Shown here: in pieces, positions 1 to 64,000 of the stretch
Numbering within the stretch: the stretch's first letter is position 1
Layout of the letters: each line of letters opens with the position of its first letter
IMG/VR virus record: IMGVR_UViG_3300044638_004964
Coordinates: 1 to 64,000 of that record
DNA: 64,000 bases
Reading direction: 5' to 3' (one strand)
Source of the DNA: a virus
Notes under the pieces: model-generated
Seen by the model: the letters and a program-made list of their open reading frames with translations, nothing else
Told to the model about the DNA's origin: nothing
Databases searched by the model: none
Program-made: the position numbers and the translations under genes

Positions 1-350
1 TAATTAATGGTCAGAAAACGGTCGAAACCCGCTCCTATCGACTCCCCACAAGATTAGAGGGAGTTGAGTTGGCACTAATTGAAACTCCGGGGAAATCGGC
101 TAAGTTTAAGAGTAGAATTATCGGAACCATAACTTTTAGTCATTGTTTTCAATATCAGAATAAAGGTCACTGGGCTTTTGATTATGAAAGACATTGTGTT
201 CATATTACTAATGAGTATGGTTGGAAAGATGATAAGCCTAAGTTTGGATGGGTTGTAAAATCTGTCAATAAATTTGAAAATCCAGTTGACCCTCCAGTTA
301 AACGTGGTATAATTTACGCTAAAGACTGCCTTTTGGAGAAATTTACATGA
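1..350 (+). CDS. ASCH-domain protein, 5' end outside window
   Basis: The reading frame is open from the first bases of the window (frame beginning at base 3), so the gene starts upstream; the internal TTG at 69 is not its start. The upstream residues include G-Q-K-T-V-E-T-R, which matches the GxKxxExR signature of ASCH domains, a beta-barrel fold related to PUA and linked to RNA or nucleotide binding. After it come L-A-L-I-E-T and a beta-rich segment typical of the fold. About 116 residues are visible. It overlaps the next gene by 4 bases (ATGA), suggesting translational coupling. The fold assignment is from motif recognition; the substrate is unknown. Confidence 0.7.
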   Translation, partial: INGQKTVETRSYRLPTRLEGVELALIETPGKSAKFKSRIIGTITFSHCFQYQNKGHWAFDYERHCVHITNEYGWKDDKPKFGWVVKSVNKFENPVDPPVKRGIIYAKDCLLEKFT

Positions 351-556
351 GATGGGTTTTTATTGTGGCTAGAAATTCAACTATCGAACAAGTGAAAGTA
401 TTTGACGATTATTTTCAGGGAGAGATTCATGCTAATGAGTATCTTAGGATAGGATTTGGGGTCAATGAAGTTGATTTTCCAGAATATCGTAAGGGAGAGT
501 ATTATCAAAGTGCTGATTCTGGAGTGAGCGTTGGTCTTTATAAGGACAATACCTAA
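347..556 (+). CDS. small hypothetical protein (69 aa)
   Basis: This 69-residue protein starts at an ATG overlapping the stop of the ASCH-domain gene. It is acidic and aromatic-rich with no motif I recognise, and has no signal peptide or membrane segment. A sigma70-like promoter begins 10 bases after its stop, so it is probably the last gene of the upstream operon. Confidence 0.6.
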   Translation: MRWVFIVARNSTIEQVKVFDDYFQGEIHANEYLRIGFGVNEVDFPEYRKGEYYQSADSGVSVGLYKDNT

Positions 557-565
557 AAATTCAAG

Positions 566-593
566 TTGACTGCTGAGTATGACGATGTATAAT
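566..593 (+). promoter_or_regulatory. sigma70-like promoter
   Basis: TTGACT (566-571) and TATAAT (588-593) are separated by 16 bases. The predicted transcript start near 600 leaves a leader of about 40 bases before the ATG at 643, which has a GGAG site. This makes the in-frame ATG at 592, inside the -10 box, unlikely as a start. Confidence 0.7.
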
Positions 594-642
594 GCAAGGG
601 TATCGAAAGGTTATTTTAACAAACACAAACCGGAGTTTTATT

Positions 643-813
643 ATGAGCGTTTTTAAGATTAGTGTTTTGGTTGCTGCTTTTTTGAGCTTTGCTCTTAGTG
701 TTGGTCTTTGGTTCAGTGGTATGCCAGAGGCTAAAGATAGTGGACTTTTTGTAGGTTTGTGGGTTCCTAGTATTCTTAGTCTTGGTAATCTATTCTCTTA
801 TAAGGGAGATTAA
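643..813 (+). CDS. small membrane protein (56 aa, two TM segments)
   Basis: I start the gene at 643 because GGAG lies just upstream and the earlier ATG at 592 is inside the promoter. The 56-residue product has two hydrophobic stretches (about residues 5-24 and 33-50) joined by a short loop and ends in a short charged tail. It is probably an inner-membrane protein. I recognise no family. The next gene, 2 bases downstream, also encodes a small membrane protein, so the two may act together. Confidence 0.6.
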   Translation: MSVFKISVLVAAFLSFALSVGLWFSGMPEAKDSGLFVGLWVPSILSLGNLFSYKGD

Positions 814-815
814 TC

Positions 816-1025
816 ATGGAAATGTTTATTTTTTTTGCAGGACTGATTATTGTTTTGATTGTTAGTTCTGGTTTAGCTATTAGTATTTTGTTTTTGGGTG
901 ACATGAATCCAGACTCTAAACAAAATCGAAGAGTTAATTATACGTTGTCTGATCTGAAAGACAGTGATAATCTTAAAAAACTCATAGCAGAAGTAAAGGA
1001 CTACAAAGAAAAAGTTCCTAGTTGA
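816..1025 (+). CDS. single-pass membrane protein (69 aa)
   Basis: The N-terminal 28 residues are strongly hydrophobic (F-I-F-F-A-G-L-I-I-V-L-I-V) and form one membrane anchor, followed by a polar, Lys-rich, probably helical tail on the cytoplasmic side. The gene lies 2 bases after the preceding membrane protein and shares its promoter. The function is unknown. Confidence 0.6.
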   Translation: MEMFIFFAGLIIVLIVSSGLAISILFLGDMNPDSKQNRRVNYTLSDLKDSDNLKKLIAEVKDYKEKVPS

Positions 1026-1041
1026 TTTTTAAAGTTGGTTG

Positions 1042-1069
1042 TTGACAAAAACCGATACTCTAGTATAGT
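1042..1069 (+). promoter_or_regulatory. sigma70-like promoter
   Basis: TTGACA (1042-1047) and TATAGT (1064-1069) have 16-base spacing. It lies directly after the stop of the membrane protein and 25 bases before the ATG at 1094, which has a GGAG site. Confidence 0.7.
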
Positions 1070-1093
1070 AGGGCATACCTTGGAGAAAATCTA

Positions 1094-1258
1094 ATGAGTC
1101 CAACAGTTAAACAAAAAGTTCAAAATTTACTTGATAAGTATTTTATTGGTCAGAACAACTGCGAGTTGGTTATTAAACAAGATGATCTGAATAGTTTTTT
1201 GTCAGAGTATAATACTATTATTATCACTCGCACAGTGGAAGTTTGTGGTCTACACTAA
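1094..1258 (+). CDS. small hypothetical protein (54 aa)
   Basis: This is a short gene, ATG at 1094 and TAA at 1256-1258, behind its own promoter and a TTGGAGA ribosome site. The 54-residue product is mixed helix and strand by eye with no membrane segment and no family I recognise. It is the first gene of the run through 2826. Confidence 0.6.
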   Translation: MSPTVKQKVQNLLDKYFIGQNNCELVIKQDDLNSFLSEYNTIIITRTVEVCGLH

Positions 1259-1275
1259 TTATATTGGAGAAAAAC

Positions 1276-1605
1276 ATGACAGTTCAACAGCTTCGTAATA
1301 ATGGATATAAGGTTAGGGTTCTTCATAATAGACTTTATAATGGTAGATTTAAGTGGCAAAATCGTAAAATGGTTTTTGAATCGCCCAATCGTGTTATGTA
1401 TAGAGTTGATAGTTCTATTGAACCAGATACTAAAGGTGGTTCCACACACATTATAATTGATAGTCCATCTGGCGATCATTATGAAGGAGTAGCTCTTTGT
1501 AGTATTAAGGATAACTACAATAAGAAACTGGGCGTTAGAATTGCTCTTGGGCGATGCAATATTAAACAACCTATTTATGTTAAAGTTGAGGTTGAAAATG
1601 ACTAA
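1276..1605 (+). CDS. hypothetical protein, paralogue of the gene at 7263
   Basis: The start at 1276 is chosen for the GGAGA site 5 bases upstream; an earlier in-frame start at 1243 lies inside the previous gene. The 109-residue product begins with L-R-N-N-G-Y-K-V-R-V and ends with a K-K-L-G-V-R-I-A-L-G-R block. Both blocks recur in the 80-residue protein at 7263-7505 (L-R-N-M-G-Y-K-V-K-V and K-K-L-G-I-R-I-A-I-G-R). The family is unknown; the conserved basic ends suggest nucleic-acid contact, which is only inference. Confidence 0.65.
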   Translation: MTVQQLRNNGYKVRVLHNRLYNGRFKWQNRKMVFESPNRVMYRVDSSIEPDTKGGSTHIIIDSPSGDHYEGVALCSIKDNYNKKLGVRIALGRCNIKQPIYVKVEVEND

Positions 1606-1759
1606 TGAAGAAAAACTTGAAGAAATTAAGCTAATGTGCTTGGGCATTATGCAAAAATGGAGCCAAAAATCTTCATATAATGATCCTTATGAAGATGGTA
1701 GAATTGTTGGTCGATCCACATTAGCAGAAACTATTCTGGAGATCATTAATAATGGCTAA
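1598..1759 (+). CDS. small helical hypothetical protein (53 aa)
   Basis: The start at 1598 overlaps the previous stop by 8 bases; an in-frame ATG at 1541 lies well inside the previous gene. The product is short, acidic and predicted helical with no recognised motif. It overlaps the next gene by 8 bases, so the run 1276-2826 appears translationally coupled. Confidence 0.55.
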   Translation: MTNEEKLEEIKLMCLGIMQKWSQKSSYNDPYEDGRIVGRSTLAETILEIINNG

Positions 1760-1952
1760 AAATTTTGAAGATTTGATGAAGAAAACTTGTTCCAAAGATG
1801 TGATCGTTCAAGGATACAAGAAAACTATGAACTATTTTGCAGAATATATTGGACTTCATAAGAATGAATACAATTTATTGCCGGATGGTTTTTCTAAAAT
1901 TACAACCAAGGGAAAGAAACCAAAAAGGCGTGACCCGTCACGAAGATGGTAA
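1752..1952 (+). CDS. small basic hypothetical protein (66 aa)
   Basis: The first 45 residues look helical and the C-terminus is a strongly basic tail (K-K-P-K-R-R-D-P-S-R-R-W), as seen in small nucleic-acid-binding phage proteins. It overlaps both neighbours by a few bases. No family was recognised. Confidence 0.55.
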   Translation: MAKNFEDLMKKTCSKDVIVQGYKKTMNYFAEYIGLHKNEYNLLPDGFSKITTKGKKPKRRDPSRRW

Positions 1953-2224
1953 TGAGAACGTATAAAGAAAAAACTATAAAAGTTGTTGATACGATCATGT
2001 GTGATGTCTGTGGCAAAAATTGCACAGATGATTATGGTAATCATGAAAATGCCACGCTTGAAGCTTTGTGGGGATATTCAAGTCGTAAAGATAATCAAAG
2101 ATTTGAAATTCATCTTTGTGAATATTGCTTTGATGAAACACTAGACCTTTTGAAAAAGAAAAGAAAAAGTATTTTGGGGCCGTTTAGTTATCCTTATGAA
2201 ATTGACCCTTTGGATGGAGTATGA
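1946..2224 (+). CDS. zinc-ribbon-like hypothetical protein (92 aa)
   Basis: Two CxxC pairs are visible, C-D-V-C near residue 20 and C-E-Y-C near residue 60, spaced as in a zinc ribbon. No enzyme motif is seen. It overlaps the upstream gene by 7 bases and the phosphoesterase downstream by 4. Metal binding is inferred from the cysteines only. Confidence 0.6.
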   Translation: MVMRTYKEKTIKVVDTIMCDVCGKNCTDDYGNHENATLEALWGYSSRKDNQRFEIHLCEYCFDETLDLLKKKRKSILGPFSYPYEIDPLDGV

Positions 2225-2826
2225 ATAATTCAATAACTCTTGTCGGGGATATCCACGGCAAATATAAGCGTATGCACGAAATTATTCGTGAGAAAAACAA
2301 ACACGAATATATAGTTGCTTTAGGCGATGTAGGATTTGACTTTTCCACATTGAATAATGTTGATCCAGATAAATTCAAAATTGTTGGTGGCAACCATGAC
2401 AATTATGATAAAATAATTAACATTCCCCATTACTTGGGAGATTATGGATATACAACTCTTAATGGAATATCATTCTATTTTTATAGAGGAGCCTATTCTA
2501 TTGATCGTCAATATCGTACTATAGGTATTGACTGGTGGGAGGATGAACAAAATAATATTGAAACTTTTATGAAAGCTAGAGAACTATACAGAGAGATCAA
2601 GCCAGATATTTTTTTAGCTCATGCTTGTCCAGATTTTATGGTTCCTGAATATATAGGACCATATGCCAAAAGATATGAGAATATTACTGGCTGGGCTTTA
2701 GGAGAATTGTATAAAATTCATCAACCAAAGCTTTTTATTCATGGTCATTATCATGTTAGTAAGAATACCCAATATGGGGACACTAAATTTGTTTGCCTTA
2801 ATGAATTAGAAACCTATAAAATATGA
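2221..2826 (+). CDS. calcineurin-like metallophosphoesterase
   Basis: The family hydrolyses phosphomono- or diesters with a two-metal centre. All core motifs are present: D-I-H (10-12), G-D (35-36), G-N-H-D (57-60), a histidine at 134 and G-H-Y-H (175-178). At 201 residues it is a compact single domain, near the size of phage phosphatases such as lambda PP. It ends an overlapping run of small genes. Candidate substrates are phosphoproteins, cyclic nucleotides or nucleic-acid ends; sequence alone does not decide between them. Confidence 0.85.
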   Translation: MNNSITLVGDIHGKYKRMHEIIREKNKHEYIVALGDVGFDFSTLNNVDPDKFKIVGGNHDNYDKIINIPHYLGDYGYTTLNGISFYFYRGAYSIDRQYRTIGIDWWEDEQNNIETFMKARELYREIKPDIFLAHACPDFMVPEYIGPYAKRYENITGWALGELYKIHQPKLFIHGHYHVSKNTQYGDTKFVCLNELETYKI

Positions 2827-2876
2827 TTTTTGGTGTATGGATATATGTACCCAATCATAACACAGGATCTTAAAAA

Positions 2877-3674
2877 ATGGAAAAGACATTAAAAAAGCTA
2901 TTCATAACAGAGCAAAAATCTGCACCAGAAATTGCCAAAATATTAGGATTTACTACAAATCAGATATATGGTAAATTGAGTAAATATGGTATAAGAAAAA
3001 ACAAACCCAGAGTTACTCAATGGTTCAATAAGACGTTGAAAAATTTAACAGATGAAGATATTTACTTGTTGGGATTTTTATGGGCAGATGGATATTTAAA
3101 TGCTCAAAATGCTAAAACAAATAACTATCACAATCTACAATGTACAATAGTTTATAATGATTTCCTAGATCTTAAACCAATCTTTAATAAGGTAGGTAAT
3201 TGGGGAGAATACATAAAAGAAGCAAGTATAAAAGATGGAGTATGTAGACAAAAATCAATTATTTTAACAATAAGCGATACTAAGTGGAACAGTATATTAT
3301 GCTCTGTAGATTTTGACAAGAAAGGATATGTTTCTCCAACCAAGCTATTAAAAAAAATACCAAAAAAGAAACACTATCTTTTTTATAGAGGATATGTTGA
3401 TGGTGATGGCTGTTTTTACATCACAGATAAAGCAAAACATTTTTTTATAGGTAGTACATATAATCAAGATTGGTCACATATAGAATCTTTATTTACAAAG
3501 TTGAAAATTAAACACTACAAAATAAAAAAATATGTATCAAAAACTGGCTATAAAGATTCAAGAATCAGAATTTCTAGTATTGATGGTATTGAAAAAATAG
3601 CAAAGTACCTCTATCAAGATAGATTAGATATGGGACTAAAAAGAAAATACGAGAAAGTTAAAGTTTATTGTTGA
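2877..3674 (+). CDS. LAGLIDADG homing endonuclease with N-terminal HTH
   Basis: The 265-residue protein has two LAGLIDADG motifs, L-G-F-L-W-A-D-G-Y around 65-73 and F-Y-R-G-Y-V-D-G-D-G at 169-178, with the catalytic acidic residue in each, so it should act as a monomer. Residues 10-40 form a helix-turn-helix (A-P-E-I-A-K-I-L-G). It is free-standing: neighbouring ORFs are intact and no intron or intein is apparent. Such genes spread by cutting unoccupied loci in co-infecting phages. It is noticeably A-rich. Confidence 0.85.
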   Translation: MEKTLKKLFITEQKSAPEIAKILGFTTNQIYGKLSKYGIRKNKPRVTQWFNKTLKNLTDEDIYLLGFLWADGYLNAQNAKTNNYHNLQCTIVYNDFLDLKPIFNKVGNWGEYIKEASIKDGVCRQKSIILTISDTKWNSILCSVDFDKKGYVSPTKLLKKIPKKKHYLFYRGYVDGDGCFYITDKAKHFFIGSTYNQDWSHIESLFTKLKIKHYKIKKYVSKTGYKDSRIRISSIDGIEKIAKYLYQDRLDMGLKRKYEKVKVYC

Positions 3675-3698
3675 CAAATGACTATAAAGAGATACAAT
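3671..3698 (+). promoter_or_regulatory. sigma70-like promoter
   Basis: TTGACA (3671-3676) and TACAAT (3693-3698) are spaced by 16 bases. The -35 overlaps the end of the LAGLIDADG gene. The predicted start near 3705 coincides with the first base of a folded leader. Confidence 0.7.
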
Positions 3699-3704
3699 CA
3701 GAAT

Positions 3705-3823
3705 GTTGATGCCGAAAGGTCGGGGTAGCGGGTATCCTCACAATCAACTTCCGTAGGTTTTGTTTGCAGAAAAGTTTTCGTAAATTAACCAAAACCAATT
3801 CTGCTTTAATATAAGGAATAATT
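3705..3823 (+). promoter_or_regulatory. structured 5' leader with hairpin and pseudoknot
   Basis: This 119-base leader lies between the promoter and the ATG at 3824. GTTGAT (3705-3710) pairs with ATCAAC (3743-3748), and CCGA/TCGG (3712-3715 with 3720-3723) forms a small inner hairpin. Further on, GGTTTTG (3756-3762) pairs with CAAAACC (3790-3796), while GCAGAA (3766-3771) pairs with TTCTGC (3799-3804). The interleaved order is that of an H-type pseudoknot. It ends about 20 bases before the start codon, so it could control translation as a riboswitch, thermosensor or protein-binding site. I cannot match it to a known riboswitch class. Confidence 0.45.
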
Positions 3824-3979
3824 ATGAGTGAAGATGAAAGGTTTGTCCTATTTTGGCTATACAATACCGTTGCTAAAAAGATGCCAGAAAATCCCTATGG
3901 TTCTAATGATATTATACTGAATGGAATTAATATTACAGAAACCGTTAGAGAATTACCTAAAGATAGGATATTTATATGA
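3824..3979 (+). CDS. small hypothetical protein (51 aa), paralogue of 5483
   Basis: ATG at 3824 follows AGGA; the stop TGA overlaps the next ATG. The protein opens S-E-D-E-R-F-V-L-F-W and ends with E-L-P-K-D-R-I-F-I. The same skeleton (EDExF, FW, DII, G-NI, ET, EL, DR-F) occurs in the 52-residue product at 5483-5641, so this is a duplicated gene. It is the first gene behind the structured leader. The function is unknown. Confidence 0.6.
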   Translation: MSEDERFVLFWLYNTVAKKMPENPYGSNDIILNGINITETVRELPKDRIFI

Positions 3980-4413
3980 GAGACTCCAATAAACTAACTT
4001 ATGACGAGTTAGTTCAAATAAATGACGAACTAAGATATATCATAGCTGACTTGAAAAAAGAAAAAGCAGAATTTGAAAAATGCACAGCCAGAGTTTATTC
4101 ACCTAATAAAAGTTATAAAGACTTAGAAGAAAAACTAGCAAACTCAGAAGAGCAAAGAAAAAAAGATATAGATGAATTATGGACAACAAGAATAATCCCT
4201 TTACAAAAGAAAACTGAAGAACAAGATATTAAACTTAATAATGCATTTAAGTCTGATCTTAATAATTTGCAACGAATTAAAGACTTGGAAAGAGTGATAG
4301 AGAAACAAAATGTTGTTATTAATCTTGCTGCTGGCTACATTAGTTCAACTCCTCAGTTTAGTAATGAGCATCCTATCAATGTAAAAAAGTGGTTGATGGG
4401 AGGAATGGAGTGA
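3976..4413 (+). CDS. coiled-coil protein (145 aa)
   Basis: About residues 8-115 are rich in Glu, Lys, Gln and Leu with heptad-like spacing, indicating a long coiled coil. The C-terminal 30 residues are less charged. No enzyme motif is visible. It overlaps its neighbours at both ends, so it is expressed with the small-protein operon that starts at 3705. Confidence 0.65.
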   Translation: MRDSNKLTYDELVQINDELRYIIADLKKEKAEFEKCTARVYSPNKSYKDLEEKLANSEEQRKKDIDELWTTRIIPLQKKTEEQDIKLNNAFKSDLNNLQRIKDLERVIEKQNVVINLAAGYISSTPQFSNEHPINVKKWLMGGME

Positions 4414-4622
4414 AATATATTTGTTTATTGATTCTAATACTAATGCCTATTGGTCAACACTATACTTTACAGCATAATACTCCAGTATGGTTTTGTATTC
4501 CAGATGAACTAGGTTGGACAAGAGGTAATGTGGTATACTTATGGGGATATTACCCCATGATACATAGCGAAATAGGATTAATGGAATTTAATGATGTTAT
4601 ATGGGAAACAAGATATGAATAA
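4410..4622 (+). CDS. small membrane or exported protein (70 aa)
   Basis: I place the start at GTG 4410, which overlaps the upstream stop and follows a GGAGG site; the ATG at 4389 has no such site. The N-terminal segment (I-C-L-L-I-L-I-L-M) is hydrophobic, either a signal anchor or an uncleaved signal peptide, followed by an aromatic-rich domain probably outside the cytoplasm. Confidence 0.5.
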   Translation: MKYICLLILILMPIGQHYTLQHNTPVWFCIPDELGWTRGNVVYLWGYYPMIHSEIGLMEFNDVIWETRYE

Positions 4623-4851
4623 ATATAAAATATGTAAATTTGTTAATGATAACGATGAAGAATGGTATCAAATTTTAAAAAAGGGATGGTTATTCTGGTC
4701 TTATATGTCATCGTATACAGGAGTTGGGCCGCTTAGAACCATTGATAAATTCTCTAATATAGAACAAGCACAAAAACATATTAATGATGATATAAAATAC
4801 GATAAACGTAAAATAATTAAGAAAGTAGAGTGTTTTGATTATGGACTTTAA
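4615..4851 (+). CDS. small hypothetical protein (78 aa)
   Basis: The start at 4615 overlaps the upstream stop; ATG 4591 lies deep in the previous gene. The N-terminal half resembles a small beta-sheet domain rich in Trp and Tyr, and the C-terminal half is helical and Lys-rich. No family was recognised. Confidence 0.55.
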   Translation: MNKYKICKFVNDNDEEWYQILKKGWLFWSYMSSYTGVGPLRTIDKFSNIEQAQKHINDDIKYDKRKIIKKVECFDYGL

Positions 4852-4978
4852 AAACTATACTGATCCAGTAACTACTTTTGTGGTTTTTTTCGTAGCCAGT
4901 TTTGCCGTATTGGGAGTAATAACGGCATTATGTTTGATTGGACTAGGAATATGGAAATTTGTGGAGTTAATATCGTGA
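4841..4978 (+). CDS. single-pass membrane protein (45 aa)
   Basis: ATG 4841 lies inside the end of the previous gene and the stop TGA (4976-4978) overlaps the next start. Residues 11-38 form one hydrophobic segment (T-F-V-V-F-F-V-A-S-F-A). Overlap with both neighbours and a consistent start make this a real small gene despite its length. Confidence 0.55.
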   Translation: MDFKNYTDPVTTFVVFFVASFAVLGVITALCLIGLGIWKFVELIS

Positions 4979-5490
4979 ATACTAAAATAGAACCCTATCA
5001 ACAGCTTCTTATAGTATCCGCTATAATTTTGTTCATATTATCATTTTTTATACCTGAAAAATATAACTTATATGACTATCTAAAATCTATACGATTACAA
5101 TCTTATAACGAGAAACATAAAGAAATCTTCATCAAATGCTTGTATTGTAAAGGTACTGGGGAACGAGAAGAAGATGTTAATGAACTAATGTATCAAGCCA
5201 AAATGGCATTATGGTTCAATAAACACATCAATATTGACAGATGCAAAGTTTGTGATATGATTGAAGACAAAGATCAATATCCTTTTGGTGGTAAATTTCT
5301 TTGTTCATTAGCTCAAACCACATTTATGAATATGATGAAAGAATATGCTGAGATGGGGCCAAAAGTAGAAAAAACAGGCTGTAGTAAATGTATGGGTATG
5401 GGAACATTCTCAAGTTTTGATATGAAAACAGGAAAGTATTTAACTCAAGAAGAATACGAACTTAAAGAAAAGGCTAAATCAAATGACTGA
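4975..5490 (+). CDS. membrane-anchored protein with two DnaJ-type zinc motifs
   Basis: GTG 4975 is the likely start because it overlaps the previous stop and follows GGAG; in-frame ATGs at 4930 and 4951 lack this. A membrane segment near the N-terminus (L-I-V-S-A-I-I-L-F-I-L) is followed by a cytoplasmic domain with two CxxCxGxG motifs, C-L-Y-C-K-G-T-G and C-S-K-C-M-G-M-G. These are the repeats that bind zinc in DnaJ. A further C-K-V-C lies between them. There is no J domain. A zinc-dependent chaperone or protein-binding role is plausible but unproven. Confidence 0.6.
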   Translation: MNTKIEPYQQLLIVSAIILFILSFFIPEKYNLYDYLKSIRLQSYNEKHKEIFIKCLYCKGTGEREEDVNELMYQAKMALWFNKHINIDRCKVCDMIEDKDQYPFGGKFLCSLAQTTFMNMMKEYAEMGPKVEKTGCSKCMGMGTFSSFDMKTGKYLTQEEYELKEKAKSND

Positions 5491-5641
5491 AGATGAAAAA
5501 TTTGCAATTTTTTGGTGTTTTAATCGGGCTATGGAACGTGTAGAACAAAGTATAGTCACCGATTATAGAGATATTATTGTTGATGGTGTTAATATACATG
5601 AAACAATAAAAGAATTACTACAGGATAGGCTGTTTGTATGA
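5483..5641 (+). CDS. small hypothetical protein (52 aa), paralogue of 3824
   Basis: ATG at 5483 overlaps the upstream gene by 8 bases. The product begins T-E-D-E-K-F-A-I-F-W and ends E-L-L-Q-D-R-L-F-V, clearly related over its whole length to the protein at 3824-3979. The middle segment differs most. Function unknown. Confidence 0.6.
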   Translation: MTEDEKFAIFWCFNRAMERVEQSIVTDYRDIIVDGVNIHETIKELLQDRLFV

Positions 5642-5757
5642 GCGAAGAACTACCAGACAGTAAAATACCTTGGTTTGATAATGAGTATGAGGGTGTGTAT
5701 AGTGATGATCCAGAACATGGATACCCATATGATATGGGAACAAAAGTACAGGAATAA
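5638..5757 (+). CDS. small acidic hypothetical protein (39 aa)
   Basis: ATG 5638 overlaps the previous TGA and TAA is at 5755-5757, two bases before the next gene. The product is Asp/Glu/Tyr-rich. Support comes only from its tight fit between neighbours, so confidence is moderate. Confidence 0.4.
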   Translation: MSEELPDSKIPWFDNEYEGVYSDDPEHGYPYDMGTKVQE

Positions 5758-5759
5758 CT

Positions 5760-5969
5760 ATGCTTAAAAACAAGAACCCAATGTTTGATATGGACAATTA
5801 TATTAATCAGTTACAAAAGACTATTGATCAACAAAAATATATCATAGAATCTCTTAAGACTGAGATTAAAACTCAAAGAAAAGAAATAGCAGCACTACGT
5901 GAAGAGCGTAGGCATTTCCTAAAAGATGATCAACCACCAAATTTTGACTACAACCCATCAATTGAGTAA
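5760..5969 (+). CDS. coiled-coil protein (69 aa)
   Basis: Residues 12-50 show heptad-like Leu/Ile spacing with many Gln, Lys and Glu residues, indicating a coiled coil, and the tail is Pro-rich. It may interact with the coiled-coil protein at 3976, but nothing in the sequence shows this directly. Confidence 0.55.
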   Translation: MLKNKNPMFDMDNYINQLQKTIDQQKYIIESLKTEIKTQRKEIAALREERRHFLKDDQPPNFDYNPSIE

Positions 5970-5975
5970 ATTATT

Positions 5976-6251
5976 ATGAATGAAAATGCTACACCATTAG
6001 ATGCTATAATTGATTTTGCTTTGAAGTCTGGCGCTAGTTTATTTATTACAAACAACGCCAAAGATGAACTAAAGAGACTGCGTGAAGAGGTCGATAATCT
6101 TCATAGTCAGCTTGACAAACCAGTAGCATGGGCTAGAATAAACAAACGAGGAGACTTGTATGATCTTAGACTATGTTTAAACCCATACATCAATCCCCAA
6201 GAAATCGTACCACTTTACGCAAACAGAAAAGGATACAACAATGAAACTTGA
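5976..6251 (+). CDS. hypothetical protein (91 aa)
   Basis: The N-terminal half contains a helical segment (E-L-K-R-L-R-E-E-V-D-N-L) and the C-terminal half has a W-A-R-I-N-K-R-G-D-L-Y-D-L-R block with P-L-Y near the end. That arrangement is common in small phage proteins that end in a short beta domain. It overlaps the following gene by 11 bases. Function unknown. Confidence 0.55.
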   Translation: MNENATPLDAIIDFALKSGASLFITNNAKDELKRLREEVDNLHSQLDKPVAWARINKRGDLYDLRLCLNPYINPQEIVPLYANRKGYNNET

Positions 6252-6447
6252 AGTTTATAGCATTGGCAGCAAGGTTAAGCTGGCAGAGGACGTTTATGGA
6301 ACTATAAATAGTATTGCTATTCATGGTGATAATAGCGTAACATATGAATGCGGATGGTGGAATGGTCGCTCATACGATACTAGATGGTTTTATAATGATC
6401 AAATTGAAGTAACAATTGCTGAAAAGACAAAGATAGGTTTTGCTTGA
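6241..6447 (+). CDS. small beta-barrel-like protein (68 aa)
   Basis: The pattern V-Y-S-I-G-S-K-V-K-L-A-E-D-V-Y-G followed by alternating strands with C-G-W-W-N-G-R-S-Y resembles a small SH3/KOW-like barrel found in many phages. No catalytic residues are apparent. It is the last gene before the tRNA. Confidence 0.55.
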   Translation: MKLEVYSIGSKVKLAEDVYGTINSIAIHGDNSVTYECGWWNGRSYDTRWFYNDQIEVTIAEKTKIGFA

Positions 6448-6451
6448 AAGC

Positions 6452-6523
6452 GGCCCCATAGTTAAATGGATATAACAACTTTCTTCTAAAAAGTGATTAG
6501 GGGTTCGATTCCTCTTGGGGCTA
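6452..6523 (+). tRNA. tRNA-Arg (UCU)
   Basis: A full cloverleaf folds: acceptor GGCCCCA (6452-6458) with TGGGGCT (6516-6522), discriminator A 6523, D stem GTTA/TAAC, anticodon stem ACTTT/AAAGT with loop CTTCTAA, anticodon TCT at 6485-6487, and T stem AGGGG/CCTCT closing loop TTCGATT. CCA is not encoded. It reads AGA, the favoured Arg codon in most genes here, so it probably supplements the host pool. The next ORF starts 5 bases after it. Confidence 0.93.
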
Positions 6524-6527
6524 TAAT

Positions 6528-6827
6528 ATGTTTGAACCAGAATGGATGGAATATTTTCAAAGAGAATCACCATTTTCGTATTATTGTGTTATATTTTTAT
6601 GGTACTTAGCCAAGATACTATTTTATTTTTCTTATCTAGTTCTACTGTTTCTTTTAATGGTTCCTTTCTTTATGATATATTCTGGCACCAAAGCAATTAA
6701 AATTAAACTAATAGAAGACAAGCATCATAAAAAACTACGCAAAGAAAAAGAAAAGCATCAAGAGATTCATCAAAAATTATATTTTGACCATTTAGATAAA
6801 AATATAAACAAGAAGAAAAAACACTAA
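6528..6827 (+). CDS. membrane protein with basic tail (99 aa)
   Basis: A long hydrophobic stretch (about residues 17-52, W-Y-L-A-K-I-L-F-Y-F-S-Y) could span the membrane once or twice. The C-terminal half is highly charged (K-E-K-E-K-H) and ends with K-K-K-K-H, probably cytoplasmic. The gene begins immediately after the tRNA and has no evident Shine-Dalgarno site of its own. Confidence 0.5.
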   Translation: MFEPEWMEYFQRESPFSYYCVIFLWYLAKILFYFSYLVLLFLLMVPFFMIYSGTKAIKIKLIEDKHHKKLRKEKEKHQEIHQKLYFDHLDKNINKKKKH

Positions 6828-7108
6828 TGAAAATACAAACAACAGCAACATATGAGTATGATCTTGTGCGTACTTGTTTTGCTTGCCCAGAACAATACGA
6901 AGTATATGATAAAAATAATAAACGAGTTGGGTATCTCAGACTCAGACATGGAGAATTTACAGCGGAGTATCCATACTGTGGCGGGAAAACAGTTTATGAG
7001 TCGTATCCAGATGGAGATGGAATCTTTGAAGAATATGAAAGAATGTTTGAACTAACAAAAGCTATAGAAGCAATTCATGCACAGCTAGTTATAGATAATA
7101 AAATATGA
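6827..7108 (+). CDS. hypothetical protein (93 aa)
   Basis: The sequence suggests a compact alpha/beta domain: C-F-A-C-P-E-Q-Y-E-V-Y-D near the start, G-Y-L-R-L-R-H-G-E-F-T, and a C-terminal helix. No family was recognised. It overlaps the previous stop by one base and the next start by four. Confidence 0.6.
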   Translation: MKIQTTATYEYDLVRTCFACPEQYEVYDKNNKRVGYLRLRHGEFTAEYPYCGGKTVYESYPDGDGIFEEYERMFELTKAIEAIHAQLVIDNKI

Positions 7109-7248
7109 TAGCACAAGTTTCTATAGTTCGTCGCCCAATATGTCCGACATTTATTCATGATGACACAACAAGAATAATAGTATGTTTAATTGGATTAATT
7201 GTTTGCTGCACGATCTTTTACAAGATAGCAAAAAATTTTAATAAGTAA
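7105..7248 (+). CDS. single-pass membrane protein (47 aa)
   Basis: ATG 7105 overlaps the preceding TGA and TAA is at 7246-7248. Residues 24-40 form a hydrophobic segment (I-I-V-C-L-I-G-L-I-V-C-C), followed by a short basic tail. Coupling to the upstream gene supports it. Confidence 0.5.
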   Translation: MIAQVSIVRRPICPTFIHDDTTRIIVCLIGLIVCCTIFYKIAKNFNK

Positions 7249-7262
7249 TTGAAAGGAACAGT

Positions 7263-7505
7263 ATGTATATACCAAGTGTTGATGATCTTAGGAATATGGG
7301 ATATAAGGTGAAAGTTATTCATCAGAGAAATAAGGATAATGATGGCACAATCATGACAAAGGGTGGAAAAACAATTATTTTTATTACTGATGAACATGGG
7401 AATACTATTGAATCTCATGCAAGGTGTTCAAGTTTAGACGGTTTTAATAAGAAGCTTGGTATTAGAATTGCTATCGGGAGGGCTTTAAGTCAGATAAATA
7501 AATAA
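7263..7505 (+). CDS. hypothetical protein (80 aa), paralogue of 1276
   Basis: The start follows a GAAAGGA site. The protein shares the opening L-R-N-M-G-Y-K-V-K-V-I-H, a central beta segment with I-I-F-I-T-D, and the C-terminal N-K-K-L-G-I-R-I-A-I-G-R with the product at 1276-1605. It lacks about 30 residues of that protein's middle. This is a second duplicated family in the accessory region. Function unknown. Confidence 0.6.
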   Translation: MYIPSVDDLRNMGYKVKVIHQRNKDNDGTIMTKGGKTIIFITDEHGNTIESHARCSSLDGFNKKLGIRIAIGRALSQINK

Positions 7506-7555
7506 ATAGGTGTATTATAATTTAGGGACGAATATTCCTTAACATAGGAGTCTCT

Positions 7556-7897
7556 ATGAGTAAATCAAGTTTAACAACCGTGTTATTACTATCATGTTTA
7601 ATGTTTATGGCAAGTGTTCAAGCAAAAGATAATAGAAAAGTATTAATAGTATTTTCAGCATCTTGGTGCCAATCGTGCCAAATTGCTAAAAATGACATGG
7701 AAGTTGATGAGAATCTTGTAGAAACTTTGAAAAATTATGAGATCATCGAAGCGGATTATGATGTTGACAAAGACCTAGTACAAGGCTATAATATCAAAAC
7801 GATACCAACGTTTGTGGTATATAGCGGTGGAAAAGAAATTAAAAGAAAAGTTGGATATGACGGGAGAGCTAAAGGATTGAATAGCTTTCTCAAATAA
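7556..7897 (+). CDS. exported thioredoxin-like protein
   Basis: A signal peptide (residues 1-23, ending V-Q-A) precedes a thioredoxin fold with W-C-Q-S-C at 37-41 and the cis-proline in T-I-P-T (Pro84). The mature domain, about 90 residues, should act on disulfides in the envelope or periplasm. An AGGAG site precedes the ATG. It is followed within 7 bases by the tmRNA and then by other exported proteins, suggesting a group that modifies the host envelope or assists folding of secreted phage proteins. Phage thioredoxins are usually cytoplasmic, so the leader is unusual. Confidence 0.85.
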   Translation: MSKSSLTTVLLLSCLMFMASVQAKDNRKVLIVFSASWCQSCQIAKNDMEVDENLVETLKNYEIIEADYDVDKDLVQGYNIKTIPTFVVYSGGKEIKRKVGYDGRAKGLNSFLK

Positions 7898-7903
7898 GAA
7901 AGA

Positions 7904-8253
7904 GGGCCAGTAAAGGTATCGACAGGTAAAATAGATATAAACTGCATTAACTGGTTAATCGAATGGCCAGTATAAAAATCGATTAAAACTGTTAATTGGC
8001 GAAGTAACTCTCGCTCTCGCTGCCTAATTAATTAGGTAATGAGTGGGGCGGCATGAGCCTTATTACCAAATCATGCTGACGCAGATAATCTGATATGGTA
8101 GCCTTACCAGACATAAATAGGGATGATGATTGTACTCAATCTGACTCAGATAATTCTGATAGCTTTGTTAATTGTGCGATAACAACTAACTAATAATGTA
8201 GAAGTTTATATTGATGTTTATTCTGGACAGGGGTTCGACTCCCCTCTGGTCCA
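7904..8253 (+). ncRNA. ssrA: tmRNA (transfer-messenger RNA)
   Basis: tmRNA rescues stalled ribosomes by charging with Ala and then encoding a degradation tag. The ends form a tRNA-like domain: GGGCCAG (7904-7910) pairs with CTGGTCC (8246-8252), discriminator A 8253, and T arm AGGGG-TTCGACT-CCCCT at 8229-8245. The 5' side carries TATCGACAGG, matching the conserved tmRNA 5' segment, and ATAAAC (7937-7942) can pair with GTTTAT (8216-8221) as helix 2. The tag frame is at 7998-8027. The 350-base length is typical. CCA is not encoded. No promoter is obvious, so it may be processed from a longer transcript. Confidence 0.93.
7998..8027 (+). other. tmRNA tag reading frame, peptide GEVTLALAA
   Basis: From resume codon GGC (7998-8000) the frame reads G-E-V-T-L-A-L-A-A and stops at TAA (8025-8027). 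The A-L-A-A end is the classic protease-recognition signal. In established tags a Gly-Glu start is known from Bacteroidetes (for example GENNYALAA), and a Gly start also from some others, whereas Ala is commonest. The resume codon is inferred from the tag pattern, not measured. Confidence 0.8.
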
Positions 8254-8258
8254 CTGTT

Positions 8259-8288
8259 TTGGTTTGAACCACATGGATGTGGTATAGT
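8259..8288 (+). promoter_or_regulatory. possible sigma70-like promoter
   Basis: TTGGTT (8259-8264) and TATAGT (8283-8288) are 18 bases apart, just after the tmRNA 3' end. A small inverted repeat CCACAT/ATGTGG spans the spacer. It would drive the secreted peptide gene at 8308. The -35 is weaker than in the other promoters. Confidence 0.45.
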
Positions 8289-8307
8289 TTTTAACTTAGG
8301 AGAATTT

Positions 8308-8523
8308 ATGAAGACTTTTATTACATGTGTTGCTCTTTGTTTTTGTGTCAACGCCGCTAGTGCTGGCGAATGTGTTAATGGTAGCTGTAATCTTCGCAGC
8401 CGTACTGTTACCGTAGCCCGTGAGCTTATTAGTGTTCCTGTTGAGGTAACACGACGCACGGTGGAGGCTACACGAAATGTTGGTCGCCGCACGGTAGCTC
8501 GCGTTCGAAGCGTTGTTCGTTGA
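8308..8523 (+). CDS. small exported Arg/Val-rich protein (71 aa)
   Basis: A signal peptide (about residues 1-19, ending A-A-S-A) follows an AGGAG site. The mature part has C-V-N-G-S-C and then a Thr/Val/Arg-rich tail (V-T-R-R-T-V-E-A-T-R-N-V-G-R-R) with strong positive charge. It uses CGT/CGC Arg codons rather than AGA, suggesting high expression or a different origin. It could bind nucleic acid or anionic envelope polymers; function unknown. Confidence 0.65.
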   Translation: MKTFITCVALCFCVNAASAGECVNGSCNLRSRTVTVARELISVPVEVTRRTVEATRNVGRRTVARVRSVVR

Positions 8524-8801
8524 TTCTAATGTGGTTCTCACATAAAGGTTGAGATTAAATCTGACGCCGATTCCCCAATAAGGAAATAAAAGCAGAGCCA
8601 CGTTCAAACTGGTACAATATGTCTGGAACCAAAGCTTAGGTATAACTTTTATGATTACTTACCGATAGTGAGGTAATGATGTTTTATTGGGGTAGTTATC
8701 GACCTATACTGAGATTGATCAATCAATTGCGAAAAATGGATATGCGAACAATCCATCCAATAGCATTTAAATCCACGCTTGTTCGTAAAAAAGAGGGTAA
8801 C
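8524..8801 (+). other. 278-base non-coding stretch with inverted repeats
   Basis: I see no supported gene here. CCCCAATAA (8573-8581) is exactly complementary to TTATTGGGG (8684-8692). TTACC/GGTAA forms a hairpin near 8660-8675, GATTGATCAATC is a perfect 12-base palindrome near 8713, and TGGAT/ATCCA forms another hairpin near 8738. A TACAAT-like -10 lies near 8614 without a good -35. It may hold a small RNA or a folded leader of the following gene. Confidence 0.4.
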
Positions 8802-9095
8802 ATGTCACTAGTTTATAATGTAACCGCTGGGCCAGTTGTAGATAACGATGTTGTCGAGCGTAGGCTAACAGTAACTGTTAATGGTGAAGTATCACAGGTA
8901 GCCACAAACTCAAATGATACTACTTCATTCGGAGAGTTTTCCTTTGCAGAAAATGACAACGTTGTTCTAACACTGGTTGACGTTGATGATGCTGGAAACG
9001 TAAGTTCCCCAGCAGTATTAGAGTTTACCGCTGCCGATACCATTCCTCCAGCAAAGCCGGGAGAATTTGGAGTAACTTTGGTACGAGAAGAGTAA
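8802..9095 (+). CDS. Ig-like beta-sandwich protein (97 aa)
   Basis: The start at 8802 is chosen for the GAGGG site; an in-frame ATG at 8676 would put the structured region into coding sequence. The product is one beta-sandwich by pattern (L-T-V-T-V-N-G, F-S-F-A-E-N-D, V-V-L-T-L-V-D-V-D-D-A-G-N) with no signal peptide, resembling Ig-like or FN3-like modules on virion surfaces. It is followed by a strong terminator. A minor virion or decoration protein is the best guess. Confidence 0.55.
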   Translation: MSLVYNVTAGPVVDNDVVERRLTVTVNGEVSQVATNSNDTTSFGEFSFAENDNVVLTLVDVDDAGNVSSPAVLEFTAADTIPPAKPGEFGVTLVREE

Positions 9096-9119
9096 AAAAG
9101 TCAATTTATTGGCACAGAT

Positions 9120-9147
9120 AAGGGGATAGCCAATTGGCTATCCCTTT
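9120..9147 (+). terminator. hairpin terminator
   Basis: GGGATAGCCA (9123-9132) pairs exactly with TGGCTATCCC (9135-9144) around a two-base centre, followed by TTT. The palindrome may work for both strands. It lies 25 bases after the Ig-like gene. Confidence 0.65.
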
Positions 9148-9174
9148 ACTGTTATATGGAAAGGTGTATATAGT
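9145..9174 (+). promoter_or_regulatory. possible sigma70-like promoter
   Basis: TTTACT (9145-9150) and TATAGT (9169-9174) are separated by 18 bases, immediately after the terminator and about 40 bases before the protease gene. Confidence 0.45.
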
Positions 9175-9212
9175 ATTGGTAATTTCATAACTGGCACCGA
9201 AAGGATATCGCC

Positions 9213-9983
9213 ATGAAAAAGCTAATATTAATACTTTTCTGTCTATTTCTAGAGAATAATTTGATAGCTGGCACAATAGATCAAAACGTGCCAGATTCTA
9301 AATATGTTGAATATGGCGATAAGCATGAGTCAGTAGTAAAGCAAGAAGGAAATCACGACAACAAGGATAATACATATTTTTACGCATCAGCAGTAATTAT
9401 TAAACCTAGATGGTTATTAACCGCCGCCCACGTAATTAAAGGTAGTAAAAATTGTAGAATTGTTGTTGGTAAAAAAACTATACCAATAGACTTCATAAAG
9501 CATCACGCCTCATATGAAGAAAATAAATTTGGAAAATACGATATTGGAATAGGGCATTTAAAAGAAGATGCTGACATATCTTTTTATCCAGAATTATATA
9601 GTAAAAATGACGAAGTTGGTAAGATTTGTAGCATGGCTGGATATGGTATTACTGGAACATTTCAAAGCACAGAAAGAAAAGTAGACGATCTAAAAAGAGC
9701 GGGATCAAATATAATAGAAGCAACCGACAAAGACTTATTGATATGTTCTTTAAAGGATGGCCCAAGAACCAGTTTAGAATTCTTAATATGTCATGGTGAC
9801 AGTGGTGGTGGTTTATTCATAGATAAAAAACTAGCAGGAATAAATTCTTGTATTCTTACGGAAGATAAAAAATTAGATTCAAATATTAATGATTGGTCAG
9901 GACACACCAGAGTTAGTTTATTTATTGATTGGATAAAAGAGGTAATGGATACCATAGAAAAGGCAGAACAAGCCAAACCATGA
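9213..9983 (+). CDS. exported trypsin-like serine protease
   Basis: A signal peptide (residues 1-19) leads to a chymotrypsin-fold domain with the complete triad: His73 in L-T-A-A-H-V, Asp110 in K-Y-D-I-G-I and Ser197 in C-H-G-D-S-G-G-G. At 256 residues it is a single catalytic domain without an obvious PDZ. It would act outside the cytoplasm after export. It has its own promoter and GAAAGGA site. Exported S1-type proteases are rare in phages; roles could include superinfection exclusion, envelope processing or lysis. The G-D-S-G-G core makes the family assignment firm. Confidence 0.88.
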   Translation: MKKLILILFCLFLENNLIAGTIDQNVPDSKYVEYGDKHESVVKQEGNHDNKDNTYFYASAVIIKPRWLLTAAHVIKGSKNCRIVVGKKTIPIDFIKHHASYEENKFGKYDIGIGHLKEDADISFYPELYSKNDEVGKICSMAGYGITGTFQSTERKVDDLKRAGSNIIEATDKDLLICSLKDGPRTSLEFLICHGDSGGGLFIDKKLAGINSCILTEDKKLDSNINDWSGHTRVSLFIDWIKEVMDTIEKAEQAKP

Positions 9984-10303
9984 TTTTTCAAAAACTACTA
10001 CAGTATTTTTTCAGAACAGACGAATATGGTGCTAGGTCGCCACGATGGGCTATAATAAGGAGAGAGCATCTAGAAAATAATCCACGCTGTGCAGCATGTG
10101 GAAGAAATAAAAAGATAGAGGTTCATCATATAAAACCATTTCATTTAAATCCAGAATTAGAATTAGATCCAAATAATTTGATTTCTTTATGCGACGATCC
10201 TTGTCACTTTGTGTTTGGTCATTTAATGAATTATAGGAGTTGGAATACCAATGTTATCGAAGACTGTAAAAGATATCTTGACAGAATTAAAAATAGGCCA
10301 TAA
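9980..10303 (+). CDS. HNH endonuclease (107 aa)
   Basis: The start at 9980 overlaps the protease stop. The product has the HNH core: C-A-A-C-G, V-H-H-I-K-P-F-H, an N-L-I-S-L-C segment and D-P-C-H. The size matches short free-standing HNH nucleases, including those near phage packaging genes. As no terminase is in sight, a homing or accessory nuclease is the safer reading. Confidence 0.8.
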   Translation: MIFQKLLQYFFRTDEYGARSPRWAIIRREHLENNPRCAACGRNKKIEVHHIKPFHLNPELELDPNNLISLCDDPCHFVFGHLMNYRSWNTNVIEDCKRYLDRIKNRP

Positions 10304-10385
10304 ATTTTATATAGTATTGAGTATACAGGGTTTTTGTTTAGGATATATGATTGGATTTTTAATGTCTTATTTTGAAATTCTATAA
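10251..10385 (+). CDS. small membrane protein overlapping the HNH gene (44 aa)
   Basis: ATG 10251 lies within the 3' end of the HNH gene in another frame, follows AGGAG by 10 bases, and runs to TAA 10383-10385. Residues 19-40 are hydrophobic (F-Y-I-V-L-S-I-Q-G-F-C-L-G). The overlap is about 50 bases, more than usual here, so this is tentative. It fills an otherwise empty gap before the next promoter. Confidence 0.4.
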   Translation: MLSKTVKDILTELKIGHKFYIVLSIQGFCLGYMIGFLMSYFEIL

Positions 10386-10392
10386 CTTGCTA

Positions 10393-10421
10393 TTGACAAA
10401 ATTGACTTGGTGGGCTATCAT
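10393..10421 (+). promoter_or_regulatory. sigma70-like promoter
   Basis: TTGACA (10393-10398) and TATCAT (10416-10421) are spaced by 17 bases. The transcript should start near 10428, so the ATG at 10428 would be leaderless and the ATG at 10458 is preferred. Confidence 0.65.
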
Positions 10422-10457
10422 AGTTAGATGCAAGCTCACCCAAAAGAAAAATTGAAC

Positions 10458-10721
10458 ATGTTAGACTTAAGAGAATACAACAAAGCTCCCTCTAGTTATT
10501 TAGAGGATAAGCAAAAAATTAAAAAATTGATATCAGATGTTGGTTATAAACATCTTCTTGAATATCTTATCGAAGATATAGATAACTATGAAATCCTTGG
10601 TCACGATGACTTATGGATATTAAGGATGGCAGAAAGTCTAGAAGATGCTTACAATGTATTTATGCAAAAGTATAAGGACGAAGACAACATAGATAGTAGG
10701 ATAACACCAAATGAGAATTGA
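10458..10721 (+). CDS. hypothetical protein (87 aa)
   Basis: This helical, acidic protein (D-L-R-E-Y-N-K-A-P-S-S-Y and later E-S-L-E-D-A-Y-N-V-F) lacks membrane segments or known motifs. The ATG at 10428 is an alternative start that adds ten residues. It is the first gene of the thyX operon. Confidence 0.55.
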   Translation: MLDLREYNKAPSSYLEDKQKIKKLISDVGYKHLLEYLIEDIDNYEILGHDDLWILRMAESLEDAYNVFMQKYKDEDNIDSRITPNEN

Positions 10722-11067
10722 TCATGCATTAAATGTTAAGGTTGGAGATCATCTAATGAATACATTCTTGGATGATGTTGTTGTAACCAGTATATACAAA
10801 GAAGGTGGAGTCATTGTGTTTGGCACAATCGACACAAGACTAAGACAAGTAGCTTACTCTTATGATTATGTATACTTAGTCGATATTGGTCCAAATGATA
10901 TTTCTGATGAAGAATCTAGTTTTATAAATTGGGCTAGAGAAAATAGAGAAAGCATAGAAGAACAGTTAGAAAATCTAGATTTAATAAAACGGTCTTATAT
11001 GCAGGGGTTTGGCATGGGCTATGCTTACAAAAAAATAATGTCCCATGAGGAGTTAATGCAGAAATGA
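10711..11067 (+). CDS. hypothetical protein (118 aa)
   Basis: The N-terminal 60 residues form a probable beta-barrel (V-K-V-G-D-H-L, V-V-V-T-S-I-Y, V-Y-L-V-D-I) and the remainder is helical. It overlaps neighbours by 11 and 4 bases, so it is co-translated with thyX. Function unknown. Confidence 0.6.
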   Translation: MRIDHALNVKVGDHLMNTFLDDVVVTSIYKEGGVIVFGTIDTRLRQVAYSYDYVYLVDIGPNDISDEESSFINWARENRESIEEQLENLDLIKRSYMQGFGMGYAYKKIMSHEELMQK

Positions 11068-11720
11068 GCTATGTAAAATTAATCAGCATTACCGCAGACT
11101 GCGAAAAACTAATGGCATACTGTGCTAGAGTCTCAAATCCAAGCGGACAAAATAATGACAGTATTGCAAAACTCTTAAAGTATTGCATCGCTCATGAACA
11201 TTGGAGTATTTTTGAGCAGGGCTTTATGACAGTAGAGATTAATACTACAAGAGGTATTGCCGCACAGATTCTTCGTCATCGTAGTTTTACGTTTCAAGAG
11301 TTTAGCCAAAGGTATGCTGACGCTACGCTTTTATCAGAGGATATTCCACTTTTTGAATTAAGGCGACAAGACAACAAGAATCGCCAGAATAGCATAGATG
11401 ATATATCTAATGAGACTAAAGTAAAATGGAATGCTCAAATTCGTGAACATTTTTCTAAAGCCAAGGCTATTTATGATGGCATGATTGCTGATGGAATAGC
11501 TAAAGAGTGTGCAAGATTTGTATTACCATTAGCTGTTCCAACAAGATTATATGTTAGCGGTTCAATAAGATCATGGATTACATATATAGCATTAAGAGAA
11601 AAGCACGGTACTCAAAAAGAACACATTGATATTGCTAAAGGCTGCAAAAATATATTTTGCCAGCAATTACCATTAACTTCTGAAGCTTTGGGAGGGTTTG
11701 AAAAAGAATGGTGTATATAA
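11064..11720 (+). CDS. thyX: flavin-dependent thymidylate synthase
   Basis: ThyX makes dTMP from dUMP using methylene-tetrahydrofolate and FAD with NADPH. The hallmark RHRxxSxxxxSxR region is present in expanded form at 71-83 (R-H-R-S-F-T-F-Q-E-F-S-Q-R), with the usual H-W-S-I-F-E-Q segment before it and A-R-F-V-L-P after it. Its 218 residues are normal length. It supplies dTMP for phage replication along with the RNR, dUTPase, dCMP deaminase and dNMP kinase in this window. An HNH gene follows directly. Confidence 0.93.
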   Translation: MSYVKLISITADCEKLMAYCARVSNPSGQNNDSIAKLLKYCIAHEHWSIFEQGFMTVEINTTRGIAAQILRHRSFTFQEFSQRYADATLLSEDIPLFELRRQDNKNRQNSIDDISNETKVKWNAQIREHFSKAKAIYDGMIADGIAKECARFVLPLAVPTRLYVSGSIRSWITYIALREKHGTQKEHIDIAKGCKNIFCQQLPLTSEALGGFEKEWCI

Positions 11721-11761
11721 GAATGTATACTATACATATATACATTCTAGGAGACACTATT

Positions 11762-12364
11762 ATGCCAAGGAATAAAAGTCTAAAAATAGGTGATATTATA
11801 GGTTATGATAATTTAGAAGTAATAAATACAAAAACTATAATAGAAGGTAAAACTCAAACAAAACGTGCATGGTCTGAAGTTTATTGTAGATTGTGCGGAA
11901 AAAAGAAATGGATGAGAAACAACATCTTAAAAAGAGAAAGAACTTCAAGTTGCGGATGTGCTTCCAGAGATTCTAAAACATGGAAAATAAAAAAAGATAG
12001 GAATATGACTTGGCAGTTAGATCAAGGAGAATCAGCATTCAATAATTTATATTATCAGTATCTTAAAAGTGCAGAAAAAAGAAATTTATCTTTCGCATTA
12101 TCAAAAATAGAGTTTAAACAATTTACAAAAAATCCATGCTATTATTGCGGGAGAGAACCTCATAGAATAATAAAAGGTCAAGGTAAAACTAGTGGAGATT
12201 ATGTATACAACGGTTTAGACAGAATCGATAATAACGATGGGTACAATTTAGATAATATTGTTAGTTGTTGTTTTGATTGTAATTCTAGCAAAAGAACATT
12301 TTCGCAAAAAGATTTTTTTGCACATGTAAAACGAATCTATGATTTACATCATGAAAAAATGTAA
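11762..12364 (+). CDS. HNH homing endonuclease with N-terminal zinc motif
   Basis: The start at 11762 follows AGGAG. The N-terminal half has C-R-L-C-G and C-G-C-A motifs like those of the HNH proteins at 15946 and 49675. The C-terminal half has C-Y-Y-C-G, N-G-L-D-R-I-D-N-N and C-F-D-C-N, the beta-beta-alpha-metal nuclease core. It sits directly behind thyX, a frequent homing target. It is more A-rich than its neighbours, consistent with recent acquisition. Confidence 0.82.
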   Translation: MPRNKSLKIGDIIGYDNLEVINTKTIIEGKTQTKRAWSEVYCRLCGKKKWMRNNILKRERTSSCGCASRDSKTWKIKKDRNMTWQLDQGESAFNNLYYQYLKSAEKRNLSFALSKIEFKQFTKNPCYYCGREPHRIIKGQGKTSGDYVYNGLDRIDNNDGYNLDNIVSCCFDCNSSKRTFSQKDFFAHVKRIYDLHHEKM

Positions 12365-12385
12365 TAAAATTTATTTAGGTGAGAA

Positions 12386-12685
12386 ATGATCAAACTTGAA
12401 ATGTCTGAAAGCGATATTATTAGGGCGGTTAAAAATCCAGCCACATCCCCGCTACAATATTTAAGTGCCAGAATCTTTAAAAGAGATGTGCGGGATATTG
12501 ATGTTGGAAGAGATGGGATTATAATCTGGGAAGATTATATAGATGACTATATTTCTTATAGATATTGTGAAGAGGATATTCAACTCTTAGATCAATTCCT
12601 TTATGAATGGGAAGAGTTTGTTGATGGGGAAATAAGTGATTTTGACTTAGAACCCATATCTTTTTGCGTATATCAGAACGGCTGA
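12386..12685 (+). CDS. hypothetical protein (99 aa)
   Basis: This is an acidic, aromatic-rich protein (D-Y-I-D-D-Y-I-S-Y-R-Y) with a GGTGAGA-type ribosome site. No family was recognised. It ends 22 bases before the rIIA promoter. Confidence 0.55.
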   Translation: MIKLEMSESDIIRAVKNPATSPLQYLSARIFKRDVRDIDVGRDGIIIWEDYIDDYISYRYCEEDIQLLDQFLYEWEEFVDGEISDFDLEPISFCVYQNG

Positions 12686-12706
12686 AAAATTTTTTAAGTC
12701 TGCTGC

Positions 12707-12734
12707 TTGACAACGCCGATACATGGTGTAGAAT
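12707..12734 (+). promoter_or_regulatory. sigma70-like promoter for rIIA-rIIB
   Basis: TTGACA (12707-12712) and TAGAAT (12729-12734) have 16-base spacing, 45 bases before the rIIA start, which has AGGAG. Confidence 0.7.
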
Positions 12735-12778
12735 CAAAGCACATTCAGCCACTTAGCACTTTTAGGAGATAAGCAATT

Positions 12779-14887
12779 ATGAAACTTCACGCTAGCACCA
12801 ACGTCATTGAAAAGTCTGGTAACTTTGAAGAGTCGAAGTTCAGCATCGAAGCTTCGTCCAAGGCGTTTTTCATTCTGTCTGACGGTCTTTATTCTAACAA
12901 GATTCTCGCGGTTGTTCGTGAGCTTTCTACCAATGCGTATGATTCGCACGTTGAGGCTGGCAAGGTCAGCGTTCCGTTCGATGTTCATCTGCCCACGCAG
13001 CTTGAGCCTACGTTTTTTATTCGTGACTATGGCACCAGCATGGATCATGATAGCTGTATGCAACTTTATACAACGTATTTCCGCAGTACGCGAAACAATA
13101 GTAATGACGCTGTAGGTTGTCTTGGTCTTGGTAGCAAGGCTCCCTTTGCTTATTCTGATAGTTTTACTGTCGAGGCTTTCCTTGATGGTAAGCGTAGGCT
13201 TTATGCTGCCTATAAGAATGAGGATGGTAGCCCCGTGTTCTCTCTGATGGACACTTTTGAAACAACTGAGCCTAATGGCATTAAGGTTTCTATCAATGTT
13301 CAAGATGGCGACGTTAATCGATTCATTCGCGAGGCTCATAAGGTTTATGAGTTCTTCAAGGTTCGCCCCAAGTTTATCGGTGAATCTATTTCTTATGAAA
13401 ATCCCAACAAGGTTATTGAGGGAACCAACTGGTATTTTGATGATAACAGTTCCGATAATCTGATCATCATGGGTCAGATTGCGTATCCTCTCGACCACTA
13501 TCAGCTTATGAATAGCGGTTTTGATAATAAGACTGTTAGCTTTATTCAAGATTCCAGCGGTCTGCGTCTTTTCGTAAAGATTGGTGATGTTGACATTACT
13601 CCCAGCCGCGAATCCTTGTCTTATAGCAAGGAAACCAAGACTAATATCGTCAACATGGCACGTACCATCGCTGAAGAAATTGCGGTTAAGATTCAAGAAG
13701 AAATTAAGAGTCAGCCGTCTTTGTTTAAAGCGCGTAAGAAATATGTACAGGTTAGCGACCAGTGCCACTCTATCAAGACTGCCGTTGAATCGCTGCACAA
13801 ATCTCTTACTTGGAATGATACCAAGCTTTTTGATAGCAATGCTGCTGAAAGTGTTGGTATCAAGGGTTGCAGCGTAGATATCTTTGAAAAGTCTCAGTGG
13901 CGTAAAAAGATTGAAGTTAAGAAAAATACCGAGCATATGTTCTTCGGTACTAAAACTAAATTTATTGTTGACGATCTTAATCGCGGTGGAGTTAGTCGAA
14001 TTCGTCAAATGATGCGTGATGCTAATAATAGTCAGGTCTGCTACTGCTATAAGCTTTCTGAAGGAGAGACTGTTGACAGTTGCAAGCTGTATGATATCAT
14101 GGGTGGAGCAACCAAAGAGGATGTGATCCTTACATCGAATCTTCCCAAGGTTGAATACAATCGTCAAAGCTATGGTAATTCAGACGGTTTGCCCGCTGTT
14201 CAAATTCAAGTCTATAATGAAGAAACTGGCAAGTTTGAAGTGTGTAACATGAGCGTAAAGTTTGAAAACGCCCACTACTTCATTGAATCGAAAGATACTA
14301 TCAAGATCGGCTACTCACATGTCGATACTAGGTATCTGCAAGATGTACTGACTTGGGTTCATCAACACTATAGTGAAGTTGTTAGCGATGCCACGTTTTA
14401 TATTGTTAAGCCTTCTGTGGCTAAGAATCGTAAACTGGAACAGCGAGACAACTGGACTAATGGTTGCAATTTGCTTGAGACTGTTTTTGCAGATGCTGTT
14501 GAAAAGCACCGCGAAGATATTATCACTGTGAATACTCGCAGCCCATTGTCTGCCTCTAGGAATGATCGCTGGATTGATATTCTCAACATGACTAAGACTA
14601 ATTGCAAAGCAAAGCAGATTGCGACAGAGTATAATGAATACAGGAAGAGGATTGACAACATCTCAGCCGACATGTATACTATTCAAGGTATGGCAGAAAA
14701 ACTGCACAACGTTGAAGCAGTCAATTTTAGCAACGTGAAGATCAACACTGATAAGTTTTCGAAAGAATTTGATAAGGAAATGATGAAGTATCCCATGCTT
14801 AAGTTCGCCGCCAATGTCTGGGGCGAAGCTGATAAGCAACTTGTGGCCGATTATATCGACTGCATTGAGAACAATAACACACTGTGA
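12779..14887 (+). CDS. rIIA: rIIA-like protein (GHKL ATPase)
   Basis: T4 rIIA and rIIB act at the membrane and protect infected cells from premature death triggered by other replicons. The 702-residue product starts with a GHKL ATPase domain: N box R-E-L-S-T-N-A-Y-D (47-55), G1 box R-D-Y-G-T-S-M-D (82-89) and G2 box G-C-L-G-L-G-S-K-A (113-121). Length matches T4 RIIA (about 725). Codon choice differs from most of the window (CGT/CGC Arg, CCC Pro, higher GC), suggesting high expression. The rIIB-like gene follows after 23 bases. Confidence 0.85.
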   Translation: MKLHASTNVIEKSGNFEESKFSIEASSKAFFILSDGLYSNKILAVVRELSTNAYDSHVEAGKVSVPFDVHLPTQLEPTFFIRDYGTSMDHDSCMQLYTTYFRSTRNNSNDAVGCLGLGSKAPFAYSDSFTVEAFLDGKRRLYAAYKNEDGSPVFSLMDTFETTEPNGIKVSINVQDGDVNRFIREAHKVYEFFKVRPKFIGESISYENPNKVIEGTNWYFDDNSSDNLIIMGQIAYPLDHYQLMNSGFDNKTVSFIQDSSGLRLFVKIGDVDITPSRESLSYSKETKTNIVNMARTIAEEIAVKIQEEIKSQPSLFKARKKYVQVSDQCHSIKTAVESLHKSLTWNDTKLFDSNAAESVGIKGCSVDIFEKSQWRKKIEVKKNTEHMFFGTKTKFIVDDLNRGGVSRIRQMMRDANNSQVCYCYKLSEGETVDSCKLYDIMGGATKEDVILTSNLPKVEYNRQSYGNSDGLPAVQIQVYNEETGKFEVCNMSVKFENAHYFIESKDTIKIGYSHVDTRYLQDVLTWVHQHYSEVVSDATFYIVKPSVAKNRKLEQRDNWTNGCNLLETVFADAVEKHREDIITVNTRSPLSASRNDRWIDILNMTKTNCKAKQIATEYNEYRKRIDNISADMYTIQGMAEKLHNVEAVNFSNVKINTDKFSKEFDKEMMKYPMLKFAANVWGEADKQLVADYIDCIENNNTL

Positions 14888-14910
14888 AAGGTCTAAACTA
14901 GGAGTATATC

Positions 14911-15777
14911 ATGAAATATATTATTGCAAACGACGGTAACGTTACAGCGGTGGTCAGCAGTCAAACGTATAACTTTGGCAAGGCTCACCCAAATTATAAT
15001 AAGCTGGTCAATCATCTTAAGAATAATAATGTTGAGCATTTCGAAGCTTGCTACGATATCGTGTCTCATCTTAATTCTTATTGCGAGGGCTATGTGAATT
15101 GTGCGGACGGTGTTCTGAATTGGGACGGTATTAAGATGCCCAACATGTTCACCAGCACAATTCTGGATATGGTCAAGCAGGGTTTTCCTTTTGAGCCGAT
15201 GCTTAACTTCCTTGATAATATGAGCCAGAATCCTTCTGACCACGCTATCGTTGAATTGTTCGACTTCATGGAGAATAAGCATATGCCTATTACTATGGAT
15301 GGACACTTCTTGGCATACAAGGCTGTTAAGAATAATTTCAAAGATATTTACTCTGGCACGTTTGATAATTCAGTTGGTAGCGTATGCTCTGTGCCTCGTA
15401 GTCAGGTTGATGGCAATCGTGATAATGGTTGCGGCAAGGGATTGCATGTTGGTGCTATCGACTATGCCAAGTCTTATGGCGGTATTAATCTTGATGAAGA
15501 TGGCGATAACGACGGTGGTAATCAGCTTATGATTTGCAAGGTTAATCCCCGTGACGTTGTTAGCGTTCCTACAGATCATAAGTTTCAAAAGCTTCGTACT
15601 TGTCGATATGAAGTTGTGTCTAAGTTTGATAGTGTTTTTGATAAGATCATCCATATGACAGAGCAGGACAAGGCTTATATGGCAACCAAGAAGCGTAACC
15701 GCGAATGGGTTGTTGAAGTCACAGCAAAGCTTGACAAGATTAATTTGGTTCTTAGTAAGAAGTTGATGAGTGTGTGA
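14911..15777 (+). CDS. rIIB: rIIB-like protein
   Basis: The 288-residue product resembles T4 RIIB (312 aa): a short N-terminal domain, then a block with L-N-F-L-D-N-M, F-L-A-Y-K-A-V-K and a Cys/Gly-rich G-L-H-V-G segment ending in C-R-Y-E-V-V. It is directly downstream of rIIA behind AGGAG and shares the GC-richer codon use. A large hairpin follows, so rIIA-rIIB look like a two-gene operon. Function in this phage is inferred from T4. Confidence 0.8.
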   Translation: MKYIIANDGNVTAVVSSQTYNFGKAHPNYNKLVNHLKNNNVEHFEACYDIVSHLNSYCEGYVNCADGVLNWDGIKMPNMFTSTILDMVKQGFPFEPMLNFLDNMSQNPSDHAIVELFDFMENKHMPITMDGHFLAYKAVKNNFKDIYSGTFDNSVGSVCSVPRSQVDGNRDNGCGKGLHVGAIDYAKSYGGINLDEDGDNDGGNQLMICKVNPRDVVSVPTDHKFQKLRTCRYEVVSKFDSVFDKIIHMTEQDKAYMATKKRNREWVVEVTAKLDKINLVLSKKLMSV

Positions 15778-15788
15778 TTGAATGTTTG

Positions 15789-15831
15789 AGAGTATAACGG
15801 GGATGGGGAAACTCACCCCGTTTACTCTTAA
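15789..15831 (+). terminator. large hairpin after rIIB
   Basis: AGAGTA plus AACGGGG (15789-15802, one bulged T) pair with CCCCGTT plus TACTCT (15816-15828) around a 13-base loop. Only TTAAAA follows, so intrinsic termination would be weak; transcript protection is an alternative. The rest of the gap to 15945 is AT-rich with no other signal I can support. Confidence 0.55.
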
Positions 15832-15945
15832 AATAATTACTGTCTTACCTTTTCCATCAAGATTATTTATAAAACTATGGATCTATTAAAATACCAGTTA
15901 TTGTGTAGATAAATATATGATCGGTACACAGCAAGAGGTATTAAA

Positions 15946-16479
15946 GTGAAAAATAATATAGGCGACAAAAAATATAATCTTCAAATATTAGAAATTATAA
16001 GAGAAAATAACAAAATTTCAAAGTATAAATGTATTTGTGAATGTGGTAATGAAAAGACGATACCAACAAATAAGTTTGGAGTAACAAAAACGTGCGGTTG
16101 TAGAAAAACAACAATAGGATCATTGCATAGAAAATGGAAGGGATATAAAGACATACAGGGTGGAATATGGTATCAATATATTAGAAATGCAAACAAAAGA
16201 AATATTCTATTTGATTTAAATATTAAAGACGCTTGGGATATATTTGAACAACAAAATCAAAAATGCGCATTATCTGGTTTAGATATAAAATTTGGACGAA
16301 GAGGAAAATTGCACCATAGAATAGAAACCACAGCATCTCTAGATAGAATAAATAACGATATGGGATATACTAAAGATAACGTGCATTGGGTACATAAAAA
16401 AATAAATCAGATTAAAATGGATATGAGTATGCAAGAATTTATAGAATTATGTAAGAAAGTTAGCAATGAAAATAAATAA
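15946..16479 (+). CDS. HNH homing endonuclease with N-terminal zinc motif
   Basis: The start is GTG 15946 behind AGAGG. The product has an N-terminal C-I-C-E-C-G-N and C-G-C motif, then a C-terminal nuclease core with C-A-L-S-G, A-S-L-D-R-I-N-N-D and V-H-W-V-H-K-K-I-N. The core and zinc motif are shared with the protein at 49675-50280. It lies between rIIB and the GMP reductase gene, whose start it overlaps by 14 bases. It is very A-rich. Confidence 0.82.
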   Translation: MKNNIGDKKYNLQILEIIRENNKISKYKCICECGNEKTIPTNKFGVTKTCGCRKTTIGSLHRKWKGYKDIQGGIWYQYIRNANKRNILFDLNIKDAWDIFEQQNQKCALSGLDIKFGRRGKLHHRIETTASLDRINNDMGYTKDNVHWVHKKINQIKMDMSMQEFIELCKKVSNENK

Positions 16480-17590
16480 TGACATAAAATTAGATTTTGA
16501 CGACGTTCTTTTGCTCCCAAAAAGAAGTATGGCAGCATCTAGAAAAGACGTAAATATTGAAAGAACATTTAATTTTTTCCACTCGTCACAACAATGGTAT
16601 GGAACGCCAATTTGTGCTTCAAATATGGATTCTGTTGGCACGTTTATTATGGCTGAAGCATTGCAAAAGTTTAACGCCATAACATGTCTACATAAACACT
16701 ATGCAATAGAAGAATATTGTGAAAATATTACAGATTTGAACACATACTGGTATAGCATGGGCATCAAAGATTCAGACATAGAAAAACTTTCTGTGTTAGT
16801 CGAAAAAATCCAAGACGTTCCTAATATTTGTATAGATGTGGCGAATGGCTATACTGATAACTTTGTGAATTTCTGTAGTAAAGTTAGAGAAACTTTTGGC
16901 AGTCGCCCCATTATAATGGCTGGAAATGTCTGCACACCAGAAATGGTACAAGAACTAATTCTTCATGGTGGCGTGGATATTGTTAAGATTGGAATTGGGC
17001 CGGGATCAGCATGTACAACCAGATTAAAAACTGGCGTTGGATATCCCCAGCTTTCAGCTATAATAGAGTGTGGACACGCCGCTCACGGTTTAAAGAGCGA
17101 AGATAAACGCATGGGGTTGATTTGTGCAGACGGCGGTTGTAGAACTCCAGCAGACGTTGTAAAGGCTTTTGCGGCCAATGCAGACTTTGTGATGCTTGGG
17201 GGAATGTTTGCTGGTGCGGATGAATGTGAAGGCGAGTGGGAATATGAATATCGTAGTGCAATCATTAATAATGATGGAACAACAAAATCAGAATGGTGGC
17301 AACCATTTGATCCCGGTTACAGCACAGAGACAAGAAAAAAGACACTTACATTCTATGGAATGAGTTCACACAAGGCTCAAAATAAATACGGTGGCATTAA
17401 AAACTATAGAGCTAGTGAAGGTAGGACTTTATCCGTTCCATACAAAGGATATGTTTCTGATATTATGTTAGATATATTGGGTGGAATAAGAAGTGCTTGT
17501 GCTTATGTTGGTGCAGACTCTTTGAAAGATTTACCAAAATGTGCTGAATTTATTCGTGTGAATAGGACTCACTTTGACAAGACACTCTAA
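16466..17590 (+). CDS. guaC: GMP reductase (IMPDH/GMPR family)
   Basis: GMP reductase converts GMP to IMP with NADPH. The 374-residue TIM barrel has the catalytic loop G-P-G-S-A-C-T-T-R (Cys183), D-G-G-C-R-T-P, F-V-M-L-G-G-M and F-Y-G-M-S-S, and the Y-R-A-S-E-G segment that aligns with E. coli GuaC better than with IMP dehydrogenase. No CBS domains are present, also favouring GuaC. It may recycle guanine nucleotides from host breakdown toward adenine nucleotides. It is grouped with deaminases downstream. IMPDH activity cannot be excluded. Confidence 0.88.
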   Translation: MKINNDIKLDFDDVLLLPKRSMAASRKDVNIERTFNFFHSSQQWYGTPICASNMDSVGTFIMAEALQKFNAITCLHKHYAIEEYCENITDLNTYWYSMGIKDSDIEKLSVLVEKIQDVPNICIDVANGYTDNFVNFCSKVRETFGSRPIIMAGNVCTPEMVQELILHGGVDIVKIGIGPGSACTTRLKTGVGYPQLSAIIECGHAAHGLKSEDKRMGLICADGGCRTPADVVKAFAANADFVMLGGMFAGADECEGEWEYEYRSAIINNDGTTKSEWWQPFDPGYSTETRKKTLTFYGMSSHKAQNKYGGIKNYRASEGRTLSVPYKGYVSDIMLDILGGIRSACAYVGADSLKDLPKCAEFIRVNRTHFDKTL

Positions 17591-17748
17591 TGGCAGCAAT
17601 AGTTAGTATTATAATTTCAACAGTATTATACATGATAAATTCAATATCATGTTTTATACAAAAAGATTATTCTCACTCATTAATGTGGGCTGGATATTCA
17701 TTTGCAAATTTAGGATTATTATGGTATGAATTTAACAAATTGGGATAA
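17590..17748 (+). CDS. small membrane protein (52 aa)
   Basis: ATG 17590 overlaps the last base of guaC, and TAA 17746-17748 lies inside the next gene. Two hydrophobic segments (V-S-I-I-I-S-T-V-L-Y and L-M-W-A-G-Y-S-F-A-N-L-G-L-L) suggest a two-pass membrane protein. Overlaps at both ends support it. Confidence 0.5.
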   Translation: MAAIVSIIISTVLYMINSISCFIQKDYSHSLMWAGYSFANLGLLWYEFNKLG

Positions 17749-18172
17749 GAGATTTTTAGAATTAGCTGAACTGGCATCATCTTGGTCAAAAGACCCTTCA
17801 ACAAAAGTTGGAGCAGTTATAGTTGATGACCAAAATATTATTGTTTCAGTTGGATTTAATGGTTTTCCAAAAGGCATAGAAGATAACGATAGATTAAATC
17901 ACCGAGATTCAAAATATCAAATTATAGTTCATGCTGAAAATAATGCCTTAATGTTTGCGAAGCGTCCTCTTGATGGTTGTACAATATATACTTATCCTTT
18001 TATGCCATGTCCAAGATGTGCTGGTATGATTATTCAATCTGGAATTAAAAGAGTAGTGTCATACAAGAACACAACAGATAGAATGAGATGGGAGCTTGAT
18101 TTCTCAATATCAAGAGAGTTATTTAATGAAGCTAACATACAACTGGAAGAGTGGGAAAATGGAAGAAAATAA
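17726..18172 (+). CDS. dCMP deaminase
   Basis: This enzyme converts dCMP to dUMP, the ThyX substrate. The zinc site is complete: His69-Ala-Glu71 and Pro-Cys95-Pro-Arg-Cys98. The N-terminal segment (W-S-K-D-P-S-T-K-V-G-A) is typical of the phage/ComEB group. At 148 residues it is normal length. A dedicated allosteric insert as in T4 is not obvious. It overlaps neighbours on both sides. Confidence 0.88.
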   Translation: MNLTNWDKRFLELAELASSWSKDPSTKVGAVIVDDQNIIVSVGFNGFPKGIEDNDRLNHRDSKYQIIVHAENNALMFAKRPLDGCTIYTYPFMPCPRCAGMIIQSGIKRVVSYKNTTDRMRWELDFSISRELFNEANIQLEEWENGRK

Positions 18173-18368
18173 AAAAGATGTAGATGAGATGATACAGTTA
18201 ATAAAAGAGTGTATCAAGAACAACAATTTAGTTTTTATTGCCACACTAGTTTGTAAACTTCAAAATGATTATCAAGATCTTGCTAAGTTAAGCACAGATG
18301 GTAACTATCAACCAAATTGGACACACAAACAAGTATTAGATTACCTAACATACGAACAAAAATTTTGA
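18159..18368 (+). CDS. small hypothetical protein (69 aa)
   Basis: The start at 18159 overlaps the deaminase stop and follows GGAAGAG. The product is helical and Lys-rich, with N-W-T-H-K-Q-V-L-D-Y-L-T near its C-terminus. No family was recognised. Confidence 0.55.
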   Translation: MEENKKDVDEMIQLIKECIKNNNLVFIATLVCKLQNDYQDLAKLSTDGNYQPNWTHKQVLDYLTYEQKF

Positions 18369-18397
18369 TTGCATCCACCACATCTAGGCAGTATAAT
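18369..18397 (+). promoter_or_regulatory. sigma70-like promoter
   Basis: TTGCAT (18369-18374) and TATAAT (18392-18397) are spaced by 17 bases, upstream of an AAAGGAG site and the ATG at 18415. The same TTGCAT/TATAAT/17 arrangement occurs at 23030. Confidence 0.65.
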
Positions 18398-18414
18398 ACT
18401 TCAAAGGAGACATT

Positions 18415-18591
18415 ATGACGATACAAGTTTTACAAGAAATGGCTGCTGCTCACCTAGAAAATGTTAAGAGAAAAATTAACGAACTTAGGGCGCAGCAGCA
18501 AATTCTAGAAGAAGAAGTTAACAAGTTGATTGAATACTACGAATCTCACAGTAAAGAGTTGCAGAATAGTTTTCAAGTTCCAGTAGAATGA
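18415..18591 (+). CDS. coiled-coil protein (58 aa)
   Basis: ATG 18415 follows AAAGGAG and the frame ends at TGA 18589-18591. Nearly the whole product is a coiled coil (L-R-A-Q-Q-Q-I-L-E-E-E-V-N-K-L). It has its own promoter. It may be an oligomerisation partner or small regulator; function unknown. Confidence 0.6.
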   Translation: MTIQVLQEMAAAHLENVKRKINELRAQQQILEEEVNKLIEYYESHSKELQNSFQVPVE

Positions 18592-18618
18592 TCTAGTAAT
18601 ATATTAGGAGAAATTATT

Positions 18619-18936
18619 ATGAATTACAGTCAGTTTTTTGATCGATTGGAAAATGTTGCCAATGCTTACCATTGGGATGTTAGTGATAATAAAGTTCTTG
18701 CCACTATTCAGAGTGGAACATTCAAGGGCTTTACTTTGAATCCAATCACAGCTTTAGCTCATAAGTCTGGCTATGGCTTTTTTGATAACACAAGAGAGGA
18801 TACAGAATTTGCAGCAAGGATTCTAGGACTCTCAAGAAATTTTGCTAGGAATATTTATAGTGCCACGCTAGGTACTTATAATCATGGCAATACTCAGGTA
18901 GTTCGTGGTAGAATTCGTTCAGCACTGGAGGTATGA
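18619..18936 (+). CDS. hypothetical protein (105 aa)
   Basis: AGGAGAA precedes the start. The sequence mixes helices with G-F-T-L-N-P-I-T-A-L-A and a basic C-terminus (R-G-R-I-R-S-A). It lies directly upstream of the first SSB gene and may serve replication, but I recognise no family. Confidence 0.6.
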   Translation: MNYSQFFDRLENVANAYHWDVSDNKVLATIQSGTFKGFTLNPITALAHKSGYGFFDNTREDTEFAARILGLSRNFARNIYSATLGTYNHGNTQVVRGRIRSALEV

Positions 18937-18940
18937 AAGT

Positions 18941-19273
18941 ATGAATATTAATACATGGCTAGGGTGTGGTCGTTTAACAAAGGATGCAGAGCATAGCGTT
19001 ACCCAGAAGGGTACAACTATGGCTAAGTTTAGAATGGCGGTCAATGACCGAAGGAATGATGAAACATTGTTCCTTAATGTTCTATGCTTTGGTAAGATGG
19101 CAGAAGCTCTAAAGGATCATCTCACAAAAGGTCGTTTAGTCGGAGTTCAAGGAAAGATTAAAATTGATGATTATCAGGATAAGGAAGGTAATACTAGGAA
19201 TTCCGTTTGCGTAATGGCAGATGAAATTTCTCTTGGACCGTCTAATACTGTATCTCAAGAAATTAAAGAGTGA
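18941..19273 (+). CDS. ssb: single-stranded DNA-binding protein
   Basis: The start at 18941 follows GGAGG. The 110-residue OB fold matches bacterial SSB: G-R-L-T-K-D-A-E near the start, M-A-K-F-R-M-A-V-N, L-N-V-L-C-F-G-K-M-A-E and G-R-L-V-G-V-Q-G-K-I. The usual acidic C-terminal tip for partner binding is missing or very short (Q-E-I-K-E). A strong terminator follows. A second SSB-like gene is at 52915. Confidence 0.87.
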   Translation: MNINTWLGCGRLTKDAEHSVTQKGTTMAKFRMAVNDRRNDETLFLNVLCFGKMAEALKDHLTKGRLVGVQGKIKIDDYQDKEGNTRNSVCVMADEISLGPSNTVSQEIKE

Positions 19274-19304
19274 ATTCAGTTAGCTAAATTCTATTGTGGA
19301 AAAG

Positions 19305-19342
19305 TGGCCCGATTCGCAGAAATGCAGTCGGGCCATTTTTTT
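19305..19342 (+). terminator. strong intrinsic terminator
   Basis: TGGCCCGA (19305-19312) pairs with TCGGGCCA (19328-19335), an inner GCA/TGC extends the stem over a GAAA-type loop, and seven Ts follow. This is the clearest Rho-independent terminator in the window. Confidence 0.9.
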
Positions 19343-19354
19343 CAAGTTTACCCA

Positions 19355-19382
19355 TTGACTTTGACGAAAGATACCGTATAAT
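19355..19382 (+). promoter_or_regulatory. sigma70-like promoter
   Basis: TTGACT (19355-19360) and TATAAT (19377-19382) are spaced by 16 bases, just after the terminator. The leader to ATG 19420 is about 30 bases, so the longer ORF starting at 19294 is excluded. Confidence 0.75.
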
Positions 19383-19419
19383 GATCTTTATTGTTGCCGA
19401 ACTATACAGGAATACAAGT

Positions 19420-19779
19420 ATGAATCCTCAACCATCTCAAGAAATCGCACAGGTCTTTGCGACCATAGCATTTTTAATTGGAGCATTTTATGCTTTCATG
19501 GCATATAATAATGTTATGTCTGGTTCTATGTCGGCACCGAACTATGATCTATTTACTCTTGGAGCTATTGAAGATAGTCCAAATCAAGTCGTTGTGGTCG
19601 AAACAGCTAAAACAAACTCATTCGAATCACAGCAATTGTACATTGATTGTATAGATACGCTTGTTGCGATTGGCTATAAAAAGACTGAAGCTAAGAAGAG
19701 AGCAAAAGCAATTTTTAGTAAGCACAAGCCAACACCTACTAATGTTCAAGAATTCCTCAATATAGTAATGCAAAAATGA
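19420..19779 (+). CDS. membrane-anchored protein with UBA/RuvA-like tail (119 aa)
   Basis: The start is 19420, downstream of the promoter and behind AGGA. An N-terminal membrane segment (F-A-T-I-A-F-L-I-G-A-F-Y-A-F) is followed by a linker and a three-helix C-terminal domain (I-D-T-L-V-A-I-G-Y-K-K-T-E-A). That pattern resembles the UBA-like domain that ends RuvA. Its role is unknown. Confidence 0.55.
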   Translation: MNPQPSQEIAQVFATIAFLIGAFYAFMAYNNVMSGSMSAPNYDLFTLGAIEDSPNQVVVVETAKTNSFESQQLYIDCIDTLVAIGYKKTEAKKRAKAIFSKHKPTPTNVQEFLNIVMQK

Positions 19780-20183
19780 ATATAATAGATCAATCGTTTG
19801 AAATAGCACTAACCCTTCTGCCAAAAGCCAAAATAAATAGAAACACAAAAAACAAATTTTTTCATTTTGCATTTGGATACAAGAAAAACAAATTACTTGC
19901 TATAGGTCAAAATAATCCAGAAAAAACTCATACACAAGCACTACTATTATCACAAAGATTTAATATAGACAATGATTATCCATATCTACACGCTGAAACA
20001 GATCTAATATCCAGACTGTGGGGAAAACATTACATAGACAGTAGCCTAAAAATGGTGATCGTTAGACTTAATAAACGCGGTCAATTAAGATGCAGTAAAC
20101 CATGTGAGAAATGCGAACAAATAATAAACGCTTTAGATATCAAAAAAGTCTGGTGGAGTATAGATAATGGATTCAATAAATAG
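19776..20183 (+). CDS. cytidine-deaminase-fold protein
   Basis: A zinc site is visible: His72-Ala-Glu74 followed by Cys106-S-K-P-Cys110-E-K-Cys113, the HAE and PCxxC motifs of the cytidine/nucleoside deaminase superfamily. It differs clearly from the dCMP deaminase at 17726. Its 135 residues match a minimal domain. Substrates could be free nucleosides, modified bases or nucleic acid. It overlaps neighbouring genes at both ends. Confidence 0.75.
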   Translation: MNIIDQSFEIALTLLPKAKINRNTKNKFFHFAFGYKKNKLLAIGQNNPEKTHTQALLLSQRFNIDNDYPYLHAETDLISRLWGKHYIDSSLKMVIVRLNKRGQLRCSKPCEKCEQIINALDIKKVWWSIDNGFNK

Positions 20184-20712
20184 GTTGAGAAATACAAAAA
20201 CATACCTAGTTGGAGCTATGGATAGAGTTCCTGACGGTGGAGTAACATGGAGAAATAAAATATGTCCAACTCTTAAGTCTTTAGGTGTAAAAATTTTAGA
20301 CCCATGCAAAAAACCAGTAGTAAATTCTTTAGAAGATGATTATACTCGTCAATGGATTGAGTATTATAAAGAAACAGGCCAATATGACAAAATTAAAAAG
20401 AACTATGCTATAATTAGGCGTGCGGATTTAAGATGCGTTGATGTGTCTGATTTTATTATTGCTCATATTGATTTAAATGTACATGCCTGTGGCACATATG
20501 AAGAAATTGTTACCGCTAATAGACAAAAAAAACCCGTACTAGTATGGTGCGAACAGGGTAAATCAAAAGCTCCAAATTGGTTATTTTTTATGTTGCCACA
20601 TCAACATATCTTTGGAGACTGTGGATCGCTAATAAATTATTTAGGCCATGTTGATTCAATATCAAATATTAATGATTTTGGGCGATGGGTCTTTTTCTCC
20701 AATCAAGGATAA
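20167..20712 (+). CDS. nucleoside 2-deoxyribosyltransferase-like protein
   Basis: The opening Y-L-V-G-A-M-D and the L-D-P-C segment match the Rossmann-like N-deoxyribosyltransferase family, and the G-T-Y-E-E-I motif (near residue 116) contains the glutamate expected as nucleophile. Length (181) fits. Members exchange or hydrolyse bases on deoxynucleosides or dNMPs. With the adjacent deaminase it may form a salvage or base-modification pair. Confidence 0.65.
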   Translation: MDSINRLRNTKTYLVGAMDRVPDGGVTWRNKICPTLKSLGVKILDPCKKPVVNSLEDDYTRQWIEYYKETGQYDKIKKNYAIIRRADLRCVDVSDFIIAHIDLNVHACGTYEEIVTANRQKKPVLVWCEQGKSKAPNWLFFMLPHQHIFGDCGSLINYLGHVDSISNINDFGRWVFFSNQG

Positions 20713-20715
20713 TTT

Positions 20716-21633
20716 ATGAATACAGATTTTCCAGAAGATATATTTAGCCCGCCATCAAATACATCTCTTTATAAGTATAAACTTGAGCAGGGAAACAATA
20801 TATGCAAAACAAAATCGATACTTTTTTGTGGCATAGGAAGAAATATAGGAGCAAATCTAGACTTAAATATACAAAGGCTACATAGAACTGGAAGTATGTT
20901 TAAGTCATATAAAATATTTATCTATGAGAATGATTCAAATGATAATACTTTAGAAATATTGCAAAAGAATAGATCGAATACACTTACTTTTTTGTCAGAA
21001 CGCAGAGAAGATCAAGACTATCGATCAAAAATAGAATCTGGTGAAGATACTTGGCATTATAATAGGTGTATTGTTTTATCAGAATGTAGAAATAAGTATT
21101 TATCGTATATTGAAAATATAGATGAAAAATTCGATTACACATGTGTTTTGGATTTGGATCTATGTGGAGGATGGTCCTACGATGGCATAAAACATGGTAT
21201 TTTCACATTAGAAAATGATAAATCACATGCGGCAGCTACTTCTTATGGAGTATTAGCTGACAAATTAGATACTCTATCTTTAGAAGATACATCAAAAAAT
21301 GAATACGTCATGTATGATAGCTTTGCTTTTAGGCCAAAAAACTGGAACATAGGCTTACACTTATTATCAACTCCAGTTTTCAATTCTGTTAGAGTAAGTC
21401 GTGGAGATGATCCCATTGAAGTTCATTCAAACTTTGGTGGAATGGCGATTTACAAGCAAGACGCTCTACTAAACAAAAGGTATGGTGCTAAACAGTGGGC
21501 TTATGGATACGTAGATCCAGATCACGTTGTTTTACATAATCAGATGGTACAAGATGGATGGAAAATTATTTTTGATCCCAGTATGATAGTATCATACTCA
21601 CACCACAAATATTCAAAGGTGATTAATGATTAA
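20716..21633 (+). CDS. GT-A glycosyltransferase-like protein
   Basis: The 305-residue product resembles CAP59-type or mannosyltransferase GT-A enzymes: G-I-G-R-N-I-G-A-N near residue 38, I-F-I-Y-E-N-D-S-N-D-N-T, and a D-x-D metal motif in V-L-D-L-D-L-C-G. It overlaps the next glycosyltransferase by 8 bases, so the two probably act in one pathway modifying a virion component, host surface or DNA base. Confidence 0.7.
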   Translation: MNTDFPEDIFSPPSNTSLYKYKLEQGNNICKTKSILFCGIGRNIGANLDLNIQRLHRTGSMFKSYKIFIYENDSNDNTLEILQKNRSNTLTFLSERREDQDYRSKIESGEDTWHYNRCIVLSECRNKYLSYIENIDEKFDYTCVLDLDLCGGWSYDGIKHGIFTLENDKSHAAATSYGVLADKLDTLSLEDTSKNEYVMYDSFAFRPKNWNIGLHLLSTPVFNSVRVSRGDDPIEVHSNFGGMAIYKQDALLNKRYGAKQWAYGYVDPDHVVLHNQMVQDGWKIIFDPSMIVSYSHHKYSKVIND

Positions 21634-22696
21634 TGTTGTAGGTCCAATCAATCAATTGGGATATGGTATAACATCTTTAAATTTAGTTAAATCTCTGGCA
21701 AAAAAAACTCCAGTTTGTTTATGGGTTATCGGTCAACCGCAAGTAACAAATCAAAGCGATGCTGAATTAATATCAACATGCTTGCAAAATAGAAACTATT
21801 TAGATTTTGATGCTCCATGTATAAAAATATGGCATCAGAATGATATGACACAATTTGCCGGTAAAGGGAAAAGAATAGGTTTTCCTATTTTTGAGCTTGA
21901 TGAATTTAACGAGCTAGAAAAACACCACCTAAACTCATTAGATAGTATATTTGTTTGTTCTAACTGGGCAAAAAATGTTGTACTAAATAATATTAACATA
22001 AGTCCTGACAATGTTTATGTTATACCATTGGGTGTTGATCAAAAAATATTCAAAATTGATGAAACTAAACAGCAAAACGATAAAACTATTTTTTTAAACT
22101 GCGGAAAATGGGAAGTTAGAAAAGGTCATGATATTCTATATAAAATCTTTAACATGGCGTTTGAAAAATCCGACAACGTAGAACTTTGGATGCTTTGTGA
22201 AAATCCCTTTCTAAAGCCAAACGAACAACAAGAATGGATAGATTTATACCTAAATTCAAAATTGGGAGATAAAATTAAGATAATTCCACGCCAGCAAACT
22301 CAGCAAGAAGTGTATAATATAATGAGAAATGCTGATTGTGGAGTATTTCCATCTAGAGCAGAGGGCTGGAATTTAGAACTATTAGAAATGATGGTCAGTG
22401 GTAAAAGTGTAATAACGACAAATTATTCTGCCCACACGGAATTTTGCACAAGATCAAACGCTAGACTTGTCGATATACAGGATGTGGAACTGGCCTATGA
22501 CGGCAAATGGTTTCATGGAAAGTGCGGAAACTGGGCAAAAATTGACGATCAAGCTATAGAACAATTTGTTAACCACTTAAGAGAAGTCCACACCCTAAAA
22601 CAGTCGAACTCCTTAGTATTAGATAACTCTTCTCTTAAGAATATTGAATATTTTAATTGGGATAATTCAGCAGACTTGGTAATCAAATATGTTTAA
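21626..22696 (+). CDS. GT4-type glycosyltransferase
   Basis: The 356-residue GT-B protein has the retaining GT4 signature in the C-terminal domain, P-S-R-A-E-G-W-N-L-E-L-L-E-M-M, with the conserved E-x7-E glutamates, and a nucleotide-sugar segment beginning N-C-G-K-W-E-V-R-K-G. The N-terminal Q-L-G-Y-G loop is typical of GT4 acceptor domains. It overlaps both neighbours. Confidence 0.8.
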   Translation: MINVVGPINQLGYGITSLNLVKSLAKKTPVCLWVIGQPQVTNQSDAELISTCLQNRNYLDFDAPCIKIWHQNDMTQFAGKGKRIGFPIFELDEFNELEKHHLNSLDSIFVCSNWAKNVVLNNINISPDNVYVIPLGVDQKIFKIDETKQQNDKTIFLNCGKWEVRKGHDILYKIFNMAFEKSDNVELWMLCENPFLKPNEQQEWIDLYLNSKLGDKIKIIPRQQTQQEVYNIMRNADCGVFPSRAEGWNLELLEMMVSGKSVITTNYSAHTEFCTRSNARLVDIQDVELAYDGKWFHGKCGNWAKIDDQAIEQFVNHLREVHTLKQSNSLVLDNSSLKNIEYFNWDNSADLVIKYV

Positions 22697-23057
22697 CTTC
22701 TTCAAGAAAAAACAAATAAAAACCGAAGAAATTATCGTTAGTGATAATAAATTACCAATAGTCTCCATAACATATAACATCAATCAAAAGCTTGAAACTA
22801 GTGTTGATATTTTAATGGATGATTATGGTGCTGAATCTATAAATGCTATATGCAAACTCCTAGACACTCTCTCTAGTGATAGTTTTTATATAGAAACCGT
22901 CAATATGCTAAAGCAAGGGCTTATTAACGATGATCAGCAAGAAATATTGCTAACTATTTTAACCCACGTTGGTCAACAGGCCAGATACAAAATAATACAG
23001 TCCCATAAAGATAGTACAAAGGACGAGCCTTGCATTAAACCTTCCGATATGCTATAA
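22689..23057 (+). CDS. hypothetical protein (122 aa)
   Basis: A basic N-terminus (F-F-K-K-K-Q-I-K) is followed by an acidic helical body. No motif was recognised. The promoter for the next operon lies within its last codons. Confidence 0.5.
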   Translation: MFNFFKKKQIKTEEIIVSDNKLPIVSITYNINQKLETSVDILMDDYGAESINAICKLLDTLSSDSFYIETVNMLKQGLINDDQQEILLTILTHVGQQARYKIIQSHKDSTKDEPCIKPSDML

Positions 23058-23058
23058 T
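23030..23058 (+). promoter_or_regulatory. sigma70-like promoter
   Basis: TTGCAT (23030-23035) and TATAAT (23053-23058) have 17-base spacing. It would transcribe the hypothetical gene at 23077 and the sigma-like factor at 23510. Confidence 0.65.
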
Positions 23059-23076
23059 GGCAAAAGGAGTTCCGGT

Positions 23077-23508
23077 ATGCAAAAGTATACTAAAAAAATT
23101 GGATGGCAAAAGTACGAAGATTTTCTAGAAAAGCAATTCTCATCACCGCTACTAAATACAATTATACAAAACATCGCTATGCAGAATTTGACTTTAGAGG
23201 ACGATGATGAAGAAAGTGAAATGGATGATATTGATACTGAAGAAAAAGATAGCTCTCATTTAAATATGATGCTTCCAGTTACAAGGCAATTAATAGAAGA
23301 TGTTACAATGCTATCTAGTTTTGACTGTTGGATAGCTCATACAAACTTTGATATAACTCCCAGAATAAAGGATAAATTAAATTCTATACCCGGAATAGAG
23401 TTACTCAAAATTTGTAGTAGATATAGATTCTTTATAGGAATAGGTCAGATGTTTGATTTCAAAGAAGTAAGAAATAAAATTGAAGAAAGCTTAATAAAAG
23501 GAGATTGA
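23077..23508 (+). CDS. acidic hypothetical protein (143 aa)
   Basis: AAAGGAG precedes the start. A very acidic stretch around residues 40-60 (E-D-D-D-E-E-S-E-M-D-D) divides two mixed alpha/beta parts. It is one base from the sigma-like gene, so it could be its partner or anti-sigma factor, which is only context-based inference. Confidence 0.55.
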   Translation: MQKYTKKIGWQKYEDFLEKQFSSPLLNTIIQNIAMQNLTLEDDDEESEMDDIDTEEKDSSHLNMMLPVTRQLIEDVTMLSSFDCWIAHTNFDITPRIKDKLNSIPGIELLKICSRYRFFIGIGQMFDFKEVRNKIEESLIKGD

Positions 23509-23509
23509 T

Positions 23510-23980
23510 ATGAGTTGCATTGATGATAAAATTGAAGGCGCACTAAAAGATACAAATATAGTCAAAATAATGAATAGGGCTTCCAAGAGGTTTAAGGGTC
23601 AGCTAGATAATGATACTATCTATACTTGCCAAATAAATGCTCTCTGGAAGGCTTTCTTGAACCATGATCCAAATAAAGCGGCTAAATTTACAACATATTT
23701 GTATAATGGTGTTTTTATAGAATGTATGAAAGAGATAAAGTTTAAGAATAAGTCTAAAAGATACGGTGGCAAATTGCATGATAATATCTCTGATAATAAA
23801 GATCCATTTTTGATGGTCGATATAATGGACGAGCTTAACGAAGAAGAAAAGCAAATCTTTGTCGATAAAGCAAGCAATATGACTATTTCAGAAATGGCTC
23901 AAAAGTATGGCACTAACAGGGAAAGTACTAGAAGAAAAGTGCATAAAATTATCCGTAATATTAATAAAAAATTCGCATAG
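23510..23980 (+). CDS. small sigma70-family-like factor
   Basis: The 156-residue protein has two helical parts with a short linker. The first (A-L-W-K-A-F-L-N-H-D-P-N-K-A-A-K-F) resembles sigma region 2. The last 55 residues contain a region 4-like helix-turn-helix, with L-N-E-E-E-K-Q-I-F and then M-T-I-S-E-M-A-Q-K-Y-G-T-N. The architecture matches ECF-type or T4 gp55-like factors that direct late transcription. It lies just before the virion and lysis genes at 24-29 kb. Confidence 0.65.
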   Translation: MSCIDDKIEGALKDTNIVKIMNRASKRFKGQLDNDTIYTCQINALWKAFLNHDPNKAAKFTTYLYNGVFIECMKEIKFKNKSKRYGGKLHDNISDNKDPFLMVDIMDELNEEEKQIFVDKASNMTISEMAQKYGTNRESTRRKVHKIIRNINKKFA

Positions 23981-24064
23981 TTGTGTATTAATATCTAGGA
24001 ACAGGACTTTGTAAGGACATGGATATGACAAATTTACTAAATTATTTTACTAGGAGAAATATCT

Positions 24065-24688
24065 ATGTCAGATACAACAGCCAAAGCTGGTGCAAAAAAC
24101 AACAACGGTGGAACAATTGTTCATGCCGGTAATGTTAGTGGTAACACCAAAAATCTAGAACTAAATAATATTAATGCTTCAGTTAACAACGGTTATGGCT
24201 CAAAAGTATACGTAAATACAGCTACCAGTAATGGAACTAGTGACCCTTTCGGTATCGCTGTTGCCAAAGATGGCGGTGGTGGAATTGCTTACAATCCCGC
24301 TCCCGGCACAAACTATATAATGGTAAACGCTGGCGACAACGCTGCTAAAATTAATAATGTAACATCAACAGTACTAACCATCCCCGGCGGTGCTACCAAT
24401 GTAACAATGAATAAACTTGTTACAACTCGTCAACTTGGTACATACGCCACTGCCGCTTTCGACATTCTCGCTGTACCAAATGGTGGTAAGATTGTTCCCG
24501 GTCGAACTAAGGGTAGCGGTGCTGGCACACTTGTTAGATACGTTAAGGCCGAAGATGGCACTACAGCCGCAACAGACGCTGCTGCAAGTGTTGGCCGTGC
24601 GGTTCCCGGCAATCTAACCTACTTCTTTGGTTATCTATCCGGTCCATCGACTGTTTCTTATAAAGCTAAGAACACTTACGAGTCTTGA
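24065..24688 (+). CDS. Asn/Gly-rich candidate virion protein (207 aa)
   Basis: AGGAGA precedes the start. The first 60 residues are rich in Asn, Gly, Ser and Thr, and the rest is a beta-rich domain with many Ala-Thr-Gly segments and no catalytic motif. Its codon choice (GCT/GCC, GGC, CCC) is biased relative to neighbours, as in abundant phage structural proteins. A hairpin follows. A head-decoration or fibre protein is plausible; the family was not recognised. Confidence 0.55.
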   Translation: MSDTTAKAGAKNNNGGTIVHAGNVSGNTKNLELNNINASVNNGYGSKVYVNTATSNGTSDPFGIAVAKDGGGGIAYNPAPGTNYIMVNAGDNAAKINNVTSTVLTIPGGATNVTMNKLVTTRQLGTYATAAFDILAVPNGGKIVPGRTKGSGAGTLVRYVKAEDGTTAATDAAASVGRAVPGNLTYFFGYLSGPSTVSYKAKNTYES

Positions 24689-24706
24689 TATTTGTAATAG
24701 ATTAAA

Positions 24707-24737
24707 GGTGCCTCATAGCATTAAGTTGTGAGGCACC
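24707..24737 (+). terminator. hairpin after candidate virion gene
   Basis: GGTGCCTCA (24707-24715) pairs perfectly with TGAGGCACC (24729-24737) over a 13-base loop. No T-tract follows on this strand, so it may be a factor-dependent terminator or an RNA-stability element. Confidence 0.5.
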
Positions 24738-24765
24738 AATAATCGCTTTCGCTCTTGGAGAAATC

Positions 24766-25359
24766 ATGATAGATTTTAAAAATCCAGAGTATATTACTCT
24801 TATTTTAAGTTTACTTGGTGGTTTAGGCACCTTTTTGAGTTTGGTATGGGTAAAAGTTGTTGTCCCAGTTATTAAACTTATGAATGGTCAAGAGCTAGTA
24901 AGTAAAGGAATAAATGATATTAAAAAGGAACTTACCACAAATGGTGGAAATAGCCTAAAAGATGCTGTAATTGATTTAAGAACTACTTGTCATAGAATGG
25001 AAATGCGCCAAAAAATTATCGAACAAAGAACAAAAGCCGCTTTACATTATAGTTTAGTATCCTTGTTTGAAACCGATAGTAAAGGCAGAATAACTTGGTC
25101 TAATGAAAACTTCTGTAAACTAACATCTGATAAGCTTCAACATGCCGAAGGATTTGATTGGGTTTTATACATTGACGAGGACGAAAGAGAAGAATTCCTA
25201 ACAGAATTTAAATCTTGCCTAGATATGAATCGCAAATTTATGCGAATTAGCAAAAACTGTGATGGTAAACTTGTTCAGATGGTAGGATATCCCTACAAGA
25301 TTAATGAACATGAACATGGTGGTTTTTTAGTCAGTGTCTCAGAACTCAAAGAGGTATAA
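24766..25359 (+). CDS. membrane-anchored PAS-domain protein
   Basis: An N-terminal membrane segment (about residues 11-36) is followed by a helical linker and a PAS domain from about residue 85 (S-L-F-E-T-D-S-K-G-R-I-T-W-S-N-E-N-F-C) through G-Y-P-Y-K-I-N. PAS domains sense ligands, redox state or light. There is no kinase or cyclase output domain. The adjacent holin-like and protease genes suggest a membrane sensor for lysis timing, an inference from context. Confidence 0.7.
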   Translation: MIDFKNPEYITLILSLLGGLGTFLSLVWVKVVVPVIKLMNGQELVSKGINDIKKELTTNGGNSLKDAVIDLRTTCHRMEMRQKIIEQRTKAALHYSLVSLFETDSKGRITWSNENFCKLTSDKLQHAEGFDWVLYIDEDEREEFLTEFKSCLDMNRKFMRISKNCDGKLVQMVGYPYKINEHEHGGFLVSVSELKEV

Positions 25360-25360
25360 T

Positions 25361-25570
25361 ATGTTAGACTCTAAAGCTTTCGAATTTAATAAAAATGACT
25401 TTTTATCATTGGCCAAAAATGCTTTATTAGTAGGTTTGGCTGCTGTTTTAACTTATGTTGGTCAGAATTTATCTCACATCGATCTTGGCGCTGGTACAGC
25501 TTTAGTTGTTCCAGTTATAACAATTATGATTGATTCAGCAGTAAAATGGGTCAGAGATAACACAAAGTAA
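25361..25570 (+). CDS. holin-like small membrane protein (69 aa)
   Basis: The start at 25361 follows AGAGG, next to the PAS gene stop. Two hydrophobic segments (A-L-L-V-G-L-A-A-V-L-T-Y-V-G and T-A-L-V-V-P-V-I-T-I-M-I) are joined by a short loop and followed by a charged tail (K-W-V-R-D-N-T-K). This is the layout of class II holins. The next gene encodes a hydrolase, as in a lysis cassette. Confidence 0.6.
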   Translation: MLDSKAFEFNKNDFLSLAKNALLVGLAAVLTYVGQNLSHIDLGAGTALVVPVITIMIDSAVKWVRDNTK

Positions 25571-25580
25571 GGAATATGTA

Positions 25581-26498
25581 ATGTTTAAAACTCCCAATGA
25601 GCTATTAAAAGCTTACAAAGATGGTTTCAATGGCTCTTGGTGCGATCCAGAGGATGTGGCGAAACTCTTAGGGGAATTGCCACACCCTCTATTCGGCGCA
25701 TCTGCCTATAATTTATCTGGCACAGGCGAAGGTAAGCTCGCTCTATTATTCAAGTCAATTATGAAACATGATCCAGATTTTGGGCGGTCTGAAAGACAAG
25801 TCCAAGGGGATTGTGTGAGCCATGCAACGCGAAATAGCGTTGATATTACACGATGCTGCGAAATAATAGGTGGCGAAAAAGAAGAATTTGTTGCCAAAGG
25901 AGCGACAGAAGCTATTTATGGATCAAGAGGTTTTGGTGGAGAAGGAATGAGTTGTTCTGCTGCCGCAAGATTTGTTAATAAAACTGGCGGCATATTACTA
26001 CGCAAAAAATATGGCGAAATAGATCTATCAGAGTATAGTGCTATTGGTGGCAAATGGGGAAGTCGCGGAGTTCCAGAAGAATTAGTAAAAGAAGCTCAAA
26101 AACATCAAGTAAAAACAATAAGTTTAGTTAATACCGTCGCCCAAGCTAGAGATGCTCTAGCCAATGGTTACTCAATTTCTGTGTGTAGTAATTCTGGATT
26201 TTCTTCTCGTAGAGATAAGCATGGAATAGCTAAAAGAAGTGGAAATTGGGGCCACGCGATGGCATGGGTAGGAATGGACGATACACGCGAAATACATAAT
26301 GAAACATTATTTTTGGTCCAAAATAGTTGGGGAATTTGGAATGGTGGTGATAAACGTCACGATCAACCAGATGGAAGTTTTTGGATTAGACAAAGCGATG
26401 CTGAAGAAATGTTGGCCGCTAATGGTTCTTGGGTATTTAGTGATGTAGACGGTTTTCCTGCACGTAAAATAACTTGGACAATTAACGAAGTATTTTAA
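25581..26498 (+). CDS. papain-like (C1A-type) cysteine protease
   Basis: The catalytic set is visible: Cys78 in V-Q-G-D-C-V-S, His225 in W-G-H-A-M-A-W and Asn248 in V-Q-N-S-W-G. The 305-residue protein has no signal peptide or propeptide evident and no peptidoglycan-binding domain. It follows the holin-like gene directly, occupying the endolysin position. Protein rather than peptidoglycan may be the target, or it may process virion proteins. The family assignment is good; the role is inferred. Confidence 0.8.
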   Translation: MFKTPNELLKAYKDGFNGSWCDPEDVAKLLGELPHPLFGASAYNLSGTGEGKLALLFKSIMKHDPDFGRSERQVQGDCVSHATRNSVDITRCCEIIGGEKEEFVAKGATEAIYGSRGFGGEGMSCSAAARFVNKTGGILLRKKYGEIDLSEYSAIGGKWGSRGVPEELVKEAQKHQVKTISLVNTVAQARDALANGYSISVCSNSGFSSRRDKHGIAKRSGNWGHAMAWVGMDDTREIHNETLFLVQNSWGIWNGGDKRHDQPDGSFWIRQSDAEEMLAANGSWVFSDVDGFPARKITWTINEVF

Positions 26499-26519
26499 CA
26501 GTTAAATAAAGGGTTTAAT

Positions 26520-26804
26520 ATGTCAACAGATTATTCAAAAATACAACTTAGAAGAGCAACAGAAGCTCAGTTTATAGCCGCAAATACTATGCTGGCATCT
26601 GGCGAACCCTCGTTTGCGACAGATACAAAAATAATTAAAGTAGGTGACAGCGTTACAGCTTGGCAAAACTTGCCAAATACAGTTATTAGCAATGTTAGCG
26701 GCATAACAAACGCTTCTGGGGTATATAATCTAGTAGCTATGAGTCAATCAGATTATGACGGACTAGGCTCATATAACCCTAAAACCATTTACTTTATAAG
26801 ATAA
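26520..26804 (+). CDS. fibre protein with tropism-determinant-like N-terminal domain
   Basis: The 94-residue product carries the repeat-like motif I-Q-L-R-R-A-T-E-A-Q-F and A-S-G-E-P-S-F-A-T-D-T, which matches the N-terminal domain of Mtd-type and many other phage fibre proteins. It could cap or attach the large adhesin encoded next. Confidence 0.7.
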   Translation: MSTDYSKIQLRRATEAQFIAANTMLASGEPSFATDTKIIKVGDSVTAWQNLPNTVISNVSGITNASGVYNLVAMSQSDYDGLGSYNPKTIYFIR

Positions 26805-26809
26805 TAATT

Positions 26810-28933
26810 ATGCTTAAAATTGGTAGCACAACAGTAACTAAATCCTATATTGGATCAGTAGAATTATCAGCTATTTATGCTGGTAATAATTTGATTTATT
26901 CGTCTGTTCCAACAACAACTAGTGCGCCAACCACAACAACGACTACTACGGCAACGCCAACAACAACAACAACTACTGCACCTACTACCACCACGACCAC
27001 CACAACAACATCAACCACCACCACCACCACGACCACCACAACAACATCAACCACCACCACCACCACGACCACCACAACAACATCAACCACCACCACGACC
27101 ACCACAACAACATCAACCACTACTACCACCACCACTACCACTACCACCACTACAACTACGGCAGAGCCAACAGTTGACCCGTTTTTCAGCAACGTCGCCC
27201 TATTGCTACATATGGACGGCAACTTAAGTACGTTTACTGACTCGTCTTCCACTCCGAAGACAGTAAATGCCATTGGTACAGCTACGCAATCCACAACACA
27301 AAGTAGGTGGGGCGGTAAGAGTGGTTATTTTGGCGGCGATGGCGACCGTCTTACCATTCCCGATGCGACTTCGTTTTATTTCGGAAGCGGAGATTATGTT
27401 GTAGAAGCGTGGCTGTATATCCCCATCCTAAATACTGAAGGCGGCGGGTATTTTTTCTCTCAGTCAGCAAACATATCAGATAATAACAACAGGCAACATG
27501 CTTTTAGCGTTAATTCTACTGGCTTGTCTGTGTATTTCACTACAAGCGGGGGTAACGATAACTCTATCTCATTCTCAGCCACAATTCCTACTAACCAATG
27601 GTTTCACGTAGCGTTTAGTCGAAGTAGTCAAATGCTTAGTGCTTATTTAAACGGTGAGCGCGTAGGCGAGCCTATTTCGAACAACGCGACTTATTACAAT
27701 AGTTCAGCAAATGTATGTGTTGGGTCTTTTGGAGAATACGCACAAAATGGATACGAATATTTAGATTTTACGGGCTTCATAGATGACTTGCGTGTTACTA
27801 CAGGGAGCAACAGGGGTTACGTTGGAGCTACAATCACGGTTCCAACAGCCGCGTTCCCAGATTCCGCCCCTCCTACTACTACCACTACAACTACAACTAC
27901 GACCACGGCAGATCCAACAATTGGCGACCCGCTGTTTAGCAGCGTGTCACTTCTTCTCCACATGGACGCCTCGCCATTTGTTGACTCGTCTGCAAATGAT
28001 GTGGACATTGAAAGCAACAGCGTATCGGCAGACACTTCTATTAAGAAATTTGGCAACGCTAGTATGCAGGGGAACTCCAGCTACCTATCTATTTTAGATG
28101 CGTCAGCAGTAGATTTCGGCAATTACGGAACCTTTACCATCGAAATGTGGTATCGCAGAAGCGCATCGCAGTCGGCAGATGACACCCTTTATCAGACGTT
28201 TACCAATACAGGATCGAATTCGGGGCATATAGTCGCTGTGAATACGTTAGGACAGCTTATCGTATATGAGCGCGAGCGTTATTTAGTACAGAACGCTGCG
28301 GCTTTTCCAAACACCGATCAGTGGTATCACTTCGCGATCTCCGTCCAAGCTGGGGCTTTGTCGGCATATGTAGATGGCGCACTCGTTGCCACCGGCTCGT
28401 TCACATCAAACGGCGGTGCTGGAACGATGTCTACTGATCGGAATTGGATTGGGGGAAACATTTACGGCGGGAGACTCGCGGGCTGGATTGACGATTTTCG
28501 CGTCACCAAGAATCACGCCCGCACCATTACAGTACCCACAGCCCCATACCCAGATTTCGGCCCGACAACAACAACCACAACAACCACAACAACGACTGCC
28601 GCTCCCGCTGTGTCGCTATCAACACCATACGGTGCTGTTACTGGCTCTGGCACAGTGTCATCTAAATGGACATGGCAGTCGGGTTCTGGATTTTCGGAAG
28701 GAACTAGTGCAAAACTTCTTACAGCGAATAGCAGTATCACTTTACAAGCAACTCTCACTCAAACCGGGGGCGGAAACTGCGATAGAGGCGAGACTCTAAG
28801 TCTGGGGATTTATTCCGCCGCAGATGTTCGGGTCAGGACTATGTCGGGCAGCGCAGAAACTCTCACGGCAGGTCAATACATTTTTATGGAACTAGACTGC
28901 GCACACGCAAGAGCGGAGGTGTGGGTTGTTTAA
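26810..28933 (+). CDS. Thr-rich multidomain adhesin with two LamG-like domains
   Basis: The 707-residue protein begins with a virion-attachment motif (Y-I-G-S-V-E-L-S-A-I-Y-A-G). A Thr-rich mucin-like linker follows (about 34-119), then a LamG/concanavalin-like domain (about 124-350), a short Thr linker (about 353-366), a second LamG-like domain (about 370-582), a third Thr linker (about 584-597) and a C-terminal beta domain. Both LamG domains contain L-L-H-M-D and F-I-D-D-L-R-V-T or its variant, showing internal duplication. The region from 27170 on is visibly GC-richer than the genome. It is probably a receptor-binding tail fibre. Confidence 0.78.
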   Translation: MLKIGSTTVTKSYIGSVELSAIYAGNNLIYSSVPTTTSAPTTTTTTTATPTTTTTTAPTTTTTTTTTSTTTTTTTTTTTSTTTTTTTTTTTSTTTTTTTTTSTTTTTTTTTTTTTTTAEPTVDPFFSNVALLLHMDGNLSTFTDSSSTPKTVNAIGTATQSTTQSRWGGKSGYFGGDGDRLTIPDATSFYFGSGDYVVEAWLYIPILNTEGGGYFFSQSANISDNNNRQHAFSVNSTGLSVYFTTSGGNDNSISFSATIPTNQWFHVAFSRSSQMLSAYLNGERVGEPISNNATYYNSSANVCVGSFGEYAQNGYEYLDFTGFIDDLRVTTGSNRGYVGATITVPTAAFPDSAPPTTTTTTTTTTTADPTIGDPLFSSVSLLLHMDASPFVDSSANDVDIESNSVSADTSIKKFGNASMQGNSSYLSILDASAVDFGNYGTFTIEMWYRRSASQSADDTLYQTFTNTGSNSGHIVAVNTLGQLIVYERERYLVQNAAAFPNTDQWYHFAISVQAGALSAYVDGALVATGSFTSNGGAGTMSTDRNWIGGNIYGGRLAGWIDDFRVTKNHARTITVPTAPYPDFGPTTTTTTTTTTTAAPAVSLSTPYGAVTGSGTVSSKWTWQSGSGFSEGTSAKLLTANSSITLQATLTQTGGGNCDRGETLSLGIYSAADVRVRTMSGSAETLTAGQYIFMELDCAHARAEVWVV
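26930..27165 (+). repeat. Thr-codon tandem repeat in adhesin gene
   Basis: The stretch is almost only ACN codons. A 15-base word ACAACAACATCAACC recurs at 27002, 27038, 27074 and 27104, giving periods of 36, 36 and 30 bases. Similar but shorter tracts are near 27867-27907 and 28561-28600. Such repeats can expand or contract by slippage and alter fibre length. Confidence 0.85.
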
Positions 28934-29330
28934 TCACATAGCTTTGCCTCCTAAACCAACCAGCTTTCTGCCTCGCGGTGTTGCAACTGATCCGCTAACT
29001 GTTCCACCGCTACAAGACGTTCCTACGGCTGAAAACGGATTGTTTTCTGGCTCATGTGCTAAAGACTTGTACGGCGAGTCATGTACAAACGTAATCTGGT
29101 ATCCTCCCGGTGGCTGGATGGATTGGCACACAAATAGCAATAATCCCGGCAAGCGATTATATGTATCATGGAGTGAAACGGGTAAAAGTGGGATGAGATG
29201 GCTTAACAAGAAAAATATTGTTGTTGAAGATCCAGATAAACCCGGATGGAACATAAGAATTTTTAATACACCAGAATGGCATATGGTATATGCAGATTGC
29301 TGGCGATTTAGTATAGGATGGAAACTATAA
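28926..29330 (+). CDS. cupin/2OG-Fe(II) oxygenase-like protein
   Basis: The start is TTG 28926 behind GGAGG, overlapping the adhesin stop. The 134-residue product has a double-stranded beta-helix pattern: P-P-G-G-W-M-D-W-H-T-N, later P-E-W-H-M-V-Y-A-D, then W-R-F-S-I. These could supply two metal histidines and the 2-oxoglutarate Arg-x-Ser. The usual HxD is HxN here. Cyanophage genomes carry similar small oxygenase-like proteins near fibre genes. It could also be a non-catalytic cupin. Confidence 0.45.
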   Translation: MFNHIALPPKPTSFLPRGVATDPLTVPPLQDVPTAENGLFSGSCAKDLYGESCTNVIWYPPGGWMDWHTNSNNPGKRLYVSWSETGKSGMRWLNKKNIVVEDPDKPGWNIRIFNTPEWHMVYADCWRFSIGWKL

Positions 29331-29521
29331 TGAAACATTTAGCAGAATTTTTAATTTGTGGAACCATTGGCACCTACTGTGTTTTACGGTTCGTATCTCT
29401 GATGCCTCGCGTGATCGCAGAAGCGCAGACATTAGTACGTGTAGCTACAGAGCGCCGTCAAGAAATTGAAGAATTATCAGATGATATAGATAACTCTAAA
29501 ATACATGATTATGGTTGGTAA
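29330..29521 (+). CDS. small membrane protein (63 aa)
   Basis: ATG 29330 overlaps the preceding stop by one base; an in-frame ATG at 29318 is an alternative. The N-terminal segment (F-L-I-C-G-T-I-G-T-Y-C-V-L) is hydrophobic and the rest helical and charged. It could be a spanin- or holin-associated protein, but nothing specific shows this. Confidence 0.5.
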   Translation: MKHLAEFLICGTIGTYCVLRFVSLMPRVIAEAQTLVRVATERRQEIEELSDDIDNSKIHDYGW

Positions 29522-29543
29522 CTAAAATACAAAGGAGATAATT

Positions 29544-29762
29544 GTGGCAATAACAACAACAGACGTAGTAACAAATGTGGTTCCCGGTAATGAAGTAATT
29601 AAAAACGCTTCATGCGTAGTATATTGTTTTAATACTGGAAATTATGGATCAGTACAAAGTACATTCCAAGGATCATTCACATATGATGAATTAGAAGATA
29701 AATATACAAGTCGTTTTGATAACATTAGCTACTACAATGCCGTAGATGGTGGTGGACCATGA
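29544..29762 (+). CDS. hypothetical protein (72 aa)
   Basis: The start is GTG 29544 behind AAAGGAG. The product is Thr/Val-rich at the N-terminus, then Tyr/Asn-rich, with no known motif. It overlaps the following lipoprotein start. Confidence 0.55.
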   Translation: MAITTTDVVTNVVPGNEVIKNASCVVYCFNTGNYGSVQSTFQGSFTYDELEDKYTSRFDNISYYNAVDGGGP

Positions 29763-30061
29763 GATATCTATTATTAATTTTATTACTTGCTGGATGTTCA
29801 ACAAATAATTGTAAATCTCTTCCAAATACAGAAATTACAGAAATGTATTCTTCTTATGTTGAAGAATGGAAGCAGCAAGCACAAACATCTTTCAAAGAAG
29901 CTGAAGATAAAATCTTTGTTGTAAACCCATTACCAAAACCAGATATTAATGATGGTACAAATCCAGATCCCGCAAAATGTATTTGCAAAGGCACAGGAAT
30001 TATTGTCCAAGGAGATGGACACAAAACAGCATGTCCGTTTCACAGTAAGTCACAAAAGTAA
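29759..30061 (+). CDS. lipoprotein with C-terminal Cys motif (100 aa)
   Basis: A lipoprotein signal peptide ends in L-L-A-G-C with Cys13 as lipidation site. The C-terminal part has C-I-C-K-G-T-G and T-A-C-P-F-H, a possible metal or disulfide site. Phage lipoproteins near lysis genes can be outer-membrane spanins (o-spanin), but the length and cysteines are not typical. Confidence 0.65.
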   Translation: MRYLLLILLLAGCSTNNCKSLPNTEITEMYSSYVEEWKQQAQTSFKEAEDKIFVVNPLPKPDINDGTNPDPAKCICKGTGIIVQGDGHKTACPFHSKSQK

Positions 30062-30075
30062 TTTAGGAGATTAAA

Positions 30076-30393
30076 ATGAATATTGAGCTTGTTCTTAGGA
30101 TTTTAGCAATCGTTGCCGGTTTATTATTAGTAGCATCTTGCTATTGGGTAGATTTTAATTATCTTTTAGCTAAAATGCTATTAAAGAAAAAACCAGTAGT
30201 AGAAAAAGACGTTGAAGTTGTTGTAGATACTGGTGATCAATTTTTACACATCATTGATCTATGGTATAAGCTACGTGCCCAGTGTGTAGATGCTAAACTA
30301 GATTCTGCCACACAAAAGCTAGACGAAGTTTTTCCACTTTTAAACAAGACTGAAGTCACAATAACCCCTGCTCCGGTAGCAAAGGTAGAATAA
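30076..30393 (+). CDS. single-pass membrane protein (105 aa)
   Basis: AGGAG precedes the start. One membrane segment (I-L-A-I-V-A-G-L-L-L-V-A-S-C) is followed by K-K-K-P and a soluble helical domain of about 65 residues ending in a Pro-rich tail. Function unknown. Confidence 0.6.
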   Translation: MNIELVLRILAIVAGLLLVASCYWVDFNYLLAKMLLKKKPVVEKDVEVVVDTGDQFLHIIDLWYKLRAQCVDAKLDSATQKLDEVFPLLNKTEVTITPAPVAKVE

Positions 30394-30394
30394 C

Positions 30395-30853
30395 ATGGTT
30401 AAAAAATTAATTGCGGCACTATTAATTGCCTATGGTATTTTTGGTTTAGGTTTTCTTAAAAATATACCTATTCCAAAACCAAAACCAGAACCAGTTGTAA
30501 TATTAAACGTTGATAAGCCTAATCAAGAGGTAATAGACTCTGTTAAAAACTTATCATCTTTGGTTACTGATCCATTAGATAGAGCCAAAATAGCTATTTT
30601 TAATTATGAGTTTGCCACCAGAGTAAAAAATTATAATACAGATTTGCAAAAAGTAAATGATGTTTATACCTTGGCTGGCAAAACTTTTTTTAAAAATGAA
30701 TTGGTTGGTAAATATAATGGACTTGGTGAGGGCGTAGTCAAACTAATAACAAGTCTTGTTTCAGATGATAATCACGACCTATCTCAAGAAGGAAAAGACA
30801 AAATTAGCGAACATTTTATGGGGCTAGCTTGGTCTTTACTACAAAAAGAGTAA
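30395..30853 (+). CDS. membrane-anchored or exported protein (152 aa)
   Basis: An N-terminal hydrophobic segment (L-I-A-A-L-L-I-A-Y-G-I-F-G) is followed by a Pro/Lys linker (I-P-I-P-K-P-K-P-E-P) that could span the periplasm, then a helical domain. The layout recalls envelope-spanning proteins. It starts two bases after the preceding gene and precedes another membrane protein. Confidence 0.6.
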   Translation: MVKKLIAALLIAYGIFGLGFLKNIPIPKPKPEPVVILNVDKPNQEVIDSVKNLSSLVTDPLDRAKIAIFNYEFATRVKNYNTDLQKVNDVYTLAGKTFFKNELVGKYNGLGEGVVKLITSLVSDDNHDLSQEGKDKISEHFMGLAWSLLQKE

Positions 30854-30857
30854 TAAA

Positions 30858-31496
30858 ATGAATTACGACATAAGCAAGGTAAAAGATATTTTTAAGTCTG
30901 TTTTTTCAGACATGGGATATGAGACTAGTGGAATGTCTTTTAAATGCCCATCACCACTTGGCATATCAATTGCCGATTCAGCAGACGCAATTGATATAAA
31001 CTTTACAAATAGTAAAAACTTACCCGTTGCAACCGTTAGGAAATTAATCAAGTTTAATTTAGATATTCTTGGTGTTAATTTAGGACCAACTGGTGGAGTA
31101 ATCAAAATAAAGTTCTTCCCAGATATCAAATTTGATTATAATGGGTCTGTCAAGTTTGGTGATTGCTCAAATAATATGGCTTATGAACTAATTTCTCAGG
31201 AAATCGATGATGAGTATGGCGATCCAGAAAGAAAAAAAATTGCTCAAAGATGCTTGCAATATGGTAGTGAATGGGCTACAATAGTCAGTGCCTCACAAAC
31301 AGAGCCAGTGACTTATTCAGAACGAGAGAAAAGAACACTAAGAAAACAATGCTATAATTTCATTTATGAAAATATAAAGAATGACAAAGAGATAGAATGC
31401 AAGTTTGTTATCTTAGGCGTTCTATTTTTAAACTTTGTTCTCCCAGTGATAATTGGTTGGATAGTCACGAAGATATTGAATCACTGGTTTAAATAA
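30858..31496 (+). CDS. tail-anchored membrane protein (212 aa)
   Basis: Residues 1-180 form a soluble alpha/beta domain (V-S-Y... region G-Y-E-T-S-G, later F-F-P-D-I-K-F-D-Y) and the C-terminus has one hydrophobic segment (F-V-I-L-G-V-L-F-L-N-F-V-L-P) with a short basic tail. No family was recognised. It is the last gene before nrdA. Confidence 0.55.
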   Translation: MNYDISKVKDIFKSVFSDMGYETSGMSFKCPSPLGISIADSADAIDINFTNSKNLPVATVRKLIKFNLDILGVNLGPTGGVIKIKFFPDIKFDYNGSVKFGDCSNNMAYELISQEIDDEYGDPERKKIAQRCLQYGSEWATIVSASQTEPVTYSEREKRTLRKQCYNFIYENIKNDKEIECKFVILGVLFLNFVLPVIIGWIVTKILNHWFK

Positions 31497-31534
31497 TCAA
31501 TCTTACCACGATTTAACGAAACGATAGGGATAAT

Positions 31535-33760
31535 ATGCAAGTTCAGAAGAGAAATGGAAATCTTGAAAAATATAACGTAGAAAAAATTCATAAAGTGGTA
31601 GAGTGGGCGATCAAGGATATCAATAATGTTTCTTGGTCAGATATAGAAATGAACGCCAAGCTTTCTCTTAGAGATGGCATCACAACACAAGAAATTCACC
31701 AAATTCTTGTCAAGTCAGCAAATGATCTGACTTCTCCAGCAAAGCCAAACTATCAGTATGTTGCTTCTAGATTATTGAATATGTCTTTACGTAAAGACCT
31801 GTGGGATAGATACGATAATCCACCATCACTATCTAAGCATATTAAATCAAATATTGAAAAGGGAGTTTATGACCCAGTATTATTTGAAAAGTGGTCAAAG
31901 GAGGATATCAAAGAAATAGAGTCCTGCATAGATCACGATAGAGATTATTTATACACATATGCTGGTCTACAGCAAATGATAGATAAATATCTTGTAAAGA
32001 ATAGAGCTACTGGCGAGATGTATGAAACTCCACAGTTTGCTTATATGGCTATTGCTATGGCTTTATTCAACGTTGTTGATGAAGTTAAGGATGCCTATGA
32101 ATGCTTCTCAACATTTAAAATTAATCTTCCAACCCCAATTATGGCTGGAGTTAGAACTAAAATCAAGCAATTCGCTAGTTGCGTACTAGTTGACGTTGAA
32201 GATGATTTAGATTCTATCTTTTCTAGTATTCATGCTGTTGGTAAATATACTGCCCGCCGTGCGGGAATAGGATTAAATGTTGGGCGAATTCGCCCAATTA
32301 ATTCTAGCATAAGGGGCGGTGAAGTTATTCATACTGGTCTTATCCCTTATCTTAAGATATTTGAATCAACGGTTAAGGCCACTAGTCAGAATGGTATTCG
32401 TGGAGGTTCAGCCACTGTACATATTCCATTTTGGCATTATGAAATTGAAGATGTAATGGTTCTTAAGAATAACGCTGGAACAGACGATAATAGAGTACGA
32501 AAGCTAGATTATTCCGTTCAGTTTAATAAGTTATTTTATGAACGACTAATTAAGAATGAAGATATTACACTATTTAGTCCAGAAGAAACTGGTGGACTAT
32601 ATAGCTCTATGAATAATAACGAAGATTTCAAGAAGCTTTATGAAAAGTATGAGAATTCTCGAAATATTAAAATGAAAAAGAAAATCAACGCTAGAAAGCT
32701 AGCAGAAATTTTCACTAAGGAAAGATTAGAAACTGGGCGAATCTATGTTATGAATATAGATAATGCTAATGAGCATGGATCATGGGATGCTCCAGTTTAT
32801 ATGAGTAATCTTTGTCAAGAAATTATTCATCCCACAAAGCCAATTAATTCTATTGAGGATAAAGAGGGCGAGATTGGTATTTGTATTTTATCAGCACTTA
32901 ATCTAACAGAACTAGATAGTGATGATGATATTGCTAATGCTTGCAGAATAGCTGTAAGAACTCTTGAGTCAGTTATAGATTATCAAGATTATCCAGTAGC
33001 TGCTGGAGAAAATTTCACAAAAAATCGTAGATCATTAGGTATTGGTATTACCAATTTAGCTGGTTTCTTAGCTAAGAATAAGTTAAAGTATGATGATCCA
33101 AATACTCTACAGCTAGTACATTCTACTATGGAAAAGATTCAATGGAATCTATTAAATGAATCATGCCGTTTGGCAGCAGAGCTTGGTTCTTGTAATAAGT
33201 TTAATGAAACAAAATATTCTAGAGGTTTACTACCGCTGGATTGGTATAAAAAAACAGTTGACGAACTGGTTAAGCCAGAGTATAATATGGATTGGGAGGG
33301 TCTAAGAGCCAGAATTAAAGAATATGGACTAAGACACTCAACCCTAACCGCTATAATGCCATGTGAGTCCTCTAGCGTTATCCAGAACAGCACAAATGGC
33401 ATTGAGCCTGTCAGAAGTCTACTTTCTTACAAGAAGGCTAAAAACGGCGTTCTAAAGCAGTTGGTGCCAAACTATGCGTCACGTAAAAACTATTATTCAT
33501 TAGCTTGGGAAATGGAAGATAATAAAGCTATACTTAATATATGTGCAATTCTACAAAAATTCGTAGATATGAGTATTAGCGTAAACTTATACTATAATTA
33601 TGCTCACTTTCCAGAAGGTAATATACCCTTGAGTGTTTTGATCAAAGATCAAATTTATGGTTTTAAATATGGTATTAAAAATTTTTACTATTGCAACACT
33701 CCAGATGGAGATGGAGCAACGGAGAAAGAAACCTGTGAAGGTGGATCGTGTGCAATTTAA
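31535..33760 (+). CDS. nrdA: ribonucleoside-diphosphate reductase alpha subunit
   Basis: NrdA reduces NDPs to dNDPs with the NrdB radical subunit. The 741-residue protein has an N-terminal ATP cone (V-Q-K-R-N-G-N-L-E-K-Y), the active-site cysteine in F-A-S-C-V, N-L-C-Q-E-I and G-I-C-I-L-S-A-L-N, and the C-terminal shuttle cysteines in C-E-G-G-S-C-A-I. Length matches E. coli NrdA (761). An HNH gene separates it from nrdB. No intein or intron interrupts it. Confidence 0.96.
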   Translation: MQVQKRNGNLEKYNVEKIHKVVEWAIKDINNVSWSDIEMNAKLSLRDGITTQEIHQILVKSANDLTSPAKPNYQYVASRLLNMSLRKDLWDRYDNPPSLSKHIKSNIEKGVYDPVLFEKWSKEDIKEIESCIDHDRDYLYTYAGLQQMIDKYLVKNRATGEMYETPQFAYMAIAMALFNVVDEVKDAYECFSTFKINLPTPIMAGVRTKIKQFASCVLVDVEDDLDSIFSSIHAVGKYTARRAGIGLNVGRIRPINSSIRGGEVIHTGLIPYLKIFESTVKATSQNGIRGGSATVHIPFWHYEIEDVMVLKNNAGTDDNRVRKLDYSVQFNKLFYERLIKNEDITLFSPEETGGLYSSMNNNEDFKKLYEKYENSRNIKMKKKINARKLAEIFTKERLETGRIYVMNIDNANEHGSWDAPVYMSNLCQEIIHPTKPINSIEDKEGEIGICILSALNLTELDSDDDIANACRIAVRTLESVIDYQDYPVAAGENFTKNRRSLGIGITNLAGFLAKNKLKYDDPNTLQLVHSTMEKIQWNLLNESCRLAAELGSCNKFNETKYSRGLLPLDWYKKTVDELVKPEYNMDWEGLRARIKEYGLRHSTLTAIMPCESSSVIQNSTNGIEPVRSLLSYKKAKNGVLKQLVPNYASRKNYYSLAWEMEDNKAILNICAILQKFVDMSISVNLYYNYAHFPEGNIPLSVLIKDQIYGFKYGIKNFYYCNTPDGDGATEKETCEGGSCAI

Positions 33761-33765
33761 AACGC

Positions 33766-34404
33766 ATGTGTAATATATGTACTATTGAAAAACCATTAAC
33801 ATCAGAATTTTTCCATAAAAAATTAGACACTTTTCATTCTATATGTAAGGAATGTAGAAAAACTCAAGAAAAAACTAGATATTTAAAACAAAAAGGCAAA
33901 AAGAATATACAGAGTAAAGAGTATTATCAGAGCCACAAGGATAAACTTAAGTTATACGCCAAAAATTATAGACAAGAAAACACAGAAAAATTAGCAAATT
34001 ATGAAAAATTAAGGTATAAGAAAAAATCAGAAAAAAGAAAAATCTTAGCCTCTAAAGATGGTTCATCAAAAATACTACATAATATGAGAGTGTGTATTAA
34101 TAGGTGTGTAAGAAATAAACAAAAGTCATCACCAACACTCAAGTATCTGGGATGTTCTTTAGAGGAATTTAAAATACATTTGGAGTCAAAATTTGATGAA
34201 AACATGAATTGGTCTAATTATGGAAGACCAACAGGAACAAATCGGGATGGCTGGCACATAGATCATATTAAATCATTATCATCATTTAAATTTAGTAATA
34301 ATGATACATCAGAGCAATTTGAAGAAAAACTTAAATTAGCTTGGCACTATACAAACTTACAGCCCCTTTGGGGTCTGGATAATATATCAAAAGGGAAAAA
34401 ATGA
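33766..34404 (+). CDS. HNH homing endonuclease between nrdA and nrdB
   Basis: The start is either ATG 33766 or GTG 33748, the latter overlapping nrdA. The N-terminus is a zinc module (C-N-I-C-T, then C-K-E-C-R) with a basic helix after it. The C-terminus has W-H-I-D-H-I-K-S-L and H-Y-T-N-L-Q-P-L-W, an HNH core of the kind found in phage homing genes. RNR genes are classic homing targets. Confidence 0.82.
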   Translation: MCNICTIEKPLTSEFFHKKLDTFHSICKECRKTQEKTRYLKQKGKKNIQSKEYYQSHKDKLKLYAKNYRQENTEKLANYEKLRYKKKSEKRKILASKDGSSKILHNMRVCINRCVRNKQKSSPTLKYLGCSLEEFKIHLESKFDENMNWSNYGRPTGTNRDGWHIDHIKSLSSFKFSNNDTSEQFEEKLKLAWHYTNLQPLWGLDNISKGKK

Positions 34405-34805
34405 AAAAATTAGACTTAATTTATAAGGTTGATGCTAATATGGATTGCCCGCCAGCTACTCAGGATATTGCTGTAAATCTAAAAAATAGGCAATATGCTA
34501 TAAATGTAGCTAATTATGGTCCAGCCAATCCAAACAATGAAGATGAAGAATATTGGCAGAAAAAAGCAGACCAGTTTAAAACATCCATAGATCAAGCTAA
34601 AACTATGAGATGTTCCAACTGTGCGGTCTTTATTATCAAAGAAAAAATGATGAATTGTATACAAGTTGGTTTAGCATCAGAAATGGAAAACGCTAAAAAG
34701 ATGATGGATTTAGCAGATTTAGGTTATTGTGAATTATTCGATTTTAAATGTGCCGGTAGTCGCACATGTGACGCTTGGGTGGCAAATGGACCTCTAAAAG
34801 ACTAG
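34401..34805 (+). CDS. Cys-rich protein, possible Fe-S or zinc binder (134 aa)
   Basis: The C-terminal half has C-S-N-C, then a single Cys in M-N-C-I, G-Y-C-E, F-K-C-A and R-T-C-D-A-W. This spacing recurs in small phage proteins annotated as iron-sulfur-like. It overlaps the HNH stop and lies between the RNR subunit genes, so it may serve redox support of RNR. That role is inference. Confidence 0.55.
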   Translation: MKKLDLIYKVDANMDCPPATQDIAVNLKNRQYAINVANYGPANPNNEDEEYWQKKADQFKTSIDQAKTMRCSNCAVFIIKEKMMNCIQVGLASEMENAKKMMDLADLGYCELFDFKCAGSRTCDAWVANGPLKD

Positions 34806-34824
34806 TGGAGAAATCTTTAAGATA

Positions 34825-35904
34825 ATGAAAACTATATTGAATAAAAATAATATCGACTACCTAACACAACCACTATTTCTAGGAGAGGATCTTTCTCTAC
34901 AGAGATATGACAAGTTTAAATATCCTGTATTTTTTGATCTCTTTAAGAAACAAATGGAATTCTTTTGGAGGCCAGAAGAAATTGAATTGAAAAAAGATAG
35001 AAACGATTTCAAGAATGACGATATAATGTCAGATAATGAACGCTTCATCTTTACATCTAATTTGAAATATCAAACCATGATGGATAGTGTTATCTGTCGC
35101 GGTGTTCCCACGCTGCTAGAATATGTTTCTAATCCAGAACTAGAAGCATGTATGAATGTGTGGCAATTTTTTGAACAAATCCATAGTTATAGCTATACCT
35201 ATATTATTAAAAATGTGTATAGCAACCCAAGCGATATTTTAGATAGTTGTTTAACAGACAAAGAAATTCTCAAACGAGCTAATGTTGCTATTAAAGAGTA
35301 CAATACTTTAAGAGACTTGAAAAAGTCTGGAACAACAAAAGACATTAAGAAACAAATATACTTAACACTAGTTAGTGTAAATATACTTGAAGCTGTGCGT
35401 TTTTATGTTTCATTTATTTGCGCTTTTGCTTTCGCAGAGAATAAGAAAATGATTGGTAATGCTGATATAATTAAGCTAATTAAAAGAGATGAGGCATTAC
35501 ATCTATATAATACTCAAGAAATTATTAAAATTTTGCACACTGTACCAGAAGAAGGATTTGTTAAAATAGCAGAAGAATGCCAAGAAGATGCTATTAAAAT
35601 GTTTGAATCAGCAGCAGCAGAAGAAAAAGCTTGGTCAGAATATCTATTTAAAGATGGGTCTATTATTGGACTTAACGAAAAAGTTATGGCTCAATATGTA
35701 GATTGGCTTTGCATGACCAGAAGAAAGAATATAGGTCTACCATACGATAAGGGTTGCAAAAATCCAATTGCCGGATGGACTGATCCGTGGATGAATAGCG
35801 AAGCTGTTCAAGTTGCTCCACAGGAACATGAGATTACTTCATATAAAATTGGTGCTAGCACAAACGATCTTGAGGATACAGACTTGGGAGGATTTGATCT
35901 ATGA
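34825..35904 (+). CDS. nrdB: ribonucleoside-diphosphate reductase beta subunit
   Basis: NrdB holds the diiron-tyrosyl radical. The metal ligands and radical site align with E. coli: Q-T-M-M-D, E-Q-I-H-S-Y-S-Y-T (Glu, His and the radical Tyr), F-A-E-N and R-D-E-A-L-H. Length is 359 residues (E. coli 376). GTGGAG precedes the start. It is class Ia by these features. The stop overlaps dut. Confidence 0.95.
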   Translation: MKTILNKNNIDYLTQPLFLGEDLSLQRYDKFKYPVFFDLFKKQMEFFWRPEEIELKKDRNDFKNDDIMSDNERFIFTSNLKYQTMMDSVICRGVPTLLEYVSNPELEACMNVWQFFEQIHSYSYTYIIKNVYSNPSDILDSCLTDKEILKRANVAIKEYNTLRDLKKSGTTKDIKKQIYLTLVSVNILEAVRFYVSFICAFAFAENKKMIGNADIIKLIKRDEALHLYNTQEIIKILHTVPEEGFVKIAEECQEDAIKMFESAAAEEKAWSEYLFKDGSIIGLNEKVMAQYVDWLCMTRRKNIGLPYDKGCKNPIAGWTDPWMNSEAVQVAPQEHEITSYKIGASTNDLEDTDLGGFDL

Positions 35905-36347
35905 TAAATACTAAAGATCTTGCTTGGACTGTGTGGTGCAAGCAAATTGAAACAAATGCAAAAACTCCAACTAAAGCCAACACAAATGATGCTGGATGGG
36001 ATTTGTATTCAACTATTGACACCATTCTTCCACCAAAACAAAGAAAAACTGTCAAAACGGGGATAGCACTAGAGATGCCAGAAAATATGGCTGGATTAAT
36101 TTGGCCACGATCTGGACTATCTGTAAAACAAGGGATTGACGTACTAGCTGGAGTTGTAGACTCTGGCTATAGGGGAGAAGTCATGGTTTGTTTATACAAT
36201 ACCTCTGATGAGAATGTATCGATAAGCTGTGGGGATAGAATCGCGCAGATTATATTCCAAGAGGTTCCTCGCGTCATGATGATTAATCAAGAAGGGCTAG
36301 GTTCCTCGCAACGGGGAGACAACGGCTTTGGCAGCAGCGGCAAATAA
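35901..36347 (+). CDS. dut: dUTPase
   Basis: The trimeric dUTPase hydrolyses dUTP to dUMP. All five motifs are present: D-A-G-W-D-L-Y (30-36), P-R-S-G-L (69-73), G-V-V-D-S-G-Y-R-G (84-92), G-D-R-I-A-Q (111-116) and R-G-D-N-G-F-G-S-S-G (138-147). It overlaps nrdB by 4 bases and phoH by 20. Confidence 0.95.
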   Translation: MINTKDLAWTVWCKQIETNAKTPTKANTNDAGWDLYSTIDTILPPKQRKTVKTGIALEMPENMAGLIWPRSGLSVKQGIDVLAGVVDSGYRGEVMVCLYNTSDENVSISCGDRIAQIIFQEVPRVMMINQEGLGSSQRGDNGFGSSGK

Positions 36348-37029
36348 TAAATACGACAAATCGAAGAATACCAATAAAGAAAACCGTAAGAAGCAAAAAA
36401 CTTCTCAAACTAATGTTCTTGTCGCCAAAACGGAGAATCAAAAAGATTACATCAGATCTATTATAGAAAATGATGTTACGTTCTGCACTGGACCGTCTGG
36501 TACTGGCAAATCTTTTATAGCTGCCGGTATTGCTTCTGATCATATTCAGAAAGATAAGATTGACTCTATCATTGTTACTAGACCGCTAGTATGTACTGGT
36601 AAAGATATTGGATCATTACCGGGAGAATTAAATGATAAAATCAAACCATATCTGGCCCCGATGGAAGAAAATCTTAAGTATTTTCTAGGAAGAGATAAAT
36701 TTGGATTGTATTATAATACCAGAAGAATTCGTTTTGAACCATTAGAAACCATGAGAGGGGCAACCTTTCATAACGCCTATATGATTCTTGACGAAGCTCA
36801 GAATTGTACTCTTGATCAAATCAAGATGTTTATTACAAGAATGGGCGAAAATTCGAAGGTAATTATTAACGGTGATACTAAGCAAACCGACCTATATAGA
36901 GATAGTGGTTTATATTACTGTCTTGAAAGACTTGCTGGATTGCAAGGTATAGGAATTTGCACTTTAGATTACCAAGATATCCAAAGAAATGGTATAATAG
37001 GAAGGGTCTTGATGGCTTTAGAATCATAA
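36328..37029 (+). CDS. phoH: PhoH-like ATPase
   Basis: The start is TTG 36328 behind GGGGAG, inside the dut 3' end. The protein has a Walker A motif G-P-S-G-T-G-K-S (55-62) and Walker B I-L-D-E-A-Q-N (153-159), the PhoH order. PhoH proteins are RNA-associated ATPases, common in large phages and often used as a marker gene; their role in infection is unclear. The first 30 residues are a Lys/Asn-rich tail. Confidence 0.9.
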   Translation: MAAAANNKYDKSKNTNKENRKKQKTSQTNVLVAKTENQKDYIRSIIENDVTFCTGPSGTGKSFIAAGIASDHIQKDKIDSIIVTRPLVCTGKDIGSLPGELNDKIKPYLAPMEENLKYFLGRDKFGLYYNTRRIRFEPLETMRGATFHNAYMILDEAQNCTLDQIKMFITRMGENSKVIINGDTKQTDLYRDSGLYYCLERLAGLQGIGICTLDYQDIQRNGIIGRVLMALES

Positions 37030-37038
37030 GGAATTTAT

Positions 37039-37401
37039 ATGTTGTATGATTATTATTGTGAAGAATGTGGCAATGAACTAAAAGACGTTCAGCAGTCTAT
37101 CAAGGATGATGCTCTAATCACATGTCCCGACTGTGGAAAAGATGCCCTAAACAGGGTAATATATGGTGGGATAGGCTGCTTCGTCAAGGACATGAAAACG
37201 CTAGGACAGATTGGCGATAAGAACTGGTCCAATATGGGTCACTACAAGAGATCCGAAATTGAAATGGCCGCGAAGGAGAAAAGTGAGAAGGAAACTCCTT
37301 ACTTTTCTTCTTTCGGTTCAGCGACTCCCGCGAATAGAAAACAAATTAATAAGATGACACCGGCACAGAAAAAGAAATATATCATGGGAGGGGAAACATG
37401 A
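37039..37401 (+). CDS. FmdB-like zinc-ribbon protein (120 aa)
   Basis: The N-terminal 45 residues match the FmdB zinc ribbon: Y-Y-C-E-E-C-G, then C-P-D-C-G and a short V-I-Y-G-G. The C-terminal part is basic and helical. Such ribbons are found in small regulators. It follows phoH closely and overlaps the next gene. Confidence 0.65.
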   Translation: MLYDYYCEECGNELKDVQQSIKDDALITCPDCGKDALNRVIYGGIGCFVKDMKTLGQIGDKNWSNMGHYKRSEIEMAAKEKSEKETPYFSSFGSATPANRKQINKMTPAQKKKYIMGGET

Positions 37402-37733
37402 AATTTGTAGAAAGCTTTAATAAAGAAGACTTTGTAAAACCATCGGAATCATTAATGGTTGATAGGGTTGGTAAAAATACCGATGATGAAAAGAAGGCTT
37501 TTGCTAAATCTATGATTATAAGCCTTGGTGACACAAATCAAACCAAGTATTTTGTAAGAACACACAATAACGTGCCATACGATCCAAATGGTCAATATAG
37601 CCATAGAGAATCATATTTAAGAACAGAATTAAAACCTGTAACAAAACAGACTTTTGAAAGTTATGTTGCATATCTACAAACAAAGAATCAATTACACATG
37701 ACAAAGGCTCAAAGGAGTTTTATCAATGGCTAA
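37398..37733 (+). CDS. hypothetical protein (111 aa)
   Basis: This is a mixed-charge protein with no recognised motif; the ATG overlaps the previous stop by 4 bases. The segment Q-T-K-Y-F-V-R-T-H-N-N suggests a small alpha/beta fold. Function unknown. Confidence 0.55.
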   Translation: MKFVESFNKEDFVKPSESLMVDRVGKNTDDEKKAFAKSMIISLGDTNQTKYFVRTHNNVPYDPNGQYSHRESYLRTELKPVTKQTFESYVAYLQTKNQLHMTKAQRSFING

Positions 37734-38028
37734 TAAAAAAGGACCGCTAAGTAAAGTTGAATCTTTTTATGTTGAAGCTCAAGTTAAACTTGGCACTAGC
37801 GTAGAGGATATAGCTACTGATTTAAATAGACCACAATCATCAGTAGAAAGCTATATAGCTAAAACTTCTAAGAAAAAAGAAGCTACAGCAACGAGCGATC
37901 AGTTTGCTAGACAAAGTGGCGCAACAATTATGACAGAAAATGCTTCATCAATGATCGACGCAAAGAGAAAGAAACCATCACTGCCAGCAAAAACAATGTC
38001 TTGTGTTACTAGAATAAAAAACGTATGA
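37726..38028 (+). CDS. possible HTH DNA-binding protein (100 aa)
   Basis: The N-terminal half contains V-E-D-I-A-T-D-L-N-R-P-Q-S-S-V, which fits a helix-turn-helix, followed by a basic linker and a low-complexity C-terminus. It could be a small regulator. It overlaps both neighbours. Confidence 0.5.
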   Translation: MANKKGPLSKVESFYVEAQVKLGTSVEDIATDLNRPQSSVESYIAKTSKKKEATATSDQFARQSGATIMTENASSMIDAKRKKPSLPAKTMSCVTRIKNV

Positions 38029-38663
38029 CTAGAATTGCTCTGTTCACAAGTATTTCTGCTAATATCGCAGAAATTGCTCATTTAACAACGCCAAACAAGC
38101 TAGAGTATTGTTTAAAACACGACTATTCTTTAATAATTGATAATCAAAAATATGAAGAAGCTATTGATAGAGTACACTCAATTATACATCTATTTGATGA
38201 ATATGATATTGTGTGGACACTTGATGCTGATGCTATAATTACAAATATGAGTATCCCCTTTCATACATTAGAATGTTTGGGAGATAATATAACAGTGTGC
38301 GAAGAGGGGATGGTTTATTGGAATATAATTAATTGTGGGTCAATGATTATGAAAAACACCCTTCAAACAAAAACTCTCCTACAATTAATCAGTATTAATA
38401 AAAGTAACTGGAAAAATTTACCAGCGTCGTGGCAAAGCTGGTTAGGATTGAACGCTGATGTATTTAGTAATATGTTAACCATTGCTCCTGTTGGATCGTT
38501 CAATTCTGTAGAATGGAATCTACCCGCTAATTCAGCAGCTTGGGGGCCACCGGGAAGCAATTGGAAAAATGGACATTTGGTATATCATCCATGCAGTATT
38601 TTCCCTAGAGAAGAACGTATTAAATATTTAAAAAACGCCCTAGAAACTAAAGTGATAAGATGA
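38025..38663 (+). CDS. GT34-like glycosyltransferase
   Basis: The 212-residue GT-A protein resembles GMA12/MNN10 galactosyltransferases: D-Y-S-L-I-I-D near residue 35, the metal motif W-T-L-D-A-D-A (DxD), N-C-G-S-M-I-M-K and a C-terminal H-P-C segment. It stands apart from the large island at 53-62 kb. Confidence 0.7.
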   Translation: MTRIALFTSISANIAEIAHLTTPNKLEYCLKHDYSLIIDNQKYEEAIDRVHSIIHLFDEYDIVWTLDADAIITNMSIPFHTLECLGDNITVCEEGMVYWNIINCGSMIMKNTLQTKTLLQLISINKSNWKNLPASWQSWLGLNADVFSNMLTIAPVGSFNSVEWNLPANSAAWGPPGSNWKNGHLVYHPCSIFPREERIKYLKNALETKVIR

Positions 38664-39091
38664 ATAACTTTATAACATCTCATGAATGTTGGCTTGTTGA
38701 ATATCGTAAAGATAAGTATAATGTTTGGATTAGGGCAACCCTTTCTAACGGAATAGAATATTATTTACCTAATCATGAACAATGGTTGGAATTAAAAACT
38801 TTGTGTGATCAGAAACATCTTAAAGTACAAAAACTTGGGTTGCAGTATCGTTCACACTTTGTTGAGGTTGACATGGGCGATGCAGAAGGTGTATACTTGG
38901 TTCGATCCCTCATCGGAAGAATGGGAGAAAATAGCAAACAGGCTATAACAATTGGAAAAGTTTATGGGAACATTGTTAAAAAGACGATGTGGGTAACTCC
39001 AGAGTTAGTTGAGGATTTGTCAGACGAAGATCCGGTCGAAAATTGTTTTATGGAAGCATTGATATTATATGACAAAGAAGAAAACAAATAA
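38660..39091 (+). CDS. hypothetical protein (143 aa)
   Basis: This is an alpha/beta protein with Y-Y-L-P-N-H-E-Q-W and G-V-Y-L-V-R-S-L-I-G segments and an acidic C-terminus. No family was recognised. It overlaps both neighbours and leads toward the recombination genes. Confidence 0.55.
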   Translation: MNNFITSHECWLVEYRKDKYNVWIRATLSNGIEYYLPNHEQWLELKTLCDQKHLKVQKLGLQYRSHFVEVDMGDAEGVYLVRSLIGRMGENSKQAITIGKVYGNIVKKTMWVTPELVEDLSDEDPVENCFMEALILYDKEENK

Positions 39092-39593
39092 ACCAGAATT
39101 ATTCAACAAAGATTACCAAAAAGAATGGTCAGAAACTCATAAGTACAAACATATCCACACTGGTGAACACTGTACTTTCGAAGCTTACGTTGCAGAATAT
39201 ATAGTATTGAGAAGGGCTGAAAAGCTCAACGATGGAAAACCATCATATAAATTTTGGACAAAGGGAGATCCCTTACACTGGTTGTGGAAAAAGCAACACG
39301 GTGCAGCTTTGCAGCTTAAAAAGAAATATAGCGAAGAAGCTATACTGTCGGCTATCAAGTCAAAAGATTTTGATAGACTGCTTGTTTTAGGGGTCCAGAA
39401 TGGGCGAGGATATAAAATAAATCCAGAAGCTGAAAAAGTCATAGCTAAACATCAAAGATATATAGACGAGCAGCAAAATAAACTAACTGTCAATCTAGAG
39501 CAAGAAGTTGAAGAAAAGAATCTTGAAACCAGAGCTACTCAGAGCTATAATAAAGGAAAGAAACCAACCATCAGTCAATTGAGGAATCTATGA
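39069..39593 (+). CDS. hypothetical protein (174 aa)
   Basis: A basic N-terminus precedes a domain with F-W-T-K-G-D-P-L-H-W-L-W and a helical Gln/Glu-rich C-terminus. It overlaps the RecA-like gene by 4 bases, so a recombination or replication role is possible. No motif identifies it. Confidence 0.55.
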   Translation: MTKKKTNKPELFNKDYQKEWSETHKYKHIHTGEHCTFEAYVAEYIVLRRAEKLNDGKPSYKFWTKGDPLHWLWKKQHGAALQLKKKYSEEAILSAIKSKDFDRLLVLGVQNGRGYKINPEAEKVIAKHQRYIDEQQNKLTVNLEQEVEEKNLETRATQSYNKGKKPTISQLRNL

Positions 39594-40693
39594 GCAAAGT
39601 TAAGAAAGCAAGTAAGTTTACAACAGATTTGGTAAGTAATAATATCGTAAATAAATATGGCGATGTTGTTAGAAGTGGAACGGAAGTTTTAGAAAATATC
39701 AACAATCTTAATGTCATTGGAGTATCTCCAGCATTAGATATTGCTTTGGGTGGCGGTTTACGCGAAGGCTCAGTGGTTGTAATGACGGGCGATCCTAAAA
39801 GTGGAAAGACTACAACCGCATTACATTTTGCAGCTAAGTGTCAGCAAAAGAGTAAAAGAGTAATCTATGTAAATACAGAGGGCAGATTATCTAAGCAAAA
39901 CTTTGTTGGCATTAAGGGGCTTAACTCTGATAATATTCTTATTATTGAATCAACTGATGAAAGAGTTTTATCGGCAGAAGACTTTCTCAACATCATTGAA
40001 AGCTATATTAATAATGATCCCGGCTGCTTGATTATAGCCGACTCGCTATCAAATATGGTTCCAGCAGTTGAGCTTGAGGGTGAAGTACGAACCGGCGTTA
40101 GAAATGCTCTACCACGACTTCTTTCCATGTTCTTCAAAAGAATCAGCGGAACACTCATGAAGAATAAGACCATCCTAGTTTGTATTACTCATAACATTGC
40201 TAATACTGGTGGTTCACCATACGCCCCACAAAAGATGGCAGATTGTGGCAATATGTTGCAATATCAAGCTGGCACCAATATGGTTATTACTCATAGAGGC
40301 AAGTGGCAAGTTCCAAAAGATACTGGCCCACACGTTGGTCAGATTGCAAACTGGTCTATTAAAACTTCATGTGCTGGCGGTAGACCTAATAGCACAGCGG
40401 AGAGTTGGATTAAGTATGGGATAGGCATTGATGAAGTTCAAGAGATTATTCATATCGCTTGTGAATTTAGACTTATCAAAGCTGCTGGTGCTTGGTATAC
40501 TATTCAGTGTGCGGTTGATGATCTAAGCAATCCAACCGTGAATGAAATGCTAGAAGAAAATAAGGTAGCAAAGACTCCAGAGGATATTGAAAGATTTTTT
40601 AAGTTTCAAGGCGTTAATGCTGTAGCTGATTTCTTGAATAATAATCCAAAGATGGCATCTTTTGTTTATGAAAAGATCAAGGAGTTGCATTGA
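39590..40693 (+). CDS. RecA/UvsX-like recombinase
   Basis: The 367-residue RecA-fold ATPase has Walker A G-D-P-K-S-G-K-T-T (67-75), Walker B C-L-I-I-A-D-S (D151), and a Q-N-F-V-G-I segment after the N-T-E-G-R motif, as in RecA and UvsX. It should form filaments on single-stranded DNA and drive strand exchange. Length fits UvsX (391) and RecA (352). A Vsr-like nuclease gene overlaps its stop. Confidence 0.87.
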   Translation: MSKVKKASKFTTDLVSNNIVNKYGDVVRSGTEVLENINNLNVIGVSPALDIALGGGLREGSVVVMTGDPKSGKTTTALHFAAKCQQKSKRVIYVNTEGRLSKQNFVGIKGLNSDNILIIESTDERVLSAEDFLNIIESYINNDPGCLIIADSLSNMVPAVELEGEVRTGVRNALPRLLSMFFKRISGTLMKNKTILVCITHNIANTGGSPYAPQKMADCGNMLQYQAGTNMVITHRGKWQVPKDTGPHVGQIANWSIKTSCAGGRPNSTAESWIKYGIGIDEVQEIIHIACEFRLIKAAGAWYTIQCAVDDLSNPTVNEMLEENKVAKTPEDIERFFKFQGVNAVADFLNNNPKMASFVYEKIKELH

Positions 40694-41112
40694 AAGTTAA
40701 AGGAATTAATGGGAAAGAATATATTTGGAATCTTACGAAGTACGATATATTCTACGATGATGCTCGTAAGCGTTCAAAATATCATATTCGTGCTAGAAAC
40801 TTATTAAGAGAAATATTTCACAGCTATAGAATTCTTGAGGAAGTTAAACTACCGGGAAGCACAGCATTAAATAGAAAATCTGTTCTTTACCTTGACTTCT
40901 ACATTCCATCCACTAAGATGGCGTTTGAAGTTCACGGTGAACAGCACTATGAATACTGCCCATTTTTTCATAAGAGCAAAGCAGATTTTTTGAAGGCAAA
41001 AGCCCGCGATGAAGATAAGATAGAGTGGTGCAACATTAACGATATCCAGATTGTAATCTTAAAATTTTCAGAAAGTGATCATGAGTGGCGAGAACACATT
41101 GAGGGCATCTGA
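40690..41112 (+). CDS. Vsr-like PD-(D/E)XK nuclease
   Basis: The start is TTG 40690 behind AAGGAG. The product has the Vsr/DUF559-type core L-Y-L-D-F-Y-I-P, E-V-H-G-E-Q-H-Y, with the Asp and the E-x-x-Q-H motif of this nuclease fold. At 140 residues it has one domain and no DNA-binding addition. It may be a repair or recombination nuclease, or a homing-type enzyme. It overlaps both neighbours. Confidence 0.72.
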   Translation: MKVKGINGKEYIWNLTKYDIFYDDARKRSKYHIRARNLLREIFHSYRILEEVKLPGSTALNRKSVLYLDFYIPSTKMAFEVHGEQHYEYCPFFHKSKADFLKAKARDEDKIEWCNINDIQIVILKFSESDHEWREHIEGI

Positions 41113-41557
41113 GAAACTCTCAGAACACCTAAGTCAAATAACATCATATATTGATCTCAGTAACACAAAGTTTTCTTCATTCAGAGAAGAATATTTGCTG
41201 GTTGCAAATTTATCATCCGACGAACTTAAAAAGTTAACTCAACAGGAAGCATTTGATACAGCCTATTTGCTATATGGATATTCTACTTATATTCAAGATG
41301 AGATAAACAAGAACAAAATAGCATTAGCTTGGTGTAATGATCAGCTTGAAAAATTAGTGGTTGCTCATAACGACGAGTTTGGTCAATATACTAAACACGA
41401 AGTTAAACGACAAATTATCATTAAGGATAATAATTATGCAGCTTCAGTAGATAAAATGAGAGAGGTTGCAGAAGCAAGATTACAAGCACTAGATGGTAAA
41501 GTATATGAACTGAAACGCAAAGCAGACATTCTATTAGAAAAAGCTAAGAGGATATAA
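41081..41557 (+). CDS. helical protein in recombination operon (158 aa)
   Basis: ATG 41081 is preferred over GTG 41075. The product is nearly all helical with coiled-coil segments (E-K-L-S-E-H-L and K-V-Y-E-L-K-R-K-A-D-I-L-L). Its position after the recombinase and nuclease suggests a recombination mediator or helicase-loading role, which is context only. Confidence 0.55.
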   Translation: MSGENTLRASEKLSEHLSQITSYIDLSNTKFSSFREEYLLVANLSSDELKKLTQQEAFDTAYLLYGYSTYIQDEINKNKIALAWCNDQLEKLVVAHNDEFGQYTKHEVKRQIIIKDNNYAASVDKMREVAEARLQALDGKVYELKRKADILLEKAKRI

Positions 41558-41988
41558 TGGATCTTAATAATTTTTTAAATTCACTAAGTGACGAACAGAA
41601 GAAGCAATTAGCTGGAGCTTTATTAAGTTCAGTAGAATCAGAAAATCCTCCAGTTAAAAAAGAAAAAAAGCCAAAAATAAAGCAAACAAAACCAAAAGAA
41701 CCACCATCAATTATTGTAGATGATAATTTCACAGTAACTAGAGCAGAATCAAAAGATTCTCAAAATAGGAGAAAAGAACCCGTGAGAGCCAGAAAGAATG
41801 AGTGGAAAGACACAGGCGAATTTAGGGATGTTAATTCCTCAGATTACGACCTAGCGCCTAGCCCAAGAAAACGCGAAGCACCAAAAAAGATTGATGTAGA
41901 CTGTCATGTTTGTGGCAGGTCATTCAAGGCCGATCAAAGATTTGTATTTGGAGAATATCACCGCTGCAATAGGTGCGTTGGAAAATAA
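41557..41988 (+). CDS. protein with C-terminal zinc ribbon (143 aa)
   Basis: The N-terminal 15 residues are helical, a Lys/Pro-rich disordered middle follows, and the C-terminus has C-H-V-C-G and C-N-R-C, a zinc ribbon. It is placed directly before the helicase gene. It may bridge DNA and replication proteins; not identified. Confidence 0.6.
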   Translation: MDLNNFLNSLSDEQKKQLAGALLSSVESENPPVKKEKKPKIKQTKPKEPPSIIVDDNFTVTRAESKDSQNRRKEPVRARKNEWKDTGEFRDVNSSDYDLAPSPRKREAPKKIDVDCHVCGRSFKADQRFVFGEYHRCNRCVGK

Positions 41989-41990
41989 TT

Positions 41991-43472
41991 ATGGATATTA
42001 AACTAACAGATATTGGTGCAGAACGAGCAGTCTTAGCGTCACTATTGCAAAATGGTATAGACGCATATGTATCAATATCGCACCTTATTAGTCATAAAAC
42101 TTTTGGTCATGCCAATAATCAGATTCTATATAAATGTATAGAGCGGATTATCACTAACGATCAAAAGGTGGATATACCATCTATTCTATCGGCAGCTTCT
42201 CAGTTGAATTTATCAGAAAGTATAAATACAACACAAGAGTTAAAATACATCAAATCTCTTTTCGACTTCCCAGTTAATAAAGATAATGCTCTTAGCTTTG
42301 CGATACAAATTAAGAAGTTTGAATTTGCTAGAAAGATTAAAGCACTAACAGCAAAAATACATAAAGATGTTGATGATGTTACTGGATCTGAATCTATCAA
42401 TGATATTATTCAAATTCTAGAAAACCCAGTTACAGACTTTCTAAGAGAAGATGACGGTGGAGACACTCCAAAGAAAATTGGAGAAAACATCGGAGATTAT
42501 ATTACATTCTTAGAGGAGAATAAGTGTGATATCATTGGTATACCAACAGGATTCAGCAGATACGACGAGGCCATTGGCGGTGGTCTTAGACGTAAATGTG
42601 TTGACCTTGTTTCTGCTAGACCAAAAGTTGGCAAGTCAGTATTTGCTGATAACGTGGCTCTAAATGTTTCTTCTAAAAACGTTCCGGTTCTTATGCTAGA
42701 TACTGAAATGAGCAAAGAGGATCATTTGAATAGATTGTTGGCAAATATAAGTGGTGTTCCGATCAATGAAATTGCTACTGGTAAATTCGTAGATGATGAC
42801 GAAAAGAGAGAAAAGGTTCAAGATGCTGTTAAGCATATAGAATCTATTCCTTATTGTTACGTTAGCGTTGCTGGAAAGCCATTTGAACAAATCCTCAATC
42901 TTATTAAGAGATGGATTATTCAAGAAGTTAAGATGGATCAGTATGGCAAAACCAATGATTGTTTAATTATCTATGATTATTTGAAGTTAATGTCATCTAG
43001 TTCTATTACCAATAATATACAAGAATATCAAGCTCTTGGTTTTCAAATTACCGCACTTCATAATTTGTGCGTCAAGATGGATTTTCCATGTTTGTCATTT
43101 GTGCAGTTGAACAGAGATGGTATAACCAAAGAAAGCACCGACGCTGTTTCTGGATCAGATAGACTTATCTGGCTATGCACATCGTTCTCTATATTTAAAA
43201 TCAAATCTCCAGAAGAATTAGCAGAAGATGGACCCAGTGCTGGAAATAGAAAACTTGTACCAATTGTTTCAAGACACGGTGGCGGGCTAGACGATGGAGA
43301 TTATATTAACATGGTCATGGATGGATCTCATGCTAAATTAAAAGAACTAAAAACACGCAACGAATTTAAAAACCAACCAACTGGTGATACTGGATTAGCA
43401 GATTCAGATTCACTAATTAAAATAAGAATACAAGATGGACTTACACAAGCTCAAGATTCTATTGAACAGTAA
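41991..43472 (+). CDS. dnaB: DnaB-type replicative helicase
   Basis: The start at 41991 lies two bases after the previous stop. The 493-residue product has the N-terminal helical domain (E-R-A-V-L-A-S-L-L), then a RecA-like domain with Walker A A-R-P-K-V-G-K-S (209-216), L-M-L-D-T-E-M-S and Walker B C-L-I-I-Y-D-Y (D329). The C-terminal part carries the hexamer Arg-finger region. It unwinds the fork 5' to 3'. The primase gene overlaps its end. Confidence 0.92.
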   Translation: MDIKLTDIGAERAVLASLLQNGIDAYVSISHLISHKTFGHANNQILYKCIERIITNDQKVDIPSILSAASQLNLSESINTTQELKYIKSLFDFPVNKDNALSFAIQIKKFEFARKIKALTAKIHKDVDDVTGSESINDIIQILENPVTDFLREDDGGDTPKKIGENIGDYITFLEENKCDIIGIPTGFSRYDEAIGGGLRRKCVDLVSARPKVGKSVFADNVALNVSSKNVPVLMLDTEMSKEDHLNRLLANISGVPINEIATGKFVDDDEKREKVQDAVKHIESIPYCYVSVAGKPFEQILNLIKRWIIQEVKMDQYGKTNDCLIIYDYLKLMSSSSITNNIQEYQALGFQITALHNLCVKMDFPCLSFVQLNRDGITKESTDAVSGSDRLIWLCTSFSIFKIKSPEELAEDGPSAGNRKLVPIVSRHGGGLDDGDYINMVMDGSHAKLKELKTRNEFKNQPTGDTGLADSDSLIKIRIQDGLTQAQDSIEQ

Positions 43473-44454
43473 AGCTGAAACTATCTTTAAGAAGCTAGGC
43501 ATGGACTGTGAAGTGCTTGGAGATAATATTTACTCCAAATGTCCAATTCATGAAGGTAGCGACAACCCAAGAGCATTCTCATATTCTATAGAAAGAGGAA
43601 TATGGAAGTGTTGGACTAGAGATTGTCAACATCAATACAATAACGACATATTTGGACTAATAAGAGGTTCGTTATCGAATAGCGAAGGCGTAGATGTTGG
43701 CTTTAAAGAAGCTTTAAAGTGGTCCTGCGATCTATTAGATTTAAAACGCGGCAAGGTGCATAGTAAACAGGTAGTAGAAGAGCCGAATGAATTTGTTGAA
43801 CTTGTATCATTGCTAAATCACTCAATAGTTCAAAAAGAGCATAGTGAAATAGATGCAGAATGTGATCTAGCAATACCTTCACCGTATTTTATATCCAGAG
43901 GTTTCAAAAAAGAAACCCTAAATTATTTTGAAGTTGGGGACTGTGTTAATCCTAAGTCTAAGTTGTATGATAGAGCAATAATACCTATTCATAACGACGA
44001 TGGAGCCAAACTGGTTTCATTAATAGGAAGATCAATGAAGGAATATAAATTACCCAAATTCTTATTTAGCCCCAAGGGATTTGACAAAAGATATTTTTTT
44101 TACAATCTTCACAGAGCAATCAACAAAGCTAAAGAAACCGGATGTTTATTTCTTGTTGAAGGACAGGGGGATGTTTGGAGATTATATGAATCTGGGGTGC
44201 ATAATGCTGTTGGAATATTGGGTAAAACAATCACAAAAGAGCAAGAAGATAAACTATTAAAAATGCCAGTAACTCATCTTATTATATTAACTGATAACGA
44301 TCAAGCTGGAAGAGAATCAAAAACGCAAATACAAAGACAATTGGGAAGAGTTTTTAAACTAACATTTCCTAAAATTTCAACAAAAGACATTGGCGAAATG
44401 ACAACGGACCAAATCAAAAGTAAAATACTACCACAAGTTAAAGGAACTTATTAA
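43435..44454 (+). CDS. DnaG-type primase
   Basis: The 339-residue protein has a CHC2-like zinc site (Cys36, His39, Cys59, Cys64) and a TOPRIM domain with Glu242 in L-V-E-G-Q-G-D and T-D-N-D (286-289) as metal ligands. It should make RNA primers on the lagging strand. It is shorter than bacterial DnaG and lacks an obvious helicase-binding C-terminal domain. It overlaps the helicase gene by 38 bases. Confidence 0.88.
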   Translation: MDLHKLKILLNSKAETIFKKLGMDCEVLGDNIYSKCPIHEGSDNPRAFSYSIERGIWKCWTRDCQHQYNNDIFGLIRGSLSNSEGVDVGFKEALKWSCDLLDLKRGKVHSKQVVEEPNEFVELVSLLNHSIVQKEHSEIDAECDLAIPSPYFISRGFKKETLNYFEVGDCVNPKSKLYDRAIIPIHNDDGAKLVSLIGRSMKEYKLPKFLFSPKGFDKRYFFYNLHRAINKAKETGCLFLVEGQGDVWRLYESGVHNAVGILGKTITKEQEDKLLKMPVTHLIILTDNDQAGRESKTQIQRQLGRVFKLTFPKISTKDIGEMTTDQIKSKILPQVKGTY

Positions 44455-45194
44455 TGGCTAAGATTATAGGCATATCTGGGCGAAAGCAATCTGGGAAAAA
44501 CACAGTAGCTAATTACATAAATGGGTCCGTGCTAATTGGTAAGGAAATGGTAAAAGACTTCTTTATTAACGAAGATGGTCAGCTTGTTATCAAAACAACT
44601 AATAGTAATGGTGAAGATGGGTATGGAATATTTGATGTCACCAGAAAAGATGATACATTTATTGAGTATGCTAGTAGAGAACTGTGGCCATATATTAAGA
44701 CCTATCATTTCGCAGATTTGCTAAAGAACATATCAATTCATTTGTTTGGATTAAGCCCAGCAGAGGTTTATGGTACAGATGATGACAAAAACAAAGAAAC
44801 AAATTTGCTATGGGAAAGTATGCCAACGAAAGAAAAGAAAACTGGCAATGTAACGAATAGAGAATTTCTAGAATACTTTGGGACAAAAATTGTTCGCAAA
44901 ATTAAGCCAGAGGCATGGGTTGAGGCAACAATGAATAATATTCTTAAAGAAAATTCTGAAATAGCAATTATACCGGATGTTAGATTTCCAAACGAGGTCA
45001 ATGCTATAAAGAATGCTGGTGGCAAAGTTATCAGATTGACTAGAAACATTCACGATAGTAAGATAGAGTGCGAAACAGCACTGGACGAAAAGAATTTTGA
45101 TTGGTCACTATTCGACCATGTTATAGATAATTCTAATTCATCAATAGAAGATCTATGTAGCAGTGTAAACAATCTCAAACAGTATTGGAACTAA
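44454..45194 (+). CDS. deoxynucleoside monophosphate kinase
   Basis: The 246-residue protein resembles T4 gene 1 dNMP kinase: Walker A G-R-K-Q-S-G-K-N-T (9-17) near the start and I-I-P-D-V-R-F-P-N-E in the middle, followed by V-I-R-L-T-R. It phosphorylates dNMPs such as dTMP, dGMP or modified dCMP. It overlaps the primase stop by one base. Confidence 0.85.
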   Translation: MAKIIGISGRKQSGKNTVANYINGSVLIGKEMVKDFFINEDGQLVIKTTNSNGEDGYGIFDVTRKDDTFIEYASRELWPYIKTYHFADLLKNISIHLFGLSPAEVYGTDDDKNKETNLLWESMPTKEKKTGNVTNREFLEYFGTKIVRKIKPEAWVEATMNNILKENSEIAIIPDVRFPNEVNAIKNAGGKVIRLTRNIHDSKIECETALDEKNFDWSLFDHVIDNSNSSIEDLCSSVNNLKQYWN

Positions 45195-45195
45195 T

Positions 45196-46218
45196 ATGCT
45201 AATAACATACATAAGATCTTCAAGTTATAATAATTATTCTTACTGCCAAATGCAGTATTTTATAACATATGTTTTGGGCCATCAGTCAACCAGCGGCAAG
45301 AAAGCAGAACTTGGAACTATTGTTCACAAGGTTATGGAAACACTAGCTGGTTTTAAAAAGTATCACCAAGACAATCCACGTAAACATAACCTATATGTAA
45401 AAGATGATGCCTTGGGCGATGTTGAAATTAAAAAATCAGAATTATTGAAGGACAGTATCGTTGTAGACTTACTTGATAAAAGCTATAATTTTTATACATC
45501 TGGATCATCTCACGCTTTTACAAAGGGTGATAAAGATACCTGTATGGGTCTTGTGTGGGACACATTAAGATATAATCATGGTCAATTTGACCCAAGACAC
45601 AGAACTGTAGTTGCCCCAGAACCTCATTTTGATATTCCAATTGATGAAGATTGGGCGCATTATGAATATGAGTTTCCAGATGGTAGAAAAATCAAGGGAC
45701 AATTAGCTATTAAGGGAACTATAGATCTAGTTACAGAAACAGCTAAAGACACTATTGAAGTAGTCGATTGGAAGACGGGTAGACGTTTAGATTGGGCCAC
45801 TGGCGAAGAAAAGACATATGAAAAACTATGCTCAGACCCTCAGTTATTACTATACAATTATGCCATTTCGAAGCTATTTCCTCATTATGACCACACGATA
45901 ATGTCTATATTTTTTATTAAAGATGGTGGACCTTTCTCTATGTGTTTTGACAAAGCAGATCATGGTAGATTCTTAAAAATGCTTAAGAATAAGTTTGAAG
46001 ATATCAAGGCGAATAATACACCAAAACCCCTGTCACAAAGTAGAGATAGCTGGAAATGTACTAAGTTGTGCCATTTTTACAAAAACAACTGGCCGGGAAC
46101 AGACAAAAACATGTGTATATACATAGAGAATCACCTAAAGGACGAAGGTATGGAGAATACCCTTAAAAAGTGTACAAGAGAAGGTTTTGACATTGGTTTT
46201 TATTCCGCTCCCGGTTGA
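45196..46218 (+). CDS. PD-(D/E)XK nuclease with Cys-rich C-terminus (Cas4/AddB-like)
   Basis: The RecB-like nuclease core is visible: L-G-T-I-V-H-K-V-M-E, G-T-I-D-L-V and V-V-D-W-K-T-G-R, then Q-L-L-L-Y. The C-terminus has several Cys residues (C-T-K-L-C, M-C, K-K-C-T) that with the N-terminal Y-C-Q-M-Q could bind a 4Fe-4S cluster as in Cas4 and AddB. Likely a 5' or 3' exonuclease for recombination. No Cas genes or repeat arrays are nearby. Confidence 0.82.
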   Translation: MLITYIRSSSYNNYSYCQMQYFITYVLGHQSTSGKKAELGTIVHKVMETLAGFKKYHQDNPRKHNLYVKDDALGDVEIKKSELLKDSIVVDLLDKSYNFYTSGSSHAFTKGDKDTCMGLVWDTLRYNHGQFDPRHRTVVAPEPHFDIPIDEDWAHYEYEFPDGRKIKGQLAIKGTIDLVTETAKDTIEVVDWKTGRRLDWATGEEKTYEKLCSDPQLLLYNYAISKLFPHYDHTIMSIFFIKDGGPFSMCFDKADHGRFLKMLKNKFEDIKANNTPKPLSQSRDSWKCTKLCHFYKNNWPGTDKNMCIYIENHLKDEGMENTLKKCTREGFDIGFYSAPG

Positions 46219-46230
46219 AAGAAAGATATT

Positions 46231-47085
46231 ATGAAATTAACTATTGGTATGGCCACTTATGACGATTTTGACGGTGTGTATTTTACGATACAGGCTCTCA
46301 GAATGTATCATGATATATGTCAGTCAAATGATGTAGAATTTATAGTTCTAGATAATAACCCCAACGGTAAACATGCACAAACTCTTTCTGGGTTTGTAAA
46401 TGGATGGACCGGCGGAAAAGGTAAATATATACCAAAAAATGATAGAGCTTCATCTTTTAATAAATACAGCATAGTCGAACACGCCTCTGGGCAATACGTT
46501 CTTATTATAGATTGTCACGTACTGTTAGTCAAAGATTCTTTAAAGCATTTAATGGATTACTATGATAGTCATCCAGACTGTAAGGATTTAATCCAAGGTC
46601 CACTACTTTACGATGATCTACAAAATTATTCCACAGAGTTTGCTCCGCAATGGAGAGGCGACATGTATGGAACTTGGGATACAAACAGAGAAGCTCACGA
46701 TGCCGGATTACCATTTGAAATACAATTACAGGGCATGGGATTATGTTCTTTTGAAAAAAAGAACTGGCCGGGAATAAATCCACACTTTAAAGGATTTGGT
46801 GCAGAAGAAGGGTACATATCTGAAAAATTCAGAAGAAATGGTGGGAAAAATATTTGTATCCCACAATTAAAATGGGTTCATCGATTTGGTCGCCCAGACG
46901 GTGTAAAATACCCATTAATTTTAGAGGATAGAATATGGAATTATTTTATCGGATGGTTGGAAATAACAAAAGACCCAAATCACGAAATGATAACATCAGC
47001 ATATGAACATTTTAAGAATAAAATCCCGCCGGGAAGTATAGATAACATTTTAAATCAAGCTAAACACTTAATTTTGGAGAATTAA
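46231..47085 (+). CDS. family 2 glycosyltransferase
   Basis: The 284-residue GT-A protein begins I-G-M-A-T-Y-D-D-F, has F-I-V-L-D-N-N, and a metal-binding D-C-H in I-I-D-C-H-V-L-L in place of DxD. The W-P-G-I-N-P-H-F-K-G-F-G segment is typical of GT2 acceptor loops. It lies among replication genes, apart from the island. Confidence 0.78.
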   Translation: MKLTIGMATYDDFDGVYFTIQALRMYHDICQSNDVEFIVLDNNPNGKHAQTLSGFVNGWTGGKGKYIPKNDRASSFNKYSIVEHASGQYVLIIDCHVLLVKDSLKHLMDYYDSHPDCKDLIQGPLLYDDLQNYSTEFAPQWRGDMYGTWDTNREAHDAGLPFEIQLQGMGLCSFEKKNWPGINPHFKGFGAEEGYISEKFRRNGGKNICIPQLKWVHRFGRPDGVKYPLILEDRIWNYFIGWLEITKDPNHEMITSAYEHFKNKIPPGSIDNILNQAKHLILEN

Positions 47086-47087
47086 TT

Positions 47088-47990
47088 ATGCCCATTCCAA
47101 ATAGACGAAAAGATGAAGATAAGAATAAATTTGTTGCCAGATGTATGGGTGACAAGGTTATGAAAAAAGATTATCCAAGCAATAGCCAAAGAGTTGCTAT
47201 CTGCTTGGATCAAGCAACAGCCGATTGTGACTGTGTAGAAGCTGCTGATTTTAAAATGCAATTAGAAAATTATGGCTATGAAGAAGATGTTAATGATGAC
47301 AATTTTTATATTCCAACACAGGCAGAATATGAAGACTTTGGCGAAGAAACAGAAGAGTGGGATATTGCTGAAGCAAAACCGGGACTATGGGAAAATATAA
47401 GAAAGAAGAAAGATCGATTAGGCAAAAAATATAAACCAGCAAAGCCGGGAGATCCAGATCGCCCAGATAAAGATGCTTGGAAAAAAGCTCAGTCTGGTGA
47501 TAGCGAAATGGCTATTGATCAAATAATGAAAATGAGCGATCAGATCATGGAAGTGGTTGCTAGACTAAAAACTATGCAGATACCAGTAGAATTTCAAGAT
47601 TGGACAAAAGACATGATTTCCAAAGCTGAAATCTATATACAGAACGTGTATGACTTTGTTAAGTATTACGAGCCGGGTAAATATGAAGATGAGTATACAA
47701 AAGAAGTAGATGAGCCATCAGAAATGGAAACTGAAGATTCTTATGCTTCAGAATATCAAGGTCGCAAAGTGACATTAAATAAACCATTTAGAACATCAAA
47801 TGGCCCAAAGAAGTTTGCAGTATATGTTAAGAATGAAAGTGGCAACGTTGTTATTGTTAGATTTGGCGATCCAAATATGACAATCAAGAAGAATATTCCA
47901 GAACGACGAAAAAGCTTTAGAGCTAGACACAACTGTGAGAACCCCGGCCCAAAATGGAAGGCTAGATATTGGGCTTGTAAAAGCTGGTAG
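47088..47990 (+). CDS. conserved phage protein with RARH motif (300 aa)
   Basis: The N-terminus (P-I-P-N-R-R-K-D-E-D-K-N-K-F-V-A-R-C-M) is of a kind seen in phage prohead-protease or virion-associated proteins. The C-terminus has V-R-F-G-D-P-N-M-T-I, R-K-S-F-R-A-R-H-N-C and A-R-Y-W-A-C-K, a module I recall from many large-phage proteins of unknown role. The middle is acidic and helical. It is probably a structural or assembly protein. No enzyme motif was recognised. Confidence 0.6.
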   Translation: MPIPNRRKDEDKNKFVARCMGDKVMKKDYPSNSQRVAICLDQATADCDCVEAADFKMQLENYGYEEDVNDDNFYIPTQAEYEDFGEETEEWDIAEAKPGLWENIRKKKDRLGKKYKPAKPGDPDRPDKDAWKKAQSGDSEMAIDQIMKMSDQIMEVVARLKTMQIPVEFQDWTKDMISKAEIYIQNVYDFVKYYEPGKYEDEYTKEVDEPSEMETEDSYASEYQGRKVTLNKPFRTSNGPKKFAVYVKNESGNVVIVRFGDPNMTIKKNIPERRKSFRARHNCENPGPKWKARYWACKSW

Positions 47991-48068
47991 TTGAAGTAAA
48001 GTTGTTGGTTCGGCGGTATAATAGTTTGATAGCAGTCGCATACACATTGAAATTGACAAGGACAATAT

Positions 48069-49673
48069 ATGTTGAATTGGTGCCCACTAAGGAATTACAC
48101 TCATTACAGTTTATTGAGGGGTTTTTCAAAGCCAGACGAGTTAGCAGCAAAGTGTAAAGAAGAAGGATATACTGCTTGCGGTATTGCTGATTATAAGACA
48201 ATATCTGGGGTTGTATCTTTTTATCAAGCTTGTCAAAAGAATGGGATAAAACCTATCATTGGTTGCTCATTTGATGACTGCGCTTTGTTTGCTAAGAATA
48301 GTGCCGGTTGGCATGATCTTATTCACCTAGTATCATCTATAGATGATGAAGGTAATATATCTAGCACTATTTGGTCAAACACTCTAAAGAAGGGCAATGT
48401 AATAAAGGTGTCTAATGATGCCTCACTATTTCCCATTAGTTATTATGTTAAAAAAGAAGATGCGACATTGCATCGTATACTATTATGCTCTGAATTAAAA
48501 ACCACACTTCCAAAGATTCAGAAACAAATACGCAATGGTGATCTACCAAAAGATATAGAATATCAATTTACTCACGACGATAAAAACGTTTGGTCAAAGG
48601 AAGAGGCACAAAAAGCAATTAGCTCAACATCATCCAAAAATCTAGATAATATTTCTAGTATTATAAATGAGTGTGAGAGCTATAATATTCTAAGCAAGCC
48701 CAATCTTCCAAAGTTCGCTTGTCCAAATAATCAATCAGAAGAGGATTATTTGAAGGAACTATGTCGCGTTGGCTGGAAAAATATATTAATAGATGGTGAT
48801 AAGGTTTCTAAACCAGAAGATAAAGAAAAGTATCTAGAAAGATTCAAGGAGGAATTTGATGTTATTAAGGGTGCTAATCTATTCGGTTATTTCCTCATTG
48901 TTAGAGACATTATACACTATTGCGAAAGTCAAGGTTGGTTGTGTGGTCCCGGTAGAGGTTCAGCGGCTGGATGCCTAATCTCATATCTTATTGGAATCAC
49001 AAAGATTGATCCAATAGAATTTGACCTACTGTTTGCTAGATTTTATAATGCTGGGCGAAATAGTGAGGACCATATCTCACTTCCAGATATTGATATGGAC
49101 GTTCCCGGCAAGAAGCGTGACGAAGTTATATCTTATCTTAAGAATAAATATGGTCATGATCACGTTAGTCAAATGATTTCGTTTGGTAGGCTACAGGGAA
49201 GAAGTGCTATAAAAGAAGTTTTACGCATAAATGAAGCGTGTTCTTTTGGTGAAATGAACACTATAACAAAGAGTATTCCTAACGAAGCTGAAATTTCTGA
49301 CCAACTTGCCGACATGGATGACGATAATAGATCTATTATACGTTGGGCACTAATTAATAATGCCAATGAATTAAGGGATTTTTGCCACATAAACGAAGAT
49401 GGTAAGCTAGAAGGAAATTATGCTGAGTATTTTGATCAAGCTATAAAGATTGAGGGAACATTTAAAACACAGGGAAAACACGCCGCCGGTGTTGTTATAT
49501 CAGCTAAGAAATTGAATACCGTTTGCCCGATGGTTAAGCAGCGTGATTCATCTGAAAAGATTGCGGGATTAGAAATGGCAGACCTAGAAGCTCTAGGACA
49601 TGTCAAGTTTGACGTTCTAGGAATTAATTTACTAGATAAAATTATGATGATACAAGACTTAACTGGAGTATAA
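48069..49673 (+). CDS. dnaE-N: DNA polymerase III alpha, N-terminal piece
   Basis: The 534-residue protein covers the PHP domain (N-Y-T-H-Y-S-L-L, G-I-K-P-I-I-G) and the C-family palm. G-P-G-R-G-S-A-A-G (293-301) is the conserved nucleotide-binding segment; P-D-I-D-M-D provides catalytic Asp340 and Asp342, and K-F-D-V-L-G the third, Asp515. It stops with D-L-T-G-V at the palm-to-fingers border, where E. coli DnaE continues. The rest is encoded at 51301-52863. No intein motifs are present at the end. The PHP metal residues are partly altered. Confidence 0.92.
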   Translation: MLNWCPLRNYTHYSLLRGFSKPDELAAKCKEEGYTACGIADYKTISGVVSFYQACQKNGIKPIIGCSFDDCALFAKNSAGWHDLIHLVSSIDDEGNISSTIWSNTLKKGNVIKVSNDASLFPISYYVKKEDATLHRILLCSELKTTLPKIQKQIRNGDLPKDIEYQFTHDDKNVWSKEEAQKAISSTSSKNLDNISSIINECESYNILSKPNLPKFACPNNQSEEDYLKELCRVGWKNILIDGDKVSKPEDKEKYLERFKEEFDVIKGANLFGYFLIVRDIIHYCESQGWLCGPGRGSAAGCLISYLIGITKIDPIEFDLLFARFYNAGRNSEDHISLPDIDMDVPGKKRDEVISYLKNKYGHDHVSQMISFGRLQGRSAIKEVLRINEACSFGEMNTITKSIPNEAEISDQLADMDDDNRSIIRWALINNANELRDFCHINEDGKLEGNYAEYFDQAIKIEGTFKTQGKHAAGVVISAKKLNTVCPMVKQRDSSEKIAGLEMADLEALGHVKFDVLGINLLDKIMMIQDLTGV

Positions 49674-49674
49674 A

Positions 49675-50280
49675 ATGGCCACTCAGTGTGGAAAATATAT
49701 TGGTCAAAAATTTGGAATGTTAACTGTTCAAAAAATTACTAGTAAAACCAAAAAATCTCATTATAGGGCCGAATGTTTGTGTGATTGTGGTAATACTGTT
49801 ATACGCCGCATAGATTCTCTAGTACACGATAAATCAAAAAGTTGTGGGTGTTCAGCATTCAAAACAGGGTGCGAACATGCCTTATATAGAGGATACGAAG
49901 GTTTGAGCCTGAGACGCTGGTCTAAAATCAAAACAATGGCAAAAGATCGTGGATATAATGTCAAAATAGATATTAAATATGTCTGGGATTTGTATGAAAA
50001 ACAGGGAAGAAAATGTGCGATAACTGGAGTTCCCATTATCTTCTCTAAACAAAACAAAGACAATGTTGGCACAACAGCATCTTTAGATAGGATAGATAAT
50101 AATAGAGATTATATTGAAGGAAACGTACAGTGGGTGCATAAACGTATAAACATAATGAAAGGTAATATGAATACAAATGAATTTTTAAATATTTGCGAGG
50201 CTGTAGTTGCAAAAAATAAAGAAGAAGATATATTTGAGACACCAGTACACTATACAAGAAAGATGTTTTATGGCAAATAG
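49675..50280 (+). CDS. HNH homing endonuclease inside the split polymerase locus
   Basis: ATG 49675 is two bases after the polymerase stop and uses GGAG from its last codons. The protein has the N-terminal zinc motif (C-L-C-D-C-G-N, C-G-C-S) and a C-terminal core with C-A-I-T-G, T-A-S-L-D-R-I-D-N-N and V-Q-W-V-H-K-R-I-N, the same family as 15946-16479. It probably invaded the polymerase locus by homing. Confidence 0.85.
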   Translation: MATQCGKYIGQKFGMLTVQKITSKTKKSHYRAECLCDCGNTVIRRIDSLVHDKSKSCGCSAFKTGCEHALYRGYEGLSLRRWSKIKTMAKDRGYNVKIDIKYVWDLYEKQGRKCAITGVPIIFSKQNKDNVGTTASLDRIDNNRDYIEGNVQWVHKRINIMKGNMNTNEFLNICEAVVAKNKEEDIFETPVHYTRKMFYGK

Positions 50281-50950
50281 AGATTATATTATATTCGACT
50301 TTGAAACAGGCTCAAGAAATCCTCACAAAACCCAACCAACTCAGATTGCAGCAATAGCTCTAGATGGTAGAAACTTATCAGTTAAGGGACAATTTAATAG
50401 TGAAATCAAGCCCATATTTGACGATGAAGAGGCTATATCTCTTGGGCTAGATCCACTTCAAGATGAAGCTTTAAAGATAACTGGAAAAACTAGAGAGGCT
50501 CTAGCTGAAGCTCCCTCAATTAAATCAGTATGGTCTAAATTTGTAAAGTTTGTTGATCAATATAATTGGAAGGGTGATCCATTTTTTGCTCCAATTCCAG
50601 TTGGATTTAATATCCTTGGTTTCGATATGCACATTGTTAATAGGCTATGTAGAGAATATGGTCCTTGGGATAAAGAGCGAGAACAACAAAAACTATTTAG
50701 TAAAGTCTATAAAGTTGATATCATGGACAATGTTTTCGTATGGACAGAAAGTGATCCATCAGTTAAGTCTATTAGCATGGATTCGCTACGAGAAAGAATG
50801 GGTCTTAGCAAGGAAAATGCTCACGATGCTCTACAGGACGTTAAGGACGAGGCCAATATATTTATCAAGCTCATGAAAACCCATAGATCTGTTTATCAGA
50901 ATATTACTTTTGATAAAGCTTTTGCTAATGGTGGACTGTATGTTAAATAA
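50270..50950 (+). CDS. DnaQ-like 3'-5' exonuclease
   Basis: The start at 50270 overlaps the HNH gene by 11 bases; upstream starts in frame are ignored. The DEDDh motifs are complete: Asp10/Glu12 in F-D-F-E-T-G, Asp119 in N-I-L-G-F-D, and His185/Asp190 in H-D-A-L-Q-D. At 226 residues it is a stand-alone proofreading domain like the E. coli epsilon subunit. Its place between the two polymerase pieces suggests it proofreads for them. Confidence 0.9.
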   Translation: MANRDYIIFDFETGSRNPHKTQPTQIAAIALDGRNLSVKGQFNSEIKPIFDDEEAISLGLDPLQDEALKITGKTREALAEAPSIKSVWSKFVKFVDQYNWKGDPFFAPIPVGFNILGFDMHIVNRLCREYGPWDKEREQQKLFSKVYKVDIMDNVFVWTESDPSVKSISMDSLRERMGLSKENAHDALQDVKDEANIFIKLMKTHRSVYQNITFDKAFANGGLYVK

Positions 50951-51308
50951 AGTTTGCAACAAGTGTAAAAAGGAATTACCAATTGAACATTTTAGCAAAC
51001 ATAGCGGCAGCAATTATTTAAGACCAGAATGTAAATCTTGCAATAATTTGCTAAGTAAAATACGAAGCAGTCTCAGGAAAAAGCATGAAACCCCTCCAGA
51101 AAATTATCAATGTCCAATTTGCAATAGAAGCGAGCATGAGATATCTTCTGGTGGAGGAAATAAAAAAAGCAAGTGGGTGCTAGACCACAATCACCAAAAT
51201 AATAATTTTAGGGGATGGTTATGTCACACATGTAATATGGGTATAGGTTCTTTTTCTGATAATATTGATACATTGTACAAAGCTATAGAGTATTTAAAAA
51301 ATGATTGA
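50940..51308 (+). CDS. endonuclease VII-type HNH nuclease
   Basis: The start at 50940 overlaps the exonuclease stop. The 122-residue protein has an N-terminal zinc site (C-N-K-C, C-K-S-C) and the endonuclease VII core D-H-N-H, then G-W-L-C-H-T-C-N, I-G-S-F-S-D-N. T4 endo VII resolves branched DNA, and this family also includes homing nucleases. Its stop overlaps the second polymerase gene, whose ATG is 51301. Confidence 0.8.
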   Translation: MLNKVCNKCKKELPIEHFSKHSGSNYLRPECKSCNNLLSKIRSSLRKKHETPPENYQCPICNRSEHEISSGGGNKKSKWVLDHNHQNNNFRGWLCHTCNMGIGSFSDNIDTLYKAIEYLKND

Positions 51309-52863
51309 CTACAACGACAAGAAGACTTGGCAATTATTTGCAGAAGGTAAAACTAAGGGTATCTTTCAGTTAGAAAGTAATCTTGGTAAGGCTTGGGCTA
51401 AAAAAGTTGCTCCAACAAATATTGAAGAATTATCTGCTCTTATTGCTATTATTAGACCGGGAACGTTAAAAGCTTTCGTTGATGGAAAGTCTATGACCCA
51501 GCATTACGTTGACAGAAAGCACGGCAGAGAAGAGGTTGTATATTTGCATGAATCTCTGGAAGAAATCTTAAAGCCAACGTATGGGGTTCTAGTTTATCAA
51601 GAGCAGTCCATGCGTATAGCTCAAAAGGTCGCTGGCTTCAATCTACAAGAGGCCGACGTTCTTCGTAAGGCCATTGGAAAGAAAAAGGCTGACCTCATGA
51701 ATGAAGTTAAGAAATCATTTATTGAGGGGTCACAGCGAGTTGGAATGGTAACAAAGGAAGAAGCGGAACAGATTTTCGGATGGATTGAGAAGTCTGCACG
51801 ATATGCTTTCAATAAATCCCACAGTATATCTTATGCCGTATGCTCATATTGGAGTGCCTATTATAAAGCCCACAATACTCCAGAATTCTTTTTATCGTAT
51901 CTGTATTATGCTAATGAAAAGCAAGATCCACACCAAGAAGTTTATGAACTTATTTCTGAAGCAAAGCTATTTGATATACAGGTAAGAACACCTAGTCTTG
52001 CCAATTTCGATACAAAATTTAACTTTAGACATGGGAAGATATACTTTGGGATTAAGGATATCAAATCTCTCACTGGTAAAACTGGCGATAAATTGATAGA
52101 AGCGGTCGAAGAATCAGAAAAGCTTGCTGGTAAAAAAATTACTAAATTCTCATGGTTAGAGTTATTGATATATTTTAGCCCCAATATAAGTTCCACTTCT
52201 TTTAAAGCTTTAGCCTCAATTGGTTTTTATAGAGACTTTGCAGAAAAGATTAGTAGAAATAAAGCGCTGTATGATTATGATATATTTAAGAATTTAACAC
52301 AGGCTGAGAAAACTTGGGTTTTAACTCAATACCCGACTAAAAAGTGGTCAACATTTATGGATTGTTTGAAGGATTTGGCACCAACTAAAAAAGAAGGTGG
52401 TGGAACTAGCAAAGCCGATAGAAGACAATTTATAGAGAATGAACTACAATTATTAATAAATCCACCATACGACTTGGAGGATGAACCAAGCTGGTTAATA
52501 GATCAAGAAATTAAATTCTTAGGCTGTCCAGTTACAATGACTAAAATTGAAACATCCGATACTTCCGCAGCTAATACAACATGTAAAGATGTTGTTAACG
52601 GAAAAAAGGGTAAGGACTTGTGCATAGTTGCCAATGTCCAAAGAGTTTCGGATTATAAAATAACAAAGGGTGAATCAAAAGGCCAAATGATGTCATTTCT
52701 AACAATAGAAGATGATTCATGTATCCTTGATAGCGTTATAGTATTTCCAAAAGTTAGAGATAAGTACAAATATGTGCTTTACGAAGGAAATAATCTAATT
52801 TTCTGTGGGAATGTAGCCGACCACGACTCGTCCTTTATAGTGAACCAAATTCATGAGATTTGA
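51301..52863 (+). CDS. dnaE-C: DNA polymerase III alpha, C-terminal piece
   Basis: The 520-residue protein begins M-I-D-Y-N-D-K-K-T-W, which aligns with the P-L-D-D-K-K segment of E. coli DnaE, directly after the point where the first piece stops. It continues through the fingers domain (I-F-Q-L-E-S, R-P-G-T-L, A-F-N-K-S-H-S at 169-175) to an OB domain (C-I-V-A-N-V, V-I-V-F-P-K). The cyanobacterial split-intein site is at the F-N-K-S-H-S segment, which is intact here. It must assemble with the N-terminal piece to give an active polymerase. Confidence 0.92.
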   Translation: MIDYNDKKTWQLFAEGKTKGIFQLESNLGKAWAKKVAPTNIEELSALIAIIRPGTLKAFVDGKSMTQHYVDRKHGREEVVYLHESLEEILKPTYGVLVYQEQSMRIAQKVAGFNLQEADVLRKAIGKKKADLMNEVKKSFIEGSQRVGMVTKEEAEQIFGWIEKSARYAFNKSHSISYAVCSYWSAYYKAHNTPEFFLSYLYYANEKQDPHQEVYELISEAKLFDIQVRTPSLANFDTKFNFRHGKIYFGIKDIKSLTGKTGDKLIEAVEESEKLAGKKITKFSWLELLIYFSPNISSTSFKALASIGFYRDFAEKISRNKALYDYDIFKNLTQAEKTWVLTQYPTKKWSTFMDCLKDLAPTKKEGGGTSKADRRQFIENELQLLINPPYDLEDEPSWLIDQEIKFLGCPVTMTKIETSDTSAANTTCKDVVNGKKGKDLCIVANVQRVSDYKITKGESKGQMMSFLTIEDDSCILDSVIVFPKVRDKYKYVLYEGNNLIFCGNVADHDSSFIVNQIHEI

Positions 52864-52914
52864 TGTGTTTTTTCAGCCTGTACCTGCTAATATACAAAGA
52901 TAGGAGATCAATAG

Positions 52915-53226
52915 ATGAATATATGTTGTTTTACTGGATATTTGCTAGAAGACCCTCGCATATCCGACATTGATGGTGTTACTCTTGCGGAATTTGTCAT
53001 GGTTGTCTATACTTATAGAAAAACCAAGAGTGGAGAAAAGAACAGAATACCAACATATGTTAGATGCGAAGCTTGGCATACTGGTGCTGAAACACTAGAA
53101 AAATATGCCACCAAGGGAACTAAGCTAAATGTTCACGCTTCTGCCAAGAATGTTTCAAAAGAAGATCAAAGAGTTTTGTTTAGAATTAACGAATTCGACT
53201 TTTGTAATCAAGACTTTGAAGACTAA
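52915..53226 (+). CDS. second SSB-like OB-fold protein (103 aa)
   Basis: AGGAGA precedes the start. The pattern F-T-G-Y-L, P-R-I, L-A-E-F-V-M-V and V-R-C-E-A-W-H-T-G-A-E-T-L matches the SSB fold. It is very different from the SSB at 18941 and ends with an acidic tail (F-C-N-Q-D-F-E-D), like SSB tips that bind partners. It follows the polymerase directly and may be the replication SSB. Confidence 0.72.
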   Translation: MNICCFTGYLLEDPRISDIDGVTLAEFVMVVYTYRKTKSGEKNRIPTYVRCEAWHTGAETLEKYATKGTKLNVHASAKNVSKEDQRVLFRINEFDFCNQDFED

Positions 53227-53882
53227 TGACCATACCAAATAATATTCTTTTAACTTGGAAAGATCGTCAAATTCCAAATTATGTTATTAGCAATATTACA
53301 AAAATCAATCCTAATATAAATATTAGCTTCTTCGATGATAATGATATTAAGAATTTTCTTGAAAGTCATTACGGAAGAAACTATGTGGATTTTTTTAATT
53401 CAATAAAGCTTGGTTATAACAAGGGCGATTTCTTTCGATATTGTTATCTATATAAATATGGTGGATATTATTTTGATATTGATATAGAACATGTTTTACC
53501 AATTTCTGAAATAGTGGATAAAGATACAACATTTTTTAGTATTATATCAGCATTACTTCCGGGACACATATTTCAAGCAATATTATTCTGTGAACCAAAT
53601 CATTTAATTATCAAAAAATGTATAGATGACATGTTTAAGTTTGGCCCAAATCCTCCAATAACTTCATCGTATATTGGTCACACAACAACTTGTATGTTTA
53701 ATAATATAGGATCTTTTTTAGAAGATGTTCCAAGAGAGGGTATCTTCACTAGCAATAAAGAAAAAATATGTTTGGGAAAAGAACGTATGTATAATAGTAG
53801 ATACGTATGTACTTATCAAAATAAAATAATAGCCTTTTCAAGATACAAAAACTATAATAGAGAAATGGGATTTTTAGAATGA
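53226..53882 (+). CDS. GT32-like glycosyltransferase
   Basis: The 218-residue protein has the GT32 pattern I-P-N-N-I-L-L-T-W, F-F-R-Y-C-Y-L-Y-K-Y-G-G and the metal motif F-D-I-D (84-86 DxD). These enzymes add sugars such as mannose or galactose. It is the first gene of an 11-gene island of overlapping or nearly overlapping genes ending at 62317. Confidence 0.78.
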   Translation: MTIPNNILLTWKDRQIPNYVISNITKINPNINISFFDDNDIKNFLESHYGRNYVDFFNSIKLGYNKGDFFRYCYLYKYGGYYFDIDIEHVLPISEIVDKDTTFFSIISALLPGHIFQAILFCEPNHLIIKKCIDDMFKFGPNPPITSSYIGHTTTCMFNNIGSFLEDVPREGIFTSNKEKICLGKERMYNSRYVCTYQNKIIAFSRYKNYNREMGFLE

Positions 53883-55534
53883 GAAAAAAGAGAATTCTAT
53901 TTTGTAGCGAAGCGACATTTTTAAATACAGGATATGCTACATATACTAGAGAGATATTGAATTATCTACATAGTACTGGTAAGTATGAATTAGCGGAAAT
54001 GGCTTCTTATGGTGAAAAAAATGATCCCAGAGCAGCAAATATTCCTTGGAAATTTTATGGTGTTATTCCACCAAATAATGCTAGCGAGGATGAGAAAAAA
54101 CAATATCACTCCTTTCCAACAGCGCAGTTTGGAGAATTAGCATTTGAGCCAACGTGTTTGGATTTTAAACCAGACGTTGTTTGTGATATAAGAGATTTTT
54201 GGATGTTGGATTTTGCTGAACGATCACCATTCAGACCATTCTTTAAATGGTGCATTATGCCAACGGTCGATGCTCGACCACAAGCTAGACAATGGATAGC
54301 AACATACCAATCAGCAGATGCTTGTATAACATATTCAGAATGGGCTGGAGATGTATTAAAAGATCAATCTGGTGATAATATTAACTATTTAGGGATATCG
54401 CCACCATCGGCACATCCAGCATATCAACCAATTGATAATAAAGAAGCGCTGCGTCAAAGTTATGGTATCGATCCAGATTTAAAAATTGTTGGAACAGTTA
54501 TGCGTAATCAAAGACGCAAGCTATACCCAGATCTATTCCAAGCTTTTAAAACTTTATTGGATAGCGTTGATGATAGTTCGAAATATATGTTGTATTGCCA
54601 CACAAGTTATCCAGACTTAGGTTGGGATATTCCAGAATTGTTACAACAATACCAGCTATCGTCCAAAGTATTATTTACATACATATGCGCCCAGACAGGT
54701 AAACCATTTCCATCTTTATTTAAAGGTGCTATTGCTCAATCTCCATTTACTGGTCAGTATGGAGCAACTCTATCCAATGTAAAGCAAGGTGTTGACTATG
54801 AAGATTTATCTAAGATTATAAATCTATTTGATATTTATATTCAATATGCTAATTGTGAAGGATTCGGTCTACCACAGGTAGAAGCTGCCGCTTGTGGCGT
54901 TCCAGTAATGTCCGTTGACTATTCAGCTATGGAAAGCGTTGTTAGGAATTTAGGTGGCATACCATTAACGCCAAAAGCTTTGTACAAAGAATTGGAAACG
55001 GGATGCTTAAGGGCGGTTCCAGATAATGATCTAACGGCCCAAAAATTAATTGAATTTTTTAATCAACCAATTAGCATAAGAAGAAAACATGGATTTGAAA
55101 CTAGACAAGCGTTTTTAAGATATTATCAGTGGAATAAGAGTGGAAAAGTTTGGGAAGATTATTTTGATAGCGTAGAAATACTTCCAGAAGAATTAACTTG
55201 GAAATCTAAACCTAGAATTATACAACCACAACCAAAACCACAAGAAATACCAAAAGGAATGACCCATGAAAGTTTAGCTAGATGGTTGATAACAGACGTT
55301 TTATGTGAGCCAGACAAAGTTAATTCATTTATGGAAGCTAGATTAATAAGAGACTTGATGTATCAAACATCAACAGCTACAACTGGTGGAATGTATTTTA
55401 ATGAGAGCGCTGCCGCTTTTGATGGTAAATTGTCAAGAAGTCCATTTAATTTTGATATAGCATATAATCACATGGCTAACTTGTGTAATAGAAGAAATCA
55501 CTGGGAACAAATAAGAACCAATTACAATAAATAA
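53879..55534 (+). CDS. GT4-type glycosyltransferase (551 aa)
   Basis: The C-terminal GT-B domain has N-C-E-G-F-G-L-P-Q-V-E-A-A-A-C-G, the retaining GT4 signature with both glutamates, and a sugar-nucleotide segment after G-T-V-M-R-N-Q-R-R-K. The N-terminal F-L-N-T-G-Y-A is an acceptor-domain loop. An extra C-terminal helical domain of about 110 residues follows. Confidence 0.82.
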   Translation: MRKKRILFCSEATFLNTGYATYTREILNYLHSTGKYELAEMASYGEKNDPRAANIPWKFYGVIPPNNASEDEKKQYHSFPTAQFGELAFEPTCLDFKPDVVCDIRDFWMLDFAERSPFRPFFKWCIMPTVDARPQARQWIATYQSADACITYSEWAGDVLKDQSGDNINYLGISPPSAHPAYQPIDNKEALRQSYGIDPDLKIVGTVMRNQRRKLYPDLFQAFKTLLDSVDDSSKYMLYCHTSYPDLGWDIPELLQQYQLSSKVLFTYICAQTGKPFPSLFKGAIAQSPFTGQYGATLSNVKQGVDYEDLSKIINLFDIYIQYANCEGFGLPQVEAAACGVPVMSVDYSAMESVVRNLGGIPLTPKALYKELETGCLRAVPDNDLTAQKLIEFFNQPISIRRKHGFETRQAFLRYYQWNKSGKVWEDYFDSVEILPEELTWKSKPRIIQPQPKPQEIPKGMTHESLARWLITDVLCEPDKVNSFMEARLIRDLMYQTSTATTGGMYFNESAAAFDGKLSRSPFNFDIAYNHMANLCNRRNHWEQIRTNYNK

Positions 55535-55538
55535 TAAC

Positions 55539-56657
55539 ATGAAAATACTATACATTGGACATTATAAAGAAGGAAGTGGCTGGTCTAAAGCTGCTATAGA
55601 TTTGATATTATCTATGCACAGCGTTGGTCTTGATGTTACTTGTAGGAATATAAAGTTAACAAATAATAATCCAGAAGTAGATCCAACGATTATAGAATTA
55701 GAAAATAAACCATTATCTGATATAGATATTTGCATACAGCATGTGTTGCCACACCACATGGTAGGCACTCAGAAATTTAAAAAGAACGTCGCCTATTTTG
55801 TTGCAGAATCTAGTACAACTCTATATAATCCTTGGTTTATTTGTTTGCAACACATGGACGAGGTTTGGGTTCCTAATAAGAATTTGATGGACAATTTGAT
55901 TAATGATGGACTAAATAAAGAGGTCAGGGTTGTTCATCATGCGTCAAACAATTCAAAAATGATTCAGCCAGATATTAAATTTACATTCCCTAACAACAGT
56001 AATTTTAAATTTTATTATATTGGTGAATTAAATGATAGAAAAAATGTTGAATCAATTATTAGGTCTTTTCATAGCGAATTCGCAAACTTTGAGCCAGTAT
56101 CTCTAGTATTAAAAATAAAAAAGCATGGAGTGTCTGCACAAGAATTAACAAAATACTGTGAACAAATATGTACAACTATTAAAAAAGAACTTAGGATGCA
56201 CAAGGATGTTGATAGTTATCACAAAGAACTTATTATTGCTGATGATATTGACGATAAGCATATAGATATATTGCACAATTCGTGCGATTGCTTTGTTGCC
56301 CCAAGTCACGGGGAAGGATGGTCTATACCAGCTTTTGACGCTATGAGATATGGTAAAACTCCCATATGTAGCAATGAGGGTGGCCCAAGAGAGTTTATAG
56401 ATAGCAACGATAAGAACACTGGCACTCTTATTAATGGCATATACTCTACGTGTAATCATTCTGATCCAGCCTTTATGGATATATTTACAGGTAGAGAAGA
56501 TTGGTTTATTCCAAGCGAATATGAAATTAAAAAAGCCATGAGATTTTACTATGAAAATCGTGACAAGATAGACAGGAAAGCTGGCTTTAAAACATCAGAG
56601 AAATTTTCATATAAAACTATTGGTAATACGATAAGGGACATTCTAAATGATAAATAG
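55539..56657 (+). CDS. GT4-type glycosyltransferase (372 aa)
   Basis: The signature P-S-H-G-E-G-W-S-I-P-A-F-D-A-M-R-Y-G is GT4-like, with Asp in place of the second usual Glu. The sugar-nucleotide segment Y-I-G-E-L-N-D-R-K-N and N-terminal G-S-G-W-S-K-A loop support a GT-B fold. It overlaps the next gene by 11 bases. Confidence 0.8.
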   Translation: MKILYIGHYKEGSGWSKAAIDLILSMHSVGLDVTCRNIKLTNNNPEVDPTIIELENKPLSDIDICIQHVLPHHMVGTQKFKKNVAYFVAESSTTLYNPWFICLQHMDEVWVPNKNLMDNLINDGLNKEVRVVHHASNNSKMIQPDIKFTFPNNSNFKFYYIGELNDRKNVESIIRSFHSEFANFEPVSLVLKIKKHGVSAQELTKYCEQICTTIKKELRMHKDVDSYHKELIIADDIDDKHIDILHNSCDCFVAPSHGEGWSIPAFDAMRYGKTPICSNEGGPREFIDSNDKNTGTLINGIYSTCNHSDPAFMDIFTGREDWFIPSEYEIKKAMRFYYENRDKIDRKAGFKTSEKFSYKTIGNTIRDILNDK

Positions 56658-57642
56658 TATAAAAAGGATAATCAACTGCTGTAATAGAGATATTAATGCG
56701 GGATTTAATATATTAACGTTTCCAACCCACGAAAGATATGAAAGTCAGTTAGCAAAAACTGGGCATAATTTTTATTCATTCAATATCAAGGATGGCAAAA
56801 AGTGGAATAGGGAACAAATAACTCCTCCAGAAAATTATCATATTCTTCCAGAAGGATATATTTGCGAATACATACCTTATGATTTTATTTTGGTGCAAAG
56901 TAAATTTTGGCAATATCAAGTCGCACAGCAAATTAATCAAACTCTGATGCTTCCGATAATTGTATTAGAACACACTTTACCAACACCGCAGACAATATCA
57001 GAACAAAATATACAAATAATGAAAAAAATGGTAGGAGATATTAATATTTTTATCTCTGAATATTCTCAAAAAGAATGGAATATAGAAGCTGCATCTAATG
57101 TTATTCATCATGGCATAGATACTAATACTTTTAAGCCATTGGATTTGGATAAAGAAAATACCATACTGACTGTTGCTAATAATTTTGTTAATCGTGATTA
57201 CTGTCTAAATTATAGCGGGTGGAAAAGAGTAACTAATGGATTACCAGTAAAATTGATTGGGGACACAAAAGGATTATCAGTATCAGCTTCGTCTACAGAT
57301 GAACTTGTTGAGGAATACAATAAGTGCGCTGTTTATTTTAATAGTTCAACAATTAGTCCAATCCCAACATCTTTACTTGAAGCCATGTCTTGCGGTTGTG
57401 CCATTGTGTCCACTGCAACCTGTATGATACCAGAAATTATACAGAATGGAATAAATGGATTTATATCAAACGATGAAGAAGAATTGAAAGGCTATATTAA
57501 AATATTACTAGAGGATGAAAACTTGAGAAAGAAAATCGGAAATGAAGCTAGAAATACTATACTAGAAAAGTTTTCTCAAGATACATTCATAAACCAATGG
57601 AATAACGTGTTCAATAAAATTTACGAGGTTTCTACAAAATGA
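56647..57642 (+). CDS. GT4-type glycosyltransferase (331 aa)
   Basis: The C-terminal domain has I-P-T-S-L-L-E-A-M-S-C-G-C-A-I-V-S-T and the I-P-E-I-I motif, GT4 hallmarks, though the first glutamate of the E-x7-E pair is replaced by Pro. The N-terminal acceptor domain includes H-H-G-I-D near residue 156. It overlaps both neighbours. Confidence 0.77.
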   Translation: MINSIKRIINCCNRDINAGFNILTFPTHERYESQLAKTGHNFYSFNIKDGKKWNREQITPPENYHILPEGYICEYIPYDFILVQSKFWQYQVAQQINQTLMLPIIVLEHTLPTPQTISEQNIQIMKKMVGDINIFISEYSQKEWNIEAASNVIHHGIDTNTFKPLDLDKENTILTVANNFVNRDYCLNYSGWKRVTNGLPVKLIGDTKGLSVSASSTDELVEEYNKCAVYFNSSTISPIPTSLLEAMSCGCAIVSTATCMIPEIIQNGINGFISNDEEELKGYIKILLEDENLRKKIGNEARNTILEKFSQDTFINQWNNVFNKIYEVSTK

Positions 57643-58067
57643 AAATTCATATAACAGAGAATATTGAAAATATAATTGAGGGCTATAATATGTCTCCTAT
57701 TATATATGGAAAAGTAGATATAGATAAATATCCAGATAATTCTGTAACAGAAATTATAGCCATAGACGCTATAGGTTCTATTCCAGTAGAATTATTGAGT
57801 AATTTCTTAGATCAAGTTGTTAAAAAGATGAGAATGGGTTGTACTATGACTATTGGTGGCATTGAATTGGGCTTATTAGCCAGAAATGTTGTTAATGGAA
57901 GAGTAAATAGTGAAACATTCAATGGCTTGGTATTTAAAAATAAATCTATATTTAGTTCTGTGGATATTGTTAATATGTTAACACAACGTAATCTTGTTAT
58001 AGACAACGTAAACATAATAGGAAATAATTATGAAATCAAGACCTCAAGACCCACAAATAAAAACTAA
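57639..58067 (+). CDS. methyltransferase-like fragment lacking motif I
   Basis: The 142-residue protein resembles the C-terminal half of class I SAM methyltransferases: Y-P-D-N-S-V-T-E-I, then V-V-K-K-M-R-M-G-C-T-M-T-I and a later beta strand pair. The N-terminal SAM-binding Gly-rich motif is absent, so it is probably inactive alone, a partner subunit or a remnant. It overlaps the next gene by 38 bases. Confidence 0.55.
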   Translation: MKIHITENIENIIEGYNMSPIIYGKVDIDKYPDNSVTEIIAIDAIGSIPVELLSNFLDQVVKKMRMGCTMTIGGIELGLLARNVVNGRVNSETFNGLVFKNKSIFSSVDIVNMLTQRNLVIDNVNIIGNNYEIKTSRPTNKN

Positions 58068-58767
58068 TTGCAAAACTTGTCAGTGTGCTATATATGAAAA
58101 TAATACTCAGATAGGATGTTCTTTTAATAGAATACAAAAGTTTGGCGACAATGTAATCGAAGCATACGATGATGAAAAAGAATTCTATATCATCAAACGT
58201 TTCTGTAATTATTTTAGAAATCAGAATTGGAATAATGGCGTTTTAGATCTTGAGAAAATTAAGCATGAGTCATCTGTAAGTTTTGATATTATTATTGATT
58301 GCAGCAATCTAGATACGGAGATGGATACTGAAAGCGTTATACAAATATTGAGTGATATGAACTATTATACAAATAAAGTAAATATCATACTTTTGCATCT
58401 CACATCGTGCGATAAAAATATCAGAAAAAATATTTTCAAGGTGTTCTGCTCTAAAAAGTGTCAAATTGTTGAAACTGTTGACTTAAGTGAATATCTGCAT
58501 TCTTTTGCAATTTCTTCAAAGTCAACGTATCATATCTTGGTAGATATGTCCAACAAGTCGCAACTATTGAAACTACATAAATTAAATGATGCAATCAATG
58601 ATGACATTAAGCAAGCTATAGTATTCAATATAAACACAGTTAGGGCTATATCAAATATTGTCTATAGAATAGAAAGTTTGTCAAACGAACAGTCCGATTA
58701 CAAAGTTAATGTATCCAGCATTGTTAAGAAATCTTTAGAATCCAATTTATCAATAGATATATTATGA
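58030..58767 (+). CDS. protein with N-terminal four-Cys site (245 aa)
   Basis: The N-terminal 60 residues have C-K-T-C-Q-C-A-I-Y, I-G-C-S-F-N-R and R-F-C-N-Y, a metal-site pattern I recall in other phage proteins found among glycosyltransferases. The rest is alpha/beta with D-I-I-I-D-C and I-L-V-D-M, resembling a degenerate GT-A fold without DxD. Function unknown. Confidence 0.5.
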   Translation: MKSRPQDPQIKTNCKTCQCAIYENNTQIGCSFNRIQKFGDNVIEAYDDEKEFYIIKRFCNYFRNQNWNNGVLDLEKIKHESSVSFDIIIDCSNLDTEMDTESVIQILSDMNYYTNKVNIILLHLTSCDKNIRKNIFKVFCSKKCQIVETVDLSEYLHSFAISSKSTYHILVDMSNKSQLLKLHKLNDAINDDIKQAIVFNINTVRAISNIVYRIESLSNEQSDYKVNVSSIVKKSLESNLSIDIL

Positions 58768-59501
58768 TTAAAAATAAGTGTATAACGTCTCCCAAAGCTA
58801 AAAAAGCAATACAAAAAAATTCAGATTTTATCACTGTTATTTTACTGTGTGATTCTCCGGGATATAGAATGAGGTCTTATGGGCCAACTTCTCTGATCTC
58901 CATATCTAATAAAAAACTAATAGATATTCAAATAGAAGCGATAAAACAAACATTTGATAATTTTGAAATAATATTGTGTGTTGGCTTTGATGCTGAAAAA
59001 ATTTGTAAATATGTTAGATCGAAGTATTTTAATTTAAATATAAGGTTAGTAGAGAATCAGCTATTTAAGAATTCTAACTCATGTGAGGCAGCTAGACTAA
59101 CCATGAACAATACTAACAACACAAAAATAGTTATGTGCGACGGTAATTTATTACTTAATTCCAACGTATTGTCTATGGTTGAGGATGTTGATTCGTGCGT
59201 TTTTACAGAATCGTCGCCATGCGTAAATTTGGAAGTTGGCCTAAATATAGATGAAAAAAATCAAGTGCAATATTTTTCATTTGGTGCGCATAAAACTTGG
59301 TCAGAAATACTATACTTAAATAATATAGAGATTATTGAAACATTTAGAAAAATTGTATCCTCTCAGGACTATAAGAATAAGTTTATTTTTGAAGCACTTA
59401 ATGAGCTTATTAAAACTAAACACAAGTTAAGATGCTTTACTAACGATAAAAGCGTCAAGAAAATAAACAACATTAAAACATATCATTCAATAACGAGGTA
59501 G
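58764..59501 (+). CDS. sugar nucleotidyltransferase-like protein
   Basis: The N-terminus V-I-L-L-C-D-S-P-G-Y-R-M-R-S-Y-G-P matches a diverged GxGxRxxxxxPK motif of NTP transferases, and M-C-D-G-N-L-L-L is the likely metal site. The family makes NDP- or CDP-activated sugars or amino-alcohols such as CDP-choline. It could supply the donor for the island's transferases. It overlaps the neighbouring genes. Confidence 0.62.
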   Translation: MIKNKCITSPKAKKAIQKNSDFITVILLCDSPGYRMRSYGPTSLISISNKKLIDIQIEAIKQTFDNFEIILCVGFDAEKICKYVRSKYFNLNIRLVENQLFKNSNSCEAARLTMNNTNNTKIVMCDGNLLLNSNVLSMVEDVDSCVFTESSPCVNLEVGLNIDEKNQVQYFSFGAHKTWSEILYLNNIEIIETFRKIVSSQDYKNKFIFEALNELIKTKHKLRCFTNDKSVKKINNIKTYHSITR

Positions 59502-59503
59502 TG

Positions 59504-60358
59504 ATGAAAGTATTAGTAGAAAATTATTCATCTGTATATTGCACAGAACCTTTGTATCTAAGCACAACCATAGACTCTATAGACGGCTGTTCCTCTGCTA
59601 TATTTCCGTCTGATAGCAAGATGAGTGTTTATGATAAATTTGACTTAAGTAAGCCAAATGTCTACATAACACACGCGATGTTGTTAAACAATGATATTAT
59701 ATCTTATCTTGTGGAAAATAAAGGTATCGATATTATTATGAATATTAGCGGTTTAGATCAAGAGCAATTATCTCAAGCTGAGAAATTGTTTTTGTATCAT
59801 AATCTCAAACCCCTTTTATTTTTTATCAATTATTCTCATCATGGCCTTGTTAGTAAAAATTTTAATATTTTTACACTCCCACACTGTGCAGATATATACT
59901 TAGGCGTGAATAAGAAGATGACATATAATATAGAAAATGGTATTTTGGTTTCTGATAAATCTCAAATATCAAAAAGAGAAGGAACCTATCACTATATAGC
60001 AATCAATAGGAGTTTGAGTAACGATGTTGATATTTGTATGTCAACTATTCAGTTATCAAATATTTACGCAAATTATGATCGCCTAGTAATTAAACCTTTT
60101 AAAAAAATAGTCCCTCAATATTTCTATGATGCTGTATTTTATGGAAAATCGGTTGTTTATGAAACCGACAAAGCTGATGATCCAATGATAGATATTCTAA
60201 GGGCGGCATTCAAAGATTTAGATCCACAAGCTCTAAAAACAACCGTAAAAAGTAAACATACATGTTTAAATAGAACAAAATCATTATTGTCGCAATTGCC
60301 ATGCAACGATATTGTCATTAAACTAGGCAAAATGATGGAGACAATACAATGGGAGTAA
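59504..60358 (+). CDS. hypothetical glycosylation-island protein (284 aa)
   Basis: ATG 59504 behind GAGG is preferred over GTG 59501. The protein has alternating alpha/beta segments (N-V-Y-I-T-H-A-M, I-D-I-I-M-N-I-S-G) and a C-terminal D-R-L-V-I-K-P, resembling GT-B organisation without the GT4 signature. It may be a divergent glycosyltransferase. Confidence 0.5.
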   Translation: MKVLVENYSSVYCTEPLYLSTTIDSIDGCSSAIFPSDSKMSVYDKFDLSKPNVYITHAMLLNNDIISYLVENKGIDIIMNISGLDQEQLSQAEKLFLYHNLKPLLFFINYSHHGLVSKNFNIFTLPHCADIYLGVNKKMTYNIENGILVSDKSQISKREGTYHYIAINRSLSNDVDICMSTIQLSNIYANYDRLVIKPFKKIVPQYFYDAVFYGKSVVYETDKADDPMIDILRAAFKDLDPQALKTTVKSKHTCLNRTKSLLSQLPCNDIVIKLGKMMETIQWE

Positions 60359-61101
60359 CAGTTATATTAAGTGGATATAAAAGACCATATACTTTACAGG
60401 CTCAATATGATGCTATATTAAGGCAGACTTATAGACCACAATCTATAATGTTATGGGTGAATGTAGTAGAAGATCTAAGTAACTATCCCCAAGAAGTTAT
60501 TAATAATTGTGAATCAATTGTTTCTAATGGTAATTATGGGGTATGGGGAAGATTCTCAATGGCTCTCAATGCTAGAACGGACTTTATCAATATTATAGAT
60601 GATGATACCATTCCCGGCGACAGATGGTTAGAGAATTGTATCAATACAGTAAATATTCAAGATGGTATTTTGGCAACTAGGGGCGTTATAGCAGATAAGC
60701 AAAATGATAAGAGTTATCCAGCACCTCAAAGTTATAAAGCTATTGGATGGTGTGACCCTAACGAAGAAACAACTAGAGTTGATATGGGTTGTCATTCTTG
60801 GTTTTTCGCCAAACCAATTCTAAGAGCATTTTGGGCTGAGATGCCACTTAATATTCCAATGAATTATGGCGAAGATATGCATCTATCATATATTGCTCAA
60901 AAACATTTTGGATTATTTACATACGTTCCCCCACACCCAAAAGATAATAAAGAGTTGTGGGGATCTATGCCAGATACAGCATCTAAGTATGGAGAGGACA
61001 AAGCGGCCATATCTTGGAGTGGAGAAGCTAATGCTGGAATGAATAGATACTGGAATTTTATTAGGAATAACGGTTATAAAACTATAGCAGATGAATCATG
61101 A
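60349..61101 (+). CDS. family 2-like glycosyltransferase (250 aa)
   Basis: The N-terminus V-T-V-I-L-S-G-Y-K-R-P and F-I-N-I-I-D-D-D-T-I-P-G (DDD metal site) are GT2-like. A later D-M-G-C-H-S-W-F and G-E-D-M-H-L-S-Y-I resemble the catalytic base region (ED motif). It overlaps both neighbours. Confidence 0.75.
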   Translation: MGVTVILSGYKRPYTLQAQYDAILRQTYRPQSIMLWVNVVEDLSNYPQEVINNCESIVSNGNYGVWGRFSMALNARTDFINIIDDDTIPGDRWLENCINTVNIQDGILATRGVIADKQNDKSYPAPQSYKAIGWCDPNEETTRVDMGCHSWFFAKPILRAFWAEMPLNIPMNYGEDMHLSYIAQKHFGLFTYVPPHPKDNKELWGSMPDTASKYGEDKAAISWSGEANAGMNRYWNFIRNNGYKTIADES

Positions 61102-61835
61102 AACTAACTACTCCACCAAATAAAAGTTACCAAGAAGATATCAAGATATTCCATAAAGCATTGCTAAATAAAGAAAACTTTAGTTTTTCCAAGTTCTGCG
61201 ATGGAGAATGGGCTGTTATAAAAAATCAAGCAATAAATAATAAAGAATTTTGGTTTGATCCAAACAATGCTAAAGATCAATATAAACGATCTAGTTTAAT
61301 AAACGCTTTCCAGTTTGATCACCCAAATTATTTTGTTGGAGTAACTTGCGTTAATGTATTCGGATTAGAAACTCACAAAGCAATGAAGCAAATATGCGGG
61401 CTTCCAGAATATAGATTGACATGGGCAGATATTTGGGTAAACTCAAATTATTCATTTTATCTCAGAAATATAATTCCAATTTATAGAGAAAGACAAACAG
61501 TTTTATTTTGCAATTCTCAGTCTCAAGTATCTAATTTACCATTTGAGCCAAGAGCAGTATTCAATATCTCTTATAATGCTTGGGAAAACGATTGGTCAAC
61601 AATAGAAGAAGCGAAGAAATATATTACTCAGAATAATATACAAGATCATATTTTCTTGTTTTGTTGCGGTCCTTTTGGTAATATACTATGTCATCAATTA
61701 ACACAATTTAATGATAGAAATACATATTTAGATATAGGATCGACATTAAATCCTTTATTGAAATCCGCTGGATTTGAGAGAGACTATTATATGGGCAACA
61801 ACTTTTTTTCAAACTTAATAGGAGCTTGGGAATGA
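61098..61835 (+). CDS. GT-D-fold-like glycosyltransferase (245 aa)
   Basis: The segment F-S-K-F-C-D-G-E-W near residue 33 matches the F-S-R-F-G-D-G-E motif of GT-D/SP_1767-type glucosyltransferases, and F-L-F-C-C-G-P-F-G lies in the C-terminal half where that family has a Gly-rich loop. It is a distinct fold from the GT-A and GT-B enzymes in the island. Confidence 0.68.
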   Translation: MKLTTPPNKSYQEDIKIFHKALLNKENFSFSKFCDGEWAVIKNQAINNKEFWFDPNNAKDQYKRSSLINAFQFDHPNYFVGVTCVNVFGLETHKAMKQICGLPEYRLTWADIWVNSNYSFYLRNIIPIYRERQTVLFCNSQSQVSNLPFEPRAVFNISYNAWENDWSTIEEAKKYITQNNIQDHIFLFCCGPFGNILCHQLTQFNDRNTYLDIGSTLNPLLKSAGFERDYYMGNNFFSNLIGAWE

Positions 61836-62317
61836 ATCTAGGAATTTATATCAATAGTCTTGATAATCATGCTCAATTAAAACATGTGGCAAAAATAATT
61901 AATAATTCACTAGGATCAGAGATTAATGATGCTAGCATATTTTTTGACGGTGTTGCTAGCGTTCCATTTAAAATAGATTGTGGGCTTTTCAATTCAACAG
62001 ATTTATGGAATTTTAATGGATGCTTAATAACAACATCTTTGGACAATGCTTTTACAGCACTTAAAATAGTCAACAATATAGAACTGTTTTATTATTATAA
62101 TTGGGGAGAGAATAAAAATATTCTTTCTTTAATCAAACTACTTAAGAATAACGTCAAGGTTATATGTAGAAACCAAGAAGATGCTGATGAATTATATAGA
62201 CTAACAGGAAAAAAATGCGTAGGAATTTCTGAAGACTTCGATAATATAGTTACTATCATAGCGGAGAATACTGATGGACGATTTAAAGATCGTGAAAATG
62301 TATGTAGATCAGCATAA
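61832..62317 (+). CDS. hypothetical glycosylation-island protein (161 aa)
   Basis: ATG 61832 follows AGGAG; an earlier in-frame TTG at 61826 is less likely. The product has L-G-I-Y-I-N-S-L-D-N-H and V-I-C-R-N-Q-E-D-A, an alpha/beta pattern like a partial GT-B domain. It is the last island gene and overlaps the Vsr-like nuclease gene by 44 bases, a sign that the nuclease was inserted at its end. Confidence 0.5.
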   Translation: MNLGIYINSLDNHAQLKHVAKIINNSLGSEINDASIFFDGVASVPFKIDCGLFNSTDLWNFNGCLITTSLDNAFTALKIVNNIELFYYYNWGENKNILSLIKLLKNNVKVICRNQEDADELYRLTGKKCVGISEDFDNIVTIIAENTDGRFKDRENVCRSA

Positions 62318-63041
62318 GAGTACATACGAAATTGCTGAAGAATGCAATACTTATCCAAATAAGATAAGGCGTATTCTTTTAAAGAATGGCGTTGCGCTCA
62401 AAACTAAAAGTGAGGCGCAAAAGAATGCTATTGAGCAAGGCACAGCTATTCATCCAACTAGTGGTAAAAAAAGAACAGATACTGAAAAACTAAAAATCAG
62501 TTCTGGTCTTCAAAAATATTGGGATAATATGAGTGAAGAATTATATGACTGTAGAATTAAGCAAGCTAAAACAAGATGGCAGAATATGTCAGAAGTTGAG
62601 AAAGATAATATGCTTTCATCAGCAATTAAAGCTATTCAATTAGCTGGCAAAGAAGGATCTAAATTAGAAAAATATTTACAAGCAGAATTGGGCAATGCTG
62701 GCTATAGGATTGAGTATCATAAAAAGGGCTTGATAGTCAATGAAAATCTAGAAATCGACATGTACATCCCAGCACTCAAGACTATAATAGAGATAGACGG
62801 ACCATCCCACTTTCTTCCAATATGGGGAGAAGAAAAACTGCAAAAACAAATTAAAGCAGATTTTCATAAAACAGGCTTGATTCTAAATAAGGGCATGGTA
62901 ATTATTAGGGTTAAGAACTTGTCAGATTCTGTATGTTTGGCAAGCAAAGAAAAATTGAGGCTTGACATTCTTAAGCAGTTGAGTAAGATAGAGAAGTCGT
63001 TCCCAAGTAAATCAGAAAGGTACATTGAGATAGAAATATGA
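62274..63041 (+). CDS. homing endonuclease with HTH, NUMOD3 and Vsr-like domain
   Basis: The 255-residue protein has an N-terminal HTH (Y-E-I-A-E-E-C-N-T), a NUMOD3-like S-G-K-K-R-T-D-T-E-K-L-K-I-S motif and a C-terminal PD-(D/E)XK domain (L-E-I-D-M-Y-I-P, I-I-E-I-D-G-P-S-H-F). This is the layout of EDxHD/Vsr-type homing nucleases. It overlaps genes on both sides. Confidence 0.8.
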   Translation: MDDLKIVKMYVDQHKSTYEIAEECNTYPNKIRRILLKNGVALKTKSEAQKNAIEQGTAIHPTSGKKRTDTEKLKISSGLQKYWDNMSEELYDCRIKQAKTRWQNMSEVEKDNMLSSAIKAIQLAGKEGSKLEKYLQAELGNAGYRIEYHKKGLIVNENLEIDMYIPALKTIIEIDGPSHFLPIWGEEKLQKQIKADFHKTGLILNKGMVIIRVKNLSDSVCLASKEKLRLDILKQLSKIEKSFPSKSERYIEIEI

Positions 63042-63802
63042 ATACCACACAAGATGAAGATTTGTTCGTTGGTGTCGAATTGCAAACAGCTTCCAATACT
63101 GACACATCCGTTAAGAATGTTGCTCAATCCAATATTCCATCAATGCTTTCGTCAGAATGGCATGATTACGCAATGACATTGTTTGATCCATCAGAATTGA
63201 TTGATGGTCATCCTCTAGTCGCTGGTCTAAGGCGAGTGTCAGAGCTTGTACTTGGTCCAATTGTTTTTAGCGGACCAACACAGGTCTTTCCAGTTCAAAG
63301 AGAAGATCATCATGGTCGAGCAACTGTTGTATTCTCAGTAGAATTTGCAAATGGCATGAGATATGCTGAAGTTGCTGATTCTTGGGAAGGTAATACCGAT
63401 GATATGTTCTGTGCGTTCGCGGTTGCTATCGCCAGCACAAGAGCAGAAGCTAGAGCTTTGCGAAAGGCTCTCAAGATTAAGGGTGTTGCTGCCGAAGAAC
63501 TTACTAAGAAGGATACCGCGAAGATCGTTCGTGATATCTCTAACACAAAGGCGAGTAGCGATGGAGATTATAATGAACAAAGTCGCATGAGCGATGCACA
63601 ATATAACTTCATGGATATAAAGTGTAAGCAACTCAATATTGATGGACAGAAACTATTCAAAGAATTTAATGTTGATAGTGGCAAGAAGGTATCTAAGAAA
63701 GTCGCTAGTGATATTATTGATAGACTCAATGATTACCAGCGGGACAAAAACTCAATTCCAGCATCTATAACAGGTTATAAAGAAGGGTGGCGTGACTCAT
63801 GA
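63038..63802 (+). CDS. candidate single-strand annealing protein (254 aa)
   Basis: The middle region A-V-A-I-A-S-T-R-A-E-A-R-A-L-R-K-A-L, preceded by a beta-hairpin, resembles the conserved helix of Rad52/Sak and Erf-like annealing proteins. The C-terminal 60 residues form a separate helical domain. Composition is GC-richer than the island before it. Such proteins anneal ssDNA in phage recombination. The match is by pattern only. Confidence 0.5.
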   Translation: MNTTQDEDLFVGVELQTASNTDTSVKNVAQSNIPSMLSSEWHDYAMTLFDPSELIDGHPLVAGLRRVSELVLGPIVFSGPTQVFPVQREDHHGRATVVFSVEFANGMRYAEVADSWEGNTDDMFCAFAVAIASTRAEARALRKALKIKGVAAEELTKKDTAKIVRDISNTKASSDGDYNEQSRMSDAQYNFMDIKCKQLNIDGQKLFKEFNVDSGKKVSKKVASDIIDRLNDYQRDKNSIPASITGYKEGWRDS

Positions 63803-64000
63803 AAATTTCATATACAACAAAGAATGGTAGAATCCAAGCAGAGTTTAATGGTGAATCAGCTAAGGATCTATTTACAGATATTAACAGATTCCAAGAAGTC
63901 TTTGAGGAAGATACTTGCGGAAAGTGTGGCAACACTGATGTAAAGTACGTTGTTCGAACTGTCGATGATAACCAGTACTACGAACTTCGCTGTGGTAGTC
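63799..64000 (+). CDS. zinc-ribbon protein, 3' end outside window
   Basis: ATG 63799 overlaps the previous stop and the frame is open to the window end (67 codons). A C-G-K-C-G pair followed by a single Cys in L-R-C-G suggests a zinc ribbon. The partner gene upstream suggests recombination or DNA binding; the protein is incomplete. Confidence 0.6.
   Translation, partial: MKISYTTKNGRIQAEFNGESAKDLFTDINRFQEVFEEDTCGKCGNTDVKYVVRTVDDNQYYELRCGS

Follow-up and report, generated by a model that had tools for sequence, protein, structure and literature searches.

The window analyzed here comprises the first 64 kb of a 105,961-bp IMG/VR virus record, a metagenomic contig from an uncultured, T4-like bacterial virus. 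Among its genes are rIIA and rIIB as well as those for a class I ribonucleotide reductase, a DnaB-like helicase, a primase and a DNA polymerase III alpha of the bacterial type. No nucleotide relative of the record was found in an annotated phage collection, and the matches of rIIA and NrdA are scattered over phages of many hosts with about 55% identity or less. The DNA polymerase III alpha is split within the window (48069-52863) into a part containing the PHP and NTPase/palm regions (48069-49673) and a finger part (51301-52863), and an exonuclease-like ORF (PF00929) and an EndoVII-type ORF (PF02945, 50910-51308) are located between the two halves. The features at the locus under study, a tmRNA gene flanked by two protein-coding genes, are listed in Table 1. 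The DNA match running from the thioredoxin-like gene into the tmRNA is continuous in four related contigs (L127, L129, L130 and L133; blast alignments), and homologues of the downstream gene stand 3′ of the tmRNA in L124 and L125. Near the tmRNA, at 9213-9983, the window also encodes a trypsin-like protease (PF00089, E 3.5e-17) whose N terminus is signal-like.

Table 1. Genes and RNA elements at the tmRNA locus (window positions).
Feature	Position	Strand	Basis
Thioredoxin-like protein gene, ends 6 nt before the tmRNA	7556..7897	+	Pfam PF00085, E 2.9e-13
One-piece tmRNA gene (ssrA), to discriminator A73	7904..8253	+	RF00023 match; family alignment and covariation
Acceptor stem 5′ strand GGGCCAG, bearing G3 of G3-U70	7904..7910	+	Pairs with 8246-8252
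Pseudoknot PK1 (H3 ACTGG/CCAGT; H4 TTAATCGA/TCGATTAA)	7950..7986	+	Covariation in relatives
Resume codon GGC and tag ORF GEVTLALAA, stop TAA	7998..8027	+	RF00023 resume-codon alignment; in-frame relatives
Helix H5, contains the tag stop codon	8023..8036	+	CCTAATTAATTAGG hairpin, MFE fold; 80% of cells paired in relatives
Probable pseudoknot PK2 (GCATGA/TCATGC; TTACCA/TGGTAG)	8051..8101	+	Pairing in relatives
T-arm AGGGG-TTCGACT-CCCCT, segment swapped among relatives	8229..8245	+	Family comparisons
Acceptor stem 3′ strand CTGGTCC	8246..8252	+	A73 at 8253; HNH gene of relatives enters directly after
Next gene, small protein of 71 aa, signal-like N terminus	8308..8523	+	Sequence

In a cmscan search with all of Rfam 15, positions 7904-8256 (+) matched the tmRNA model RF00023 over its full length (1-374) with 96.5 bits and an E-value of 2.2e-36, the gathering score being 47 bits, and this match is the sole tmRNA that Rfam detects in the 105,961-bp record. 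The initial annotation had described a complete phage-encoded tmRNA with the tag GEVTLALAA, possessing acceptor stem, T arm and helix 2, and had named the covariance search as a check; the search was passed, and the description is borne out by the full-length match, the tag ORF, the sequence and the predicted fold. The single strand folds with -99.5 kcal/mol (z -3.67), better than 100 of 100 shuffled sequences, and acceptor stem, H2, H5 and T-arm are all present in the MFE structure. The tRNA-like domain contains the T-arm, the discriminator A73 and the alanine identity pair G3-U70, which is invariant in 12 of 12 relatives; CCA is absent from the window's gene, in which CTG follows A73. PK1 is an H-type pseudoknot with a covarying H4 located upstream of the resume codon, and the short tag ORF (GGC GAA GTA ACT CTC GCT CTC GCT GCC TAA), whose frame is kept across the family, ends in a hydrophobic -AA degron. 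A prophage attachment remnant, i.e., a partial ssrA at a contig end, was rejected since the gene is whole, lies inside the record and is syntenic in relatives. These results confirm the window's gene as a new addition to the phage tmRNAs.

The tmRNA is found throughout a family of related phages. A relative of rIIA is present in 11 viral contigs, and in 10 of these a full tmRNA scores above the gathering threshold; in the eleventh, L126, the tmRNA is cut inside by the contig end. The same contig shows a match to the Rfam abiF RNA at 548-584, which with 38.3 bits (E 0.0044) barely exceeds the gathering score of 37. A pattern search using the 5′ part of the RNA yielded a family of 82 viral contigs. 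This number, together with at least 119 IMG/VR stretches, including some host ssrA at prophage ends, that match one 3′-end pattern, makes it doubtful that phage tmRNAs are uncommon, as the initial annotation had assumed. In an alignment of 12 members (369 columns), RNAalifold identified 30 pairs kept through two-sided changes. Across the 12 relatives, 94.4% of the named structure, both pseudoknots included, is paired and 16 pairs are doubly changed, compared to 28-50% paired and 0-3 doubly changed pairs if the structure is slid along the alignment as a control. Two-sided changes occur in the acceptor stem, PK1 H4, PK2 and the T-arm. For H4, they affect five of eight pairs with 100% of cells paired in the 12 relatives, while H3 is invariant; for PK2, 98.6% of cells are paired in the outer and 84.7% in the inner helix; and all five pairs of the T-stem vary on both sides and stay paired in the 12 relatives.

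The tags of the family, GEVSTLALAA, GEVTLALAA, GETRFALAA, GEVNLALAA and rarer forms, are all in frame and vary in length in whole codons only, the indels being multiples of three. That the indels are codon-sized, although the RNA is otherwise conserved, provides good evidence for translation of the tag. The likeness of the tag start to Bacteroidetes tags had initially been taken as a possible hint to the host or origin. A degenerate scan of GTDB genomes showed that Bacteroidota and Chlorobiota tmRNAs do bear tags of the type GE[TA][NS]F, which resemble the phage tag GETRFALAA, as might be expected if the phage tmRNA had been acquired recently from a host among the Bacteroidota and the tag mirrored that host's ssrA. 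However, in this one scan the exact phage tag was not found in any bacterial tmRNA, the remaining matches being apparent chance hits. Moreover, in a tree of tmRNA bodies from which acceptor and T-arm had been left out, the 40 sequences of the phage GE family (support 0.856) group with sister phage tmRNAs of IMG/VR that have AE or AD tag starts (ADTSVLALAA, AEPSFAIAA, AEKNFALAA), whereas the Bacteroidota tmRNAs form a separate clade (support 0.915) with which the phage RNAs do not group; the node joining all phage RNAs is supported by only 0.455, leaving the deep branching unsettled. The sister tmRNAs are also one-piece and share the PK1 sequence pattern, but differ in an Ala resume codon and in a T-stem that is mostly AGGGG or GCGGG. 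The change of the resume codon from GCC to GGC requires one base. Furthermore, Shine-Dalgarno-like motifs precede 25 of 48 phage ORFs compared to 9.6% of random places, and Shine-Dalgarno use is unusual in Bacteroidota phages. Judging from the body tree and the Shine-Dalgarno use, the GE start of the tag seems to have arisen within the phage lineage. The Bacteroidetes hint is not supported: a Bacteroidota origin of the tmRNA is rejected on the basis of the body tree, and recent capture from such a host is very improbable.

Complete phage-encoded ssrA genes are known from mycobacteriophages (Bxz1, Wildcat and others) and Bacillus phage G (PMC4131195). The gene described here is alike in being a complete tmRNA encoded by a phage, but tag and body differ and the present family is T4-like and uncultured; the alignment to annotated phages is confined to some 32-38 nt at the tmRNA 3′ end. 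The RNA is most likely a functional trans-translation RNA relying on host SmpB and other host enzymes, and no SmpB gene is detectable in the record, which may be incomplete. The tmRNA would probably be transcribed together with the upstream thioredoxin-like gene, excised by host RNase P and completed with CCA by a host enzyme. Host alanyl-tRNA synthetase might charge it with alanine through G3-U70 and host SmpB might bind it, and trans-translation would then free ribosomes stalled on broken messages, to the benefit of the phage. Peptides would receive Ala plus GEVTLALAA, of which -LAA might act as a degron for host ClpXP-type proteases. Possible roles of the phage tmRNA in ribosome rescue and in the choice of the protease are plausible. 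Alternatively, rather than being an active tagging RNA, it might chiefly act as a decoy, titrating host SmpB or blocking trans-translation by the host. This would fit the record's lack of a detectable SmpB gene, and mycobacteriophage DS6A encodes an ssrA consisting of the TLD only, molecules of that sort inhibiting tmRNA (PMC4131195). However, the mRNA-like part is fully conserved in the present family: PK1 covaries, the tag frame is kept, indels are codon-sized and the ALAA end is retained. Since a decoy needs neither PK1 nor the tag frame, their conservation makes this alternative unlikely.

Compared to the conserved body, the T-arm is highly variable. A search pattern leaving the T-arm free revealed at least a dozen T-arms among distinct family members, and in pairwise comparisons 43% of T-stem positions differ versus roughly 1-29% in other regions. 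In 59 member pairs with a body identity of at least 0.97, a mean of 3.83 of 10 T-stem positions differ with pairing kept, and the differences climb only to about 5 of 10 with body divergence. In the sister family 0.5-1.8 T-stem differences are observed at 85-97% identity; for its 15 pairs at or above 0.97 the mean is 2.1, four pairs differing strongly. As an example from the GE family, L201 and L225 have bodies that are 100% identical and yet differ by four compensating T-stem changes (GGCAG/CTGCC vs GCGAG/CTCGC), although the flanks are the same locally, within a 4.7-kb alignment at 96.3%. The recurrence of the same T-arm variants in contigs from many metagenomes makes assembly error less probable. 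Some relatives have T-loops of eight or six nucleotides, which are of doubtful function. For tmRNAs seemingly lacking a T-arm, an intron was considered and rejected, as these have divergent T-arms. In L268 of the sister family, which has no endonuclease neighbor, the T-loop GGCAGTA lies between GCGAG and CTCGC; this tmRNA is decayed, misassembled or truly odd.

Directly 3′ of the tmRNA, many relatives encode an HNH-type gene (PHROG 3322/3118 endonuclease matches; no match of this HNH family in Pfam) or a small EndoVII-type gene (PF02945), while the window's own tmRNA is not directly followed by an endonuclease gene. In three comparisons of occupied and empty alleles among the relatives, the occupied allele bears an HNH gene at the 3′ end of the tmRNA, inserted beside an altered T-arm. 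For L199 vs L252, the right flank picks up again at the tmRNA end with 93.5% over 2.9 kb; for L198 vs L229, the HNH insertion amounts to about 620 bp extra; and for L272 vs L016, the tmRNA body is 100% identical and the next gene homologous, with the HNH gene inserted in L272. A T-stem other than AGGGG or GCGGG is present in 11 of 11 distinct tmRNAs with an HNH neighbor versus 18 of 60 without (Fisher p 1.4e-5, ignoring relatedness; HNH and EndoVII labels rest on short sequence motifs). CCA is encoded in 7 of the 11 tmRNAs with an HNH neighbor. T-loops of eight nucleotides, of the form TTTCRAAN, are restricted to tmRNAs with an HNH neighbor, and those of six nucleotides to tmRNAs with an EndoVII-type neighbor. 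In the same contigs, 76 tRNA loci were scored with the same short motifs, and none is followed 3′ by such an endonuclease gene. Moreover, the HNH leaders contain hairpins over the GGAGG ribosome site, of which three of five are clearly better than shuffled sequences.

From these data we infer, with less certainty than applies to the tmRNA itself, that free-standing homing endonucleases target the tmRNA 3′ end of the family. Invasion by the endonuclease, or escape from invasion, would replace T-stems while pairing persists. That repeated invasion of an HNH/EndoVII-type homing site and escape from it swap the T-arm in compensating steps, turning an arm that is normally conserved into the fastest-changing part of a working RNA, has in our judgement about an even chance of being correct. 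T-stem turnover might also result from a host RNA nuclease or from recombination with tRNA genes, the endonuclease genes being bystanders. T-stem changes do occur without an adjacent endonuclease, e.g., GTGAG in L188 and L211, and tRNA T-stems of these phages vary as well (bodies of about 45 nt, i.e., low resolution), suggesting that a wider cause, perhaps not tmRNA-specific, is possible. Furthermore, tRNA-cutting defense nucleases exist, such as Septu, which cuts the variable loop of tRNA-Tyr (PMC13096335). However, 3′-end insertion combined with T-arm change is seen in independent lineages, and in the sister family, where AGGGG and GCGGG prevail, the few aberrant members include L272, the sole HNH carrier there. 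As donors of the tmRNA T-stems, tRNA T-arms were rejected, since a search confined to these loci gave no further exact copy of any tmRNA T-arm. A bystander role of the endonuclease genes is thus possible, albeit somewhat doubtful. As a whole, a functional phage ssrA gene whose 3′ end appears, in the family, to be a target of homing endonucleases is quite probably the best explanation.

Free-standing homing endonucleases of T4-like phages (SegB, MobE, F-CphI) are encoded beside their presumed target with co-conversion of the flanks (PMC2988022, PMC6083498), T4 homing endonuclease genes have a hairpin over the ribosome site (PMC2988022), and cyanophages are known to have homing endonucleases of the EndoVII fold (PMC6083498). 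The relatives' genes resemble these systems in the position of the HNH or EndoVII-type gene beside the presumed target in the HNH leader hairpin over the ribosome site and, apparently, in the co-conversion of flanks. They differ in that the target appears to be the 3′ end of a tmRNA and in that the HNH family has endonuclease matches only among PHROGs and none in Pfam. SegB has the cleavage motif RAWTSGAAC (PMC13096335), of which the other strand, GTTCSAWTY, would in our own reading correspond to the tRNA T-loop. New at the level of the family is the link between T-arm turnover and endonuclease insertion, for which no earlier report was found in the part of the literature searched.

Uncultured T4-like phages of a widespread group stably carry a tmRNA gene. 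The T-arm turnover of this tmRNA represents a natural experiment on the T-arm changes that a tmRNA tolerates, and suggests a conflict between selfish endonucleases and an RNA obliged to keep its fold. ARAGORN reports only a tRNA-Arg(TCT) at 6452-6523 in the window and misses the tmRNA at 7904-8256, as it does those of L124, L125, L130, L133, L009, L066, L067 and L084, i.e., 9 of 13 family tmRNAs that are detected by Rfam. Phage annotation based on ARAGORN therefore undercounts the tmRNAs of this family, and as the usual annotation program often misses the tmRNA, trans-translation by phages is probably undercounted as well. Permuted tmRNAs were also observed at L135 2973-3208 and L136 1962-2264: the crAss-like phage cr7_1 matches the permuted tmRNA family RF04321, and cyanophage S-SSM7 has a cyanobacterial-type one that is unannotated in its record.

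Follow-up and report, generated by a model that had tools for sequence, protein, structure and literature searches.

How might a DNA polymerase of the C family (DnaE) operate when its palm and its fingers are encoded by different genes? The question is raised by a locus in the window, the 64,000-nucleotide stretch of viral DNA analysed here. A first-pass annotation had described two open reading frames of 534 and 520 residues that together cover DnaE, and both are present at the positions and lengths it gave (dnaE-N and dnaE-C, Table 1). Both are real, but three genes lying between them, in the order HNH-type, DEDDh exonuclease and endonuclease VII type, had been missed. The start of dnaE-C overlaps the stop of the endonuclease VII-type gene just upstream.

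Table 1. Features of the split polymerase locus, in window coordinates.
Feature	Position	Strand	Description and basis
dnaE-N	48069..49673	+	534 aa; PHP + palm; Pfam matches, alignment to E. coli DnaE
Insert, junction 1: HNH-type endonuclease ORF	49675..50280	+	Mobile passenger; label from an HNH motif
DEDDh (DnaQ/epsilon-type) 3'-5' exonuclease, 226 aa	50270..50950	+	ATG start 50270; RNase_T, PHROG 192
Insert, junction 2: endonuclease VII-type gene	50940..51308	+	Mobile passenger; Pfam Endonuclease_7
dnaE-C	51301..52863	+	520 aa; fingers onward, then presumed helix-hairpin-helix + OB

Based on Pfam searches, dnaE-N carries DNA_pol3_alpha (PF07733, 2.3e-69) and PHP (1.7e-19) domains, and dnaE-C the DNA_pol3_finger domain (PF17657, 7.7e-49). 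Residues 8-564 of E. coli DnaE were matched by dnaE-N, in three stretches, and residues 590-852 by dnaE-C, which places the break in the palm-fingers linker. The first chain ends in QDLTGV, 16 residues past the KxDxLG motif, and the second begins 21 residues before FQxE. The 37 linker residues thus kept compare with a spacing of 45-50, mostly 46, in the 83 of 90 outgroup open reading frames that fit the motif (the seven outside this count include two of phiST and that of L254), in agreement with the earlier remark that little is lost at the break. The catalytic palm aspartates D340, D342 and D515 are all on dnaE-N and are invariant in 127/127 sequences, while the fingers motifs YQEQ (127/127) and FNKSH (126-127/127 at each position) are on dnaE-C. 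The region past the fingers is taken as a helix-hairpin-helix and OB domain; HHH_6 scored below the cut-off in the window, and HhH and OB families both pass it in a relative, L190.

The single-chain AlphaFold models of the halves were confident (pLDDT 90.1 and 89.4). The best-ranked Foldseek matches were Pol III alpha/DnaE or PolC structures, with best E values of 5.5e-34 (N) and 4.9e-21 (C) and TM scores by query length of up to 0.74 (N) and 0.65 (C); the fit of the C model to DnaE chains was moderate only (0.47-0.65). Against the NCBIfam whole-DnaE model the halves scored 346 (N) and 277 (C) bits, under the PRK05673 cut-off of 1002, as is expected for halves. Judged by predicted fold and catalytic core, the product of the locus is a split member of the C family. 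DnaE is ordinarily a single polypeptide, and here palm and fingers were found in separate open reading frames, as the first-pass annotation had it; that the chains assemble and are active is a prediction.

The gene between the halves matched RNase_T of Pfam (1.3e-13), and its best PHROG was 192, 'DNA polymerase exonuclease subunit' (9.8e-25). Its active-site residues D10, E12, D119, H185 and D190 are each invariant in 127/127 sequences. Among the matches listed, it stays between N and C in all 154 loci that hold the three parts, and in many loci its start or stop codon overlaps N or C. When the exonuclease itself was the query, N and C were found beside it in 78 of 80 loci (the best 80 of 119), the other two ending at a contig edge. 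The exonuclease gene is a conserved core of the arrangement, and it probably proofreads for the split polymerase. N and C could instead form the polymerase while the exonuclease merely travels along and does another job, given that its link to the polymerase rests on sequence and position and that a distant relative stands alone in Bacteroides phage SJC03. This is improbable in view of the constant place between the halves, the overlapping codons and the nature of the closest PHROG.

Among the matches listed, 154 of the 156 viral loci left after deduplication have the order N-exonuclease-C, without violations; in the other two a contig end cuts off one of the parts. Only identical sequences were merged, so that near-copies remain among the 156. 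No two parts shared an open reading frame in any of 238 loci (among the matches listed). As a control, 90 other loci in which C was matched were examined, and 87 of them had N and C in one open reading frame, counting as fused L089, which is broken further on. The locus lists comprised the best 80 of 162 confirmed, of 240 and of 119 matches, plus all of a set of 7, and the contig list the best 80 of 572. Recurrence on this scale shows that the arrangement is neither the assembly error that the first-pass annotation had allowed for nor a product of chance. At less than 85% identity in C, 80 lineages were counted among the matches listed, the window included.

A part was in pieces in 11 of the 154 loci, owing to inteins in some and to what look like frame breaks in L121 and L130. 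A stop was seen inside the N match in 4 of 238 loci (L160, L161, L167 and L169), no more than ten codons into the match, so that a later start is likely. The alignments took 126 of the 156 loci, leaving aside the two truncated by a contig end and 28 others that were incomplete or in pieces. Distances in N, exonuclease and C correlate at 0.94-0.97, which largely reflects shared ancestry. The PHP part of N is sharply diverged between the window and L002. The idea that lineages had exchanged their N and C halves, suspected from dN, was dropped, the difference being confined to the first 240 residues of N.

The endonuclease genes at the two junctions suggest a second explanation, namely that mobile elements recently split an intact dnaE in this phage, as mobE did nrdA in Aeh1. 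Both window junctions are occupied. The open reading frame at the first, which we take to be HNH-type from its motif, had no match in Pfam or NCBIfam; the gene at the second matched Endonuclease_7 (3.6e-15, scanned from the second codon). Inserts of more than 250 nt were found at the N/exonuclease junction in 20 and at the exonuclease/C junction in 38 of 154 loci (among the matches listed). In the same set, 22 of 154 loci carry no insert at either junction and are split nonetheless, their junctions being 30 nt or less or overlapping; where inserts are absent, as in L027, neighbouring genes of the three share a few bases. The comparison with homing endonucleases drawn in the first-pass annotation thus probably does not account for the split. 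Of these tight loci 19 could be placed, all in the subgroup that includes the window. Among the 67 sequences of the other subgroup, the N/exonuclease gap was 146-873 nt, and the exonuclease/C junction was 30 nt or less in 64. The first junction lacks the HNH-type reading frame in L002, where the gene is already split, and the endonuclease VII-type gene opens with ATG TTA AAT, the start of dnaE-C in L012. On the C tree, the presence of inserts needs at least 15 and at least 16 changes, compared with one for the split. A recent split by these genes is accordingly very unlikely, and on sequence comparison the HNH and endonuclease VII genes are most likely later, repeated arrivals at both junctions. 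The first break could have been made by an ancient endonuclease since lost.

In the trees, the split loci all fell on one side of a branch, apart from the fused outgroups, with SH-aLRT support of 99 in a first, quick tree (outgroup 36 of the 90 loci, with long outgroup branches meeting the clade) and 100/100 in a second, from which four outgroup rows that were long or gappy, including phiST, were omitted. These topologies suggest that the split most likely goes back to a single event, in the ancestor from which this large phage clade descends.

A split gene might also be decaying while a host polymerase copies the phage. A host DnaE would be at hand, and about half of the sequences, that of the window included, no longer have all of the PHP metal ligands. 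All three genes are nevertheless under purifying selection, with dN/dS of 0.013-0.103 in 10 of 15 comparisons (five were not computable, and dS was high in the rest, 0.79-4.28); the palm and DEDDh residues remain invariant down to about 42% identity in C; and primase, helicase, SSB and RecA-like genes lie close to the polymerase locus. Decay is on this evidence highly unlikely. The full-length polymerase elsewhere in the genome that the first-pass annotation had considered was not found in the window's 106-kb record, which gave one PF07733 match, one place similar to C, and no match to the PolA and PolB profiles or to an extra palm. Each of 12 long clade records had one palm and one fingers match, and PolB had no match in any of the 12, nor in the window record (13 of 13). 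As the virus records carry no estimate of completeness, a further polymerase may be encoded beyond them, and the host's own enzyme might nevertheless replicate the phage.

Searches of the wider genome returned no match to the sliding clamp profile PF00712 in G000 or to PF02767 in the 12 long clade records. The PF07068 (gp23) profile matched in none of the control genomes and is therefore uninformative here. Two tail-type matches were obtained with seven large open reading frames located elsewhere in the record. DUF1559 cargo is no more than an indirect hint at the host.

That the halves are rejoined into one chain, by an mRNA intron or by a (split) intein, is highly unlikely. Rfam models at the gathering score matched tRNA and tmRNA elsewhere in the window and no intron; at E up to 5, positions 49500-51500 gave two sub-threshold, unrelated matches and nothing intron-like. 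The 22 loci with tight junctions (of 154, among the matches listed) have no room for an intron, and the overlapping genes of insert-free loci and the conserved exonuclease gene in the gap argue in the same direction. No intein domain of Pfam was matched in N or C of the window, in keeping with the first-pass annotation, which had described the split as intein-free. Inteins do occur elsewhere in this gene family: dnaE-N seems to contain a split intein in L051 and L234, and dnaE-C has an in-frame one in L190. In L051 Pfam placed the N half below the cut-off and missed the C half, which makes the missing match weak evidence by itself; the exclusion therefore rests on lack of room, since N ends and C starts too close to the flanking motifs for intein halves to fit. 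Frameshifting or readthrough from N into C was considered separately and ruled out, because the exonuclease gene intervenes.

The reading preferred here, a non-covalent replicase made from the three genes N, exonuclease and C and the only replicative polymerase seen in the record, is very probable. Alpha-N (PHP and palm), the DEDDh exonuclease and alpha-C (fingers, HhH and OB) would be translated from neighbouring, often overlapping genes, and the three chains would most likely combine non-covalently into a single C-family polymerase that proofreads. Its active site, with the three palm aspartates on N, would close only once the fingers on C dock. The two-chain working of the polymerase also gains by analogy from gp43A/B of Aeromonas phage 25 (PMC2988022). 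The first-pass proposal of a non-covalent two-chain enzyme was borne out in its separate chains and missing intein; it was incomplete, having overlooked the conserved exonuclease gene between the halves. A stricter version, in which the three chains are obligate, the exonuclease is a middle subunit touching both halves near the palm-fingers linker, and assembly is co-translational in gene order, is a tentative suggestion that we consider rather unlikely.

Replicative polymerases are commonly regarded as a single indivisible catalytic chain, and a whole clade of phages, widespread and uncultivated, departs from that: in its only detected replicase, palm and fingers are in separate genes with an exonuclease between them, to about 42% identity in C. 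The natural halves offer a ready split polymerase for work on assembly and proofreading, and in the two junctions nature has recorded the entry of mobile endonucleases into gaps between subunit genes.

The first-pass annotation knew of no described phage DnaE with this split, but cultured examples exist. DnaE is in two genes, without an annotated intein, in Mycobacterium phages MrMiyagi (gp83/gp84), Fowlmouth (gp85/gp86) and Cuke (gp86/gp87). In MrMiyagi the break is, by sequence, in the palm-fingers linker as in the window clade; for Fowlmouth and Cuke the likeness rests on the deposited homologous gene pairs. The halves of MrMiyagi and Cuke overlap by 4 nt with nothing between them, whereas the window clade has the exonuclease there. 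The mycobacteriophage split is recent, as Indlulamithi (62% identical) is annotated with a one-gene DnaE. The same linker is broken in Corynebacterium phage P1201 (gp59/gp58), again in separate overlapping genes, and again without an exonuclease between the halves; its relative C3PO has DnaE annotated as one gene, and the P1201 break may be a sequencing frameshift. In the second tree P1201 and MrMiyagi were placed apart from the window clade and from each other, which indicates origins separate from that of the window clade. The linker of phage dnaE thus appears to have been broken at least three times independently. With this linker broken in two further groups of cultured phages as well, C-family polymerases look as if they can structurally dispense with the palm-fingers joint.

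In Cellulophaga phage phiST (gp044/gp045), Bacillus phage G (gp329/gp339) and Alicyclobacillus phage MMB025, dnaE is also in more than one gene, but the breaks are elsewhere, either in the palm or close to it, or else within the fingers; the pieces are separated by homing endonuclease or other genes in phage G and in MMB025. Cyanobacterial DnaE is encoded by two genes, with another split site, and is joined by an intein. The split-intein enzyme, mentioned in PMC3919608, resembles the present locus in its two genes and differs in the intein, absent here. According to the same source, PolC and the DnaE1 of Bacteroidetes have a built-in exonuclease, fused as a domain within the PHP or at the N-terminal end of a single chain (PMC3919608). 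In the window clade the exonuclease is a separate gene between palm and fingers, and in both cases it is tied to a C-family polymerase.

The exonuclease domain of gp43 is internal. In Aeromonas phage 25 the split chains gp43A/43B purify together and have activity, and nrdA of Aeh1 is split by mobE; both are working two-chain enzymes with endonuclease genes at the split, the one a family B polymerase and the other an RNR, and neither has an exonuclease gene interposed (PMC2988022). In group 2.2 jumbo phages, a minimal Pol III alpha is in two proteins thought to reassemble; as described by Iyer et al. (2021, PMC7824862), their genes are distant, their domains minimal and a family B polymerase is present alongside. 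The window differs from that group in its adjacent genes, its matched PHP and the lack of a PolB match in 13 of 13 records. What is new in the present locus is the interposed exonuclease and how deeply the arrangement is conserved, the split site itself being already found in other phages.

The two DnaE ORFs reported in the first-pass annotation were found where it had placed them. Based on Pfam matches, the first (dnaE-N) carries the PHP and DnaE palm domains and the second (dnaE-C) the fingers domain. The two-ORF description was correct for the halves and incomplete for the 1.6 kb gap between them, where three genes had gone unmentioned.

Coordinates of features in the window and in homologous loci
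Locus	Position	Feature	Remarks
Window	48069-49673 (+)	dnaE-N	534 aa
Window	48069-48790	dnaE-N, first 240 residues
Window	49675-50280	HNH-type ORF	in gap between dnaE-N and dnaE-C
Window	50270-50950	DEDDh exonuclease	Pfam RNase_T 1.3e-13; PHROG "DNA polymerase exonuclease subunit" 9.8e-25
Window	50940-51308	endonuclease VII-type gene	in gap between dnaE-N and dnaE-C
Window	51301-52863 (+)	dnaE-C	520 aa
Window		DnaB-type helicase, Toprim primase, UvsX/RecA-like protein, SSB	other replication genes
Window	7904-8256	tmRNA gene	Rfam, E 2.2e-36
Window	6452-6523	tRNA-Arg	ARAGORN
L079	7051-7233	60-aa ORF	no NCBIfam match
L079	7908-9527	dnaE-C with extra N-terminal stretch	CGC motif
L051	3579-6343	second break of dnaE-N
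L234	4766-7826	second break of dnaE-N
L190	8695-11094	in-frame intein within dnaE-C	Pfam Intein_splicing 5.5e-12
L254	1-12310	dnaE-N, exonuclease, dnaE-C	contig JABXKB010000087.1

In E. coli DnaE numbering, dnaE-N aligned as three stretches within residues 8-564 and the alignment of dnaE-C began at 590, which places the break downstream of the third catalytic Asp and ahead of the fingers. The spacing from KxDxLG to FQxE was 45-50 residues, mostly 46, in the 83 of 90 outgroup ORFs fitting the motif; the window has 16 residues on dnaE-N plus 21 on dnaE-C. About nine residues are thus missing relative to the outgroup linker, in agreement with the earlier statement that little was lost. Among 127 sequences of the clade (the loci with the exonuclease between the two halves) the two linker ends summed to 35-48 residues for members of the window's subgroup; in the L079 subgroup, where dnaE-C has an additional N-terminal stretch, the sum was 66-78. 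In four aligned members, L079 and relatives, this stretch bears a CGC motif and looks metal-binding; it is absent in the window's subgroup. No OB match was obtained by Pfam for the window's dnaE-C. Its relative in L190 matched HHH_6 and an OB family above cut-offs, and in a structure search with the window model OB-fold chains ranked after DnaE and PolC matches; based on these two results the C-terminus is probably OB-type.

Homologous loci were collected by four scans of viral contigs, three giving the best 80 matches each. The 244 loci, among them one taken from the record that contains the window and one from an annotated phage, were reduced to 156 viral loci (among the matches listed) by collapsing exact duplicates. 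The order dnaE-N, exonuclease, dnaE-C on one strand was observed in 154 of these 156 listed matches, the other two (L043 and L212) being truncated by contig ends, and no two of the genes shared an ORF in any of 238 loci among the matches listed. With the exonuclease as the only query, both halves adjoined it in 78 of 80 loci (the best 80 of 119), and two reached a contig end. As a control, a similar script was applied to 90 other loci matching dnaE-C (bacteria, other phages) and found both halves in one ORF in 87; the exceptions were L254 and two phiST records. Counting the window, at least 80 lineages at <85% identity in dnaE-C are represented. The clade was one side of a branch in both trees, with SH-aLRT 99 against 36 outgroups in a quick tree, which carries a warning of long outgroup branches, and 100/100 in a second tree with 19 clade rows. 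L254, a further member with the same three genes, was binned with a Lokiarchaeota MAG and is either an archaeal virus or a binning error.

Two ways of rejoining the halves were considered. An intron, named in the first-pass annotation as evidence against its claim, found no support, no intron family being matched at the junction of the halves. The same annotation had excluded an intein; no intein domain was matched in either window half, and the ends are too short for intein halves. Because the domain library scored the split intein of L051 below its cut-off, the lack of room at both ends is the stronger point. Both junctions were <=30 nt or overlapping at 22 of 154 loci (among the matches listed), and in L027 the stop of the exonuclease overlaps the start of dnaE-C. 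At L134 and L128 the gap between exonuclease and dnaE-C reached 2.6-3.6 kb and contained several ORFs. Tight junctions at some loci and multi-ORF gaps at others both favour separate chains. In L051 and L234 a second break of dnaE-N, inside the palm (between GPGRG and S), looks like a split intein whose halves flank an endonuclease-like ORF, the layout known as a "fractured gene". The dnaE-C of L168 and L240 is interrupted at the position of the L190 intein.

Inserts of >250 nt were found between dnaE-N and exonuclease in 20, and between exonuclease and dnaE-C in 38, of 154 loci (among the matches listed). Inspection by eye revealed HNH and endonuclease VII-like genes; the varied cargo also includes FkbM methyltransferase, NaeI-like nuclease, ThyX and DUF1559 prepilin-like genes. 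Insert presence required at least 15 and at least 16 changes on a tree of 127 dnaE-C sequences. The first junction of L002 is empty, dnaE-N ending DLTGVKNG and overlapping the exonuclease start; in the window dnaE-N ends DLTGV and the HNH-type gene follows. The mobile genes at both junctions are most likely passengers. The window's endonuclease VII-type gene has the same first codons as those opening dnaE-C in L012, which suggests that this insert took over the old dnaE-C start. The 2.6-3.6 kb cargo between exonuclease and dnaE-C includes the DUF1559 gene in L128 and ThyX in L134; DUF1559 is common in Planctomycetes, a hint about the host. Spacing between dnaE-N and exonuclease was 146-873 nt in the L079 subgroup, and in L079 a 60-aa ORF fills this gap.

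Residue conservation was assessed in 127 aligned sequences (126 loci and the window). The three palm Asp of dnaE-N and the five DEDDh residues of the exonuclease were invariant and the fingers motifs invariant or nearly so; some PHP ligands were lost in about half, the window included. Values of dN/dS were 0.013-0.103 for the three genes (window against five relatives, 10 of 15 comparisons computable, dS high). Distance correlations of 0.94 (N-C), 0.95 (N-E) and 0.97 (E-C) mostly represent shared ancestry. As counter-evidence to kept function, 11 of 154 loci (among the matches listed) had a part in pieces, including L051 and L190, which have inteins, and L121 and L130, in which the frame appears broken. 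Single-chain AlphaFold models were confident for both halves (mean pLDDT 90.1 for dnaE-N, 89.4 for dnaE-C), with Pol III alpha structures as first matches, the fit of dnaE-C being only moderate. Between the window and L002, identity along dnaE-N is 48-72% over residues 1-240, counted in blocks of 60, and 92-98% over the remainder; the gene is either a mosaic or has a fast-evolving PHP part.

The window's record, which has no completeness estimate, contained one palm match, one place similar to dnaE-C and no PolA or PolB. Twelve clade records of 133-231 kb, likewise without completeness estimates, each had one palm and one fingers match in separate frames, and neither PolB nor clamp domain PF02767 was found in them. 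The tmRNA gene was detected by Rfam; ARAGORN reported only the tRNA-Arg.

The three genes would specify one proofreading polymerase, in which alpha-N would supply the catalytic Asp, alpha-C the fingers, and the exonuclease would be a separate chain; overlapping stop and start codons fit coupled translation. We infer the assembly, its polymerase activity and the partner of the exonuclease. According to PMC2988022, the two chains of the split polymerase in Aeromonas phage 25, gp43A/B, purify together and have activity, and NrdA of Aeh1 is split yet working, which provides a precedent for assembly of split chains. As far as sequence goes, the two-chain reading of this DnaE is well supported.

The first-pass annotation knew of no phage DnaE with this split; that view is not upheld. 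Like the clade, MrMiyagi gp83/gp84 and P1201 gp59/gp58 appear by sequence to be broken in the palm-fingers linker, so the site is not unique to the window's phage. For Fowlmouth and Cuke the deposited annotation shows homologous pairs. In the relatives Indlulamithi and C3PO dnaE is annotated as one gene. At least three split/fused changes are needed on the tree (clade, MrMiyagi, P1201), and re-fusion may have occurred in some lines. Unlike the clade, phiST, phage G and MMB025 have breaks elsewhere, as does the minimal jumbo-phage Pol III of Iyer et al. (PMC7824862). Bacillus phage G (L341) has DnaE in at least two pieces, gp329 and gp339, separated by 6.6 kb in which a homing endonuclease and other genes lie; the pieces were located without the part from palm GRGS to the third Asp. 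In Pseudomonas phage PA5 a 569-aa "DNA polymerase III alpha subunit" matches the dnaE-C model (BFVD), and Staphylococcus phage MVC_VPHSA1 (L345) has five consecutive CDS annotated as DNA polymerase; both are possible further split or broken cases. In four PHROG polymerase families a single profile matches the end of dnaE-N and the start of dnaE-C, so these are fused at the linker. A survey of ~2000 bacterial genomes mentions cyanobacterial genes split by an intein, sequences in fragments, and exonuclease domains incorporated at other places (PMC3919608). Among the papers listed by searches of an open-licence library, none was seen to describe an exonuclease gene lying between dnaE halves. Compared with these systems, the novelty lies in the exonuclease between the halves, an apparently single old origin, and retention across the clade.
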